Position numbers and translations under genes: made by a program. Below, in pieces: positions 1 to 45,002 of a stretch of 45,002 nucleotides of DNA. Every line of letters begins with the position of its first letter. The first letter of the stretch is position 1. The notes under the pieces are model-generated. The model was not told the origin of the DNA, searched no databases, and saw only the letters and a program-made list of their open reading frames with translations. Origin of the DNA: Bacillota bacterium (GTDB lineage Bacteria; Bacillota; Bacilli; Bu12); the NCBI GenBank assembly GCA_014896485.1, contig JADBKH010000030.1:1-45002 (forward strand). The letters run 5' to 3'.

Positions 1-166
1 GCGAATACGCAAGAATAGTACCTCAGGCAAAGAGGATAAATTTACGGGATTTGGTTTGAAATCAATACAATCGTCCTTAATCATAGCACGCGAACACCCT
101 TCATCAATACTTTCCGCCACGTCGGTGTATACTAACGGTAAAACCATCCAGAGAGGATGAAATACC

Positions 167-430
167 GTGAAGCCAAACGACGGCGAGCACAAATACATCA
201 ACCGCCTCATACACGAAAAATCCCCATATCTGTTGCAGCACGCCCATAATCCGGTTGACTGGTGGCCGTGGTACGACGAGGCGTTCAAAGTGGCCCGGAG
301 GTACAACCGGCCGGTCTTTTTGTCTGTGGACTACTCGTAGCCCTTCGGGGCTACGAGTGGCAATAAACGGGAATGGAGTAATATATGGACCTGTCACTGG
401 TGTCCAGCACGTACATCCTTCTCAATGGGC
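167..430 (+). pseudogene. Broken 5' part of a DUF255 (YyaL-like, thioredoxin-fold) gene
   Basis: From a GTG at 167 (AGAGAGG about 9 bases upstream) the frame reads 57 codons to a TAG at 338-340. The product has the hallmark start of DUF255/YyaL proteins: [21 protein letters not shown] followed by W-P-W and PVFLSVDYS, without its tail. The family continues YSTCHWCHVM. Here TCHWC reappears in the same frame at 389-403, after 51 extra bases (338-388) that include the stop. Beyond TCHWC the similarity is lost within about ten codons. Family members are roughly 600-700 residues, so the gene is both interrupted and cut off at its 3' end, facing the end of pyrE. Seen: the motif, the stop and the resumed motif. 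Inferred: insertion plus 3' deletion. The function of the family is poorly defined. Confidence 0.8.
331..360. other. Near-perfect hairpin with TTCG loop inside the broken DUF255 gene
   Basis: Arms 333-343 and 348-358 are perfectly complementary around a TTCG tetraloop. The stem can extend to 331/360 with one G-T pair. The left arm includes the last four bases of DUF255 coding sequence, and the rest lies in the 51-base insert. There is no T-run on either side, so it is not a classical terminator. It could be a remnant end of an IS200/IS605-like or other palindromic element, but that is only a guess. Confidence 0.6.
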
Positions 431-486
431 GGTCCTCCTTGAACGCGGCGCCACAGCGCCCTGCTCTGGTCTGCCGGGAAGAAGTA

Positions 487-507
487 GCCCTTCGAAAAGA
501 AAAGGGC
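487..507 (-). terminator. Possible terminator after pyrE
   Basis: Three bases past the pyrE stop codon the minus strand can form a 6 bp stem GCCCTT/AAGGGC with a 9-base loop, followed by a pyrimidine-rich stretch (TACTTCTTCC). It is weak by usual criteria because the T-rich part lies partly in the loop. It is the only candidate for the end of the pyr operon, which faces the broken DUF255 gene. Confidence 0.35.
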
Positions 508-509
508 GT

Positions 510-1088
510 TTACGAGACGAGATGCCGGCTGCCTGGCGCTACCAGCGGCTGGCCTTGCGCACAAAGGGGACACTCGGCGGGCAACCAGTTTGCAAGCTGT
601 AAGCATGCCGCCGCAAAGAACGGTACCCCGAAATCAACGGTTGCCCCACTGCGATCGACCACTGCCGCAACAGCAACGATATGCGCACCCTTCTCCTTGA
701 GCAGATCGATTACTTCGCGTACAGAGCCACCTGTGGTCACCACATCCTCGCAAACCAGGGCCACTTCTCCCGGACGGATCGTAAAATCGCGGCGCAGCCG
801 CATGTGCCCGTTCTCCCGTTCCGCGTAGATGGCGCGTGCCTGCAGTTGACGGGCAAATTCGTACGCCCAAATAATACCACCGATCGCAGGCCCCACAACA
901 ACATCGATAGCCGTAGCATCGACGTTCTTCGCCAGAACCGACGCCAACCTTGCTGTCTTTTGCGGATACTGAAAGAGCTGCGCACATTGTACGTAATGAT
1001 CGCTGTGTCGGCCGGAAGTAAGCCGAAAATGCCCGCTACGCAGTGCTTGTGTCTCTTGCAAGAGAACCGTCGCTTCAGAAGTCGCCAT
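510..1088 (-). CDS. pyrE: Orotate phosphoribosyltransferase
   Basis: Joins orotate to PRPP to give orotidine 5'-phosphate, the fifth step of UMP synthesis. 192 residues. The PRPP-binding motif VALVCEDVVTTGGS lies at about 109-122. The C-terminal ECPLC...PLVAPGSR segment (C173, C176) is typical of the Thermus-type OPRT subgroup rather than the E. coli type. The start ATG at 1088 has GAGGTG about 9 bases upstream. It is the last gene of the pyr operon, 47 bases after pyrF. A weak terminator hairpin follows the stop. Confidence 0.95.
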   Translation of the reverse strand: MATSEATVLLQETQALRSGHFRLTSGRHSDHYVQCAQLFQYPQKTARLASVLAKNVDATAIDVVVGPAIGGIIWAYEFARQLQARAIYAERENGHMRLRRDFTIRPGEVALVCEDVVTTGGSVREVIDLLKEKGAHIVAVAAVVDRSGATVDFGVPFFAAACLQLANWLPAECPLCAQGQPLVAPGSRHLVS

Positions 1089-1135
1089 TCTTTCCCAACA
1101 CCTCGCTTTCCTCACTTTTTGGGAGTGATGGATGG

Positions 1136-1822
1136 TTAGCGGATTGCAGAGAGCGTTTCCAAAGGCCGCGGTGATTGGGTAATGACCCGCCCCAAGACGA
1201 GCAGATCTGCTCCAGCTGCCACTGCCTGCTGGGGTGTCACCACGCGGCGTTGATCTTGGCTGGCTTGCTCTGGCAGACGAATGCCCGGTACAGCCAGCAC
1301 CGGGGTAGGCCCAACAGCCCGACGCAGTCGCGCGGCCTCGGTACCGGCACAGACCAGCCCATCCACACCGGTCTGCAGGGCCAGTTTGGCCAGACGAAAC
1401 GTAAGCGCAGCGGGATCCGTCTCGTCGGCCCATGGGGCCAGATCGCTCTGATCCAGACTGGTCAAAAGAGTCACCGCCAAAAGCTGTGTCTGTTGACAGA
1501 CATCCCGCGCTGCCGAAAGCATTGCTTCGCCCCCCAGCGCGTGCAATGTCAAAAAACGTACGCCCAGCTGTTCCGCTGCTGCTGCCGCTGTTGCCACCGT
1601 CTGGGGAATGTCATGCAGCTTCAAATCCAGGAAGACGTCAATTCCTTCACTGCGCAGCCATTGAACGGGAGCAAGCCCTGCCCAAGCAACAAGTCCCAAG
1701 CCGACTTTGAAACCGTCCACATGGTCGCGCAGTTGCTCGACCAAAAGACGATCCTTCTCCCAATCTGGATCGTCGAGGGCCACATAGAAAAGCGGCTTAC
1801 GGCCCGCTTTAGGATCCCTCAT
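1136..1822 (-). CDS. pyrF: Orotidine 5'-phosphate decarboxylase
   Basis: Converts OMP to UMP, the last step of the pathway, in the cytoplasm. 228 residues, a normal length for the short bacterial form. The catalytic motif DLKLHDIP is at 66-73 (D66, K68, D71). The start ATG at 1822 overlaps the pyrD stop by four bases (ATGA), so the two are probably translationally coupled. GGGGGC precedes the start. A longer open frame continues upstream, but it runs antisense-like through pyrD and lacks family similarity. Confidence 0.96.
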   Translation of the reverse strand: MRDPKAGRKPLFYVALDDPDWEKDRLLVEQLRDHVDGFKVGLGLVAWAGLAPVQWLRSEGIDVFLDLKLHDIPQTVATAAAAAEQLGVRFLTLHALGGEAMLSAARDVCQQTQLLAVTLLTSLDQSDLAPWADETDPAALTFRLAKLALQTGVDGLVCAGTEAARLRRAVGPTPVLAVPGIRLPEQASQDQRRVVTPQQAVAAGADLLVLGRVITQSPRPLETLSAIR

Positions 1823-2760
1823 TGTCGCGCTGCCCCCACCATGTCGGCAATCTGTGCAAACCCTTCTCGGTTCATCGTCGCTTCCAGCTCGTCTGCAATG
1901 CGCACGCAAGCGGTCGGATCGATGAACTGGGCGGTTCCGACTTGCACTGCGGAAGCCCCAGCCATCAGAAAAGCAGCTGCATCGTCCCCAGAAACGATGC
2001 CGCCGATACCAACGACGGGGATCTGGACTGTACCAGCCACTTCCCAGACCAATTGAAGCGCCAAAGGGCGAATGGCTGGCCCCGACAATCCCCCCGACAG
2101 ATTGCCCAAGACAGGTCTGCGCCGGTGCAAATCGATGGCCATGCCCCGAAACGTATTGGTCAAGGAGATCAAGTCGGCCCCGCCATCTTCGACTGCCCGG
2201 GCGATCTCTACAATCGAGGTCACATTGGGAGAAAGTTTGACCATCACCGGCAAGTGGGTCGCACGCTTGGCCGCCTCTGTCACCTGGCGGGCTAGAATCG
2301 GGGATTGGCCAAAGAGAATGCCTCCCGCTGCTACATTGGGGCAGGAGATGTTGAGTTCGATTCCCCAAACCCCTTCCACCCCATCCAGGCGAGCGGCGAG
2401 CTCCGCATACTCCTCCGGCGTCGTCCCATACAAGTTGACGATAACAGGGACGCCGTAGCGATGCAGAAAAGGGAGCTCCGCCTGAATCACTGTTTCGATG
2501 CCAGGATTTTGCAACCCGATGGCATTGAGCATGCCTGCCGGGGTCTCTACCATGCGCGGTGGTAAATCGCCCAACCGCGGCTTTAGGCTGGTCCCTTTGG
2601 TGACGATGCCACCAAGTCGCTGCAAAGGCAGGTAAGCGGCATACTCTCGGCCATAGCCGAAACAACCCGACGCTGCCAAGATGGGGCTACGCAGCTGCCA
2701 AGGGCCCAACTGGGTGATCAGGCGTGGTGATCCCACAGGCTGCCCTTCTGCATCTTGCAT
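1819..2760 (-). CDS. pyrD: Dihydroorotate dehydrogenase, type 1B catalytic subunit
   Basis: Oxidises dihydroorotate to orotate using FMN. In the 1B class electrons pass through PyrK to NAD+. 313 residues from ATG 2760, which follows GAGGTGAGGGGG. A GTG 15 bases further up (2775) is in frame but sits inside that ribosome site. The active-site cysteine is C140 in LNISCPN, as in class 1B enzymes (class 2 enzymes use serine). The neighbouring pyrK supports the 1B assignment. FMN-site features include the N-terminal SPILAASGCFGYG and the late GIGGI...GAS segments. Confidence 0.96.
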   Translation of the reverse strand: MQDAEGQPVGSPRLITQLGPWQLRSPILAASGCFGYGREYAAYLPLQRLGGIVTKGTSLKPRLGDLPPRMVETPAGMLNAIGLQNPGIETVIQAELPFLHRYGVPVIVNLYGTTPEEYAELAARLDGVEGVWGIELNISCPNVAAGGILFGQSPILARQVTEAAKRATHLPVMVKLSPNVTSIVEIARAVEDGGADLISLTNTFRGMAIDLHRRRPVLGNLSGGLSGPAIRPLALQLVWEVAGTVQIPVVGIGGIVSGDDAAAFLMAGASAVQVGTAQFIDPTACVRIADELEATMNREGFAQIADMVGAARQ

Positions 2761-2793
2761 CGTTTTCCCCCTCACCTCGCTGTCTCTCTTTAA

Positions 2794-3639
2794 CTAGGTA
2801 GGTGTTTCTTCTGTGTCCTCCCACCACTTGGGCTGCTCCCATGCCTCCCACAGCAGTTCTCCTGACGCAAAAACCGGCCCTTCTACACACGTGCGCACAA
2901 CCTGTGGCCGCCCCGATTCTCCTGGACCACCTCTGCGCAAGACCACACAGCTGAGACAGGCCCCCACGCCACAGGCCATGCTCTCTTCAACAGACAGGTA
3001 GCCGGGTATCCGCCAGCGTTGCGCCAGCTCATCCAAGGCACGCAACATCGGCAACGGGCCACACGCGTAGATCACACTCTCCTGCGGCCGCTCACCACCC
3101 GAGCCAAACCGTTCTTCCAGGCACTGTACGGCAGTCCCGGCAAAACCGACAGAACCATCGTCGGTTGCCACGAGGAGCTTCCCAAATGGCTGCAGTCGAT
3201 CGAGCAGGAGCAGCCCGTCTTTTGTCTGTGCACCAATCACCGCCGTGACCGAGATCCCTTTTTCAGACAACGCTTCTGCCAACCCCAGCAAGGGGGGCAC
3301 CCCAATCCCACCGCCGACCAAAAATGCCCGTGGTCGGTCGGTCCGCAAGGGATACGGTTGTCCGAGCGGTCCAAGAAAATCGAGGGATTCCCCACTCCGC
3401 TTTCGGGAGAGCATCGTCATTCCACGTCCACTGACCCGGTAGATAAGACCGAATCGTCCGGAAGCGGCCCAGGCAATCGAAAGCGGACGGCGCAAAAGGG
3501 GGTCGTAGCTGTCCGCCACACGTACGTGGAGAAACTGCCCAGGCAGATAGGAGAAAGTGGGTGGAACCGCGACGATCATCTCGAAGGTTCCCTCTTCGAT
3601 TGGACGGTTCTCAATAATCTGGCCGACCAGCTTGACCAC
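2794..3639 (-). CDS. pyrK: Dihydroorotate dehydrogenase electron transfer subunit
   Basis: Iron-sulfur flavoprotein subunit that carries electrons from PyrD to NAD+. 281 residues. The FAD-binding RRPLSI is at 50-55, a nucleotide-binding glycine-rich stretch GGGIGVPP at 109-116, and the 2Fe-2S ligands are C223, C228, C231 (SMACGVGACLSC) and C251. All four cysteines expected for the cluster are present. The likely start is GTG 3639, behind GGAAGGGG with short spacing. It lies between carB (15 bases upstream) and pyrD. Confidence 0.95.
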   Translation of the reverse strand: MVKLVGQIIENRPIEEGTFEMIVAVPPTFSYLPGQFLHVRVADSYDPLLRRPLSIAWAASGRFGLIYRVSGRGMTMLSRKRSGESLDFLGPLGQPYPLRTDRPRAFLVGGGIGVPPLLGLAEALSEKGISVTAVIGAQTKDGLLLLDRLQPFGKLLVATDDGSVGFAGTAVQCLEERFGSGGERPQESVIYACGPLPMLRALDELAQRWRIPGYLSVEESMACGVGACLSCVVLRRGGPGESGRPQVVRTCVEGPVFASGELLWEAWEQPKWWEDTEETPT

Positions 3640-3654
3640 TCCCCTTCCTTCCGA

Positions 3655-6600
3655 TCACGCCGGCTTGCCGTCCACCTCTCCGTCGGAAACCTGCTCTCCC
3701 CATGCCGCCGGCACCTTTTCCTCGGGTAGAACCGGAGGTGTCAGCGGATGCACGCTGAAAGTAAAGGATTCCAAGACGCGCACGATGGCTTCGGCAGTGT
3801 CCAGGGAAGTGAGACATGGAATGCCTCTTTCCACTGCAGCGCGGCGAATTTGAAAGCCGTCCCGTTGCGGGGCGAGACTTGGCGTCACAGTGTTGATCAC
3901 CATGCCGATCTCTCCTGCACGCAGACGGTCGAGAAGCGTTGGCGCTGTTTCATGGATTTTGTTGACCCGCTCAGCAGCAATACCATTGGCCGTAAGCACG
4001 GCAGCTGTTCCAGGGGTTGCAAGCAGGCGAAAACCCAACGCCTCCAAACGCCGCGCAAGTGCGATCGCCTCTTGCTTGTCCGCGTCGGCAACCGTCATCA
4101 AAACAGCCCCACTGTGGGGAATGGAGATGCCGGCAGCCAAGAATCCCTTGTAGAGTGCTTTGGCCAGATCGCGATCCTGGGCCATCACCTCGCCTGTCGA
4201 TTTCATCTCCGGTCCCAGGGCAATCTCGACTTCCGGCAACTTGGCGAATGAAAAGACCGGGAGCTTGAGTGCCACCTGATCGGGAAACGGACGCAACTGC
4301 TCCGGCCAGATACCGTAGGAAAGGCCGAGATCTGAAAGGCGCTTACCAAGAATACAGGCGATCGCCAGATCGGCAATGGGCAGGCCGGTCACTTTGGAAA
4401 GAAAAGGAACCGTGCGTGAGCCGCGTGGATTGACCTCGAGCACGTAGACGCGATCGTCCCGATCGACTGCAAACTGAATGTTGAGCAAACCGCATACATG
4501 GAAAGCCTGCGCAATGCGTTGGGTGTACTCGGCAACCTGCTCCAGCACGGCAGAAGAGAGCGTCAATGCTGGATAGACCGCGATGGAGTCACCGGAGTGT
4601 ACCCCTGCCCGTTCGATATGCTCCATCACTCCTGGGATGAAAGCGCCCCGGCCATCGGAGACAGCATCCACTTCGACTTCACGGCCTGCAATGTAGTGAT
4701 CGACCAAGACGGGATGCTCGGGAGAGGCAGCAACTGCATCGGTCAGATAGGCATGCAGCTCATCCAGATCATGCACAATCTCCATGGCACGCCCGCCGAG
4801 CACATACGAAGGCCGTACCACTGCCGGAAAGCCCACCCGTTCGGCTACCCCTTGCGCCTGCTCCAGGGAGGTCACGGCCCCTCCGGTAGGACGTGGTACG
4901 TCATTTTCGGCCAAGACCCTGTCACACAGCTGCCGATCTTCGGCGGCATCGATGTCAGCAAAGCTCGTGCCGAGAATCGGCACACCTGCCTCGGCAATCG
5001 CACCTGCGAGCTTGAGGGCCGTCTGCCCGCCAAACTGCACGACCACCCCCACCGGCCGCTCTTGTTCGATAACAGCCAGCACGTCTTCTGCTGTCAGCGG
5101 CTCGAAATAGAGGCGATCGCTGAGGTTGAAATCGGTCGAAACCGTCTCTGGATTGTTGTTGATCATAATGGCCGTATAGCCAGCCTGACGCAATGCGAGC
5201 ACGGCATGAACACAGCTGTAATCAAATTCAATCCCCTGCCCGATGCGAATCGGCCCTGCCCCCAAGACGATTACGGAAGGCTTCTCTTGACGCTCTACCT
5301 CATTTTCTTCGGCCGCATAAGTTGAGTAAAAGTACGGAGAGATGGCCTCAAATTCTCCAGCACAGGTGTCGACCATATGATAGACGGGGCGCAGCCCTTC
5401 CTGCGCCCGCAAGGTCCGCACTTCTGTGGGCGTCAGACCTGTCGCCCGGGCAATGGCGCTGTCTGCCAGATTGATCGCTTTGGCGCGTTTGAGCAGCTCA
5501 GCTTGCTGCCCTTCTTCCAGGCGGCTCCACGCTTCAAGCTCCTTGTAGCAGGTGACCATCTCGTGGATCTTGCACAGGAAGAAAGGATCGAGCCGGGTCC
5601 ATTCCTGTATCTCCTCTACCTTCGCCCCACGGCGGAAAGCTTCTCCGATTAGAAAGATACGCTCGTCATCGGCAGCGATCAAGCGATTTTGCAACGTCTG
5701 ATCGTCTAAGAGGCGATCTTGTGGACGCAGCAATCCATCTTCGCCGATATCCAACGAGCGAAGTGCCTTGTTGAGCGCGCCCTCAAAGGAGCGTTCAATC
5801 GCCATCACTTCGCCCGTCGATTTCATCGAGGTGCCCAAGCGGCGCAAACCGTGGGCGAATTTGTCAAACGGCCAACGGGGAATCTTGACGACCACATAGT
5901 CTAGGGCCGGCTCAAAGGCGCTGTAAGTCGAACCAGTCACGGCGTTTTTCACTTCATCGAGGGTAAGTCCCAGCGCCAACTTGGCGGCCACCTGTGCGAT
6001 GGGGTAGCCGGTCGCTTTGGAGGCAAGCGCACTGGAACGGCTGACCCGTGGGTTGACTTCGATGACATAGTACTGTTCGGAGCGTGGATCCAGCGCCAGC
6101 TGCACATTGCATGCCCCGACGACACCGAGCGCAGAAACGATGCGGATCGAAGCACGACGCAGCATCTGGTACTCTTCATCGGTCAACGTCTGGCTAGGGG
6201 CGACGACGATCGAGTCGCCTGTGTGGATACCGACCGGATCGACATTCTCCATGTTGCAGACGGTCACCACATGACCAGCGGCGTCCCGCAAGACCTCGTA
6301 CTCAATCTCTTTGAACCCCAACAGACTCTTTTCCACCAAGACCTGGTGAATGGGACTGGCAGCTAATCCTTCCTGCAACCGCTGGCGAAGCTCAGTAGGG
6401 GTATACGCAGCACCGCCGCCATATCCGCCCAGGGTGAAAGCAGGGCGCAAAATCACCGGATAGCCGATCTGCTCCGCAGCGGCCATCCCTTCCTCGACCG
6501 AACGTGCCGTCACACTTTCTGCGACCGGTTCCCCGATTCGCTGCATCAGATCGCGGAAGAGTCCGCGATCTTCCGCCTGTTCGATCCCTGAGAGAGGGGT

Positions 6601-6948
6601 TCCCAAAATGCGCACATCGTTGCGTTCCAGCACGCCGGCATGGGCCAGCTGCACCGTCAGGTTGAGCCCCGTCTGACCGCCAAAGCATCCCAGCAATGCG
6701 TCCGGACGTTCTTTGCTGATGATCTCTTCGGCAAAGGATGCAACCAGCGGCTCTACATAGACCCGATCCGCAATCGTGGGGTCGGTCATGATCGTGGCCG
6801 GATTGCTGTTGTGCAGGACCACCTCGATGCCCAACTCTCGCAGGGAACGGCACGCCTGTGTACCCGCATAGTCAAACTCTGCTGCCTGCCCAATGATGAT
6901 GGGCCCAGATCCGAAGACGAGAACCTTGTGCACCTCTGGATACTGCAA
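3655..6948 (-). CDS. carB: Carbamoyl-phosphate synthase large subunit
   Basis: Makes carbamoyl phosphate from bicarbonate, two ATP and ammonia delivered by CarA. 1097 residues, somewhat longer than many relatives of about 1070. Two homologous ATP-grasp halves are visible: the first begins KVLVFGSGPIIIGQAAEFDYAG, and the second begins SVIVLGAGPIRIGQGIEFDYSC near residue 555. The C-terminal MGS-like domain (from about 940, ISIPHSGAVLMTVADADK) is the usual site of allosteric control. Translation appears to start at TTG 6948 behind GGGGGAAGCGC. It follows carA after 15 bases. No separate arginine-pathway copy is visible here. Confidence 0.96.
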   Translation of the reverse strand: MQYPEVHKVLVFGSGPIIIGQAAEFDYAGTQACRSLRELGIEVVLHNSNPATIMTDPTIADRVYVEPLVASFAEEIISKERPDALLGCFGGQTGLNLTVQLAHAGVLERNDVRILGTPLSGIEQAEDRGLFRDLMQRIGEPVAESVTARSVEEGMAAAEQIGYPVILRPAFTLGGYGGGAAYTPTELRQRLQEGLAASPIHQVLVEKSLLGFKEIEYEVLRDAAGHVVTVCNMENVDPVGIHTGDSIVVAPSQTLTDEEYQMLRRASIRIVSALGVVGACNVQLALDPRSEQYYVIEVNPRVSRSSALASKATGYPIAQVAAKLALGLTLDEVKNAVTGSTYSAFEPALDYVVVKIPRWPFDKFAHGLRRLGTSMKSTGEVMAIERSFEGALNKALRSLDIGEDGLLRPQDRLLDDQTLQNRLIAADDERIFLIGEAFRRGAKVEEIQEWTRLDPFFLCKIHEMVTCYKELEAWSRLEEGQQAELLKRAKAINLADSAIARATGLTPTEVRTLRAQEGLRPVYHMVDTCAGEFEAISPYFYSTYAAEENEVERQEKPSVIVLGAGPIRIGQGIEFDYSCVHAVLALRQAGYTAIMINNNPETVSTDFNLSDRLYFEPLTAEDVLAVIEQERPVGVVVQFGGQTALKLAGAIAEAGVPILGTSFADIDAAEDRQLCDRVLAENDVPRPTGGAVTSLEQAQGVAERVGFPAVVRPSYVLGGRAMEIVHDLDELHAYLTDAVAASPEHPVLVDHYIAGREVEVDAVSDGRGAFIPGVMEHIERAGVHSGDSIAVYPALTLSSAVLEQVAEYTQRIAQAFHVCGLLNIQFAVDRDDRVYVLEVNPRGSRTVPFLSKVTGLPIADLAIACILGKRLSDLGLSYGIWPEQLRPFPDQVALKLPVFSFAKLPEVEIALGPEMKSTGEVMAQDRDLAKALYKGFLAAGISIPHSGAVLMTVADADKQEAIALARRLEALGFRLLATPGTAAVLTANGIAAERVNKIHETAPTLLDRLRAGEIGMVINTVTPSLAPQRDGFQIRRAAVERGIPCLTSLDTAEAIVRVLESFTFSVHPLTPPVLPEEKVPAAWGEQVSDGEVDGKPA

Positions 6949-6963
6949 GCGCTTCCCCCTTCC

Positions 6964-8067
6964 TTATCGGTAGTTCGGCGTGAAAATGCCCCCCTGATAG
7001 GCGCACTGACCGCTGATTTCTTGCAAGAACTGCGCAAAGAGCGGTTCCGCGTCACGGGGGCCTGGTGATCCTTCCGGATGGTATTGGACACTATAGGCAG
7101 GGAACCGGGTATGGGCCAATCCCTCCACCGTCTGATCGTTGACATCGATCTGCGTCATTTCGAGATCGGTGCCCTTCAGTGATTCGGCAGCGACGGCATA
7201 ACCGTGGTTTTGTGCGGTGATGACGACTGCACCATTTTGAAGGACACGCACCGGATGGTTGGAGCCGCGATGTCCAAATTTGAGCTTGTACGTACGTGCC
7301 CCACAAGCACGGGCCAACAGTTGATGCCCCAGGCAGATCCCAAAGATAGGAACTTGCCCGAGCAATTCACGAACGGTAGCCGTCTCTTGAGGAAGGTCGG
7401 CCGGATCGCCGGGACCGTTGGAGAGCACCACGCCGTCAGGCCGGCAATCGAGAATCTCCTTTGCCGTACTAGAAGCGGGGAGAATCGTCAACCGTGCCCC
7501 GAGTTCGTGGAAACGCCGTGCGATGGCGCGTTTCATGCCATAATCAATGATCACCACATGTGGCCCTCCGCCTGCCACTGTCTGGGGCGTCGGCAGACTG
7601 ACCTGAGCAACCTGGTCGTGGGGAAGGGTCAAAGAGCGGGCCCGTTCCCGAAGTGCATCCTCCGTCCCCCCGCTGGCGATGATGCCACGCAAGGTACCAG
7701 CTTTCCGCAAGCGCTTGGTCAATGCGCGGGTATCGACCCCGCACAACCCCACCACCCCTGCCTCCTGGAGATATCGGTCGATGCCTGCCGTGGCACTCCA
7801 GTGAGAGAATTCGGGAACGGCTTCTCGAACCACAAAACCGCGGACATGGACACGATACGATTCGTCCCGTTGCGCGCTGATCCCGTAATTCCCGATGAGG
7901 GGGTAAGTGGCGACAACGATTTGACCGAAGTATGAAGGATCGGTGAGCAACTCCTGATAACCCGTCATAGAGGTGTTGAAAACCACCTCGCCAGCCGTCT
8001 CACCCGGTTCTCCCCACAATTGGCCGGTGTAGATGCTCCCATCTTCGAGAACCAAGCGAGCTTCCAC
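6964..8067 (-). CDS. carA: Carbamoyl-phosphate synthase small subunit
   Basis: Glutamine amidotransferase subunit that hydrolyses glutamine and feeds ammonia to CarB. 367 residues. The N-terminal CPSase-specific domain is followed by a class I amidotransferase domain with nucleophile C245 (FGICLGHQL) and the His/Glu pair H330 and E332 (YHPEGSPGP). GTG 8067 is preceded by GGAGGGGAAAC. The order pyrC-carA-carB-pyrK-pyrD matches the B. subtilis pyr operon. Confidence 0.96.
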   Translation of the reverse strand: MEARLVLEDGSIYTGQLWGEPGETAGEVVFNTSMTGYQELLTDPSYFGQIVVATYPLIGNYGISAQRDESYRVHVRGFVVREAVPEFSHWSATAGIDRYLQEAGVVGLCGVDTRALTKRLRKAGTLRGIIASGGTEDALRERARSLTLPHDQVAQVSLPTPQTVAGGGPHVVIIDYGMKRAIARRFHELGARLTILPASSTAKEILDCRPDGVVLSNGPGDPADLPQETATVRELLGQVPIFGICLGHQLLARACGARTYKLKFGHRGSNHPVRVLQNGAVVITAQNHGYAVAAESLKGTDLEMTQIDVNDQTVEGLAHTRFPAYSVQYHPEGSPGPRDAEPLFAQFLQEISGQCAYQGGIFTPNYR

Positions 8068-8103
8068 GTTTCCCCTCCCTTCACAGCTTTCGTTTTTCTT
8101 GGT

Positions 8104-9447
8104 TCACCAAGCTTTCCTAGCAGTAGAAACTCCAGCCTCTCCAAGGTGTTGAGCCAATGCTTCAGCGATCGCATGGTCCTTTTGGCAATAGACCATTCGT
8201 CCGCCGCATAGTGTCGCGATCACTTGGCCCTGGCAGCGCCATCCCGCAAAAGGAGTGTTCGTGGCGCGGCTGAGAAAAGTCGACGGATCGACCTCACTTT
8301 CGATCTTTGGGTCGTACAAAAAGAGGTCAGCCGGCGCACCTGGCTGCACCCCAGGGAAGGGGAGGCCGAGGCAGCGGGCAGGAGCGACCGTCAATGCATC
8401 GAGCAAACGTGCCAATGGGAGGAGACCGGTAGCCACCCCATAGGTGAACAAGAGCGGAAAAGCGGTCTCCAGACCGACGGCGCCAAACGGTGCATCGATA
8501 AATCCACGCGCCTTTTCAGCTGCAGTGTGCGGGGCGTGATCGGTGGCGACGGCATCGATGGTTCCATCCCGCAATCCCTCCCACAACGCGGCTCGGTCCG
8601 CTTCCGTACGTAGGGGTGGATTGACCTTGGCAAGAGCAGCATACCCCGCACAGGCGTCCTCGGTCAGCAGCAGGTGATGTGGCGTCACCTCTGCAGTGAC
8701 CGGCAGGCCTGCACGCTTGGCTGCACGGATCATCGCCACTGAGGTCGCCGTGGAGAGGTGGGCCACATGCAACCGTGCCCCCGTCTGTGCGACAAGCGCC
8801 AGATCGCGCGCCAACATCGCTGTTTCGGCGACCTCGGGTTGCCCAAGCATGCCCAGCCGATAGGCCACTTCCCCTTCTGCCAATGGCGCCTGTCCCGAAA
8901 GACCACGATCTTCCTCATGTGCGATGATCACACTGCCCAACTGTCTGGCGTACTGCAAGGCGTGGTACATGCATGCAGCGTCTGCAACGCCGTCCCCATC
9001 ATCGGAGAAGGCGATGGCACCTTTTGCTTGCATCAGACCCATCTCGGTCAACCGTCTGCCCGCTCGCCCTTGGGTCAGTGCACCAATCGCGTAGATGTGG
9101 ATCGGCTCTTTCTCGGCTTTCAACAATAGATGTTCGAGCCGTTCTGGCGTGTCGATCGGAGGCTGTGTGTTGGGCATGGCACAGATCGACGTATAGCCGC
9201 CATGGGCCGCAGCACCTGCTGCCGTATGGATTGTCTCCTTGGCAGATTCCTCAAAATCCCGCAGATGGGTATGCAGGTCGAAAAGGCCGGGAAAGAGCCA
9301 GCAGCCGCGGAGATCGACATCGGACGGGGTTGTATCCGCCGACTCCCCCCAACGGATTTCGCGCACCAACCCGTCTTCGATGGTAATCGAAGCGATCCGC
9401 CCAACCTCTCCGGAGGCGCCCAGGCGGGCATTGATCAGCCTCAGCAC
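8104..9447 (-). CDS. pyrC: Dihydroorotase
   Basis: Cyclises carbamoyl aspartate to dihydroorotate. 447 residues, an amidohydrolase-fold class I enzyme. Metal ligands are visible in DLHTHLRD (H59, H61), AEVTPHHLLL and ATDHAPH. The family motif after the HxH is usually DPG or EPG; here it reads DFEES, a small deviation that leaves the metal histidines intact. The start is GTG 9447, which overlaps the end of pyrB by seven bases (GTGCTGA), with AAGGCGGG upstream. Coupled translation with pyrB is likely. Confidence 0.95.
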   Translation of the reverse strand: MLRLINARLGASGEVGRIASITIEDGLVREIRWGESADTTPSDVDLRGCWLFPGLFDLHTHLRDFEESAKETIHTAAGAAAHGGYTSICAMPNTQPPIDTPERLEHLLLKAEKEPIHIYAIGALTQGRAGRRLTEMGLMQAKGAIAFSDDGDGVADAACMYHALQYARQLGSVIIAHEEDRGLSGQAPLAEGEVAYRLGMLGQPEVAETAMLARDLALVAQTGARLHVAHLSTATSVAMIRAAKRAGLPVTAEVTPHHLLLTEDACAGYAALAKVNPPLRTEADRAALWEGLRDGTIDAVATDHAPHTAAEKARGFIDAPFGAVGLETAFPLLFTYGVATGLLPLARLLDALTVAPARCLGLPFPGVQPGAPADLFLYDPKIESEVDPSTFLSRATNTPFAGWRCQGQVIATLCGGRMVYCQKDHAIAEALAQHLGEAGVSTARKAW

Positions 9448-10388
9448 GCGATCCCGCCTTGCATCACCCAGCGCAACGCTGCCATTCGCACGAAGACACC
9501 GATCTGCATCTGGCGAAAGACCAAGGTTCGAGGATCACGCATCACAGCATCATCGATTTCGACCCCACGATTGACCGGCGCAGGGTGCAGGATAACCGCC
9601 TCTTCGCGTAGCAGCGCTGCCCGCTCAGACGTCATGCCAAAGCGTGCCCGGTACTCTCGCAGTGAAGGAATCAGCTCCTCTTCCATGCGTTCTCGCTGCA
9701 AACGCAACAGCAAGACGGCATCGACTTCGGGAAGCACAGGATCCGGGTCGGTCACCTGTTGCACCCAGGGCGGCAGCGGACCGAGCAGTGTTGCCGGACC
9801 GCTGGCCAGACAGATTGCGCCCTGACGATGCAATGCCCACAGGTCCGAACGCGCCACGCGGCTGTGCAGGAGATCGCCGAGGACGAGCACCTTTAAGCCG
9901 CGGATCTCGCCAAAGCGTTGTCGCAAGGCGAACAGGTCGATCAATGCCTGAGTCGGATGGGCATTGGTCCCATCACCGGCATTGATGACACGGGCCTGGA
10001 CACAAACTTGGGCCGCACGCCATGCTGCGCCAGCTTGCGGATGCCGCAAGACAATGACGTCGACACCCAACGCTTCCAACGCCGCAATCGTGTCTTCCAG
10101 GCTCTCCCCTTTGCGAATGCTGGCACTTTCCGCTTCCACAGCGAGCGTCTGTGCGCCAAGCAAGTGAGCAGCCTGCAAGAAGGCGTTGCGGGTACGGGTG
10201 CTCGGTTCGAAAAAGAGGGTCGCCACTGTGGTGCCATCGCGAAGGGTAGGCAAAGGCTCCTTCTCTGCCTGCAAGCGTGCCAACCAAGCAGCATCTTCCA
10301 ACAGGTGTTCGATGCTTCTATCCGATAGCATCGCCAGATCGATCAGATCAGCTTTTTGAGTCATGGACACCGGATCAGCTGCGATCAT
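9441..10388 (-). CDS. pyrB: Aspartate carbamoyltransferase catalytic subunit
   Basis: Condenses carbamoyl phosphate with aspartate, the committed step. 315 residues from ATG 10388, which has GAGG six bases upstream and overlaps the pyrR end. A second ATG at 10364 lies just after the pyrR stop but has a poor ribosome site. The carbamoyl-phosphate loop FFEPSTRTR, the HPTQALIDL motif and the C-terminal HPAPVNRGVEI segment are all present. No regulatory subunit gene (pyrI) is nearby, as usual in Bacilli. The uracil permease pyrP that sits between pyrR and pyrB in B. subtilis is absent. Confidence 0.95.
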   Translation of the reverse strand: MIAADPVSMTQKADLIDLAMLSDRSIEHLLEDAAWLARLQAEKEPLPTLRDGTTVATLFFEPSTRTRNAFLQAAHLLGAQTLAVEAESASIRKGESLEDTIAALEALGVDVIVLRHPQAGAAWRAAQVCVQARVINAGDGTNAHPTQALIDLFALRQRFGEIRGLKVLVLGDLLHSRVARSDLWALHRQGAICLASGPATLLGPLPPWVQQVTDPDPVLPEVDAVLLLRLQRERMEEELIPSLREYRARFGMTSERAALLREEAVILHPAPVNRGVEIDDAVMRDPRTLVFRQMQIGVFVRMAALRWVMQGGIAC

Positions 10389-10929
10389 GCGCCACCTCTT
10401 TTTCCTTTTCCGCTTGATGTCCCAGATAGACCCCATCCTGCCCATCGATCTCTGCAATGCGGACGGCGACATACTCCTGATGGGAGGTAGGCACATTTTT
10501 CCCCACAAAGTCGGGTCGAATGGGCAACTCACGGTGACCCCGATCGACCAAGATGGCCAATTGGACGCTTTGCGGGCGGCCGCAGTCGAAGAGTGCCTCG
10601 ATGGCTGCACGTACGGTTCGACCCGTAAAAAGCACATCGTCGACCAAGACGACCCGCTTGCCATCGACGGGCAAATCGAGAGGAGGTCGCGGAGCAGCAC
10701 CGTTTGTACGCTGATCGTCCCGGAAGGGGGAAACGTCGAGAGAAAAGGCCGGAACGACCTCCCCTTCCAAAGCCGACAGCACCGAGGCAAGCCGTTTGGC
10801 CAGGATGGGTCCGCGTCGTTCGATGCCGATCAACACCACGTTCTCGACACCTTGGTTGCGTTCAGCGATCTCATGCGCAATACGGGTCAAGGCACGGTGC
10901 ATCTGCGCAGCATCGAGGATCTCCGTCAT
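10375..10929 (-). CDS. pyrR: PyrR bifunctional attenuation regulator / uracil phosphoribosyltransferase
   Basis: Binds pyr mRNA when UMP or UTP is high and promotes termination upstream of the operon; it also has weak uracil phosphoribosyltransferase activity. 184 residues. The PRPP loop VVLVDDVLFTGRTV is at about 93-106. The start ATG 10929 follows a strong AAAAGGAGG. It is the first gene of the operon and lies directly behind an attenuator and a PyrR-binding loop (10951-11034), so it controls its own expression as well as the downstream genes. Confidence 0.97.
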   Translation of the reverse strand: MTEILDAAQMHRALTRIAHEIAERNQGVENVVLIGIERRGPILAKRLASVLSALEGEVVPAFSLDVSPFRDDQRTNGAAPRPPLDLPVDGKRVVLVDDVLFTGRTVRAAIEALFDCGRPQSVQLAILVDRGHRELPIRPDFVGKNVPTSHQEYVAVRIAEIDGQDGVYLGHQAEKEKEVAHDRS

Positions 10930-10950
10930 ACTTACACCTCCTTTTCGCGC

Positions 10951-10987
10951 AAAAAAACAGCTTCCTACGGTAGGCCGTAAGAAGCTG
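10951..10987 (-). terminator. pyr attenuator terminator hairpin
   Basis: On the minus strand a 13 bp stem (10975-10987 with 10958-10970) and a four-base loop is followed by seven T residues (10951-10957). It stands between rluD and pyrR, 22 bases before the pyrR start codon. This is a textbook intrinsic terminator in the position of the B. subtilis 5' pyr attenuator. Confidence 0.92.
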
Positions 10988-11011
10988 TTGACTGTGCCAC
11001 AGCCGGCGTCC

Positions 11012-11034
11012 TTACTAGCCTCACGGGACTAGTT
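11012..11034 (-). promoter_or_regulatory. PyrR-binding loop
   Basis: The minus strand reads ACTAGTCCCGTGAGGCTAGT, a short stem with a purine-rich loop. It matches the known PyrR target ARUCCNGNGAGGYU (AGUCCCGUGAGGCU, positions about 11017-11031). It begins right after the rluD stop codon and precedes the attenuator hairpin, so a transcript coming from rluD would be tested here. PyrR bound to this anti-antiterminator should favour the terminator. Confidence 0.93.
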
Positions 11035-12012
11035 TCAAGGGCCTTGTTCGATTTGTGCCACTATAGCGCTCGCCTCGGCCGTTGTCAATGACCCTTCTGC
11101 CCAGACCCGTACCGCCTCAAAAAGAGGAGGAGGCGGCACATCAAACGAGAGCCATCTCCCTGAAAGGGGATGCTGAAAGCCGAGGTGTGCAGCATGAAGC
11201 AGCTGCCCGCCAACCGGAAAAGGCAGACGATGCGGATTGTAGAGTGGATCGCCCAGCAGTGGATGACCGACGGCAGCCAGATGCACCCGCACCTGATGGG
11301 TGCGGCCGGTTTCAAGGCGCAAATACAGCAATGCTGCTTTGGGATATTGTGCGATCACCTCAAAGTGAGTGATGGCAGGGCGACCAGAAGAAGTGACTGC
11401 CATACGTCGCCGATGGCTGGGATCGCGCCCGATCGGTGCTTCGATGCGGCCACCAGGTTGTGAAAAGAGCCCTTCCGCCAATGCCAGGTACGCGCGCTCA
11501 ATGCTGTGCTTTTTGAATTGTGCTCCCAGTCCCCGCATGGCTGCATCGTTCTTGGCGACGACGAGCAGACCTGAGGTCTCCTTGTCGATACGGTGCACAA
11601 TGCCGGGACGCTCCTCTCCATTGATGACCGGCAGCTGGTCGCCGCAGTGCGCCAGCAGTGCATGGACCAACGTATGTGCGGTGACCCCCGCCCCAGGATG
11701 AACCACCATCCCCCTCGGTTTGTTGAGGACCAACAGGGCCTCGTATTCGTACACAATCTCCAGGGGAATCGGCTCCGCCTGCAGCCGAGTCGCCTGGACG
11801 GGTGGCACCGAAAGGACAAGGCGATCTCCCACCTTCAGACGAGTTGAAGGCTTCGCTGGATGCCCATTGAGCAGACAGCTGCCCTGCACAATCCACTGCT
11901 GAAGTTGCTGGCGAGAGAAAGCCTCCAGCTGTGATGCCAAGAAACGGTCGAGCCGTTGCCCTGCCGCCTCCGACGGGACGAAAAGTTGCTGTGGCTGCGC
12001 CTCTACGTTCAC
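11035..12012 (-). CDS. rluD: RluD-family rRNA pseudouridine synthase (YlyB)
   Basis: Large-subunit rRNA pseudouridine synthase. 325 residues with an N-terminal S4 RNA-binding domain (about 18-80) and a catalytic domain holding the conserved HRIDKETSGLL motif, with catalytic D143. The B. subtilis equivalent, ylyB, lies in the same place between lspA and pyrR. The start GTG 12012 overlaps the lspA stop (GTGA), with GGGAGG about 10 bases upstream. The exact uridine targets cannot be read from sequence. Confidence 0.93.
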   Translation of the reverse strand: MNVEAQPQQLFVPSEAAGQRLDRFLASQLEAFSRQQLQQWIVQGSCLLNGHPAKPSTRLKVGDRLVLSVPPVQATRLQAEPIPLEIVYEYEALLVLNKPRGMVVHPGAGVTAHTLVHALLAHCGDQLPVINGEERPGIVHRIDKETSGLLVVAKNDAAMRGLGAQFKKHSIERAYLALAEGLFSQPGGRIEAPIGRDPSHRRRMAVTSSGRPAITHFEVIAQYPKAALLYLRLETGRTHQVRVHLAAVGHPLLGDPLYNPHRLPFPVGGQLLHAAHLGFQHPLSGRWLSFDVPPPPLFEAVRVWAEGSLTTAEASAIVAQIEQGP

Positions 12013-12515
12013 TGCGGCGTATCCTCCCGCGCCTGTTCTGGCATAGACGAGGAAGATGCCTTTTGCTCCGACAGACGATCGTTTTGGAGGGCAGAAAGAA
12101 AGAGCAGAATGGCCCCAATGGTCACGCAGGTGTCGGCGATGTTAAAGACGGGAAAGCGCACGAATTGCACCGCGATGAAATCGACCACTTCGCCCCATAG
12201 AACCCGATCGACGAAATTACCGACTGCTCCCGCCAGCAGCAATCCCAAAGCAATGCGCAGCAACGGCCTTGCGTGGCGCCAGTGCCATGCGGCGTACAGG
12301 AGCGCCATCGAGATGAGCGTCGCGATGGTGATAAAAAGGGGTTGGGCCTGTTGCAAAATGCCGAAGGCGGCACCCGTATTGCGCGTCGACCAAAAAGAAA
12401 GGATTCCGGGTACGACTGTCACTTGTTCTCCAAGCGTAAGGTGGAACATGATCCAGTACTTGCTCACTCGATCGAGTGCCCATCCCAGAATCGCTACGAT
12501 CAAAAAAAGACCCAC
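12009..12515 (-). CDS. lspA: Lipoprotein signal peptidase II
   Basis: Membrane aspartyl protease that cuts the signal peptide from prolipoproteins. 168 residues with four predicted transmembrane helices. The catalytic aspartates are D103 in GNFVDR and D128 in FNIADT, and the NTGAAFG motif is near 46-52. The tail is hydrophilic and slightly long. GTG 12515 follows GGAG at about six bases. It is coupled to rluD by a four-base overlap. Confidence 0.95.
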   Translation of the reverse strand: MGLFLIVAILGWALDRVSKYWIMFHLTLGEQVTVVPGILSFWSTRNTGAAFGILQQAQPLFITIATLISMALLYAAWHWRHARPLLRIALGLLLAGAVGNFVDRVLWGEVVDFIAVQFVRFPVFNIADTCVTIGAILLFLSALQNDRLSEQKASSSSMPEQAREDTPQ

Positions 12516-12550
12516 GTCTTCTCCAACCCTTCGGGAATCTGTGGATCCAT

Positions 12551-12576
12551 TGTAACATACTGCTGTAACATACTGC
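12551..12576. repeat. Perfect 13-base tandem repeat upstream of lspA
   Basis: TGTAACATACTGC occurs twice head to tail (12551-12563 and 12564-12576) in the 95-base gap between ylyA and lspA. On the coding strand the second copy ends in TACAAT, which resembles a -10 hexamer, but no good -35 is seen at 17 bases. It could be a promoter duplication, a regulator site or slippage. Confidence 0.6.
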
Positions 12577-12610
12577 CCGGTCTTGGCCTTTCAGCCTCTC
12601 TACATCGGGG

Positions 12611-13258
12611 TCACTCGAACTGCCGTCGATCGGCTTCAGCGCGATAATCACGGGCATCTCCGGATAAGTCCGTGATGAAGTATCCGTCTAGCTCTTCTAC
12701 TGCACCGATCGTCTCTTCCCGTAGATCCTGATAGTCTAGCAGTCCCGAAAAGCTAGAGGTACCATACCGTTCGACGTCTTGCCACGCGTCTTCCTGATCG
12801 TACTCCACTTCCCCGTCGCGACGTTCCCGCCTCCAGGGAATGCCCAGTACCTCTTCTTCGACCGGACGTCCATCGGCAGGACGGTTCTGGACCTGTCGCG
12901 CGCAATCGATGCAGAGGGTCGCCCACGGCTGTGCGTACAGCCGTGCCGAGGAGATGGGGCGATAGCAGCGGGTACACTGCCCATACTCTCCAGAAGACAA
13001 GCGCTGCAGCGCCTCATCGACAGCAGCCAAGTGACGTTGCGTATCTTCCCGCAATGCAAAGTCTTTCCCCCGTTCGAAAACTTCCGTACCCATATCGGCG
13101 GGATGATTATCGTACGCCGAGAGCTCGCCGATCGCTTCCCCCATCGTCTCATGCAATCCAAATGATCCGCTGTGTACCAGCAACGCCTCGGTCCGCTGCT
13201 TCTCGAGCAACAGTGCTTCTTCCAGATTGTGCCGGTCCTTTGCTGAAAGCACACGCAT
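12611..13258 (-). CDS. ylyA: DksA/TraR-type zinc-finger protein, YlyA/YteA sporulation family
   Basis: 215 residues. An N-terminal helical, charged region precedes a DksA/TraR C4 zinc finger with C95, C98, C116 and C119 (CTRC...CIDC), then an acidic tail. In B. subtilis YlyA lies between ileS and lspA, as here, and modulates sigma-G-dependent transcription late in sporulation. Its position near the spore sigma genes fits. ATG 13258 is preceded by GAGGTGAGGG. Family and position are clear; the regulatory role is taken from the homologue. Confidence 0.85.
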   Translation of the reverse strand: MRVLSAKDRHNLEEALLLEKQRTEALLVHSGSFGLHETMGEAIGELSAYDNHPADMGTEVFERGKDFALREDTQRHLAAVDEALQRLSSGEYGQCTRCYRPISSARLYAQPWATLCIDCARQVQNRPADGRPVEEEVLGIPWRRERRDGEVEYDQEDAWQDVERYGTSSFSGLLDYQDLREETIGAVEELDGYFITDLSGDARDYRAEADRRQFE

Positions 13259-13290
13259 ACCCTCACCTCTGCATCTTGGCCTTCCTCGCC

Positions 13291-13686
13291 TTACGGAAGC
13301 GGGCTGCTGCCTTGCAACTGGGCATTGACGATGCGCACCAGGTCCGCGATGAACGTACCAATCACAGGCAGATTGAGCACCTCCAGGCGTTCCAGCACGA
13401 CGACCGCTACGGCGGCGAGGAGGGTAAACCCCACACCGATGCCGACCCCGCGTGCCAATCCGCCCAACAGGTTGACCAAAAGCAACCGACCGGGATGACT
13501 GGTAAGCAACGCAATGTCTTGGAGATTGCTGCGCTGCAGCATCTTTGCCAGTTGTTGCACCTCACGGGTGAGCAGCCGTACCTCTTGGGAAGAAGCCGCT
13601 TCATCCGAACCCGTTGCAGAAGGCGTCCCGCTCCCGTCTGTAGTCTGCCCGCAAGAGTGGGTCGCGCTCTGGAATTTTTCGCTCAT
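13291..13686 (-). CDS. DUF5665 membrane protein
   Basis: 131 residues. A polar N-terminal part (about 1-45) ends in a short helix, then a conserved segment with LLLVNLLGGLARGVGIGVGFT and, further on, LNLPVIGTFIADLVRIV. One strongly hydrophobic helix (about 80-100) is likely membrane-embedded. This matches the DUF5665 pattern in Firmicutes. The function is unknown. It lies between ileS and ylyA, 38 bases after ileS, and probably shares its transcript. ATG 13686 has AAGGTAGGG upstream. Confidence 0.75.
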   Translation of the reverse strand: MSEKFQSATHSCGQTTDGSGTPSATGSDEAASSQEVRLLTREVQQLAKMLQRSNLQDIALLTSHPGRLLLVNLLGGLARGVGIGVGFTLLAAVAVVVLERLEVLNLPVIGTFIADLVRIVNAQLQGSSPLP

Positions 13687-13724
13687 GCATCCCTACCTTG
13701 CCTCGAAGATGTGTTGAAGGGTCC

Positions 13725-16499
13725 TTACGCGTCATTGCCCATGGCAACCGAAGCGTCGTAGGCGGCAACCGCTTCCACACACCGCCGACAGAGATCGGGC
13801 TCTTCCGCCACGCTGCCCACCTCGTCTAAGACGCGTCGGCAGCGCTGGCACTGTCGTCCTTGCGCAGGCACGACAGAAAGCTCCCACACATCGCCGTCAC
13901 GACATTCCACCTGGGAGACAATAAACAGCTCCGCCAGTTCTTCTTCTCCCAAGGCGTAGCGGCGCTCCTGCGGCGGCAACGTCAAACAGACCTTGGCCTG
14001 CAAGGAGTTGCCCAACCACCCTTTCTGGCGTTCCCGTTCCAAAGCTCCCAGCACTTCATCGCGCCACTGCATCAACTGTTTCCACTGTGCGGCATCGACA
14101 ATTGGATCGGGAAGTTGCGGCCAACTGGCAAGCTGAGCAAACGGCGTTTGCCGGGCAGGGAAGTAGGACCAAACTTCCTCCATCGTATGCGGAATCAGCG
14201 GAGTCAGCAGGCGTGTAAGTGCATCTGCAGTAAGATAGAGTACGGTCTGGGCAGCACGGCGACCGAGGGAGCCAGGCTCGTCACAGTAGAGTCTATCCTT
14301 GAGGAGATCATAATAGAAGGCGCTCAAGAAGCTCGTCGAAAACTGGTTGAGCAGCCGATAGGCCGTATCAAAGGCATAAGCCTCATAGGCTTCGCCCACC
14401 TCTTCGACGAGTTGAGCCAGCGTGTGCAGTGCGTAACGATCAACCGCACGCATCTGTGCCGGATCGACCGCGAGATCGGGCGTGAAATCGTACAGGTTGC
14501 CGAGTGCAAAGCGCAAGGTGTTGCGAAACTTGCGGTAGACTTCGGAGACCTGTGTCAACAGAGTATCTGAAATGCGTACGTCTGCCGTGTAATCGCTGGA
14601 AGCCACCCACAACCGCAAGATGTCCGCACCATACTTGCGGATGACTTCGCCCGGATCGACAACATTTCCCAAGGATTTGTGCATCTGGTGTCCTTCACCG
14701 TCGAGGACCCACCCATGCGTGAGCACTTGACGATACGGAGCTTTTCCGGTTGTAGCGACCGCCGTCAGCAGGGAAGACTGAAACCATCCGCGGTACTGGT
14801 CACTGCCTTCCAGATAGAGATCGGCGGGCCGGCCGAGTTCAGGCCGTTGTGCCAAGACACCGGCATGGGTAGAGCCGGAGTCGAACCAGACGTCCATGAT
14901 ATCGCTCTCTTTGCGAAACGAGGCACCTCCGCAGTGGGGGCAAGCGGTCTGCGGGGGAAGCAACGCTTCCGCCGGTTGTGTAAACCAGATCTCGGTTCCC
15001 GAGGTTTCGACCAGCGCCGCAATGTGATCGACAATCTCTTTTTCTGCCAGGATGGCGCCACAGTCGTTGCAATAAAAGACAGGAATGGGCACGCCCCACA
15101 CACGCTGGCGGGAGATACACCAGTCTTGACGCTCCGCCACCATGTTGTGCATCCGCACTTCGCCCCATGCAGGACGCCAGATCACTTCGCCGATGGCGTT
15201 CAGCGCCTTTTCGCGAAATCCCTCTACAGAAGCGAACCATTGCTCGGTCGCCCGAAACAGGACAGGTCCCTTACAGCGCCAGCAGTGGGGGTAGCTGTGT
15301 GTAATCGTTTCCTGTGCCAGCAAAGCGCCGCGCGCTTGCAGCAAGGCGATCACAGACTGATTTGCGTCAGTGTAGTACTGCCCAGCAAACGGTGCAGCTT
15401 CTGCGGTGAAACGGCCCTCCTCATCGATAGGTGCCTCGATCGGCAGACGATAGGCGATGCCCACCCTGTAGTCGTCTTCGCCATGACCCGGTGCGGTATG
15501 CACAAGGCCCGTCCCTTGTTCGGCCGTCACATGCTCGCCCAAGACGAGCGGGACGCGCCGATCGTAAAAGGGATGCTGCAACAAGATGCCTTCCAATTGG
15601 CGCCCTTGGAAGCGCTCTTTGACCTGCAAAGGTGTTCCCGTCACCTCAGAGAGCTGCGCCAAGCGGCTTTCGGCCACCAGCCAACGATTGCCTGCTGGCG
15701 TTTCTGCCAGAACATAGACGAGGTCTGGGTGTGCAGCGACCGCCTGGTTGGCGGGCAACGTCCACGGCGTCGTCGTCCAGATGACGACAACCGTTGCAGC
15801 GGACAGCACTCCTTTTCCGTCTGCAACAGGGAAACCGACATATATCGAGAGGGAAGGATCCTCTTTGTACTCGATCTCTGCTTCGGCTTCCGCCGTCTTA
15901 CAACTGGGACACCAAAAGACTGGCTTACGGCCTTTGTAGATGTAACCGTCGGCCAGCATGGTACCAAAAAGGCGCAGCTGTGCAGCTTCAAAGGGCGGGG
16001 TAAGGGTGAGGTAGGGATGCTCCCAATCGCCCAGAACACCCAGCTGTTGAAACTGCTCCTTCTGCCGCTCAACCCAGCGCAAGGCGTAGGTGCGGCAGTG
16101 TTCGCGAAATGCTACAACGCCGAGGCTCTCTTTGGCGATACCCTCGGTCTTCTCGATCTGGTGCTCAATCGGCAAGCCATGGGTATCCCACCCGGGTACA
16201 TACGGTGCATCAAAGCCACGCAGCGTTTTATAACGTACGATCATGTCTTTGAGAATTTTGTTCAACGCCGTACCCACATGAATATAGCCGTCAGCATACG
16301 GGGGGCCATCGTGGAGAATGAACTTTGGTGCCCCTTGACGCGCCTGGCGGATTTGCTCATACAGGTGCGCTTCGGCCCACTCTTTCTGGCGGATTGGCTC
16401 TTGTCGGGCCAATCCCGCACGCATGGGAAAGCGCGTCTTGGGAAGGCAGAGGGTTGCGTCGTACGTCTTGCCCCCTGCCGGTTTTTCTTCTTTGCCCAA
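13725..16499 (-). CDS. ileS: Isoleucyl-tRNA synthetase
   Basis: Charges tRNA-Ile. 924 residues. The class I signature is [12 protein letters not shown] (HVGT in place of HIGH) and the second signature is MHKSLGN in place of KMSKS; both variants occur in the family. An editing domain with [10 protein letters not shown] follows the first signature, and the C-terminal zinc finger has two C-x2-C pairs (CQRC, CRRC). The start chosen is TTG 16499, which has GGGAGGG six bases upstream and gives the normal length. ATGs at 16541 and 16568 lie inside or just after a terminator hairpin and have no ribosome site. The gene heads a run through rluD. Confidence 0.95.
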
Positions 16500-16522
16500 C
16501 CCGATCCCTCCCGTCCTCTGTC

Positions 16523-16534
16523 CACGATACCACC
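16523..16534 (-). promoter_or_regulatory. T-box-like sequence upstream of ileS (doubtful)
   Basis: The minus strand reads GGTGGTATCGTG, matching the conserved T-box element GGUGGUACCGCG at 10 of 12 positions. ileS genes of Firmicutes are often T-box controlled. However, it lies after the terminator hairpin rather than overlapping its 5' arm, and only about 57 bases separate the hairpin from divIVA, too little for a normal stem I. It may be a decayed leader or chance. Confidence 0.2.
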
Positions 16535-16545
16535 GAACCATGATA

Positions 16546-16577
16546 CGAAAAACCTTCTTCGCAGTCACGAAGAAGGC
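16546..16577 (-). terminator. Intrinsic terminator between divIVA and ileS
   Basis: A perfect 9 bp stem (CCTTCTTCG with CGAAGAAGG) and six-base loop is followed on the minus strand by TTTTT. It ends divIVA transcripts or works as an attenuator for ileS, whose start codon is about 50 bases further on. No clear promoter is visible between the hairpin and ileS. Confidence 0.85.
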
Positions 16578-16634
16578 CCTGCACCCTTTGAAGAACCATC
16601 TGCGCCATGGCCAAGACGCTATTCTACCTGTCGT

Positions 16635-17141
16635 TTATCCTTCCGGCAACGAGGCGGAAGACTCGTCGGTCGCGGCAGCCTCTGCTGTGATCTCTTCCCA
16701 TTCCTGGGATTCCAACAACTCCAACTGGGCCTTGAGCAGTGCGTGAAAACGAGCCTTAAATGCAGCTGCCGACCGGCGCACGTTTTCCGCTTCCATCGTT
16801 ATTTCACGCGACTTGGCCAGCGCTTCGTTGACAATGCGGTTGGCATTTTTCTCTGCCTCACGGATGACCAGCTGTGCTTCCTTATTTGCGTTGTTGCGCA
16901 CATCATCTGCCGTCTGTTGCGCGACAACGAGCGTCTTCTGCAGGGCTTCTTCTAAGTTGGCATAGTGACGCAAGCGCTCTTCGAGCTCGGCATTCCGCTC
17001 TTCCAGATCGTGTTTTTCGCGCAGGACTTGCTCATAATCCCGAATGACGCGGTCGAGAAATTCATTGACCTCATCTTCATCATAACCGCGAAAAGCGTGC
17101 CCAAACTCCTGATTGTGAATATCCAAAGGCGTCAGTGGCAA
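16635..17141 (-). CDS. divIVA: Cell division / polar scaffold protein DivIVA
   Basis: 168 residues from TTG 17141, giving the family start MPLTPLDIHNQEF. An in-frame GTG three codons up (17150) is possible. The N-terminal membrane-curvature-binding domain (LDIHNQEFGHAFRGYDEDEVNEFLD... pattern, shown here by LDIHNQEF and FRGYDEDEVNEFLD) is followed by a long coiled coil (about 30-145) and an acidic tail. DivIVA gathers at curved septal and polar membranes, placing Min proteins in vegetative cells and helping anchor the chromosome in sporulation. It has its own promoter-like site and is bracketed by terminators. Confidence 0.95.
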   Translation of the reverse strand: MPLTPLDIHNQEFGHAFRGYDEDEVNEFLDRVIRDYEQVLREKHDLEERNAELEERLRHYANLEEALQKTLVVAQQTADDVRNNANKEAQLVIREAEKNANRIVNEALAKSREITMEAENVRRSAAAFKARFHALLKAQLELLESQEWEEITAEAAATDESSASLPEG

Positions 17142-17213
17142 CGACCTCACCCCTTCACCTACTTAGCTCGAGTGGTTCCTACACATTGCGTCATTCTACC
17201 CTTCTTTACTCTC

Positions 17214-17242
17214 TTATTCGACATCTCCTGTCATTCTCCTGC
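17214..17242 (-). promoter_or_regulatory. Sigma-H type promoter for divIVA, overlapped by a 0A box
   Basis: Minus strand GCAGGAGAA (17234-17242), 11-base spacer, GTCGAATAA (17214-17222). The published B. subtilis sigma-H consensus is RnAGGAwWW, 11-12 bases, RnnGAATww; only the first w is off. A transcript would start about 65 bases before divIVA. The -10 region also contains TGTCGAA (17217-17223), an exact Spo0A box, so Spo0A could compete with polymerase here. Pattern match only. Confidence 0.55.
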
Positions 17243-17245
17243 AAA

Positions 17246-17266
17246 GGCGCAGCCATTTGCCGCGCC
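17246..17266. other. GC-rich hairpin in the divIVA upstream region
   Basis: GGCGC and GCGCC (17246-17250, 17262-17266) can pair around an 11-base loop, just upstream of the divIVA promoter-like site. On the plus strand it is followed by GAAAAAC, on the minus strand by TTTGCAGG. It may back up the ylmH terminator. Confidence 0.35.
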
Positions 17267-17273
17267 GAAAAAC

Positions 17274-17303
17274 AAAAAAAGTGTCCTGAAACCGATGCAG
17301 GTA
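17274..17303 (-). terminator. Terminator after ylmH
   Basis: Just past the ylmH stop the minus strand forms AGT-A-CCTG ... CAGG-AC-ACT (17281-17303) with an internal bulge, followed by seven T residues. The imperfect stem makes it moderate, but the T-run and the position at the end of the ylm run support it. Confidence 0.6.
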
Positions 17304-17307
17304 CTCC

Positions 17308-18075
17308 TTAGAGATAGCGGATCACCTGCAGGTGGAGTCGCCCACCCTTGGTAGCCGGTCCAAGCTGCATCAGGCGAATCCGCCCGTGGCCCCGCAAAGA
17401 GATGACATCCCCCTCCCGCACATGTGCCGATGGTTCTGCGACTACACCCCAGTTGACACGCGCCTTTCCTCCTTTGATCAGCCCTGCCACCTGACTGCGG
17501 GAGAGACCAAAGCCAGCACTGGCCACAGCATCGAGACGGGCCGCAGAGACCGTGGTCCGAATTTCCTTGATGCGCGGGGCAAGCGGATGCAGCTGATCGG
17601 CCGAAATCGGCACTGCCTTGGCCTCATAGCGGCCCACTTGGTGCAGCTCCTGCAACACCACCGGCAATACGGGAGCGGCAAGGATCGCCTGACAATCGTG
17701 GGCCCCTACCAACAGATCGCCGAGGACGTCCCGAGAAAGGCCCAAGCCTATCAAAGCTCCAAGATAATCACTGTGATCCAGTCGGGCCCCTGGAGGGACT
17801 TGAACTTGAAGATAGGCAAGTTGAAATGTCTCTTCCTGTATGCTCCAGTACTCCGGGGCCAAGACCGCGCGACACCGCTCGGCACCGGGGTACCCGCCCC
17901 AACTTTCCACCGCCAGCGCATACCCACTTGTGTGGCGCAACAACAACCCCAACTGTCGGGGATCCAAAAAAGGCGTCAAGTTCGGCTCTTGACGGTCTAA
18001 GGCCCGCATGAGCCACTCTTGTACACGGTTCAAAAACAGACTCTCTTGCGCATCCAGCCGTTGCGAAGTCGTCAC
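17308..18075 (-). CDS. ylmH: YlmH-family S4-domain RNA-binding protein
   Basis: 255 residues. An N-terminal YlmH-specific domain (about 1-170) is followed by a C-terminal S4 RNA-binding domain (from about 178, RLDAVASAGFGLSRSQVAGLIKGGKARVN shown by RLDAVAS and SRSQVAGLIKGG). B. subtilis YlmH has been linked to ribosome quality control on stalled 50S subunits and is encoded beside divIVA. GTG 18075 is behind GGGGGG. It follows ylmG after 10 bases and ends with a terminator. Confidence 0.9.
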   Translation of the reverse strand: MTTSQRLDAQESLFLNRVQEWLMRALDRQEPNLTPFLDPRQLGLLLRHTSGYALAVESWGGYPGAERCRAVLAPEYWSIQEETFQLAYLQVQVPPGARLDHSDYLGALIGLGLSRDVLGDLLVGAHDCQAILAAPVLPVVLQELHQVGRYEAKAVPISADQLHPLAPRIKEIRTTVSAARLDAVASAGFGLSRSQVAGLIKGGKARVNWGVVAEPSAHVREGDVISLRGHGRIRLMQLGPATKGGRLHLQVIRYL

Positions 18076-18085
18076 CCAACCCCCC

Positions 18086-18370
18086 TCAAACGGGTAAAGC
18101 CAGCAGCCATGTCACGATTGTGACGATCAAAGGTTCGACCAGCCCCCAAAAGACAAGCAGTGCCAAGATGGGAGAGAGATCCAATGCCATCATGCCAAAC
18201 TGCAGCGGCGGAATAAATCGAAACAGCCCCAGGTAGGGCTCGGTGATGCGATAGAGCGCATTGCCGATCGTACTTTGGGCAATACCGGGGATCCAGGAGA
18301 GGAAAAGGGCGACAATCAAAAGAAAACCGTAGATACGCAACAGGATCTGAATCAGTTGAAGGAGGATCAC
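18086..18370 (-). CDS. ylmG: YggT-family membrane protein YlmG
   Basis: 94 residues with two hydrophobic stretches (about 5-30 and 63-92) joined by the conserved NALYRITEPYLGLFRFIPP loop, the family signature. YggT/YlmG proteins lie in division gene clusters across bacteria, and their plastid relatives affect chloroplast division and photosystem assembly; the bacterial role is unclear. The start GTG 18370 overlaps the kinase stop (GTGA). In B. subtilis sepF lies just upstream, but here a histidine kinase does. Confidence 0.9.
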   Translation of the reverse strand: MILLQLIQILLRIYGFLLIVALFLSWIPGIAQSTIGNALYRITEPYLGLFRFIPPLQFGMMALDLSPILALLVFWGLVEPLIVTIVTWLLALPV

Positions 18371-19641
18371 CTCACATTCACCCCTTCTTTAGGCAACCAC
18401 AACGTAAAGGTCGACCCCAATCCCAAAGTGCTCTCGACACTCACTTCTCCGTGCAGCTGCTCGGCAGCATGTTTGGCAATGGCCAAACCCAGTCCCGTAC
18501 CGCCACTGAGACGGCTGTGTGACTTGTCAACGCGGTAAAATCGTTCAAAGATACGCGGGATATCTTCTGACGGAATGCCAGGGCCATTGTCCTGCACGCT
18601 GATCCCCAGCCGATCACCTTCCTGCTTCCAGCCAATGCGGATCATGCCACCTTTTGGGGTATACTTTACCGCATTATCCAATAGGTTGCGCAAGACCTGA
18701 GTAACCAGCGCCGGATCGGTCTCTACAATCGGTGCTTCGTCACAAGAAAGCTGCACCTGTAAGCCATTTCGTTCAAAAATCGGTTGAAACAATTCGACCT
18801 GCTCCGTAAGCAACAAGGAGAGATCAACCTCTTCCAGTGAGGGTGCAGAAGCGCCTGATTCGAGTCTGGAAAGGTCCAGGAAATCGTCAATCAGCTGCGA
18901 GAGCCGTTCACGATCGACAATGGCAAGGAAGCGTCGTGCCGTCTGCGGATCTGCCATGGCACCATCCAGCAGGGTTTCGACAAACCCGCGGATCGAAGTG
19001 ATGGGCGCGTGCAGTTCATGGCTGACGTTTCCGATAAAATCGGCACGTATCTGATCCCACTGGAGCTTTTCCGTCCTATCTTCAAGCAGCACGAGAAGAC
19101 CCGCTTGCGCCACCGGTGCAAGGCGCGCATGGAAACGCCGTCCCGGCGCCACGCCAAAGGTGAGCTCTTCCCGCTCTACCACGCGGTTTTGGCGTAACGC
19201 TTCGGTGATGGCTCGATCCAGCGGATAGCTTGGCAAAAGCTCTGCAAGATCTTTGCCTTGTAAGGCCCCATCTGTCGGACGGACAAAACGTTTAAAAGCC
19301 AGATTGTATAGGAGAATACTGCCCTTTGTATCGAGAAAGCAAAGCGGTGAGGAAATGGCTTCCAAGAGAGCTGCCAGGCGCGCTTCCTGTTGTTCGCGTT
19401 GTATCTGTACAGTTCTGTCCTGTTGCAGATGGCGGACAAGACGTTGCGCCGTTGAAAAAGGCAGTTGATCGAGCGTTTCTGACCACGCTGTGGCAGCCTG
19501 CTCTTCCCATCCAGCATCCAGGGCATAGATGGCGTGTAAAAGACGGTGGTTACGACGGCGAGCGTGCCACGCCATCGAGATGGCGACCAGCGCCACTGCC
19601 CAGCCGATAATGGCGAGGAGGATCAGCATAAACGCACTCAC
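18367..19641 (-). CDS. Sensor histidine kinase, PhoR/WalK type, single membrane helix
   Basis: About 424 residues from GTG 19641 (GTG 19674 and ATG 19629 are alternatives). One N-terminal transmembrane helix (about 4-25) leads straight into a linker, a PAS domain (about 90-190), a HisKA domain with H208 (NVSHELHAPIT) and an HATPase domain with the N box (RNLLDNAVKY), DNGPGIP, the F box (FERFYRVDKSH) and GTGLGLAIAK. There is no second helix and no outer loop, so any signal is sensed in the cytoplasm or membrane. The regulator gene ends inside or just before its start. No orthologue is known to me at this locus in B. subtilis. Confidence 0.9.
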   Translation of the reverse strand: MSAFMLILLAIIGWAVALVAISMAWHARRRNHRLLHAIYALDAGWEEQAATAWSETLDQLPFSTAQRLVRHLQQDRTVQIQREQQEARLAALLEAISSPLCFLDTKGSILLYNLAFKRFVRPTDGALQGKDLAELLPSYPLDRAITEALRQNRVVEREELTFGVAPGRRFHARLAPVAQAGLLVLLEDRTEKLQWDQIRADFIGNVSHELHAPITSIRGFVETLLDGAMADPQTARRFLAIVDRERLSQLIDDFLDLSRLESGASAPSLEEVDLSLLLTEQVELFQPIFERNGLQVQLSCDEAPIVETDPALVTQVLRNLLDNAVKYTPKGGMIRIGWKQEGDRLGISVQDNGPGIPSEDIPRIFERFYRVDKSHSRLSGGTGLGLAIAKHAAEQLHGEVSVESTLGLGSTFTLWLPKEGVNVR

Positions 19642-19657
19642 TCTTATGTGGTACCCC

Positions 19658-20377
19658 TCATCCGTCGGCAGCACTGCGCGAGGGCGAAGGAGCGTATTTA
19701 TATCCGATACCGCGTACTGTCTCTAGGAGGCCGGCTTCTCCAATAGCCTCCAATTTTTGCCTGATATGACGGATGTGCACATCGACCGTGCGTGTATCTC
19801 CATAGAACGCGTATCCCCAAACCTCTGAAAGCAGTTCTTCGCGCGTAAAGACGCGTCCTGGATGCGTGACCAACGTCCGCAGGATTTCAAATTCTTTGGG
19901 CGTGAAGCTCTCCGGGTGCCCATTGATCTCGACTTCGAAGCGTTCTGGCATCATCCGAATCGGCCCGCTCTCCACTGCTTGCGGCCATTCGGCCTTACGG
20001 CGCAGATGGGCACGCACCCGAGCGGTCAGTTCTCGTGGGGAGAACGGTTTGGTGATGTAATCGTCCGCGCCCAGATCCAATCCGTTCACCTTGTCAGACT
20101 CCTGTCCACGTGCTGACAGCATCAGAACAGGGGTATGTGCTGTCTCACTGCGTTTGCGGAAAAGCTGAAGCAAAGTTAATCCATCGGTGCCCGGCAACAT
20201 TACATCGAGCAAGATGAGTGCAGGACGTTCCTGCGCAATGAGGCGGAGCGCCTCGCCGGCATTCGAGGCGACCGCTACGTGCATCTCTTCCTGCTCGAGC
20301 AAATAGCGGAGCAATTCTTGCAATGACGGATCGTCATCGACGAGCAGAACCAACGGCTGGTTGGCCCCCTCAACCAC
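19658..20377 (-). CDS. OmpR/PhoB-type response regulator
   Basis: 239 residues. The receiver domain has the acidic pocket VDDD (13-16), phosphorylation site D58 (LLDVMLPGTDG) and K110 (TKPFSPREL). The C-terminal winged helix ends with TVDVHIRHIRQKLE and TVRGIGYKY. The start GTG 20377 has GGGAGGG six bases upstream and overlaps the end of pgeF by eight bases; ATG 20392 is the alternative. It pairs with the downstream kinase. Target genes are not visible. PhoP or WalR identity cannot be decided from sequence alone. Confidence 0.93.
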   Translation of the reverse strand: MVEGANQPLVLLVDDDPSLQELLRYLLEQEEMHVAVASNAGEALRLIAQERPALILLDVMLPGTDGLTLLQLFRKRSETAHTPVLMLSARGQESDKVNGLDLGADDYITKPFSPRELTARVRAHLRRKAEWPQAVESGPIRMMPERFEVEINGHPESFTPKEFEILRTLVTHPGRVFTREELLSEVWGYAFYGDTRTVDVHIRHIRQKLEAIGEAGLLETVRGIGYKYAPSPSRSAADG

Positions 20378-21194
20378 TTGTTTCCCTCCCATCCATGCGG
20401 ATAAACCCCGCCATCCTTCCACACGTGCCGTTGCTGGCCCGATACGAGAAATATTGGTCAGAATGGCAGAAAGTACATTGTCCGAGCACCTGCACTCGGT
20501 CGATACCGAGCCGATTGAGCCGCAATCGATTGGCCATCCACAGATCGAAATACTGCGTCGCACCGCGCCAACCGAGCGCCGCTCCCAAAAAAGATGCCTG
20601 CTCTTGTACAGCCTGCGCAACTGAAGAACCGACCGCATAACAACAGGGCCCAATAGAAGGCCCAACCACTGCGAGAATCTGGTGTGGAAGTGTGCCAAAT
20701 GCCATTCGCATCGACGCGACTGCAGCATCGACACTTCCGGAGACCGTGCCCCGCCAACCGGCGTGGACAGCGGCCACGGCATTGTGCACCGGATCGTAGA
20801 GCAAGATTGGCACGCAATCGGCTACCAGGATGTTGAGCAGCACCCCCGTTTGTCCACAGACCAGGGCATCACAGCGTGCAATGGCATCTGCCGTCTGCCA
20901 AACTCCTGCACCACCCTCACGCGAGGTAACGACGACAGCGCGATGACCGTGCACCTGTTCGGCAAAGATCGCCTGTTTGGGGTCTTGTTGCAACATTCGG
21001 AAAAAAAGCGCCCGGTTTTGGATCACCCGCGCCGCATCATCCCCCACATGCAGTGCCAAATTGAGTGCAGCATATGGTCCTCGACTGAACCCCCCTTGGC
21101 GCACGGTAAAACCTGCAGTCACAGGATACTCTTCCCAGATGCGTATCATCGGAAAGCGATCTGCAGCGGCATCAGTTTGGGCGGGAAGATGCAC
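20370..21194 (-). CDS. pgeF: Multicopper-oxidase-like purine nucleoside phosphorylase PgeF/YlmD
   Basis: 274 residues, laccase-domain (YfiH/DUF152) family. Members act on purine nucleosides, and a role in removing mis-incorporated residues during peptidoglycan synthesis has been proposed for PgeF. Zinc-site motifs are ADCVPILLYD and VHAGWRGT, with a cysteine-histidine arrangement typical of the family. The start GTG 21194 has GGGGAGG six bases upstream; the open frame extends further into nrdR without family similarity. It overlaps nrdR by 23 bases. B. subtilis ylmD stands in the same relative place. Confidence 0.9.
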   Translation of the reverse strand: MHLPAQTDAAADRFPMIRIWEEYPVTAGFTVRQGGFSRGPYAALNLALHVGDDAARVIQNRALFFRMLQQDPKQAIFAEQVHGHRAVVVTSREGGAGVWQTADAIARCDALVCGQTGVLLNILVADCVPILLYDPVHNAVAAVHAGWRGTVSGSVDAAVASMRMAFGTLPHQILAVVGPSIGPCCYAVGSSVAQAVQEQASFLGAALGWRGATQYFDLWMANRLRLNRLGIDRVQVLGQCTFCHSDQYFSYRASNGTCGRMAGFIRMDGRETSG

Positions 21195-21672
21195 GATCTC
21201 CCTCCCCTGGCTGAACCGAAGGAGCCGTAGCGAGCTGTTCGATTTCTCTTCGAAAGGAATCCAAGTCGCGAAACTGTCGATAGACCGAAGCAAATCGGAC
21301 ATACGCGACGTCGTTGAGCTTCCGCAGCCGCTCCATCACCTTGTCACCGATCTGTACGCTTTCGATTTCAAGCGCCGCAGTCGAACGGATGTCCCGTTCT
21401 ACCTCGTCTACCAAGTGTTCAATCGCTTCCCGGGAGACATTGCACTTCTCACAGGCTTTCTCGACACCGCTCAACAACTTTTTGCGCGAAAAGGGTTCCC
21501 GCCGCCCATCGCGCTTGACGATCCACAGGGGTGCCTCTTCCACTTTCTCATAGGTGGTAAAGCGACGACCGCAGGAAGTGCATTCCCTCCTGCGCCGGAT
21601 AGCACTCCCGTCGTCGGCGGTTCGCGTGTCCAAAACCTTGCTCTCCGCGTACCCACAAAACGGGCAACGCAT
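21172..21672 (-). CDS. nrdR: Transcriptional repressor NrdR
   Basis: 166 residues, zinc ribbon plus ATP-cone repressor of ribonucleotide reductase genes. The zinc ligands are C3, C6, C31 and C34 (MRCPFC ... CTSC), followed by RRFTTYE and an ATP cone (about 49-139). It senses ATP/dATP and binds NrdR boxes upstream of nrd genes, none of which are in this window. ATG 21672 follows GGGGGAG. In B. subtilis nrdR (ytcG) is elsewhere; here it heads the pgeF run. Confidence 0.96.
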   Translation of the reverse strand: MRCPFCGYAESKVLDTRTADDGSAIRRRRECTSCGRRFTTYEKVEEAPLWIVKRDGRREPFSRKKLLSGVEKACEKCNVSREAIEHLVDEVERDIRSTAALEIESVQIGDKVMERLRKLNDVAYVRFASVYRQFRDLDSFRREIEQLATAPSVQPGEGDRASSRPN

Positions 21673-21706
21673 GGTACTCCCCCTACCGCCGAACTTCTCC
21701 CTTATC

Positions 21707-21735
21707 ATCATACCTTGCACACTAGCGCGCGTCTA
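21707..21735 (-). promoter_or_regulatory. Possible sigma-A promoter for nrdR-pgeF
   Basis: Minus strand TAGACG (21730-21735), 17-base spacer, TATGAT (21707-21712): four and five matches to TTGACA and TATAAT. It lies just before nrdR, overlapping the end of ylmC. It would drive nrdR, pgeF, the two-component genes, ylmG and ylmH. Confidence 0.35.
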
Positions 21736-21981
21736 TCGATCTTTTGGAGGCAAGGCGCCAACCAAAATCACCTGACGACCGAGTTTACGGATCTCAACCC
21801 AGTGCACCAACCGTTGCTCCCGGCTACCGAAGATGCCAAAACGGCGACGTCCAACGTCAAAGTACAATCCTGCCAGATACCCAGCATCGACGTCGATCTC
21901 CAAGTCGGTGACATACCCCAAACGGCTGCCGTCCGAAAGATCGATCGCTTCACGCTCGCGTAGCTGGGAATGGCGAATCAT
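21733..21981 (-). CDS. ylmC: PRC-barrel sporulation protein, YlmC/YmxH family
   Basis: 82 residues from ATG 21981, which aligns with the family start (short helix, then a PRC-barrel with DGSRLGYVTDLEIDVDAGYL). GAGG lies eight bases upstream. A second ATG at 22017 has a stronger ribosome site (GGGAGG), but a sigma-E-like -10 overlaps that region, so a sporulation transcript would lose it. Small single-domain PRC-barrel proteins of this kind are widespread in spore formers and their role is not well known. It follows sigG, as ylmC does in B. subtilis. Confidence 0.85.
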   Translation of the reverse strand: MIRHSQLREREAIDLSDGSRLGYVTDLEIDVDAGYLAGLYFDVGRRRFGIFGSREQRLVHWVEIRKLGRQVILVGALPPKDR

Positions 21982-22028
21982 GCCCATCGCCTCGCTTCGA
22001 CAAGAAGATCGCAGCATTGCGTCCTCCC

Positions 22029-22055
22029 ATTGTATGTAGGAAAAATGGGCGTTAT
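22029..22055 (-). promoter_or_regulatory. Sigma-E type promoter upstream of ylmC
   Basis: Minus strand ATA (22053-22055), 16-base spacer, CATACAAT (22029-22036). The B. subtilis sigma-E consensus is ATA, 16-18 bases, cATACAnT. The start point would fall near 22022, in the ribosome site of the longer ylmC reading, which favours the shorter start at 21981. Pattern match only. Confidence 0.45.
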
Positions 22056-22084
22056 CGCCGACCGTTGCCCCAAAGCCGACAAAG

Positions 22085-22121
22085 CCTGCCAAGAGCCGTA
22101 CACGCTTGTACAGCAGGCAGG
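22085..22121 (-). other. Two-tier hairpin after sigG
   Basis: Outer stem CCTGCC/GGCAGG and inner stem GTACA/TGTAC with an AGCG loop, separated by an unequal internal loop. It lies 27 bases or more after the sigG stop. It is followed by CTTTGTCGG rather than a clean T-run, so it may be a weak terminator or an mRNA-stabilising structure. Confidence 0.35.
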
Positions 22122-22148
22122 TCAATCACCGTGCCGGATACGCCATCT

Positions 22149-22928
22149 TTACCGGCTGATGTAGCGCTGCATGCGCTGAAGGGCGGCTTTTTCCAGGCGC
22201 GAAACCTGGGCTTGGGAGATGCCAATCTCTTCGGCGACTTCCATCTGCGTCTTTCCCTCAAAGAAACGCATCGAGACAATTTTGCGTTCCCGATCGTTGA
22301 GTTGCGTGATGGCATCCCGGACGGCGATCTCTTCCGTCCACCGCTCGTCCAACTCTTTCTCGTCGGAGAGTTGATCCATCACGTAAATGGGATCGCCGCC
22401 ATCATGGTAGATCGGCTCAAAAAGAGAGACTGGATCGGTGATGGCGTCTAGAGCAAGGACGACCTCTTCCTGAGAAACATCGAGCGCCTTTGAAATTTCT
22501 CCAACTGTCGGTTCCCGATTGCACTGTGCGGTCAACTTGTCCCGCATCTGCAACGCCTTGTAGGCAATATCACGCAACGAACGGCTGACACGGATTGGGT
22601 TGTTGTCCCGTAAGTAGCGCCGAATCTCGCCGATGATCATGGGCACAGCATACGTCGAAAAACGCACATTCTGTCCAAGATCGAAGTTGTCGATGGCCTT
22701 CATCAGTCCAATACAACCCACTTGAAAAAGATCGTCTACGTATTCCCCACGGTTGTTAAATCGTTGGATGACCGAAAGCACCAACCGCAGGTTGCCGTTG
22801 ACCAATTCCTGACGCGCCTGTTCATCTCCATTTTGCAGGCGGCGGAAGAGCGCGCGCATCTGTTCGTTGGTCAAGACGGGTAACTCTGACGTATTCACAC
22901 CGCAGATCTCGACCTTGGTGTGCCTCAA
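22149..22928 (-). CDS. sigG: Sporulation sigma factor sigma-G
   Basis: Forespore late sigma factor. 259 residues, close to the 260 of B. subtilis. The family N-terminus KVEICGVNTSELPVL, region 2 (RFNNRGEYVDDLFQVG, RFSTYAVPMIIGEI) and region 4 (ISQAQVSRLEKAA) are all present. Translation most likely starts at TTG 22928, with GGGAGGGG five bases upstream; the longer open frame reaches 22991 without similarity. It follows sigE after 83 bases that hold a sigma-F type promoter, so it can be read both from spoIIG and from its own promoter. Confidence 0.96.
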   Translation of the reverse strand: MRHTKVEICGVNTSELPVLTNEQMRALFRRLQNGDEQARQELVNGNLRLVLSVIQRFNNRGEYVDDLFQVGCIGLMKAIDNFDLGQNVRFSTYAVPMIIGEIRRYLRDNNPIRVSRSLRDIAYKALQMRDKLTAQCNREPTVGEISKALDVSQEEVVLALDAITDPVSLFEPIYHDGGDPIYVMDQLSDEKELDERWTEEIAVRDAITQLNDRERKIVSMRFFEGKTQMEVAEEIGISQAQVSRLEKAALQRMQRYISR

Positions 22929-22950
22929 CCATTCCCCTCCCGCTCTAGGG

Positions 22951-22981
22951 AAAGGTTCCCACTGGCTGAGACGGTCTATGC
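22951..22981 (-). promoter_or_regulatory. Sigma-F type promoter of sigG
   Basis: Minus strand GCATA (22977-22981), 16-base spacer, GGGAACCTTT (22951-22960). It matches the B. subtilis sigma-F pattern GywTA, 16 bases, GGnnAnAnTw with one mismatch. It lies between sigE and sigG, where B. subtilis has its sigma-F promoter for sigG. The start would fall about 15 bases before the TTG start codon, still leaving the ribosome site. Confidence 0.6.
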
Positions 22982-23011
22982 GTGCTACCACCGGCCTGAC
23001 TTAGGTTCGAC

Positions 23012-23773
23012 CTAGTTCATCATGTGATAGAATTCCGAACGCAGTTGATTCAATATGCGCTTTTCTAACCTTGAAATGTAGGATTGGGAGATACCCAACA
23101 TCTCTGCAACGTCTTTTTGAGTCTTTTCCCGCCCATCATGCAGCCCAAACCGCAGTTCCATGATCGTGCGCTCGCGATCGTTGAGGTGTTGGAGTGCGAT
23201 ATGCAACATCTCTCGGTCCGCAGCGTTGTCCAGATTTTGGTAAACAAGATCCGCTTCGGTCCCCAATACGTCCGAAAGCAACAACTCGTTGCCATCCCAG
23301 TCCATATTGAGCGGCTCATCGAGAGAGACTTCGTTTTTGATACGGCTGTTGTGGCGCAGATACATGAGAATTTCATTTTCAATACAGCGTGAGGCGTAGG
23401 TCGCCAATTTGATGTGCTTTTGGGGATCAAACGTATTGACCGCTTTGATGAGTCCGATGGTGCCGATCGAGATCAGGTCTTCGAGCGGCACCCCGGTGTT
23501 GTCGAACTTGCGTGCGATGTAAACGACCAATCGCAGGTTGTGCTCGATCAGCGGTTCCCGCGCATTCTCGTCCCCTTCTTGCAACCGGGCGACCAGAGCC
23601 GCTTCCTCCTGCGCGCTCAACGGCGCTGGCAAAGCCTCATTGCCCCGCATGTACCAAATACGCTCTGCCCCGTGCAGCCAAGCCCGCAGACGCAGCCAGC
23701 TGCGCTGCAGCCACTGCTTGATCGAAGCTTTGAAGGAGAACCAGCCCTTCTTCTGTTGCGGCACTCTCGTCAT
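23012..23773 (-). CDS. sigE: Sporulation sigma factor sigma-E precursor
   Basis: Mother-cell early sigma factor made as an inactive membrane-bound precursor. 253 residues. The conserved body starts at [10 protein letters not shown] (about 44); region 2 holds [16 protein letters not shown] and [16 protein letters not shown], and region 4 holds [13 protein letters not shown]. The basic, tryptophan-rich pro-sequence is about 13 residues longer than in B. subtilis if the ATG at 23773 is used. That ATG overlaps the spoIIGA stop (ATGA) with AAGGAGG almost touching it; GTG 23764 (10 bases from the site) would shorten it by three. Processing by SpoIIGA is expected near the tyrosine at about 41. Confidence 0.96.
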
Positions 23774-24672
23774 GCCTCCTTGCCACATTGCGGATGGATG
23801 ATCACCTGATACTGGTCGTTTCCCAGCGGTTGCGGAGCAATGCCGAGCACCAATCGATCGATCATGCGCCTTCCTTGCACCGATTCCAACTGCGCACCAT
23901 CCACGCGGATGCCGGCGATCCATTGCTTTTCGGTACCAATCCCCCTATAGGGAATCAGCAACAATCGAGATGCCAGGAGAGGGTCATGGCCCAACCGTGC
24001 CAAGCGATCTTGTGCAGCTGCACTTTCCAGCAGTCCAGCAACGGTCTCCTCTCCCAGCAACGTTTTGAGTGCCAGCGGATCGCACAGTGCAACTGGAGCA
24101 TGGGTGATGGGATCGGTCAGATGATTGCCGGTGTCCAGTAGGGCGATCCAAGTGACACTGCGATCGCTGATCCAAAGGGTCAGCCGGCCTGTCTGAGCGG
24201 CAACAAAAGCCCTTTGCCGGCGCCACCGTGTTATCCAGAGCATCAACCAGCTGCCGAGCGGCCAAGCGCTGAGCAAGGTGATGGCACTTGCCTGCAACCA
24301 CCATTTCCCACCGGTTGCTCCCGGTGCCCAAGCTGCTCCCGCTGCAAAACCGTTGACAGCAACGACAGCACCACCCATGACAAACGAAACCAGCAAGAAG
24401 GCACCGAGGGCTACCGCATAGCGTCGTACCGATCCGAACGGAAAACAGGCCAAGACCATCGCTGCTGCCAACGCCACCTTGCAGGACGGCTGCCACAGCA
24501 CCGACAGGCTGGGCAGAATAGCAACCGTATCATAGCAGGCGCCGATGGAGGCAGCGATGGCAGTGCGCCAGGGGATCAGGCGACGGTGGGTCAGGCGTGC
24601 CGTTGTCCATAAGATCGACGCATCGAGCAGCCCGCTCAACAAGAAAGTGAGATCGCCATAGACTTGGAGCAT
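23770..24672 (-). CDS. spoIIGA: Sporulation sigma-E processing peptidase SpoIIGA
   Basis: Membrane aspartyl protease that cleaves pro-sigma-E in the mother cell after the SpoIIR signal. 300 residues. About five hydrophobic segments fill residues 1-150, and a cytosolic retropepsin-like domain follows with catalytic D180 in [15 protein letters not shown] 24672 has a weak GGTGAT ribosome site. It is the first gene of spoIIG, coupled to sigE by a four-base overlap, and has a long-spacer promoter upstream. Confidence 0.95.
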
Positions 24673-24704
24673 GGTCTATCACCGCACGTCTCCGCGCGGT
24701 CCTC

Positions 24705-24738
24705 ATGATACAGGCATACCTATGAGGAATGTTGTCAG
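24705..24738 (-). promoter_or_regulatory. spoIIG-type promoter with 22-base spacer
   Basis: Minus strand CTGACA (24733-24738), exactly 22 bases, TATCAT (24705-24710): each hexamer has five of six matches to the sigma-A consensus. A 22-base spacer is the known oddity of the Spo0A-activated B. subtilis spoIIG promoter. The start would lie about 26 bases before spoIIGA. The -35 overlaps TCTGACAA, an imperfect inverted 0A box, as expected for the Spo0A site next to polymerase. Confidence 0.6.
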
Positions 24739-24783
24739 ATCATGCGTGGAAACCTACGCTTTTTATCGCACTTCTCTCCCTAC

Positions 24784-24793
24784 AACGACAAAA
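24784..24793 (-). promoter_or_regulatory. 0A-box-like site upstream of spoIIGA
   Basis: Minus strand TTTTGTCGTT, six of seven core positions or fewer from TTGTCGAA, centred about 90 bases before the inferred start. This is close to where the distal Spo0A site of B. subtilis spoIIG lies. It overlaps the tail of the ftsZ terminator. A further TTTGTCGA lies on the plus strand at 24833-24840. Confidence 0.35.
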
Positions 24794-24824
24794 GTGCCTG
24801 CTCATCTGTACCCTGGAGCAGGCA
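24790..24824 (-). terminator. Terminator after ftsZ
   Basis: A perfect 9 bp stem TGCCTGCTC/GAGCAGGCA with a 12-base loop is followed on the minus strand by CTTTTGT. It lies about 25 bases after the ftsZ stop and closes the dcw-ftsAZ transcript before spoIIG. Confidence 0.8.
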
Positions 24825-24849
24825 TCTACCGGTTTGTCGATCGTGCCGT

Positions 24850-25923
24850 CTACGTGCGCGAACGGTTGCGCCGCAAAAAAGCCGGGATTTCCAGATCCTC
24901 CTGAGATTGCGGACGCTGCACCTCCCAATTGACCGGCGTCGCCTGTTTCTCACGCGCCGTACGGCTTGGCGTCCCTTCAAAACCTGTGGCAATCACCGTA
25001 ACCGAAACGGTGTCTCGCATCTCTTCGTTGATCGCAGCGCCGAAGATGATGTTTGCCTCCGGATCGGCGGCTTGCGTCACCAAATCGGCAGCTTCGTTCA
25101 CTTCAAAGAGGCTGAGGTCTTCCCCACCACTGATATTGAGTAGAATGCCTCGCGCCCCGTCGATGGACGTCTCGAGCAAAGGTGAGCAGATCGCCTTTTT
25201 GGCCGCTTCCACAGCACGATTCTCTCCAGAGGCCTGTCCGATTCCCATCAATGCCGAACCCCGTTCAGACATAATTGCTTTGACATCCGCAAAATCGACA
25301 TTGATCAAACCCGGCACGGCGATCAGATCAGAGATACCCTGAACACCCTGCCGAAGCACATTGTCTGCCTCTTGAAAGGCTGCAAGCATGGGCGTGTTCT
25401 TATCAATGATCTCGAGCAGGCGATCGTTGGGAATGACGATGAGCGTATCGACTTTCTCCTTGAGAGCTGCAATTCCCTCTTCCGCCTGTTTCATACGCTT
25501 GCGACCCTCAAAGCTGAAGGGACGGGTGACAACACCGACCGTGAGTGCGCCAAGTTCTTTGGCCACCTCTGCAATGACAGGGGCTGCCCCCGTCCCCGTT
25601 CCACCACCCATGCCGGCTGTTACAAAAACCATATCCGCTCCGCGCAGTGCATTGGCAATCTCTTCGCGGCTCTCTTCTGCTGCCTTTTTACCAATCTCGG
25701 GATTCGCCCCTGCGCCAAGCCCGCGGGTCAGTTTGACACCGATCTGTACACGGTTGGGCGTCGCGGATTGAAGCAGCGCCTGGGCATCGGTATTGACCAC
25801 CACAAACTGAACGCCCCGCAGATTGCTGGCGATCATGCGGTTAACGCCATTGGAGCCGCCCCCGCCGACACCGATTACGACGATTTGAGACAAGCGCTCC
25901 GACTCGGTGTCAAAATCGACCAT
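24850..25923 (-). CDS. ftsZ: Cell division protein FtsZ
   Basis: Tubulin-like GTPase that forms the Z ring. 357 residues. The GTP tubulin signature GGGTGTG is at 106-112, and the synergy loop [11 protein letters not shown] near 205. The disordered linker is short (about 25 residues), which makes the protein smaller than the 380-odd of B. subtilis. The C-terminal peptide [11 protein letters not shown], which binds FtsA and other partners, is intact. ATG 25923 follows GGAGGGAG; a GTG one codon up is possible. It is 41 bases after ftsA. Confidence 0.97.
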
Positions 25924-25964
25924 CACTTTACTCCCTCCGGTCTTCTCCCTATCCGATCGGCGGT

Positions 25965-27191
25965 TCAACTGACAAAATCCGAAAACCATCCGCGGATACG
26001 GTTCACCCACCCCGCGTTGGAAGAACGACCATGTGTATTCTCCGCAGTTGGTGCGTGTCCACGAAAAGCGCGCAATACGTATTGCAGGACCCCAACACCA
26101 TTGACAAAAACGGCATCTCGTACACCGACGTAGGGTGGCGTCGCGATCCGCACCGGAACGCCCCATATCTCTTCTGCCTTTTCGGCGATACCCGGCATTG
26201 CCGTCTGACCGCCGATCAAGACGACACCACTGGCTGGCGGTTCATGAAAACCAGCTTGCAGCAAGCGATCTTTCGCCAGCAGCAATAGTTCTTCGATACG
26301 GGGTTCGATAATGGCAGCCAGATCCCGCTGGGTGAAGCTCGTCTCCCCCCGGCTGCCTACATGAGGAACGGAAAAGGTGGTCTCCTCGTTTGCCAAGCGC
26401 TCCATCGCACAGCCATAGCGCCGCTTGATCTTTTCAGCAGTATCGCTGTCCACACGCAGGCCAAGCGCAATGTCGTTGGTGACATACTCGCCGCCCGCAT
26501 CGACGACACCGGTATAGACGAGCACGCCATGTTCAAAGACAGAGACAGCAGTCGATCCACCACCCAAATCGCAGAGAACCGCACCCAATTCACGTTCATC
26601 GGCAGAGAGCACCGTCGTACCTGCGCCCAGAGCCGACAACACCATCCCATTGACGGTGAGTCCAGCACCTTGCAATGCACGTTCTAGGTTGTGCAACACC
26701 GTCCGCGATCCAGTCAGGATAGACGCTTCTACCTCTAAGCGGACCCCGACCATTCCACGAGGATCGGAGATTCCCCCCAGTCCATCGACAATGTATTGTT
26801 GTGGCACAATATCGACAATTTGTCGTTCTGGCGGAAGAGCGACAACGCCGGCAGCCTCGACGACCCGCCGAACATCCCCCTCATGAATCTCGTGGTCGTC
26901 AGCTGCAACGGCGACTACCCCATGCCCCCGGGTCATCTCAATCTGATGCGAGGAAAGCGCCACATAGGCGGAACCAATCTCGACCCCTACCATGTGCGCA
27001 GCTTGATCGACAGCTTCCCGAATGGCAGAAGATGCCTCTTCAATATCGACGATCGCGCCCTTTCGGACACCGCGGGAAGGCACTTGTCCAACGCCCAACA
27101 CATTCAGATTTTGACCTTGAGGTGTTGCAACAACGACGCGCACCGCTGAACTGCCCACGTCAACACTGACCGCGTACTCGGTTTTGGGCAA
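25965..27191 (-). CDS. ftsA: Cell division protein FtsA
   Basis: Actin-like ATPase that tethers FtsZ to the membrane. 408 residues. Actin-fold phosphate loops are visible ([13 protein letters not shown] at the N-terminus, [13 protein letters not shown] in the middle, [13 protein letters not shown] later). The C-terminus ends with the amphipathic membrane-targeting helix [13 protein letters not shown]. The start is TTG 27191 with GGAGG eight bases upstream. It is preceded by a 148-base gap with a sigma-H type promoter and a 0A box. No sepF gene is seen in the window, so FtsA may be the main visible anchor. Confidence 0.96.
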
Positions 27192-27255
27192 TCAGCGCAC
27201 CTCCAGTACTTCGTCGCTTCACATGTCTCAACGATGGTGCTCTGGGCACCCCTTG

Positions 27256-27264
27256 TTTTGTCGA
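27256..27264 (+). promoter_or_regulatory. 0A-box-like site upstream of ftsA
   Basis: Plus strand TTTTGTCGA (27256-27264) followed by C, one base short of the Spo0A box TTGTCGAA. It lies about 30 bases downstream of the start point inferred for the sigma-H type promoter, so it would act as a roadblock or serve another promoter not recognised here. Confidence 0.35.
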
Positions 27265-27297
27265 CTATGGGATAACTACGTATTCTCTAACATACAA

Positions 27298-27326
27298 CAA
27301 TTCAACAGAGAGCTCCAATCTCCTGC
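27298..27326 (-). promoter_or_regulatory. Sigma-H type promoter of ftsAZ
   Basis: Minus strand GCAGGAGAT (27318-27326), 11-base spacer, GTTGAATTG (27298-27306). The core AGGA and GAAT and the spacer fit the sigma-H consensus, with deviations at the first and last w. The B. subtilis ftsAZ operon has a sigma-H promoter (P2) that boosts FtsZ for polar septation, so the site fits its place. The leader would be about 100 bases. Confidence 0.6.
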
Positions 27327-27339
27327 TGTTTGCGCACTT

Positions 27340-27726
27340 TCATTTTTCTGCTTTTTGCTCCGCCGCACGTTTCACCGCACGGCGTTTGCGCAGCTGTTCA
27401 AGACCAAGCCTGCGGATGATCGCTAGGTTTTGAAACAGGCGAACACCAAAGGCGAAAACGGCTGCAAGGTAAAGATCGACACCGAGCAGTGTGCCGATAT
27501 ACGTAAGACCTGCAGCCAACAGGATATTGGTGAAAAAGCCGGAAACAAAGATGGAAAGATCGAACTCATACTCCATGCCGGCACGGACACCGCCAAAGAC
27601 ACTGTCAAGCGCTGCGAGCACGGAAATAGAAAGGTACTGCGCAAATTCGGGCGGAAGCGTCCACTGGGTGCGTAAGCCAACGAACAAGCCGATCAACAGC
27701 CCCACGACCGGAATTAGATAGGGCAC
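27340..27726 (-). CDS. sbp: Small basic membrane protein Sbp (DUF1290)
   Basis: 128 residues with about three hydrophobic segments (3-17, 33-47, 60-97) and a strongly basic tail (LEQLRKRRAVKRAAEQKAEK). The conserved VFGGVRAGMEYEFDLSIF stretch marks the DUF1290 / small basic protein family, found between ylxX and ftsA in B. subtilis. Its function is unknown. The start GTG 27726 follows AGGTGATG. Confidence 0.9.
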   Translation of the reverse strand: MPYLIPVVGLLIGLFVGLRTQWTLPPEFAQYLSISVLAALDSVFGGVRAGMEYEFDLSIFVSGFFTNILLAAGLTYIGTLLGVDLYLAAVFAFGVRLFQNLAIIRRLGLEQLRKRRAVKRAAEQKAEK

Positions 27727-27760
27727 ACCATCACCTGAGTCACATCCATTCTTAGAACCC

Positions 27761-28456
27761 CTATCCTGTGTCGGCAGAAGTCACGACTTGCACTTGCTGG
27801 AAAGCCGGTACCTGGGTAAAAGGCGGCACGGTCAAATCAGACACTTCTTCCCATTGGAAGTGCTCGCCCTGCTTCTGAAAGTAGGTTTGCGGTCCGCTAG
27901 GAGCATAGCTCCACGAGACGGCTGCCCGCAATTTCTCCGCATCCCCGATGGCCTGGATACGATAAGGGGGTGTCAGTGGTGTATTGTTGACGACGATGCC
28001 ATTGCCAGCACTGCGGATCGCTGTCGTCGCCACAATACGTTGGCCGTTGACATCGACCGCACTCGCTCCACCAGCCAACAGGTAATTGACGATGTTTAAC
28101 AGATCCGTGTAGGGGACTGTGGCCCCCTCCTCTGCTGGGCTTAAGGTAATGCGAACTCCAGCCCCCTGCACCGACGTCATCCCGGCTTGCTGCTGAGCCA
28201 TCCTCAGCTCGCTCTCCATTGCAGCTGCTGGATCCCCACTCTGCGTGTAACTCGAGAGTCGCTGGCGCAGTGTGCTGAGCTGATCGAGCAGGGCACGTTG
28301 CTCATCTTCCAGCGATTGCAGCTGCTGAACATGGTTGCTCAAAGCAGCTCGTCCTGCCGATGGCGCTGCGGTACTGGTCTGATATTGGACGGAAAGCATC
28401 AGCCCCAGCACAACACAAACGCCACCCACCCCAATCAACAGACGCCTGTCTGTCAT
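27761..28456 (-). CDS. DUF881 protein, first of two (YlxX/YlxW type)
   Basis: 231 residues. An N-terminal signal anchor (about 5-25), a coiled coil (about 38-75) and a DUF881 domain with GAGVRITL, DLLNIVNYLLAGGASAVDVNGQRI and PPYRIQAIG. The protein should face outside the membrane. B. subtilis has ylxW and ylxX at this spot, both DUF881. ATG 28456 has GAGG eight bases upstream; a GTG three codons up is a poorer start. The domain's role is not established, but it sits beside division genes throughout Firmicutes. Confidence 0.88.
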   Translation of the reverse strand: MTDRRLLIGVGGVCVVLGLMLSVQYQTSTAAPSAGRAALSNHVQQLQSLEDEQRALLDQLSTLRQRLSSYTQSGDPAAAMESELRMAQQQAGMTSVQGAGVRITLSPAEEGATVPYTDLLNIVNYLLAGGASAVDVNGQRIVATTAIRSAGNGIVVNNTPLTPPYRIQAIGDAEKLRAAVSWSYAPSGPQTYFQKQGEHFQWEEVSDLTVPPFTQVPAFQQVQVVTSADTG

Positions 28457-28481
28457 TCTGTTCACCTCTCACAGCCATCGG

Positions 28482-29201
28482 TCACTTTTGGGGGATTGCA
28501 GCAGGAAGATTGATTTCCTTCATTTTTTTGACGTCAAAACGGAGTTGCCAGCCGTTGTGCGTGTACTCATCGATCACTCCACCATACATCTTCAAAGCCG
28601 ACATCAAGGTATCGGGATCCCCGATTGCTTCGATGGTATATGGCGGAGCTGCAGCTACACCGCCAATGTAGATGGTCGGCCCAACGCAGTAGATGGCGGA
28701 AATTCCCGTCAACCTTCGGCCATTGACCGCGATCGCTTCTGCCCCTCCAGCACGTAACTCGTTGACAACATCCTGCAGCACGTAATCGTGGACCAGATAG
28801 GGTGTCGGATCGCTGTTGGACGGTGGCGGTGTCGCTGCATCATTTACGGTCACCAGCACACCAGCTCCCCGGACAGCAACGGTACCGGCCAGTATCTGTG
28901 CCGCTTGCAACGCTTCTTCGGTAGGCTTCATAGAAGCTTGCCGTGCGGCAGATTGGTTGTGCTGAGCGAGTTGAGACTGCACTTCGTCCACCTGCTGCTT
29001 GAGCGAGGCATTCTCCTGTTGCAGCAAGGCCAATCGACTCTGCAGCTGGTACTGTACCTGTTGGGAAGGCTGTGTTGGATTGACTTGCCGGGCCTGAGAC
29101 TGCGCCCGCCACGAAAAGGCGATCATCCCGCCTAAGGCAAGCGCAACCAAACCTACCCAAACTTGGTTTTTCCACTGGTGACGCACCCGGGGACGATGCA
29201 C
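28482..29201 (-). CDS. DUF881 protein, second of two (YlxW/YlxX type)
   Basis: 239 residues with the same plan as its neighbour: a basic N-terminus, a membrane anchor (about 14-30), a glutamine-rich coiled coil (about 45-90) and a DUF881 domain (GAGVLVTV, VVNELRAGGAEAIAVNGRR, PPYTIEAIGD). The two are paralogues by pattern but clearly diverged, as in the B. subtilis ylxW-ylxX pair. GTG 29201 is behind GGAGGGAG. It follows divIB after 44 bases. Confidence 0.88.
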   Translation of the reverse strand: MHRPRVRHQWKNQVWVGLVALALGGMIAFSWRAQSQARQVNPTQPSQQVQYQLQSRLALLQQENASLKQQVDEVQSQLAQHNQSAARQASMKPTEEALQAAQILAGTVAVRGAGVLVTVNDAATPPPSNSDPTPYLVHDYVLQDVVNELRAGGAEAIAVNGRRLTGISAIYCVGPTIYIGGVAAAPPYTIEAIGDPDTLMSALKMYGGVIDEYTHNGWQLRFDVKKMKEINLPAAIPQK

Positions 29202-29245
29202 TGCTCTTCTCCCTCCGTCCTTCCCTGCGACGGCAAACCCGGTCG

Positions 29246-29944
29246 TTACTGCGCTTGTGCACGATCGGACTGGGGATCCGCCACCGTCACTGTCCGATTG
29301 CCAAGGTAAAAGATGCTGCCTGGTGCAAAGCTACCACTCTTTTTGACGCTGAGGTAGTGGTCCCAGCTCCTTTTCCAGTCGGCAGCCTGAAAGTGCAGCC
29401 GATCGCCGTTGTGCAAAGTGACCACCACGTTGCGCGGATCGGAAAGATCGGCCGTTGCAAATTGAGTCAGGGCCACAGAACGGATGGGTTCAACCGATAC
29501 AGCGTACTGACGGACGCTGGTTTGTGGAAAGATTTTCTTCTCCCGTACGGTTATCCCCGTTAACTGCGGCCCATCGACACTGGTTTGCACCAACGATCCA
29601 TCCCCCAAAACGCGGTAACGCTGGCCTCCCGAACGAATCCACCCTATGGTCGGCGCCAGGTGCACTTCAATCTCAAGCTGATCTGGCCATTTCTGAGAGA
29701 CATTCGCTGCTGTCACGCCAGGCAGCTGGCGAACTTCTTCTTCTGCTTGACGCGTATTGACTTGCCACAGATAGCGCTTCATCGCCCACGGCCCTTCCTT
29801 CAACCGGGACTGCATCTGCGTTGGAAGCGGATCGCCACGAAAGAGAATTCCGTGAAGGCGAAAAAGCGGGGAGAAGAGAACGCCCCCTGCCACTGCTGCG
29901 ACGAGCAGTAAGATCAATGCCAGACGCCAGCGCGGTTTATACAC
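29246..29944 (-). CDS. divIB: Cell division protein DivIB/FtsQ
   Basis: 232 residues. A short cytoplasmic N-terminus, one membrane helix (about 8-28), then a POTRA domain (FRLHGILFRGDPLPTQ to about residue 95) and a beta domain typical of DivIB. It forms a complex with FtsL and DivIC and controls septal wall synthesis by FtsW/PBP2B. The cytoplasmic tail is very short (about seven residues). GTG 29944 has AGGAG eight bases upstream. Confidence 0.88.
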   Translation of the reverse strand: MYKPRWRLALILLLVAAVAGGVLFSPLFRLHGILFRGDPLPTQMQSRLKEGPWAMKRYLWQVNTRQAEEEVRQLPGVTAANVSQKWPDQLEIEVHLAPTIGWIRSGGQRYRVLGDGSLVQTSVDGPQLTGITVREKKIFPQTSVRQYAVSVEPIRSVALTQFATADLSDPRNVVVTLHNGDRLHFQAADWKRSWDHYLSVKKSGSFAPGSIFYLGNRTVTVADPQSDRAQAQ

Positions 29945-30024
29945 GGTTTTCGCTCCTGTTTCGACACTCTGTTCTCAGCCGCAGGCTTGTCCGTTGAGGC
30001 AAGGGGGATACAGCACCCCTGCCT

Positions 30025-31287
30025 TCACGGGTCTCTCCGTTTCACACGTGCCCCCAAGCGCCCCAACAGATCGACCCAATCGGCATAGCCCCGATCCACA
30101 TGACCCGCATCGCGGACGATCGTCGTTCCTGAAGCAGCCAAACCAGCACCGATCAAGGCGGCAGCACCCCGCAAGTCATCGGCTTCCAACTGTGCTCCGG
30201 TGAGGTGGGGCACACCTCGAACCACCGCTGTCTTGAGATCGGTCCAGATATGTGCACCCATCCGGTTGAGCTCGGGTACGTGCTTAAAGCGATCTTCAAA
30301 GACGTTTTCGACGATCACCGAAACGCCATCGGCAATGGCCAGCAATGCCATCATACAAGCCTGCATGTCGGTCGGAAAACCAGGATAAGGGGCAGTTTCC
30401 AGGCGTTCAATGGCTTTTGGGCGATCCTGCGCCCGTATGAGCAAGTCCGTGCCGTCGGTGACCACCGTACTCCCTGTCTCTTGCAGTTTGTCGGTTACCG
30501 CGAGCAAATGTTCTGGCCCGATATGCGTCAGCCGGACACTGCCGCGCGTGATCGCTGCGTAGACAGCAAGCGTGCCTACGACAATGCGATCCGCAATCAC
30601 ATCGTAGACAACCCCATGCAATTGGGAGACCCCCCGAATGGTGAGAGTGTCGGTACCGATCCCTTCGATCTGTGCCCCCATTTTAACGAGGAAATGCTCC
30701 AGATCGACGACTTCCGGTTCACGGGCCGCATTGAAGATGGTACTCACTCCATCGGCCAAAACGGCTGCCATCAAGGCGTTTTCTGTCGCACCGACGCTGG
30801 GGTAATCGAGCAAGATCGTCGCAGCACGCAGATGTCCACATTGGCAGATCAACCGTGCGTTCTCTCGGGCAATGCGAACGCCCAACGCTCTCATTGCTTT
30901 CAGATGTAGATCGATGGGTCGGGTACCGATGCTACATCCACCTGGCTGAGAGAGGACAGCGCGTCCGAGGCGTGCACACAAAGGCCCCATCAAAAAGATC
31001 GAGGAACGCATCTGGGACATGAGTGCTTCTGGCACTTCACCGTTGGAAAGGCCGTGCGGATCGACCCAAATGGTCTGACGTTCGACGTCAAAGGTAACCT
31101 CCATCCCCAACGCCCGCAGGATTTCCACCATGACATGAACATCCTTTAAATTGGGAACACCGTGAATTTCGGATGGCGATTGGCTCAAGACCGTAGCAGC
31201 GAGAATGGGAAGAACCGCATTCTTTGACCCCTGAACGGGCACGGTGCCGCAGAGCGGGACGCCGCCCTCGATGATCCACTCGGTCAC
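30025..31287 (-). CDS. murA: UDP-N-acetylglucosamine 1-carboxyvinyltransferase
   Basis: First committed step of peptidoglycan synthesis; adds enolpyruvate from PEP to UDP-GlcNAc. 420 residues. K22 (GSKNA) and active-site C118 (GGCSIGTRPIDLH) are present, so fosfomycin sensitivity would be expected from the cysteine. GTG 31287 is behind GGAGGTAGG. It lies between murB and divIB, a place where B. subtilis has no murA. An 80-base gap before divIB holds an imperfect hairpin without a T-run. Confidence 0.96.
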   Translation of the reverse strand: MTEWIIEGGVPLCGTVPVQGSKNAVLPILAATVLSQSPSEIHGVPNLKDVHVMVEILRALGMEVTFDVERQTIWVDPHGLSNGEVPEALMSQMRSSIFLMGPLCARLGRAVLSQPGGCSIGTRPIDLHLKAMRALGVRIARENARLICQCGHLRAATILLDYPSVGATENALMAAVLADGVSTIFNAAREPEVVDLEHFLVKMGAQIEGIGTDTLTIRGVSQLHGVVYDVIADRIVVGTLAVYAAITRGSVRLTHIGPEHLLAVTDKLQETGSTVVTDGTDLLIRAQDRPKAIERLETAPYPGFPTDMQACMMALLAIADGVSVIVENVFEDRFKHVPELNRMGAHIWTDLKTAVVRGVPHLTGAQLEADDLRGAAALIGAGLAASGTTIVRDAGHVDRGYADWVDLLGRLGARVKRRDP

Positions 31288-31302
31288 GGGAGACCTACCT
31301 CC

Positions 31303-32229
31303 TCAGGGCTCCCCCAGTACGCGCAACTCCGGTTCCAAATGGATACCGAACTGTTCAAAGACACGACGCTGGGCACAGGCCATCAGCGCCAGCACCTGCG
31401 CTGCAGTGGCATGCCCCAAATTGACGATGAAGTTGGCGTGCAGGGTGGAGAACTGGGCATCCCCGATTCGGTATCCCTTCAACCCAACCGCTTCGATCAA
31501 CCGACCGGCTTTCTCCCCAGGAGGATTGCGAAAAGTACTCCCGGCGCTCGGGAGGGCCAATGGCTGTGTTGCACGGCGGTAGGCCAAGTGTGCATCCATC
31601 TCTTTAGCAAGGGCTTGTGGATCGACTTGTGGTACCTGAAAAACGGCTTCCAAAATAAACCCTGGATCCTCGTGAAAGCGACTGTGTCGATAAGCAAAAG
31701 CGAGTTCATTCGACGCGTAATGCTGGATGCTGCCATAACGATCAACGGCCGTTACCTGGACGACGCAATCTTTCATCTCTCCACCATGGGCTCCGGCATT
31801 CATGAAGATCCCGCCACCCACAGAGCCGGGTATCCCAGCAGCAAACGTCATCCCTCCGCCGCCGCGCCGCTTCAGCTCTTGGGCCAAGACAGGGAGCGCT
31901 AGGCCAGCCCCAGCATGGACGATCAACGTATGGTCTGGCCCACCGCTAATCTGCAAGCTGCGCAACGCTTTGCCACTGCGTACGACAGCACAGCGCAAAC
32001 CAGCATCTGAGACCAATAAATCCGATCCCTGACCCAGCGGCATCCAGGGGATATCATGTTCGATCAAATAACGTACGACCAAAATGACTTCTGCACGGTC
32101 GCTCGGCTGAATATACAGATCCGCAGGGCCACCCACGTGCAAGGTCGTATGACGTGCCAGCGGCTCATTGAGGCGCACCTCGCCGCGGATCAGATGCGCC
32201 AATGTTTCGCGGACCGCTTCAGCACGCAT
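31303..32229 (-). CDS. murB: UDP-N-acetylenolpyruvoylglucosamine reductase
   Basis: FAD enzyme that reduces the enolpyruvyl group to make UDP-MurNAc. 308 residues, type IIa-like in length. The N-terminal FAD domain has HTTLHVGGPADLYI and PLGQGSDLLVSD (serine-containing where many have GGGSN), GIPGSVGGGIFMNAGAHGGE, and the catalytic serine in AGSTFRNPPG. ATG 32229 follows GAGGAGG at an ideal distance; the open frame upstream shows no similarity. It lies 15 bases before murA. Confidence 0.95.
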   Translation of the reverse strand: MRAEAVRETLAHLIRGEVRLNEPLARHTTLHVGGPADLYIQPSDRAEVILVVRYLIEHDIPWMPLGQGSDLLVSDAGLRCAVVRSGKALRSLQISGGPDHTLIVHAGAGLALPVLAQELKRRGGGGMTFAAGIPGSVGGGIFMNAGAHGGEMKDCVVQVTAVDRYGSIQHYASNELAFAYRHSRFHEDPGFILEAVFQVPQVDPQALAKEMDAHLAYRRATQPLALPSAGSTFRNPPGEKAGRLIEAVGLKGYRIGDAQFSTLHANFIVNLGHATAAQVLALMACAQRRVFEQFGIHLEPELRVLGEP

Positions 32230-32349
32230 TTTATCGCCTCCTCTCTGCCCATTGCAGGTGCCCTGCAACCCCTGACAGCTACCCCAGACTACGCGAGAAA
32301 GCGGAGGTAGGTTACACATCACGTATTCAGGATATCCCCGCTCCCTCCC

Positions 32350-33492
32350 TTATGGACGAACATGCACCGCTTCAAGAAGGACAGCGAGCAACGCATCCGC
32401 AGCTCGGGGCTGTCCCAGTCGCCGCGCCGCTGCCGCCATCTGTTGGAGGCGAACGGGATGATGCATCAGCTCGGCAACGGCATTCTGCAGGCGTTGGGGG
32501 GTCAAATCGGATTCCAACAGCATCTGTGCCGCTCCTTCTTGTACCAGCATACGCGCGTTCAACTCCTGATGATTGGCCGTCACATAGGGCGAAGGAATGA
32601 AGAGTGCGGGCAATCCGACGGCAGTCACTTCGGCGAGGGTGGTTGCACCTGCACGGCTGATCAGCAGATCACTACAAGCCATCGCTTGGGGCATCTCTGG
32701 TAGGAAAGGAAAGAGCTTCAAACGCGGGTGTTGCAGGAGCGCCGGTGCCAATGAGGCACGAATTCCCTCATAATGCATTTCGCCTGTCACATAGATGACT
32801 TGCAACTGCTCCCGGACCAGCCAAGTTGGCAGCAACGGTGTGACAGCTTCGTTGAGCGGACGAGCACCCCGGCTGCCCCCGACGATGAGCAACGTAGGCA
32901 GATGGGGATCAATACCCAGCGCCTGTGAACCTTCGATGCGGGTCCACCCTGCCACCTCTTGGGCACGTGGGTTGCCTGTGACGACCCACTTTTCTTTTGC
33001 AACACGCGGCAAATACTGCGCTGATTGCGGAAAGGTCAGGCAGACACGATCGGCCACACGGGCCAACAGCCGAATCGTCATGCCGGGCAACACATTTTGC
33101 TCGTGGATTACCGTCACTTGGCCGGCCTGGTGGGCAGCCCAGACGGTCGCCGCACAGGCGTAACCTCCTGTACCCAGGACCACGTCCGGCCCAAACGCCC
33201 GGACGACGCCACGAGCCTGTCGATAACCGCGACCATTGACCACCAGGGCACGTATCAAAGCTGGAGAAGCCTTTCGGGGAAGGCCTTGAGCTTCGATGCT
33301 CACAAACGGCAGTCCCTCGTTGCGAACGATTTTGGCTTCCATGCCAGTCTCTGTGCCGACGTAGCGAACTTCCGCATCCGGAAATTGCTGACGCAGCCGA
33401 CGGACCAGCGCAAGCGCCGGATAGATGTGTCCCCCTGTTCCGCCGCCTGCCACAAGCAGGCGCAATGGGTTTGCCCGATATGTGGGATTCAA
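32350..33492 (-). CDS. murG: Lipid II synthase MurG
   Basis: Membrane-associated glycosyltransferase that adds GlcNAc to lipid I on the inner face of the membrane. 380 residues. The G loops GGGTGGHIYPA (about 16-26), GTGGYA and GGSRGARPLN are visible, and the donor-site segment SRAGATTLAE follows. TTG 33492 overlaps the ftsW stop (TTGA), with AGGAG four bases upstream. A 120-base gap to murB holds a short perfect hairpin (TTGCAGG/CCTGCAA) near 32260 that lacks a T-run. Confidence 0.96.
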   Translation of the reverse strand: MNPTYRANPLRLLVAGGGTGGHIYPALALVRRLRQQFPDAEVRYVGTETGMEAKIVRNEGLPFVSIEAQGLPRKASPALIRALVVNGRGYRQARGVVRAFGPDVVLGTGGYACAATVWAAHQAGQVTVIHEQNVLPGMTIRLLARVADRVCLTFPQSAQYLPRVAKEKWVVTGNPRAQEVAGWTRIEGSQALGIDPHLPTLLIVGGSRGARPLNEAVTPLLPTWLVREQLQVIYVTGEMHYEGIRASLAPALLQHPRLKLFPFLPEMPQAMACSDLLISRAGATTLAEVTAVGLPALFIPSPYVTANHQELNARMLVQEGAAQMLLESDLTPQRLQNAVAELMHHPVRLQQMAAAARRLGQPRAADALLAVLLEAVHVRP

Positions 33493-34664
33493 CCTTCTCC
33501 TTGTCCCCCGTAGATACGCGCTTGTCGCGAGATGTTAAGCACAACGCCCAATCCAGCCAAAATGACGACCAAGGAAGTCCCTCCGTAACTGAGCAGCGGC
33601 AAGGTAATCCCAGTGACTGGAAAAACACCGGTTGCCACGGCAACATTGACAATCACCTGTACCCCAATCATGGCACAGACACCTGTCGCCAAAAGCGATC
33701 CAAAAACATCCGGTGCCAGCATGGCCGCACGCAATCCTCGCCACAAAAGCAAACCATAGAGGAGCAAGGTGGCACTTGTGCCAACAAACCCGAGCTCCTC
33801 CCCCAAAACCGAAAAGATAAAGTCGCTCTGAGGCTCCGGAAGGTAGAAAAATTTTTCAAATCCTTGACCCAACCCTTGCCCGAACAGGCCACCATGACCC
33901 AATGCAAAGTAAGACTGAATCAGATTCCAGCCATTCCCCAACGGATCTTTCCACGGATTCAAGAAGGCAAAGATGCGCTCCTTTCGGTAGGAGGAGGAGA
34001 AGGCCAAAGCCAAAAAGGCAAGTGGCACCGGGATAAGGACTGTCGCGAGGTGGCGCAACCGTACGCCTGCCGCAAAGAGAACGATTAACCCCGTTGCCAT
34101 GAGGACGACCCCTGTGCCCATGTCTGGTTCGAGCATGATCAGCACAAACAGCAGGGTGACCACCAACAGCGGAGGAAGAAACCCATGGGCAAAATCGTGC
34201 AGTTGCTCTCCCTCTTTCTCCAGTACAGCAGCCAAGTAGAGAATCATGCAAAGCTTGGCCAACTCAGACGGCTGAAACGTGAATCCGCCGATGGCGATCC
34301 ATTGCTGGGAGCCGTGGGAGATCGTGCCTAAACCTGGGAGAACCACCAGGGTCAGCAGCGCAACGGCAACGAGCAAGGCAACGTTGGCGAATCGGCGGAG
34401 GCGATGGTAATCGATCCGCATCATGAACAGCATCACAACGACACCCAAGACAACCCACATCAACTCCCGTTTGAGGTAGTAGGTGGGATCGCTGTAATCG
34501 ATCATGCTGATATAGTAGGTGGCAGAATAAACCATCACCACACCGAGCGCCAGCAAAAGACCAATGGGCAACAACAGGAAGAAATCCGGCATACCCTGCC
34601 GGTGAAACGGCACAAGCGTCTGGGATGTCCTGCTGTGCTGGAGTGCGGGGTCTTCACGAGCCAT
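33489..34664 (-). CDS. ftsW: SEDS glycosyltransferase FtsW/SpoVE
   Basis: Septal peptidoglycan polymerase working with a class B PBP. 391 residues with about ten membrane helices. The family motif after QPSELAKL, the outer loop LPEPQSDFIFSVLGEELGF with the conserved catalytic aspartate, and the C-terminal LPLLSYGGTS are present. In B. subtilis the SEDS gene at this spot is spoVE; ftsW is elsewhere. Sequence alone cannot say whether this one serves vegetative division, spore cortex or both. ATG 34664 has AGGAG eight bases upstream. Confidence 0.93.
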   Translation of the reverse strand: MAREDPALQHSRTSQTLVPFHRQGMPDFFLLLPIGLLLALGVVMVYSATYYISMIDYSDPTYYLKRELMWVVLGVVVMLFMMRIDYHRLRRFANVALLVAVALLTLVVLPGLGTISHGSQQWIAIGGFTFQPSELAKLCMILYLAAVLEKEGEQLHDFAHGFLPPLLVVTLLFVLIMLEPDMGTGVVLMATGLIVLFAAGVRLRHLATVLIPVPLAFLALAFSSSYRKERIFAFLNPWKDPLGNGWNLIQSYFALGHGGLFGQGLGQGFEKFFYLPEPQSDFIFSVLGEELGFVGTSATLLLYGLLLWRGLRAAMLAPDVFGSLLATGVCAMIGVQVIVNVAVATGVFPVTGITLPLLSYGGTSLVVILAGLGVVLNISRQARIYGGQGEG

Positions 34665-34744
34665 GCTCTCAGCTCCTCACTATGCCGCAATTGCCTTGCC
34701 TGGATCTCCTCTCCCGGTGGATCCAGTGCACAACGGCTTGTGCT

Positions 34745-36178
34745 TCATTGTGATTGCCACGTACTGACCAGACGCTTGAACTCTTCGCCCCGTTCTTCAA
34801 AATGATGGTACTGATCCCAACTGGCACATCCCGGGGAATACAGCAGTGTCTCCCCTTGCCGCAAAGATCGCAGCGCCTGGGGCAACACATCGACAAGCCG
34901 TTCGCCAATGACAACGGTCTCTATCCCGGCGCGCTGGCAAAGCTCTGCCAGTGTTTCCTTTGTCTCCCCATACAGGTAAGCTGCACGGACTCGCTTTTGC
35001 AAGACAGGCAGGAGTGGATCGAAATCATCCCCCCGATCGAGCCCGCCGGCAATCCAGACGATAGGCGGATCGACCGACGTCAAAGCGACCATCGCCGCCT
35101 GCGGATTGGTCGCCTTGGCATCGTTGTAAATCGCATGACCAGCGGAGTTGGAAACTTCCTCCAAACGGTGAGGCACGCCGTGGAAATCGCGCAAGGTCTG
35201 GGCAACCGCCTCGAGGGGAGCCCCCGCCAGCAGCGCCAGAAGTGCAGCGGCCAACGCGTTTTCAACGTTGTGTGCTCCACGTAGGCGAAGCTCGGCCCGT
35301 GCCAACAGGTGCTGTACAGGGCCTTCAGGCAAGGCTACGTAGAGCTGTCCCTCCTGTTCCCAGGCAGACGGAAAGCCGTCTATTGGCCGACCAAAGAAGG
35401 CCAAGTGAGCCCGGGTGAGATGCTCAGCCTCAGTCGATTCCCATTGGCGCGCATTCAACAGTGCAAGCTGCCGGTTTGTCTGATTGGCAAAGATCTTCAT
35501 CTTGGCTGCGCGATACGCCTCAAAACTGCCATGGTAGTCAAGGTGTGCTTCAGAAAGATTGAGCAGCGTCGCAACGGCGGGTCGAAAAGCCAGGGTCCCC
35601 TGCAACTGAAAGCTCGAGCACTCGACAACCGCAATGCCTTCTTGAGGCAGCTGCTCTGTCGCAGTAAGCAGCGGTATCCCGATGTTGCCACAGACCGCAA
35701 CTTGCTCCTCTGCACGCTCCAACATCGCCCCGACCAGCGTCGTGGTCGTCGTCTTTCCGTTGGTACCGGTAATCCCGATGATCGGCGCTTGACTCCACCA
35801 AAAACCCAGTTCAAGCTCGGTCACCACTGGTAGACCTGCCTGCATGGCACGACGCACCGTGGGATGCGTGTAGGGAATGCCGGGACTTTTCACCAGAAGG
35901 CGCAAGGCTTCCACAGGCAGAGAACCGCTTACAGCCTCGACCCCTTCTGGCAACGCCTGGGACCAGGTGGCGAAAGGATGATCGTCATGGACCAACAATC
36001 GCGCACCGCGCTGGTGCAACGCGTGAAGTGCCGCCTTGTTGCTCTCCCCCAAGCCCAACAACCCAACCGTCACGCCTTGCAGCTGCAACGGTGAAAAACC
36101 CAGCCATTGCTCTAAAGCGGCATAGCTCGATCCATCGGCCACCGCTTCATCCATCCAAGCCGGGTGCAAACCGTCCAC
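34745..36178 (-). CDS. murD: UDP-MurNAc-L-alanine:D-glutamate ligase
   Basis: Adds D-Glu to the muropeptide precursor. 477 residues, about 25 longer than typical, because about 35 residues precede the Rossmann strand VTVGLLGLGESN. ATP loop GITGTNGKTTTT, the conserved NLSEAHLDYHGS and NDAKATNPQA motifs are intact. GTG 36178 has AAAGGGA just upstream and no better internal start is seen, so the extension is probably real. It lies 18 bases after mraY. In B. subtilis the order mraY-murD-spoVE-murG is the same. Confidence 0.95.
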   Translation of the reverse strand: MDGLHPAWMDEAVADGSSYAALEQWLGFSPLQLQGVTVGLLGLGESNKAALHALHQRGARLLVHDDHPFATWSQALPEGVEAVSGSLPVEALRLLVKSPGIPYTHPTVRRAMQAGLPVVTELELGFWWSQAPIIGITGTNGKTTTTTLVGAMLERAEEQVAVCGNIGIPLLTATEQLPQEGIAVVECSSFQLQGTLAFRPAVATLLNLSEAHLDYHGSFEAYRAAKMKIFANQTNRQLALLNARQWESTEAEHLTRAHLAFFGRPIDGFPSAWEQEGQLYVALPEGPVQHLLARAELRLRGAHNVENALAAALLALLAGAPLEAVAQTLRDFHGVPHRLEEVSNSAGHAIYNDAKATNPQAAMVALTSVDPPIVWIAGGLDRGDDFDPLLPVLQKRVRAAYLYGETKETLAELCQRAGIETVVIGERLVDVLPQALRSLRQGETLLYSPGCASWDQYHHFEERGEEFKRLVSTWQSQ

Positions 36179-36196
36179 TCCCTTTCGACCGCGTAT

Positions 36197-37150
36197 TCAC
36201 AAAGACCACAGCCACAGCCCCAACGTCCCGAAAGCGACGCCGGCCAACCAGAAAAGCAGCACCACCTGCCACTCACTGTAACCGATCAATTCAAAGTGAT
36301 GGTGAAGGGGCGTCATACGGAAAACACGGCGCCGGGTGCGCTTGTAGACCGAAACCTGGATAATTACGGAAAGGGTCTCGATCAACGGCACCAAGGCGAC
36401 GATGATCAGCAAAAGCTCCTGTTTGGTGAGGATGGCCAGCATTCCCAAGGCGCCGCCCAGGGCCAAAGAACCTGTATCTCCCATAAACACGCGGGCCGGA
36501 TGGACGTTCCAAACGAGAAAGCCGAGGGTGGCGCCCACCATGGTCGTCGCAGCAATGGCCAGCGGAAAATTACTCTGCGTATACGCAATCGTCCCGTAAG
36601 CCAAAAAGGCGATGGCACAAATGCCGGCGGCAAGTCCATCCAACCCATCGGTCAGGTTGACAGCATTGGAACTTGCAGTGAGCAACAGCAACATAAAGAG
36701 GAGATACCACCAACCCAGCTGCACGGAGACGTGGATCACCGGGATGGTGATCTGGGTATCCAGCCCATGGAATTTCAGGTAGATGAAGAGCCCAACCGCC
36801 AAAACGACCTGTCCAGCCATCTTTTGCCGCGGGGTCAGTCCCAAGGAGCGGTGATGCAAGGTTTTGATCAGATCGTCGCTGAATCCCAGCAGCCCGTAGC
36901 CAATCAGTGCCACAATAAACGCCCAGACAGAGGGCTGTTTTGGTTCCAGGATTAGCAGTACCAAAAGGGAGGCGACCAAAAAGAGCAAGCCGCCCATGGT
37001 GGGAGTACCCGCCTTCTGACGATGCGAAGTCGGTCCTTCGTCTCGTATGTATTGGCCGAACTTCAGACGCCGCAAGACAGGGATCAACAGCGGACCCAAC
37101 AGCACAGTAATGAGAAAACAGGCTCCCGTTGCGACGGCCAAATCGCTCAT
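36197..37150 (-). CDS. mraY: Phospho-MurNAc-pentapeptide translocase MraY
   Basis: Integral membrane enzyme that makes lipid I on undecaprenyl phosphate. 317 residues with about ten helices. Conserved segments: KAGTPTMGG, FSDDLIK (usual form has an aspartate pair here), NAVNLTDGLDGLA, FMGDTGSLALGG and PLHHHFE. ATG 37150 overlaps the murF stop (ATGA) and has GAGGAGG upstream. Confidence 0.97.
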   Translation of the reverse strand: MSDLAVATGACFLITVLLGPLLIPVLRRLKFGQYIRDEGPTSHRQKAGTPTMGGLLFLVASLLVLLILEPKQPSVWAFIVALIGYGLLGFSDDLIKTLHHRSLGLTPRQKMAGQVVLAVGLFIYLKFHGLDTQITIPVIHVSVQLGWWYLLFMLLLLTASSNAVNLTDGLDGLAAGICAIAFLAYGTIAYTQSNFPLAIAATTMVGATLGFLVWNVHPARVFMGDTGSLALGGALGMLAILTKQELLLIIVALVPLIETLSVIIQVSVYKRTRRRVFRMTPLHHHFELIGYSEWQVVLLFWLAGVAFGTLGLWLWSL

Positions 37151-38544
37151 CGCAAGCCTCCTCGTGCCCCGATAATGGCTTTTACGGCTGCCGAGAGGCC
37201 GACGGCATGGGAGCCTTTGGCCAAGATCAGGGAACAGTCGGAAAACCAGCGCTCAACATGATCGTCTAATGCAGCAGCGATGTCCAGGTACCAGCAGAAG
37301 CGTACCGAAGAAGGGCCGTGCCGCTGGCAATCCTGCCAAGCTTCTTCAAAGAGGGGACCGACAAAGACGATCCGATCGGCAACCTGTGCCGCACGTTGTG
37401 CCACTTGGCGATGGTAGAGGGAGGCCTGTTGGCCAAGTTCGCGCATCTCCCCGAGCAACAGCCCCTTGTGCTGCGATGACGTCGTATCTGCCACCATCTC
37501 CAGCGCTGCCAGGGTCGAAGTCGGACTCGCATTGTAGGTGTCGTCGATGAGCGTGCTCCCATCGGCGAGTACCCTACGCTGGAGGCGTCCGTCCGGCAGT
37601 CGGACCTGGGCAAAGGCTTCGGCAACTTCCCTTGCGTCGATGCCGAAAGATTCGGCCACCCCCCATGCCGCCAGTGCATTGATCGCATTGTGCCGACCGC
37701 CAAAAGCGAGTTCAAATGCGTGTTCGCCGCTGGTGCGCGACCACCCCAAAAAGTAGGTCCGCTCCCAGTCACCGGTCAGCAGCCGTACCAGGCGGTAATC
37801 ACACGTCTCCCCCTTCCCAAATGTGCGCACCGTACCCGGAAAACGTTTGGCATAGGGGAGCAGGAGGGGCTCGTCGCCATTGAGAAGTGCGATGTCTGCG
37901 CTTCCCATGCGTTCTAAGATCTCTGCTTTGGCAGCCGCGATCGCCTCTCGTGAACCGAGGTTTTCGATATGCGCCTCCCCTATCAGCGTAATGACGGCAA
38001 CGTGAGGAGCCGCAATGGCCGTCAGGGCGCGGATCTCCCCGGCATGATTCATCCCCATCTCCAGCACGGCAATTTGGGTCCCAGGCTCCATCTGCAAAAC
38101 CGTCAATGGCAGTCCGATCACATTGTTATAATTGCCCTGGGTCCGCGCCACCCGATACCGAGTGGAAAGCGCCGCCGCAGCAAGCTCTTTGGTGGTGGTC
38201 TTGCCGTTGGAACCGGTAATGCCCACCACAGTAGCCCCGACACGAGCAAGCCACGCCTTCGCCAGACGGCCCAACGCTGCCAAGGCATCCTCCACTTGGA
38301 TGAGTGCCGGAGGTGTAAAAGGCAGGGGCAAGGAACGATCCCAGAGCACCGCGACGGCACCGGCTAAGAGTGCCTGCTGGGCGAATTGGTGTCCGTCAAA
38401 ACGAGGTCCCAACAAGGGTACAAAAAGGCTGTTTGGGGCAACATTTCGCGAATCGGTCGTCACCGCATCGATGGGCTGTCGCCCCTCTCCCATGACGAGC
38501 TGGCCACCCACCATCTCTGCCACTTCCTCAAGTGTGGCGTGCAT
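37147..38544 (-). CDS. murF: UDP-MurNAc-tripeptide:D-alanyl-D-alanine ligase
   Basis: Adds D-Ala-D-Ala to complete the pentapeptide. 465 residues. ATP loop GITGSNGKTTTK, the MurF-typical GNYNNVIGLPLTVL and DDTYNASPTST motifs are present. ATG 38544 has GGAGGAGG six bases upstream and overlaps the murE end by 17 bases. murF between murE and mraY is the common order in many bacteria, but B. subtilis lacks murF here. Confidence 0.96.
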   Translation of the reverse strand: MHATLEEVAEMVGGQLVMGEGRQPIDAVTTDSRNVAPNSLFVPLLGPRFDGHQFAQQALLAGAVAVLWDRSLPLPFTPPALIQVEDALAALGRLAKAWLARVGATVVGITGSNGKTTTKELAAAALSTRYRVARTQGNYNNVIGLPLTVLQMEPGTQIAVLEMGMNHAGEIRALTAIAAPHVAVITLIGEAHIENLGSREAIAAAKAEILERMGSADIALLNGDEPLLLPYAKRFPGTVRTFGKGETCDYRLVRLLTGDWERTYFLGWSRTSGEHAFELAFGGRHNAINALAAWGVAESFGIDAREVAEAFAQVRLPDGRLQRRVLADGSTLIDDTYNASPTSTLAALEMVADTTSSQHKGLLLGEMRELGQQASLYHRQVAQRAAQVADRIVFVGPLFEEAWQDCQRHGPSSVRFCWYLDIAAALDDHVERWFSDCSLILAKGSHAVGLSAAVKAIIGARGGLR

Positions 38545-40030
38545 AACCAGCCTCCTCCAGTGCCCGCCTGGCCTCTTGGCGATCGTCGAAGTGTTTCTTT
38601 TGGGTTCCAATAATCTGGTAATCTTCATGACCTTTACCGGCAATGAGGACGATATCCCCGGATTCAGCCTGTTGGATCGCCTCTCGAATCGCCTCGGCCC
38701 GGTCCGCAATGCGCCAGACTTGTTCCATCGACGGCCGTTGTTGGCGTACCCCGGCTTCCACTTCGTCAAGAATCCGCTGGGGATCTTCCGTACGCGGATT
38801 ATCCGAAGTCAGGTAGAGACGATCGGCCCACTGTGCTGCGATAGCCCCCATCTTGGGACGCTTCTCCCGTTCCCGATCGCCTCCGCACCCAAAAACGACC
38901 GTGAGGTGTTTTGGGTGCATCTCCCGCGCTGCGCGCAGTACTTGCAACAATCCATCGGGTGTATGGGCGTAATCGACAAAGACCGAGAAGGGCTGTCCCG
39001 AGTCGATGCTTTCCATGCGCCCGGCAACCCCCGTAAAGGTGCGCAGTGCCTCTCCTACCTCTTGGGGGGAAAGACCCTCACACAGCGCCAATGCTGCAGC
39101 ACAGAGCGCATTGTAGACATTAAAGCGTCCGACTAGGGAGAGGTGAACCGGCGTGCTTCCCCAAGGGCTGTGTAACCGGAAATCAATTCCATCTGATCGC
39201 AATAAAAGCTGCTCGGCAGAAACGGCTGCAGCGGTATCCAATCCGTAGGTGAGACGAAATCCGACGGTCTGGTTTAACATGTAGCTTCCAGATGGATCGT
39301 CGATATTGGCGACGGCATAAGGAACATCTTCCGGTTGCTCTCCATAGCTGTTGCCGAGGCGGGAAAAGAGCTTCCCCTTGGCAGCACGATAGGCTTCCAT
39401 GGTCTTGTGATAATCCAAGTGGTCTTCCGTCAAATTGGTAAATCCGGCGCCAACGAAACGTACCCCTGCAACCCGCTGCTCTTCCAACGCATGCGAAGAG
39501 ACTTCCATCACCACATGCGTTGCCCCCGCCGCATACATACGTGCCAGTGTGCGCTGCACGGTTACAGGCTCGGGGGTCGTATTGGGCGCAGGCTCTTCAA
39601 AGCTCTCAAAACGCTCGTACAACGTCCCCATTAGGCCCGTACGCCGACCGTTGGCGGCAAGAATGTGCTGCACCATGTGCGTCGTTGTCGTCTTGCCGTT
39701 GGTCCCGGTCACCCCGATCACCCGCAAGTGGTGAGAGGGATGGCCATAGAATCGATCGGCGACAATCGGCAGGGCCTGTGAGACGCTAGGCACCAAGACC
39801 ACTGGCAGCTCCACACCAGGATCCCGCTCTGCCAACAGGGCAACGGCACCCTGTTGGCGGGCTTGTTCGGCAAAATCATGGCCATCGACACGGTATCCCC
39901 GTACACAGGCAAAAAGGGCACCGGACGTCACTTTCCGGCTGTCTGTTTCTAATTGAGCGACCGCGGTCTCTGGTGAACCGATGAGATCGACCCAGCGCAG
40001 CGGCGCAATTAATTCCCCCAGTTTCATCAT
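38528..40030 (-). CDS. murE: UDP-MurNAc-L-Ala-D-Glu:meso-diaminopimelate ligase
   Basis: Adds the third residue of the stem peptide. 500 residues. ATP loop GVTGTNGKTTTT, the NLTEDHLDYHKT motif, and DNPR at about 410-413, the signature of meso-diaminopimelate rather than lysine enzymes. The wall is therefore probably of the A1gamma m-DAP type. Three consecutive ATG codons (40033, 40030, 40027) compete for the start; the middle one is best spaced (six bases) from GGGAG, while the first overlaps the pbpB stop as ATGA. Confidence 0.96.
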   Translation of the reverse strand: MMKLGELIAPLRWVDLIGSPETAVAQLETDSRKVTSGALFACVRGYRVDGHDFAEQARQQGAVALLAERDPGVELPVVLVPSVSQALPIVADRFYGHPSHHLRVIGVTGTNGKTTTTHMVQHILAANGRRTGLMGTLYERFESFEEPAPNTTPEPVTVQRTLARMYAAGATHVVMEVSSHALEEQRVAGVRFVGAGFTNLTEDHLDYHKTMEAYRAAKGKLFSRLGNSYGEQPEDVPYAVANIDDPSGSYMLNQTVGFRLTYGLDTAAAVSAEQLLLRSDGIDFRLHSPWGSTPVHLSLVGRFNVYNALCAAALALCEGLSPQEVGEALRTFTGVAGRMESIDSGQPFSVFVDYAHTPDGLLQVLRAAREMHPKHLTVVFGCGGDREREKRPKMGAIAAQWADRLYLTSDNPRTEDPQRILDEVEAGVRQQRPSMEQVWRIADRAEAIREAIQQAESGDIVLIAGKGHEDYQIIGTQKKHFDDRQEARRALEEAGYARHT

Positions 40031-42231
40031 CATTTTCTCCCTATATTCCAAGTTTCGCCAGGTGTACTTGGATTCAAAAGGGGGGCACGTGAATTGGGAG
40101 AAGCCCACAGTCGTACCTGCGATCCCTTTTTCACCGGCGTCCCTGCGGTTGGTTGTTGCTGCGCAATGCTTCCCTTCCCGGCAATTACCGCTTGCAAGCC
40201 TAGAAGTTGCGCCAGCGCTTGCGCCTGTGTCGTCGACAGATAGCTGAAATTGGGAAGGGTAAGTTGCGGTTGCTCCTGGGGCTGGACATCTCCTGCATAA
40301 GCCACGATGGTCCCGCCTTGAGGCATCAGGCTCCCCGCCGGAGGTGCCTGCGCAACGATAAACGCCCCATTCCCACGCGCCTCTAGGGAAAGGTGTGCCT
40401 TCGCTGCTTGTTCCGTTGCATCGTCCCCCTGCAACCCTACCAGGTTGGGAACGACCACTTGGGGCAGATTGAGGGCACTGCCCGCAGAAGATTTGGGCAG
40501 CTCCGCCGACCCATGGTTGGCAGGCACGTGCAGGTATTGTAGCGCATTTTGCAACAGGTCCCGCACCAGTGGCGGTGTCACAGTACTGGAAAACTGCGGC
40601 CCTTTGGGACTGTCAACTGCGATATAGGCCACCAACTTGGGGTCATCTGTCGGGGCAACGCTGATAAACGACATGATGTGTTGCCCAGGCAAGTAACCAC
40701 CTCCCGGTGCCGGTTTTTGCGCCGTTCCCGTCTTCCCGCCGACGGCATATCCGGGTAGAAAGGCATTGCGCCCCGTGCCGTACGTAACCACCCCTTGCAG
40801 CGTTTCAAGCACTTCACTGGCAATCTTCGGCGAAATCACCTGTCTTACCTGGGTAGGTTGGTGGAGCGCACGCTTTTGGCCACTCTGCGGATCGATCGCC
40901 TGCAAACCGACGTACGGTGTCATTAGTTTCCCACCATTGGCAATGGCTGAAAGGGCCATCACCTGCTGAATCGGGGTCACCGAAGGCCCTTGGCCAAAAG
41001 CCGTGGTTGCCGTCTCCACCGGGCCCATCTGATCCAACTTGAAAAGAATGCCGGTAGCCTCGCCGGTCAAGTCAATGCCCGTCTTTTGCCCAAAGCCGAA
41101 TTGGTGGATATACGAAAGAAGCGTCTGTGGCCCAAGCCGCTCCCCCATCTCTACGAAGCCAGGATTACAGGAATTCCAGACCACCTGCTGAAAGGTCTCA
41201 TCCCCATGGCCCCCGTATTTCCAGTCATGGATCGTCGCCCCTGCCACCTTGATATAACCCGGATCATAGAAGTGCTCTGCCAAGCTGATCTTCTGCTCCT
41301 GCAATGCTGCCGAAAGGGTGACGATCTTGAAGGTGGAGCCCGGTTCGAACGCCTTCCAGATGGCCAAGTTGCGATCGCGCACTTCCGTGGGAACCTGCCC
41401 CGGATTCGTCGGATCAAAGCTCGGACGTTGCCCCATCGCCAGAATCTGCCCGCTTTTCGGATCGACGACGATGCCCAGCGCGTCCTCTGCATCAAACTCG
41501 GCCATCGCCCGATCGAGCTCACTTTCCAACATAGATTGGATGTTTGCGTCGATTGTCAGTACGATATCTTGACCGTTCTTGGGTGCCACATAGGTCGGCC
41601 CTTGGCTGGGTGCCGCACGCCCCGAGGCATCCGTAAAGAGAGAGAGTTTTCCATTTACACCAGTCAAGTACGGGTTATACGTCGCCTCTACGCCGGAAGC
41701 CCCCACATTGTCTACCGGCAAGACATAGCCCAATACGTTGGCCGCCAAGGATCCGTGCGGATAGATACGGCGCGTTGAAGGTTCCAAAAGAATGCCGGGC
41801 AAATGCAACTGGGCGATCAAGGCGGCTGTCTCATCCGGAATGCGCATGCCCCCTTTGACGTAAACGAACGAGCGTGCCTGTTTCAACTGGCGCTCGATCA
41901 TTGCGACATCTTGGTGAAGCACCGAAGCGAGCTGACGCGCCTCTTGATGGGCATTTTGAACCTGGCGGGGAACGGCAACGACATTTTTGGCGTCTGCACT
42001 GTAGGCCAGCACGACTCCATTGCGATCGTAAATCGTTCCTCGGCGTGCCTCGACAGGAAGATCTTTGGACCAGTTGTCCAAGGCGCGGGCTGTCAACATC
42101 CCGCTGGCTATCCCCTGCAAATAAGCTAACCGAAGGATCAAACCGATCAAGACTGCGCTAACCGCAAGCATCAAGACCGCTACCCGGCGACGTTGACGCA
42201 CATTCCTGCGATACTCTGGAGAGCTTGGCAA
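40030..42231 (-). CDS. pbpB: Class B penicillin-binding protein with two PASTA domains (PBP2B/FtsI type)
   Basis: Septal transpeptidase. 733 residues. N-terminal membrane anchor (about 17-38), dimerisation/pedestal domain from EARRGTIYDRNG, then the transpeptidase domain with S299-x-x-K302 (GSTFK), S354-C-N356 and K500-T-G. Two C-terminal PASTA domains follow (about 605-663, 673-725). Two PASTA units resemble PBP2B; SpoVD of B. subtilis has one. B. subtilis has pbpB and spoVD side by side here, and this window has only this gene. The start is TTG 42231, with GAGG seven bases upstream. Confidence 0.93.
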   Translation of the reverse strand: MPSSPEYRRNVRQRRRVAVLMLAVSAVLIGLILRLAYLQGIASGMLTARALDNWSKDLPVEARRGTIYDRNGVVLAYSADAKNVVAVPRQVQNAHQEARQLASVLHQDVAMIERQLKQARSFVYVKGGMRIPDETAALIAQLHLPGILLEPSTRRIYPHGSLAANVLGYVLPVDNVGASGVEATYNPYLTGVNGKLSLFTDASGRAAPSQGPTYVAPKNGQDIVLTIDANIQSMLESELDRAMAEFDAEDALGIVVDPKSGQILAMGQRPSFDPTNPGQVPTEVRDRNLAIWKAFEPGSTFKIVTLSAALQEQKISLAEHFYDPGYIKVAGATIHDWKYGGHGDETFQQVVWNSCNPGFVEMGERLGPQTLLSYIHQFGFGQKTGIDLTGEATGILFKLDQMGPVETATTAFGQGPSVTPIQQVMALSAIANGGKLMTPYVGLQAIDPQSGQKRALHQPTQVRQVISPKIASEVLETLQGVVTYGTGRNAFLPGYAVGGKTGTAQKPAPGGGYLPGQHIMSFISVAPTDDPKLVAYIAVDSPKGPQFSSTVTPPLVRDLLQNALQYLHVPANHGSAELPKSSAGSALNLPQVVVPNLVGLQGDDATEQAAKAHLSLEARGNGAFIVAQAPPAGSLMPQGGTIVAYAGDVQPQEQPQLTLPNFSYLSTTQAQALAQLLGLQAVIAGKGSIAQQQPTAGTPVKKGSQVRLWASPNSRAPLLNPSTPGETWNIGRK

Positions 42232-42293
42232 GCGCCCGCCTCACTTTCAGCCGGTGCGCTTACGTCCCCACTTACCCGCCCTTTGACGACTCG

Positions 42294-42719
42294 CTAGGGC
42301 ATCACCACCATGCTGCTGGGTCCGCCAGGCTGCATCCCGAGCGCTCTTGCACGCTGCAAGATCGTCTGGGGCGCCTGCAATTGGGCAACCTCTGCTGCTA
42401 GCAAACGATTTTCACCTTGCAGGGTTGCCGTCCGTTGGACCAGTTGCTGTGCCTGCAAGTCTGTCTCCGCAACTGCCGACCACAGATGCACCGTCCAGAC
42501 GCCCCCGGCAGCCAGTACCGCGATCGTCCCGATAGCCAGACGCTTCTGCAGTTTTGTCAGGAGAAGATGCGGCCAGCGTTGGGCAATCTGCTCAGCAAGT
42601 GCAGGATGATCCTCCTTGCGCTTGGGTCGGGGAGGAGCAACCTCCAATGCGGGAGCCGTTGCCATCCAGGATTGGTAGTAAGTGGGCGATTGCGCAGCGC
42701 GCACCTTTCTGTTCGCCAC
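42294..42719 (-). CDS. ftsL: Cell division protein FtsL
   Basis: 141 residues from GTG 42719, behind AAAGGAG at nine bases. A proline- and lysine-rich cytoplasmic part (about 1-55), one membrane helix (about 62-82) and an outer leucine-zipper-like coiled coil (about 85-120: QAQQLVQRTATLQGENRLL). Length, topology and position between rsmH and pbpB identify FtsL, as sequence similarity in this family is low. It partners DivIB and DivIC and activates FtsW-PBP2B. Confidence 0.83.
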   Translation of the reverse strand: MANRKVRAAQSPTYYQSWMATAPALEVAPPRPKRKEDHPALAEQIAQRWPHLLLTKLQKRLAIGTIAVLAAGGVWTVHLWSAVAETDLQAQQLVQRTATLQGENRLLAAEVAQLQAPQTILQRARALGMQPGGPSSMVVMP

Positions 42720-42781
42720 CCTATGACGCTCCTTTCTTGGGTAGAACAAGCCTTCTGCGCGAGTGAAGGGAAATGCGGGCC

Positions 42782-43720
42782 CTAGCCGGTCTTTACCGCC
42801 GCGCGCAGCTTCGCACTGTGCGCACGAGGATTGCGCTCAACCTCTGCCTCGGAAGCGGTAAGGGGTTTTTTGAGCAGCAGTCGCATCTGCGGTTTTCGGC
42901 CGCAGACACAAACGGGAAAATCGGGTGGACAGGTGCAACCGCTTGCCATCTCTGCAAAGAACTGCTTGACCAATCGATCTTCTAAAGAATGGAATGACAG
43001 GACGACCATCCGACCTTGCGGGGCCAACCACCGAAAACCGGCCTCAAGCCCTTGTCGCAATGCTGACAGCTCATCGTTGACAGCAATGCGAATTGCTTGA
43101 AAGACACGCTTTGAGGGAGCGGCACGTTGCCGCAAGTGCGGCGGCAGTCCTTCACGCACGATCTGATCCAGCTCCCCCGTCTCCCGAATCGGGGCTTTTT
43201 GGCGGTGCGCGACGATTGCTTTTGCGATCGATGTGGCATAGCGTTCTTCCCCGTACGTGCGAAAAATCGCTGCCAGACGCTCCTGTGGCCACTCGTTGAC
43301 CAGGTCATAGGCCGAAAACAGCTGATGCTGATCCATCCGCATGTCCAACGGACCGGTCTTGCGGTAGCTGAACCCTCGTGCGGCTTGATCGACTTGGGGA
43401 GACGAAAGGCCCAAATCAAAGAGGATTCCATCAACTTGCGTCACGCCCACCTGACGCAAAATGCGATCAAGATCGCGAAAATTGGCGTGAAACAGACACA
43501 CCCGCTCCCCGTACGGCGCCAATTTCTCCCGGGCAGCAGCCAAGGCGTCCTCATCCCGATCGATTCCGATCAGTCGGCCTCCTGGTGCACATGCCTGAAG
43601 AATTTTCTCGGCATGTCCGCCCCCACCGACCGTCGCATCTACGTACGCACCCCCGTCATGCGAGTCGAGTACCGCAATCACTTCCTCCAGGAGGACAGGT
43701 TGATGGACGAACAGCTGCAC
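42782..43720 (-). CDS. rsmH: 16S rRNA (cytosine1402-N4)-methyltransferase
   Basis: Methylates C1402 in the ribosomal P site (formerly MraW). 312 residues. The N-terminal FVHQPVLLEEV, SAM loop VDATVGGGGHAEKIL, and the late motifs FDLGLSSPQVD, RGFSYR and VLSFHSLEDRLVK are present. A C-x-C-rich stretch (CTCPPDFPVCVCG) near 262 is common in the family. GTG 43720 has AGGAG six bases upstream; the ORF extends ten codons further without support. Confidence 0.96.
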   Translation of the reverse strand: MQLFVHQPVLLEEVIAVLDSHDGGAYVDATVGGGGHAEKILQACAPGGRLIGIDRDEDALAAAREKLAPYGERVCLFHANFRDLDRILRQVGVTQVDGILFDLGLSSPQVDQAARGFSYRKTGPLDMRMDQHQLFSAYDLVNEWPQERLAAIFRTYGEERYATSIAKAIVAHRQKAPIRETGELDQIVREGLPPHLRQRAAPSKRVFQAIRIAVNDELSALRQGLEAGFRWLAPQGRMVVLSFHSLEDRLVKQFFAEMASGCTCPPDFPVCVCGRKPQMRLLLKKPLTASEAEVERNPRAHSAKLRAAVKTG

Positions 43721-43753
43721 ATCGTGCTCCTTTTCCAGGCAGAACGCCATGCA

Positions 43754-44179
43754 CTATACGAAAAGATTCCCCAATTGTTCCGCAATGGCTGCATAGGACT
43801 CCTGTGCCTGAGCACTGTAAGTCGTCCAGTTTTCTGCAGCCCACACCTCGACACGATTGGAAACGCCGATGACCGCAACATCGCGGTCAATTCCCGCATA
43901 GGTACGTAAAGTCTTGGGCAACGCAATGCGACCCTGTTTATCCGGTTCGCAGACAACGGCACCAGAAAAGAGCAGCCGTACGAAAGAACGAACATCACTT
44001 CTGCCCAGCGGGAGCGTTTGAATGCGTTCAGCAGCTTCCCGCCAGACCGTCTGAGGAAAGAGGAAAAGGGTACGATCCAAACCGCGCGTCGCAATAAAAG
44101 AGGCGCCGAGTCCTTCCCGGAAGCTGGCAGGAACCGCCAACCGCCCCTTCTCGTCGAGGCTGTGGAAGTACTCACCCAT
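43754..44179 (-). CDS. mraZ: MraZ, AbrB-fold regulator of the dcw cluster
   Basis: 141 residues from ATG 44179, aligned with the family start (MGEYFHSLDEKGRLAVPASFRE, seen here as MGEYFHSLDEKGRL). A GTG five codons up (44194) is an alternative; neither has a strong ribosome site. Two SpoVT/AbrB-like repeats are visible, each with a DxKGR-type motif (DEKGRLAVP and DKQGRIALP). MraZ of E. coli binds repeats upstream of its own gene and represses the cluster. I could not find convincing repeats here. It heads the dcw operon. Confidence 0.94.
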   Translation of the reverse strand: MGEYFHSLDEKGRLAVPASFREGLGASFIATRGLDRTLFLFPQTVWREAAERIQTLPLGRSDVRSFVRLLFSGAVVCEPDKQGRIALPKTLRTYAGIDRDVAVIGVSNRVEVWAAENWTTYSAQAQESYAAIAEQLGNLFV

Positions 44180-44244
44180 AAAGGTTTGTTCCACAGCGAT
44201 CCCGATCTCCCCCTTTTCCCCCACTCTCCCCCACATCTTAAGAT

Positions 44245-44273
44245 CCATTCGCCATCGAAACCCGAGTTCCTGC
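44245..44273 (-). promoter_or_regulatory. Sigma-H-like promoter candidate upstream of mraZ
   Basis: Minus strand GCAGGAACT (44265-44273), 11-base spacer, GGCGAATGG (44245-44253). The AGGA and GAAT cores and spacing match the sigma-H pattern; three of the A/T positions do not. It lies directly behind the cspA terminator and about 60 bases before mraZ, where the dcw promoter should be. No convincing sigma-A promoter was seen in the same gap. Confidence 0.4.
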
Positions 44274-44282
44274 TTTGTGCGC

Positions 44283-44315
44283 AAAAAATCGGGCAGGCAC
44301 TTTGGCCTGCCCGAT
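44283..44315 (-). terminator. Terminator after cspA
   Basis: A perfect 11 bp stem ATCGGGCAGGC/GCCTGCCCGAT with a six-base loop, followed by T residues on the minus strand. It separates the cold-shock gene from the dcw cluster. The strongest intrinsic terminator in the window. Confidence 0.93.
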
Positions 44316-44343
44316 ACGCTTGTTTTCGAAAAGCGCTTACAGC

Positions 44344-44541
44344 TTACAGACGAACGACGTTGGCGGCTTGCGGGCCCTTGGGACCTTGCGTAATTTCGAA
44401 CTCGACCTCCTGGCCTTCTTCCAGCGTACGGAAGCCGTCTCCCAGGATGGCGGAGTAGTGCACAAACACATCATTGCCGCCGTCCTGTGCGATGAAACCA
44501 TAACCCTTTTCCGCGCTAAACCACTTGACTTTGCCTCTCAC
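44344..44541 (-). CDS. csp: Cold shock protein, CspA/CspB family
   Basis: 65 residues, a full-length single cold-shock domain. RNA-binding motifs KGYGFI (12-17) and VFVHYSAI (25-32) are intact. Such proteins act as RNA chaperones. GTG 44541 follows GGAGG at seven bases. It has its own sigma-A promoter and terminator, so it is a one-gene transcript sitting between ahcY and the dcw cluster. The leader is short (about 45 bases), without the long cold-shock leader known for E. coli cspA. Confidence 0.96.
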
Positions 44542-44591
44542 GAACGTACCTCCTACCTATGGGTCGAGTACCTCAAGGACCCGCCGCTAGC

Positions 44592-44620
44592 ATCCTACGC
44601 CTTTGTGGACTCCCTGTCAA
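44592..44620 (-). promoter_or_regulatory. Sigma-A promoter of the cold shock gene
   Basis: Minus strand TTGACA (44615-44620), a 17-base spacer and TAGGAT (44592-44597): a perfect -35, ideal spacing and four of six at the -10. The start would fall near 44585, about 45 bases before the GTG start codon. Confidence 0.75.
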
Positions 44621-44672
44621 ATTAGGTGGGGAATCTGTTCATTTTTTAATATGCTTCTCAACGCTGCCAGAC

Positions 44673-45002
44673 TCAAAATTGACTGCGGTAGGCGATCTGC
44701 TCAGAAGAGAGTTGGTCGATACGTACTTGGCGTACTTCCAAAGCATCTCGTGCAATACGTTCATCGATCTCGTCCGGAACCGGGATTAACGCTGGGCTTA
44801 GTCTTGTCCCTTGCGTCGCCACGTAGGCCAGCGATCGGGTCTGTACTGCAAAGCTAAGATCCATGATCTCGATCGGGTGTCCATCTGCCGCAGCAAGGTT
44901 GACCAACCGCCCTTCAGCCAGCAGATAGACCGTCTTTCCGTTTTGCAGCTGGTACGATTCGATATTGGGTCGTACAGTCTCCGTGCTCATGGCCAACCGC
45001 TG
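44673..45002 (-). CDS. ahcY: S-adenosylhomocysteine hydrolase, C-terminal end (partial)
   Basis: The last 109 residues of adenosylhomocysteinase; the frame stays open to the window edge, so the 5' part lies outside. The C-terminal family features VRPNIESYQL, YLLAEGRLVNLAAADGHP and the MDLSFAVQ stretch are clear. The enzyme splits S-adenosylhomocysteine to homocysteine and adenosine in the methyl cycle. The methionines near 44990 are internal, not starts. The usual C-terminal KY pair is replaced by YRSQF, so the final residues differ from typical members. No clear terminator follows. Confidence 0.9.
   Translation of the reverse strand, partial: QRLAMSTETVRPNIESYQLQNGKTVYLLAEGRLVNLAAADGHPIEIMDLSFAVQTRSLAYVATQGTRLSPALIPVPDEIDERIARDALEVRQVRIDQLSSEQIAYRSQF

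Follow-up and report, generated by a model that had tools for sequence, protein, structure and literature searches.

A probable spoIIG promoter with an overlong spacer in a G+C-rich spore former of the class Bacilli, compared with the spacers and upstream boxes of its relatives

Expression of spoIIG is the first mother-cell gene step of spore formation. In B. subtilis, Spo0A~P bound to 0A boxes positions the sigma-A polymerase at the spoIIG promoter, the spacer of which is overlong; the textbook length of 22 nt agrees with the TTGACA-22-TATACT found in a B. subtilis-type locus of our collection (L106). The Spo0A C-domain encoded in that genome is 100% identical to PDB 1lq1, which we take to be the Spo0A of B. 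subtilis. In C. difficile, RNA-seq mapped a sigma-A promoter, GTGACA/TATAAT, before spoIIGA (PMC3789822), and the measured binding of Spo0A to the spoIIGA promoter is weak (PMC3485338). Among open-licence papers, our literature search turned up none that compares spoIIG spacers or upstream-box stations between species.

The locus described here resembles B. subtilis spoIIG in its 22-nt spacer, in a weak candidate 0A box over the -35 element and in the spoIIGA-sigE operon. It differs in having TATCAT instead of TATACT and CTGACA instead of TTGACA, and in that the upstream box fitting its family lies 32 nt above the -35 element, against 54 nt in the B. subtilis type. With B. subtilis spoIIE it shares the overlong spacer, which measures 21 nt both in a B. 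subtilis-type spoIIE locus (L138) and at spoIIE of the window genome; spoIIE is a different gene, and in many spoIIE regions the upstream box lies on the strand opposite to that of spoIIG. The C. difficile spoIIGA promoter is likewise of the sigma-A type with GACA in the -35 element but has TATAAT as its -10 element. The kind of promoter is a known one; the comparison adds a second spacer length and shows the upstream box at either of two stations.

The window, by which we mean the whole analysed stretch of 45,002 nt, comes from a genome of 2.17 Mb in 65 contigs and, with a G+C content of 57.4%, is a G+C-rich and divergent example. Pfam matches place ftsA and ftsZ upstream of the gap under study and spoIIGA, sigE and sigG downstream of it, which together with the gene order makes spoIIGA and sigE the genes downstream of the promoter. 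The sigE product shares 67-68% identity with SigE-like proteins from Thermoactinomycetaceae. The gap extends over 177 nt of the minus strand, from the ftsZ stop (24850) to the spoIIGA ATG (24672), and contains in this order the terminator hairpin, CTGACA, 22 nt, TATCAT and 32 nt leading to the ATG (Table 1). In our reading, to which we assign a probability of roughly 0.87, it is the spoIIG promoter of a spore-forming member of the Bacilli and functions the way its B. subtilis counterpart does. A minus-strand frame slightly downstream of sigG (21172-21720) appears by eye to encode a product similar to the NrdR repressor (MRCPFCGYAESKVLDTR).

Table 1. Genes and sequence elements in and around the ftsZ-spoIIGA gap of the window
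Feature	Position	Strand	Remarks
ftsZ, upstream neighbour of the gap	24850..25923	-	PF00091 and PF12327
ftsZ terminator hairpin	24786..24843	-	inner 9-bp stem TGCCTGCTC/GAGCAGGCA; outer stem CGACAAA/TTTGTCG
0A-like sequence ATCGACAAAC (GTTTGTCGAT on the other strand)	24833..24842	-	8/10; 5' arm of outer stem
0A-like box TTTTGTCGTT of the first-pass annotation	24784..24793	-	8/10 to TTTTGTCGAA; 3' arm of outer terminator stem
Upstream 0A-like element TGCGATAAAAAGCG	24757..24770	-	32 nt above -35; family strand
Weak 0A box over -35, TCTGACA (TGTCAGA on the other strand)	24733..24739	-	5/7 to core
-35 element CTGACA	24733..24738	-	GACA nearly invariant among relatives
Spacer, 22 nt	24711..24732	-	counted on the sequence
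-10 element TATCAT	24705..24710	-	5/6 to TATAAT; ends 32 nt before ATG
spoIIGA, pro-sigma-E protease	23770..24672	-	PF03419, E 2.9e-60; ATG at 24672
sigE	23012..23773	-	Sigma70 regions 2 and 4 (Pfam)

The first-pass annotation had pointed out CTGACA and TATCAT exactly 22 nt apart and had likened the spacing to the hallmark of B. subtilis spoIIG; the count is correct, and the likeness is borne out by L106. Its further figure of 26 bases to the expected start of spoIIGA does not hold as a distance to the ATG, and fits only if counted from a presumed +1. The -10 element is divergent, TATACT being the commonest -10 sequence in the spoIIG regions of relatives. A generic sigma-70 score favours 22 nt among spacers of 14-26 nt in the gap (10.1, with the runner-up at 8.2).

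The spacing was surveyed in 110 spoIIGA upstream regions, comprising 47 from relatives of the same class, 34 from named loci of Thermoactinomycetaceae and Clostridia reached via the SigE protein, and 30 from further class members that include the B. subtilis group, minus one. The comparison genomes are no nearer than the class, and 51 of 61, the window's own genome included, gave a SpoIIGA match. Forty-nine spoIIGA loci were fetched, of which L049 and L050 were dropped because they were not re-found by sequence; G053 and a second, weak match in G019 were left out. Among 37 named loci, L070, L086 and L089 were dropped for having no SpoIIGA reading frame, and L063 was dropped because its upstream region was too short. 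Start codons were picked by rule, from ribosome-binding-site likeness near the aligned start, and start distances are unsure in some rows.

With a flat spacer prior, the trained matrix, whose consensus is AGTTTTGACAGACT and TATACTGG, assigns a 21-nt spacer to 67 of the 110 regions, a 22-nt spacer to 34 and another length to the remaining nine, so that 101 show one of the two lengths. The untrained sigma-70 consensus gives 21 nt in 31.5 and 22 nt in 10.7 of 55 Bacilli regions (4.1 and 3.9 in shuffles), and 21 nt in 15 and 22 nt in 6 of 25 clostridial regions (about 2 in shuffles). Counted by group (n=54), a 21-nt spacer occurs in 35, a 22-nt spacer in 19, both in 5 and neither in 5, the groups being family codes, or NCBI names where known, two naming schemes that cannot be matched to each other. 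The family comparison that the first-pass annotation had proposed bears out an overlong spacer but not a fixed length of 22 nt, the family having two spacings, 21 or 22 nt.

The promoter is good in 88 relatives, and 58 of these have upstream a box that matches at least 8/10 of TTCGACAAAA; it begins 32-35 nt above the -35 element in 36 of them, 44 nt in 2, 53-55 nt in 17 and 57 nt in 3. Shuffled upstream regions contain such a box in 6.5% of cases and mostly outside the family stations (251/287). The two main stations, 32-35 and 53-55 nt, are two helical turns apart. The near station is found in 17 of 28 box-bearing groups, and members of the B. subtilis group, with some of their kin, have the far one; three related clostridial-type genomes carry GTCGATAAAA at 32 nt, the distance seen in the window. 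A rough tree (FastTree, midpoint root), which leaves 34 of its 109 inner branches open and places the window at the end of a long one, gives 3 changes of station and 12 of spacer.

The bare hexamer-plus-22-nt pattern is weak evidence, since about one match is expected per 45 kb: TGACA-N22-TATNAT with at most one mismatch has an expectation of 1.01 in 45 kb and was found once, in the spoIIG gap, with 0 mismatches. An exact TTGACA-22-TATCAT stands at a second place in the genome (L051, G000:C27:19960-19993), and for both reasons the argument from the bare pattern was rejected as too weak. The pattern's expected frequency also speaks for the improbable alternative that the 22-nt pair is an accident and that transcription of spoIIGA starts at some other promoter of the gap or reads through from ftsZ. 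So does the preference of matrices trained on the 110 regions with a flat spacer prior, which, with spacing unrestricted and another background, favour a 14-nt pair in the gap (9.4 against 7.2 bits for the 22-nt pair). The 7.2 bits of the window pair are low for the family, whose median is 24.1. Two-part matrices trained on relatives, with the spacer fixed at 21/22 and the background matched to the window with pseudocounts added, rank the window pair narrowly first in 90 kb at 12.36 bits (runner-up 11.81), and 2 Mb of order-2 Markov random sequence contain seven sites scoring at least as high, equivalent to 0.0006 expected per 177-nt gap. Inclusion of the upstream box at 32-35 nt in a three-part model, a range taken from the family histogram (in which 32 occurs) after the window had been seen, again places the window site first in 90 kb, at 21.5 bits against 7.7, with no equal in 2 Mb of random sequence and with 7 of 88 family members scoring below the window. 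A profile of 73 positions was built from 35 of 45 prepared relatives, the window excluded and ten rows, eight of clostridial type plus L016 and L105, dropped by eye. Its top match on both window strands is 24764-24722, which reaches 8.0 bits and E 0.13 where the next match has E 0.71. A search of the whole genome with the profile, in which 150 of 329 candidates were scored, gave no match at E<=10; this empty result speaks for a chance pair but is not decisive, because the E of the site scaled from the window search would be about 6. An accident is made improbable by the agreement, at one place, of position and spacing with the family-trained score and the upstream element; moreover, a strong hairpin separates ftsZ from the promoter, and spoIIE has a candidate promoter of the same kind. 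It is highly improbable that the site is an ordinary sigma-A promoter with a poor -35 element and no requirement for Spo0A. TATCAT is a fair -10 element, and the 0A boxes at the two family positions are both weak, which would suit such a promoter, but no better -35 element is available at 16-18 nt (at 17 nt from TATCAT stands AACATT, 6.6 against 10.1), and the family spacing and upstream element have been retained. On its sequence, the window site is a real but divergent and weakly scoring member of the spoIIG-type promoters.

The first-pass annotation had noted 0A-like sequences over the -35 element and about 90 bases upstream, in the ftsZ terminator. The former, TCTGACA, stands at the family offset, where 48 of 88 relatives have a 0A box of at least 6/7, though as a match it is weak; the latter, TTTTGTCGTT, is real and lies in the hairpin as described, but it is on the other strand relative to the boxes of relatives, and TGCGATAAAAAGCG fits them better. 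Scored against the family block TTCGACAAAAAAAG, TGCGATAAAAAGCG reaches 10.4 bits (family median 13.2), a score equalled by a fraction of 4.4e-5 of minus-strand positions, and its first 10 bases match the extended 0A box at 8/10. In the 0A core, Spo0A contacts the bases G2, C4 and G5 (PMC3485338); all three are retained by TTTTGTCGTT, while TGCGATAAAAAGCG lacks G2 and the box over the -35 element lacks G5. TGCGATAAAAAGCG is the better homologue and TTTTGTCGTT the better letter match, and both may be used as Spo0A sites. It is possible, if doubtful, that at a genuine spoIIG promoter Spo0A acts from the terminator boxes, 24793-24784 and 24842-24833, and not from 24770-24757. The footprint of TTTTGTCGTT, 46-55 nt above the -35 element, resembles the far station and nearly coincides with the box at 54 nt in L106, and in many relatives spoIIE has its upstream boxes on this strand. 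The relatives' 53-55-nt boxes, however, lie on the opposite strand, and 24770-24757 resembles the family block not only in sequence but also in strand and distance. The terminator boxes are furthermore otherwise explained and not independent of each other, because they are complementary arms of the terminator stem: in the predicted fold of 24849-24780 (-25 kcal/mol, z -2.66, 3 of 200 shuffles equally stable), TTTTGTCGTT pairs with 24839-24833. For the same reason, the excess of boxes in the gap, three of at least 8/10 where 0.16 are expected (Poisson p 0.0006; 0 of 2000 shuffles), is not taken as main evidence. The 7-base core TGTCGAA shows no excess in the gap (6 at 5/7, 5.05 expected). The relatives suggest a further 0A box, placed 10 nt above the -35 element, which is not recognisable in the window. 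In the hairpin, whose outer stem consists of two complementary 0A-like sequences, letters of the terminator are also those of possible Spo0A sites.

The proteins that the promoter would require are encoded in the same genome. It has one Spo0A (a single Spo0A_C match), the recognition helix of which, SRVERAIRHAIEVAW, is identical to that in PDB 1lq1, and one clear sigma-A, with a C-terminus, RKLRHPSRSKRLKDFL, identical to that of the 371-residue SigA chain of 7ckq. K356 and H359, presumably the surface of sigma-A region 4 for Spo0A, are both kept; a 1997 study by Schyns et al. reportedly concerns the role of sigma-A residues with Spo0A.

In the same genome, the ATG of spoIIE (L129, G000, contig C2) is preceded at 33 nt by CCGACA-21-TATCCT, and TTTGTCGTA lies about 43 nt above this pair. 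Under the matrices trained on spoIIG this is the top 21/22 site of the 5.3-kb spoIIE locus, at 16.1 bits against 6.1 on the other strand; the generic consensus favours a different pair, TTGCCT-22-GAAAAT. The region is a candidate for a second Spo0A-sigma-A promoter of the genome. By the generic consensus, the spoIIE spacer in 30 relatives is 21 nt in 19 and 22 nt in 5. In one class member spoIIE (L166, G034, contig C1, 1630979-1633254) appears in two pieces with an internal TAG, owing to a sequence error or to disruption of the gene.

From the geometry of the site, its conservation in relatives, the Spo0A and sigma-A surfaces and the like promoter of spoIIE, we infer Spo0A control of spoIIG in the window organism, and with it the binding, the activation and the start site. 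In the proposed course of events, sigma-A polymerase would meet TATCAT and a -35-like GACA, which at a separation of 22 nt it could not use unaided. Spo0A~P would bind the weak 0A box over the -35 element and, about three helical turns farther upstream, another site at 24770-24757, perhaps with 24793-24784 in addition. There it would touch or hold region 4 of sigma-A, allowing the polymerase to open the DNA and use the -10 element 22 nt away, so that spoIIGA and sigE would be made only at high Spo0A~P.

The comparison with relatives also suggests a more general design, for and against which we see the case as evenly balanced. The overlong spacer of 21-22 nt with the box over the -35 element would be shared by spoIIG and spoIIE in Bacilli and Clostridia and would probably predate their split, the upstream box being held in helical register at 32-35 or 53-55 nt. 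The near station, kept in the window, would be the older and more widespread one, and the far station of B. subtilis would be derived. With such a design, what textbooks present as a peculiarity of one species would become a testable rule of two spacers, 21 and 22 nt, and two box stations two turns apart. The rule predicts that the boxes can be moved by full but not by half helical turns, that with a 17-nt spacer the promoter would no longer need Spo0A, and that B. subtilis does not represent the general layout.

Some relatives depart from this arrangement. The f24 genomes (L032 and L036) have kept spoIIGA, and the spoIIG promoter is not recognisable in the 200 nt searched. The f12 loci of the training set (L018, L027 and L122) are without a promoter of 21/22 nt. 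In the f12 genomes as a whole (L018, L027, L122 and L130-L137, from 4 genera), an invariant TTTCATACGATTTA follows TTGTCT repeats before spoIIGA in 11 of 11, and is itself followed by about 19 nt and then GATAAT. The spoIIG promoter of f12 seems to have been rebuilt with Spo0A-like boxes on the opposite strand.
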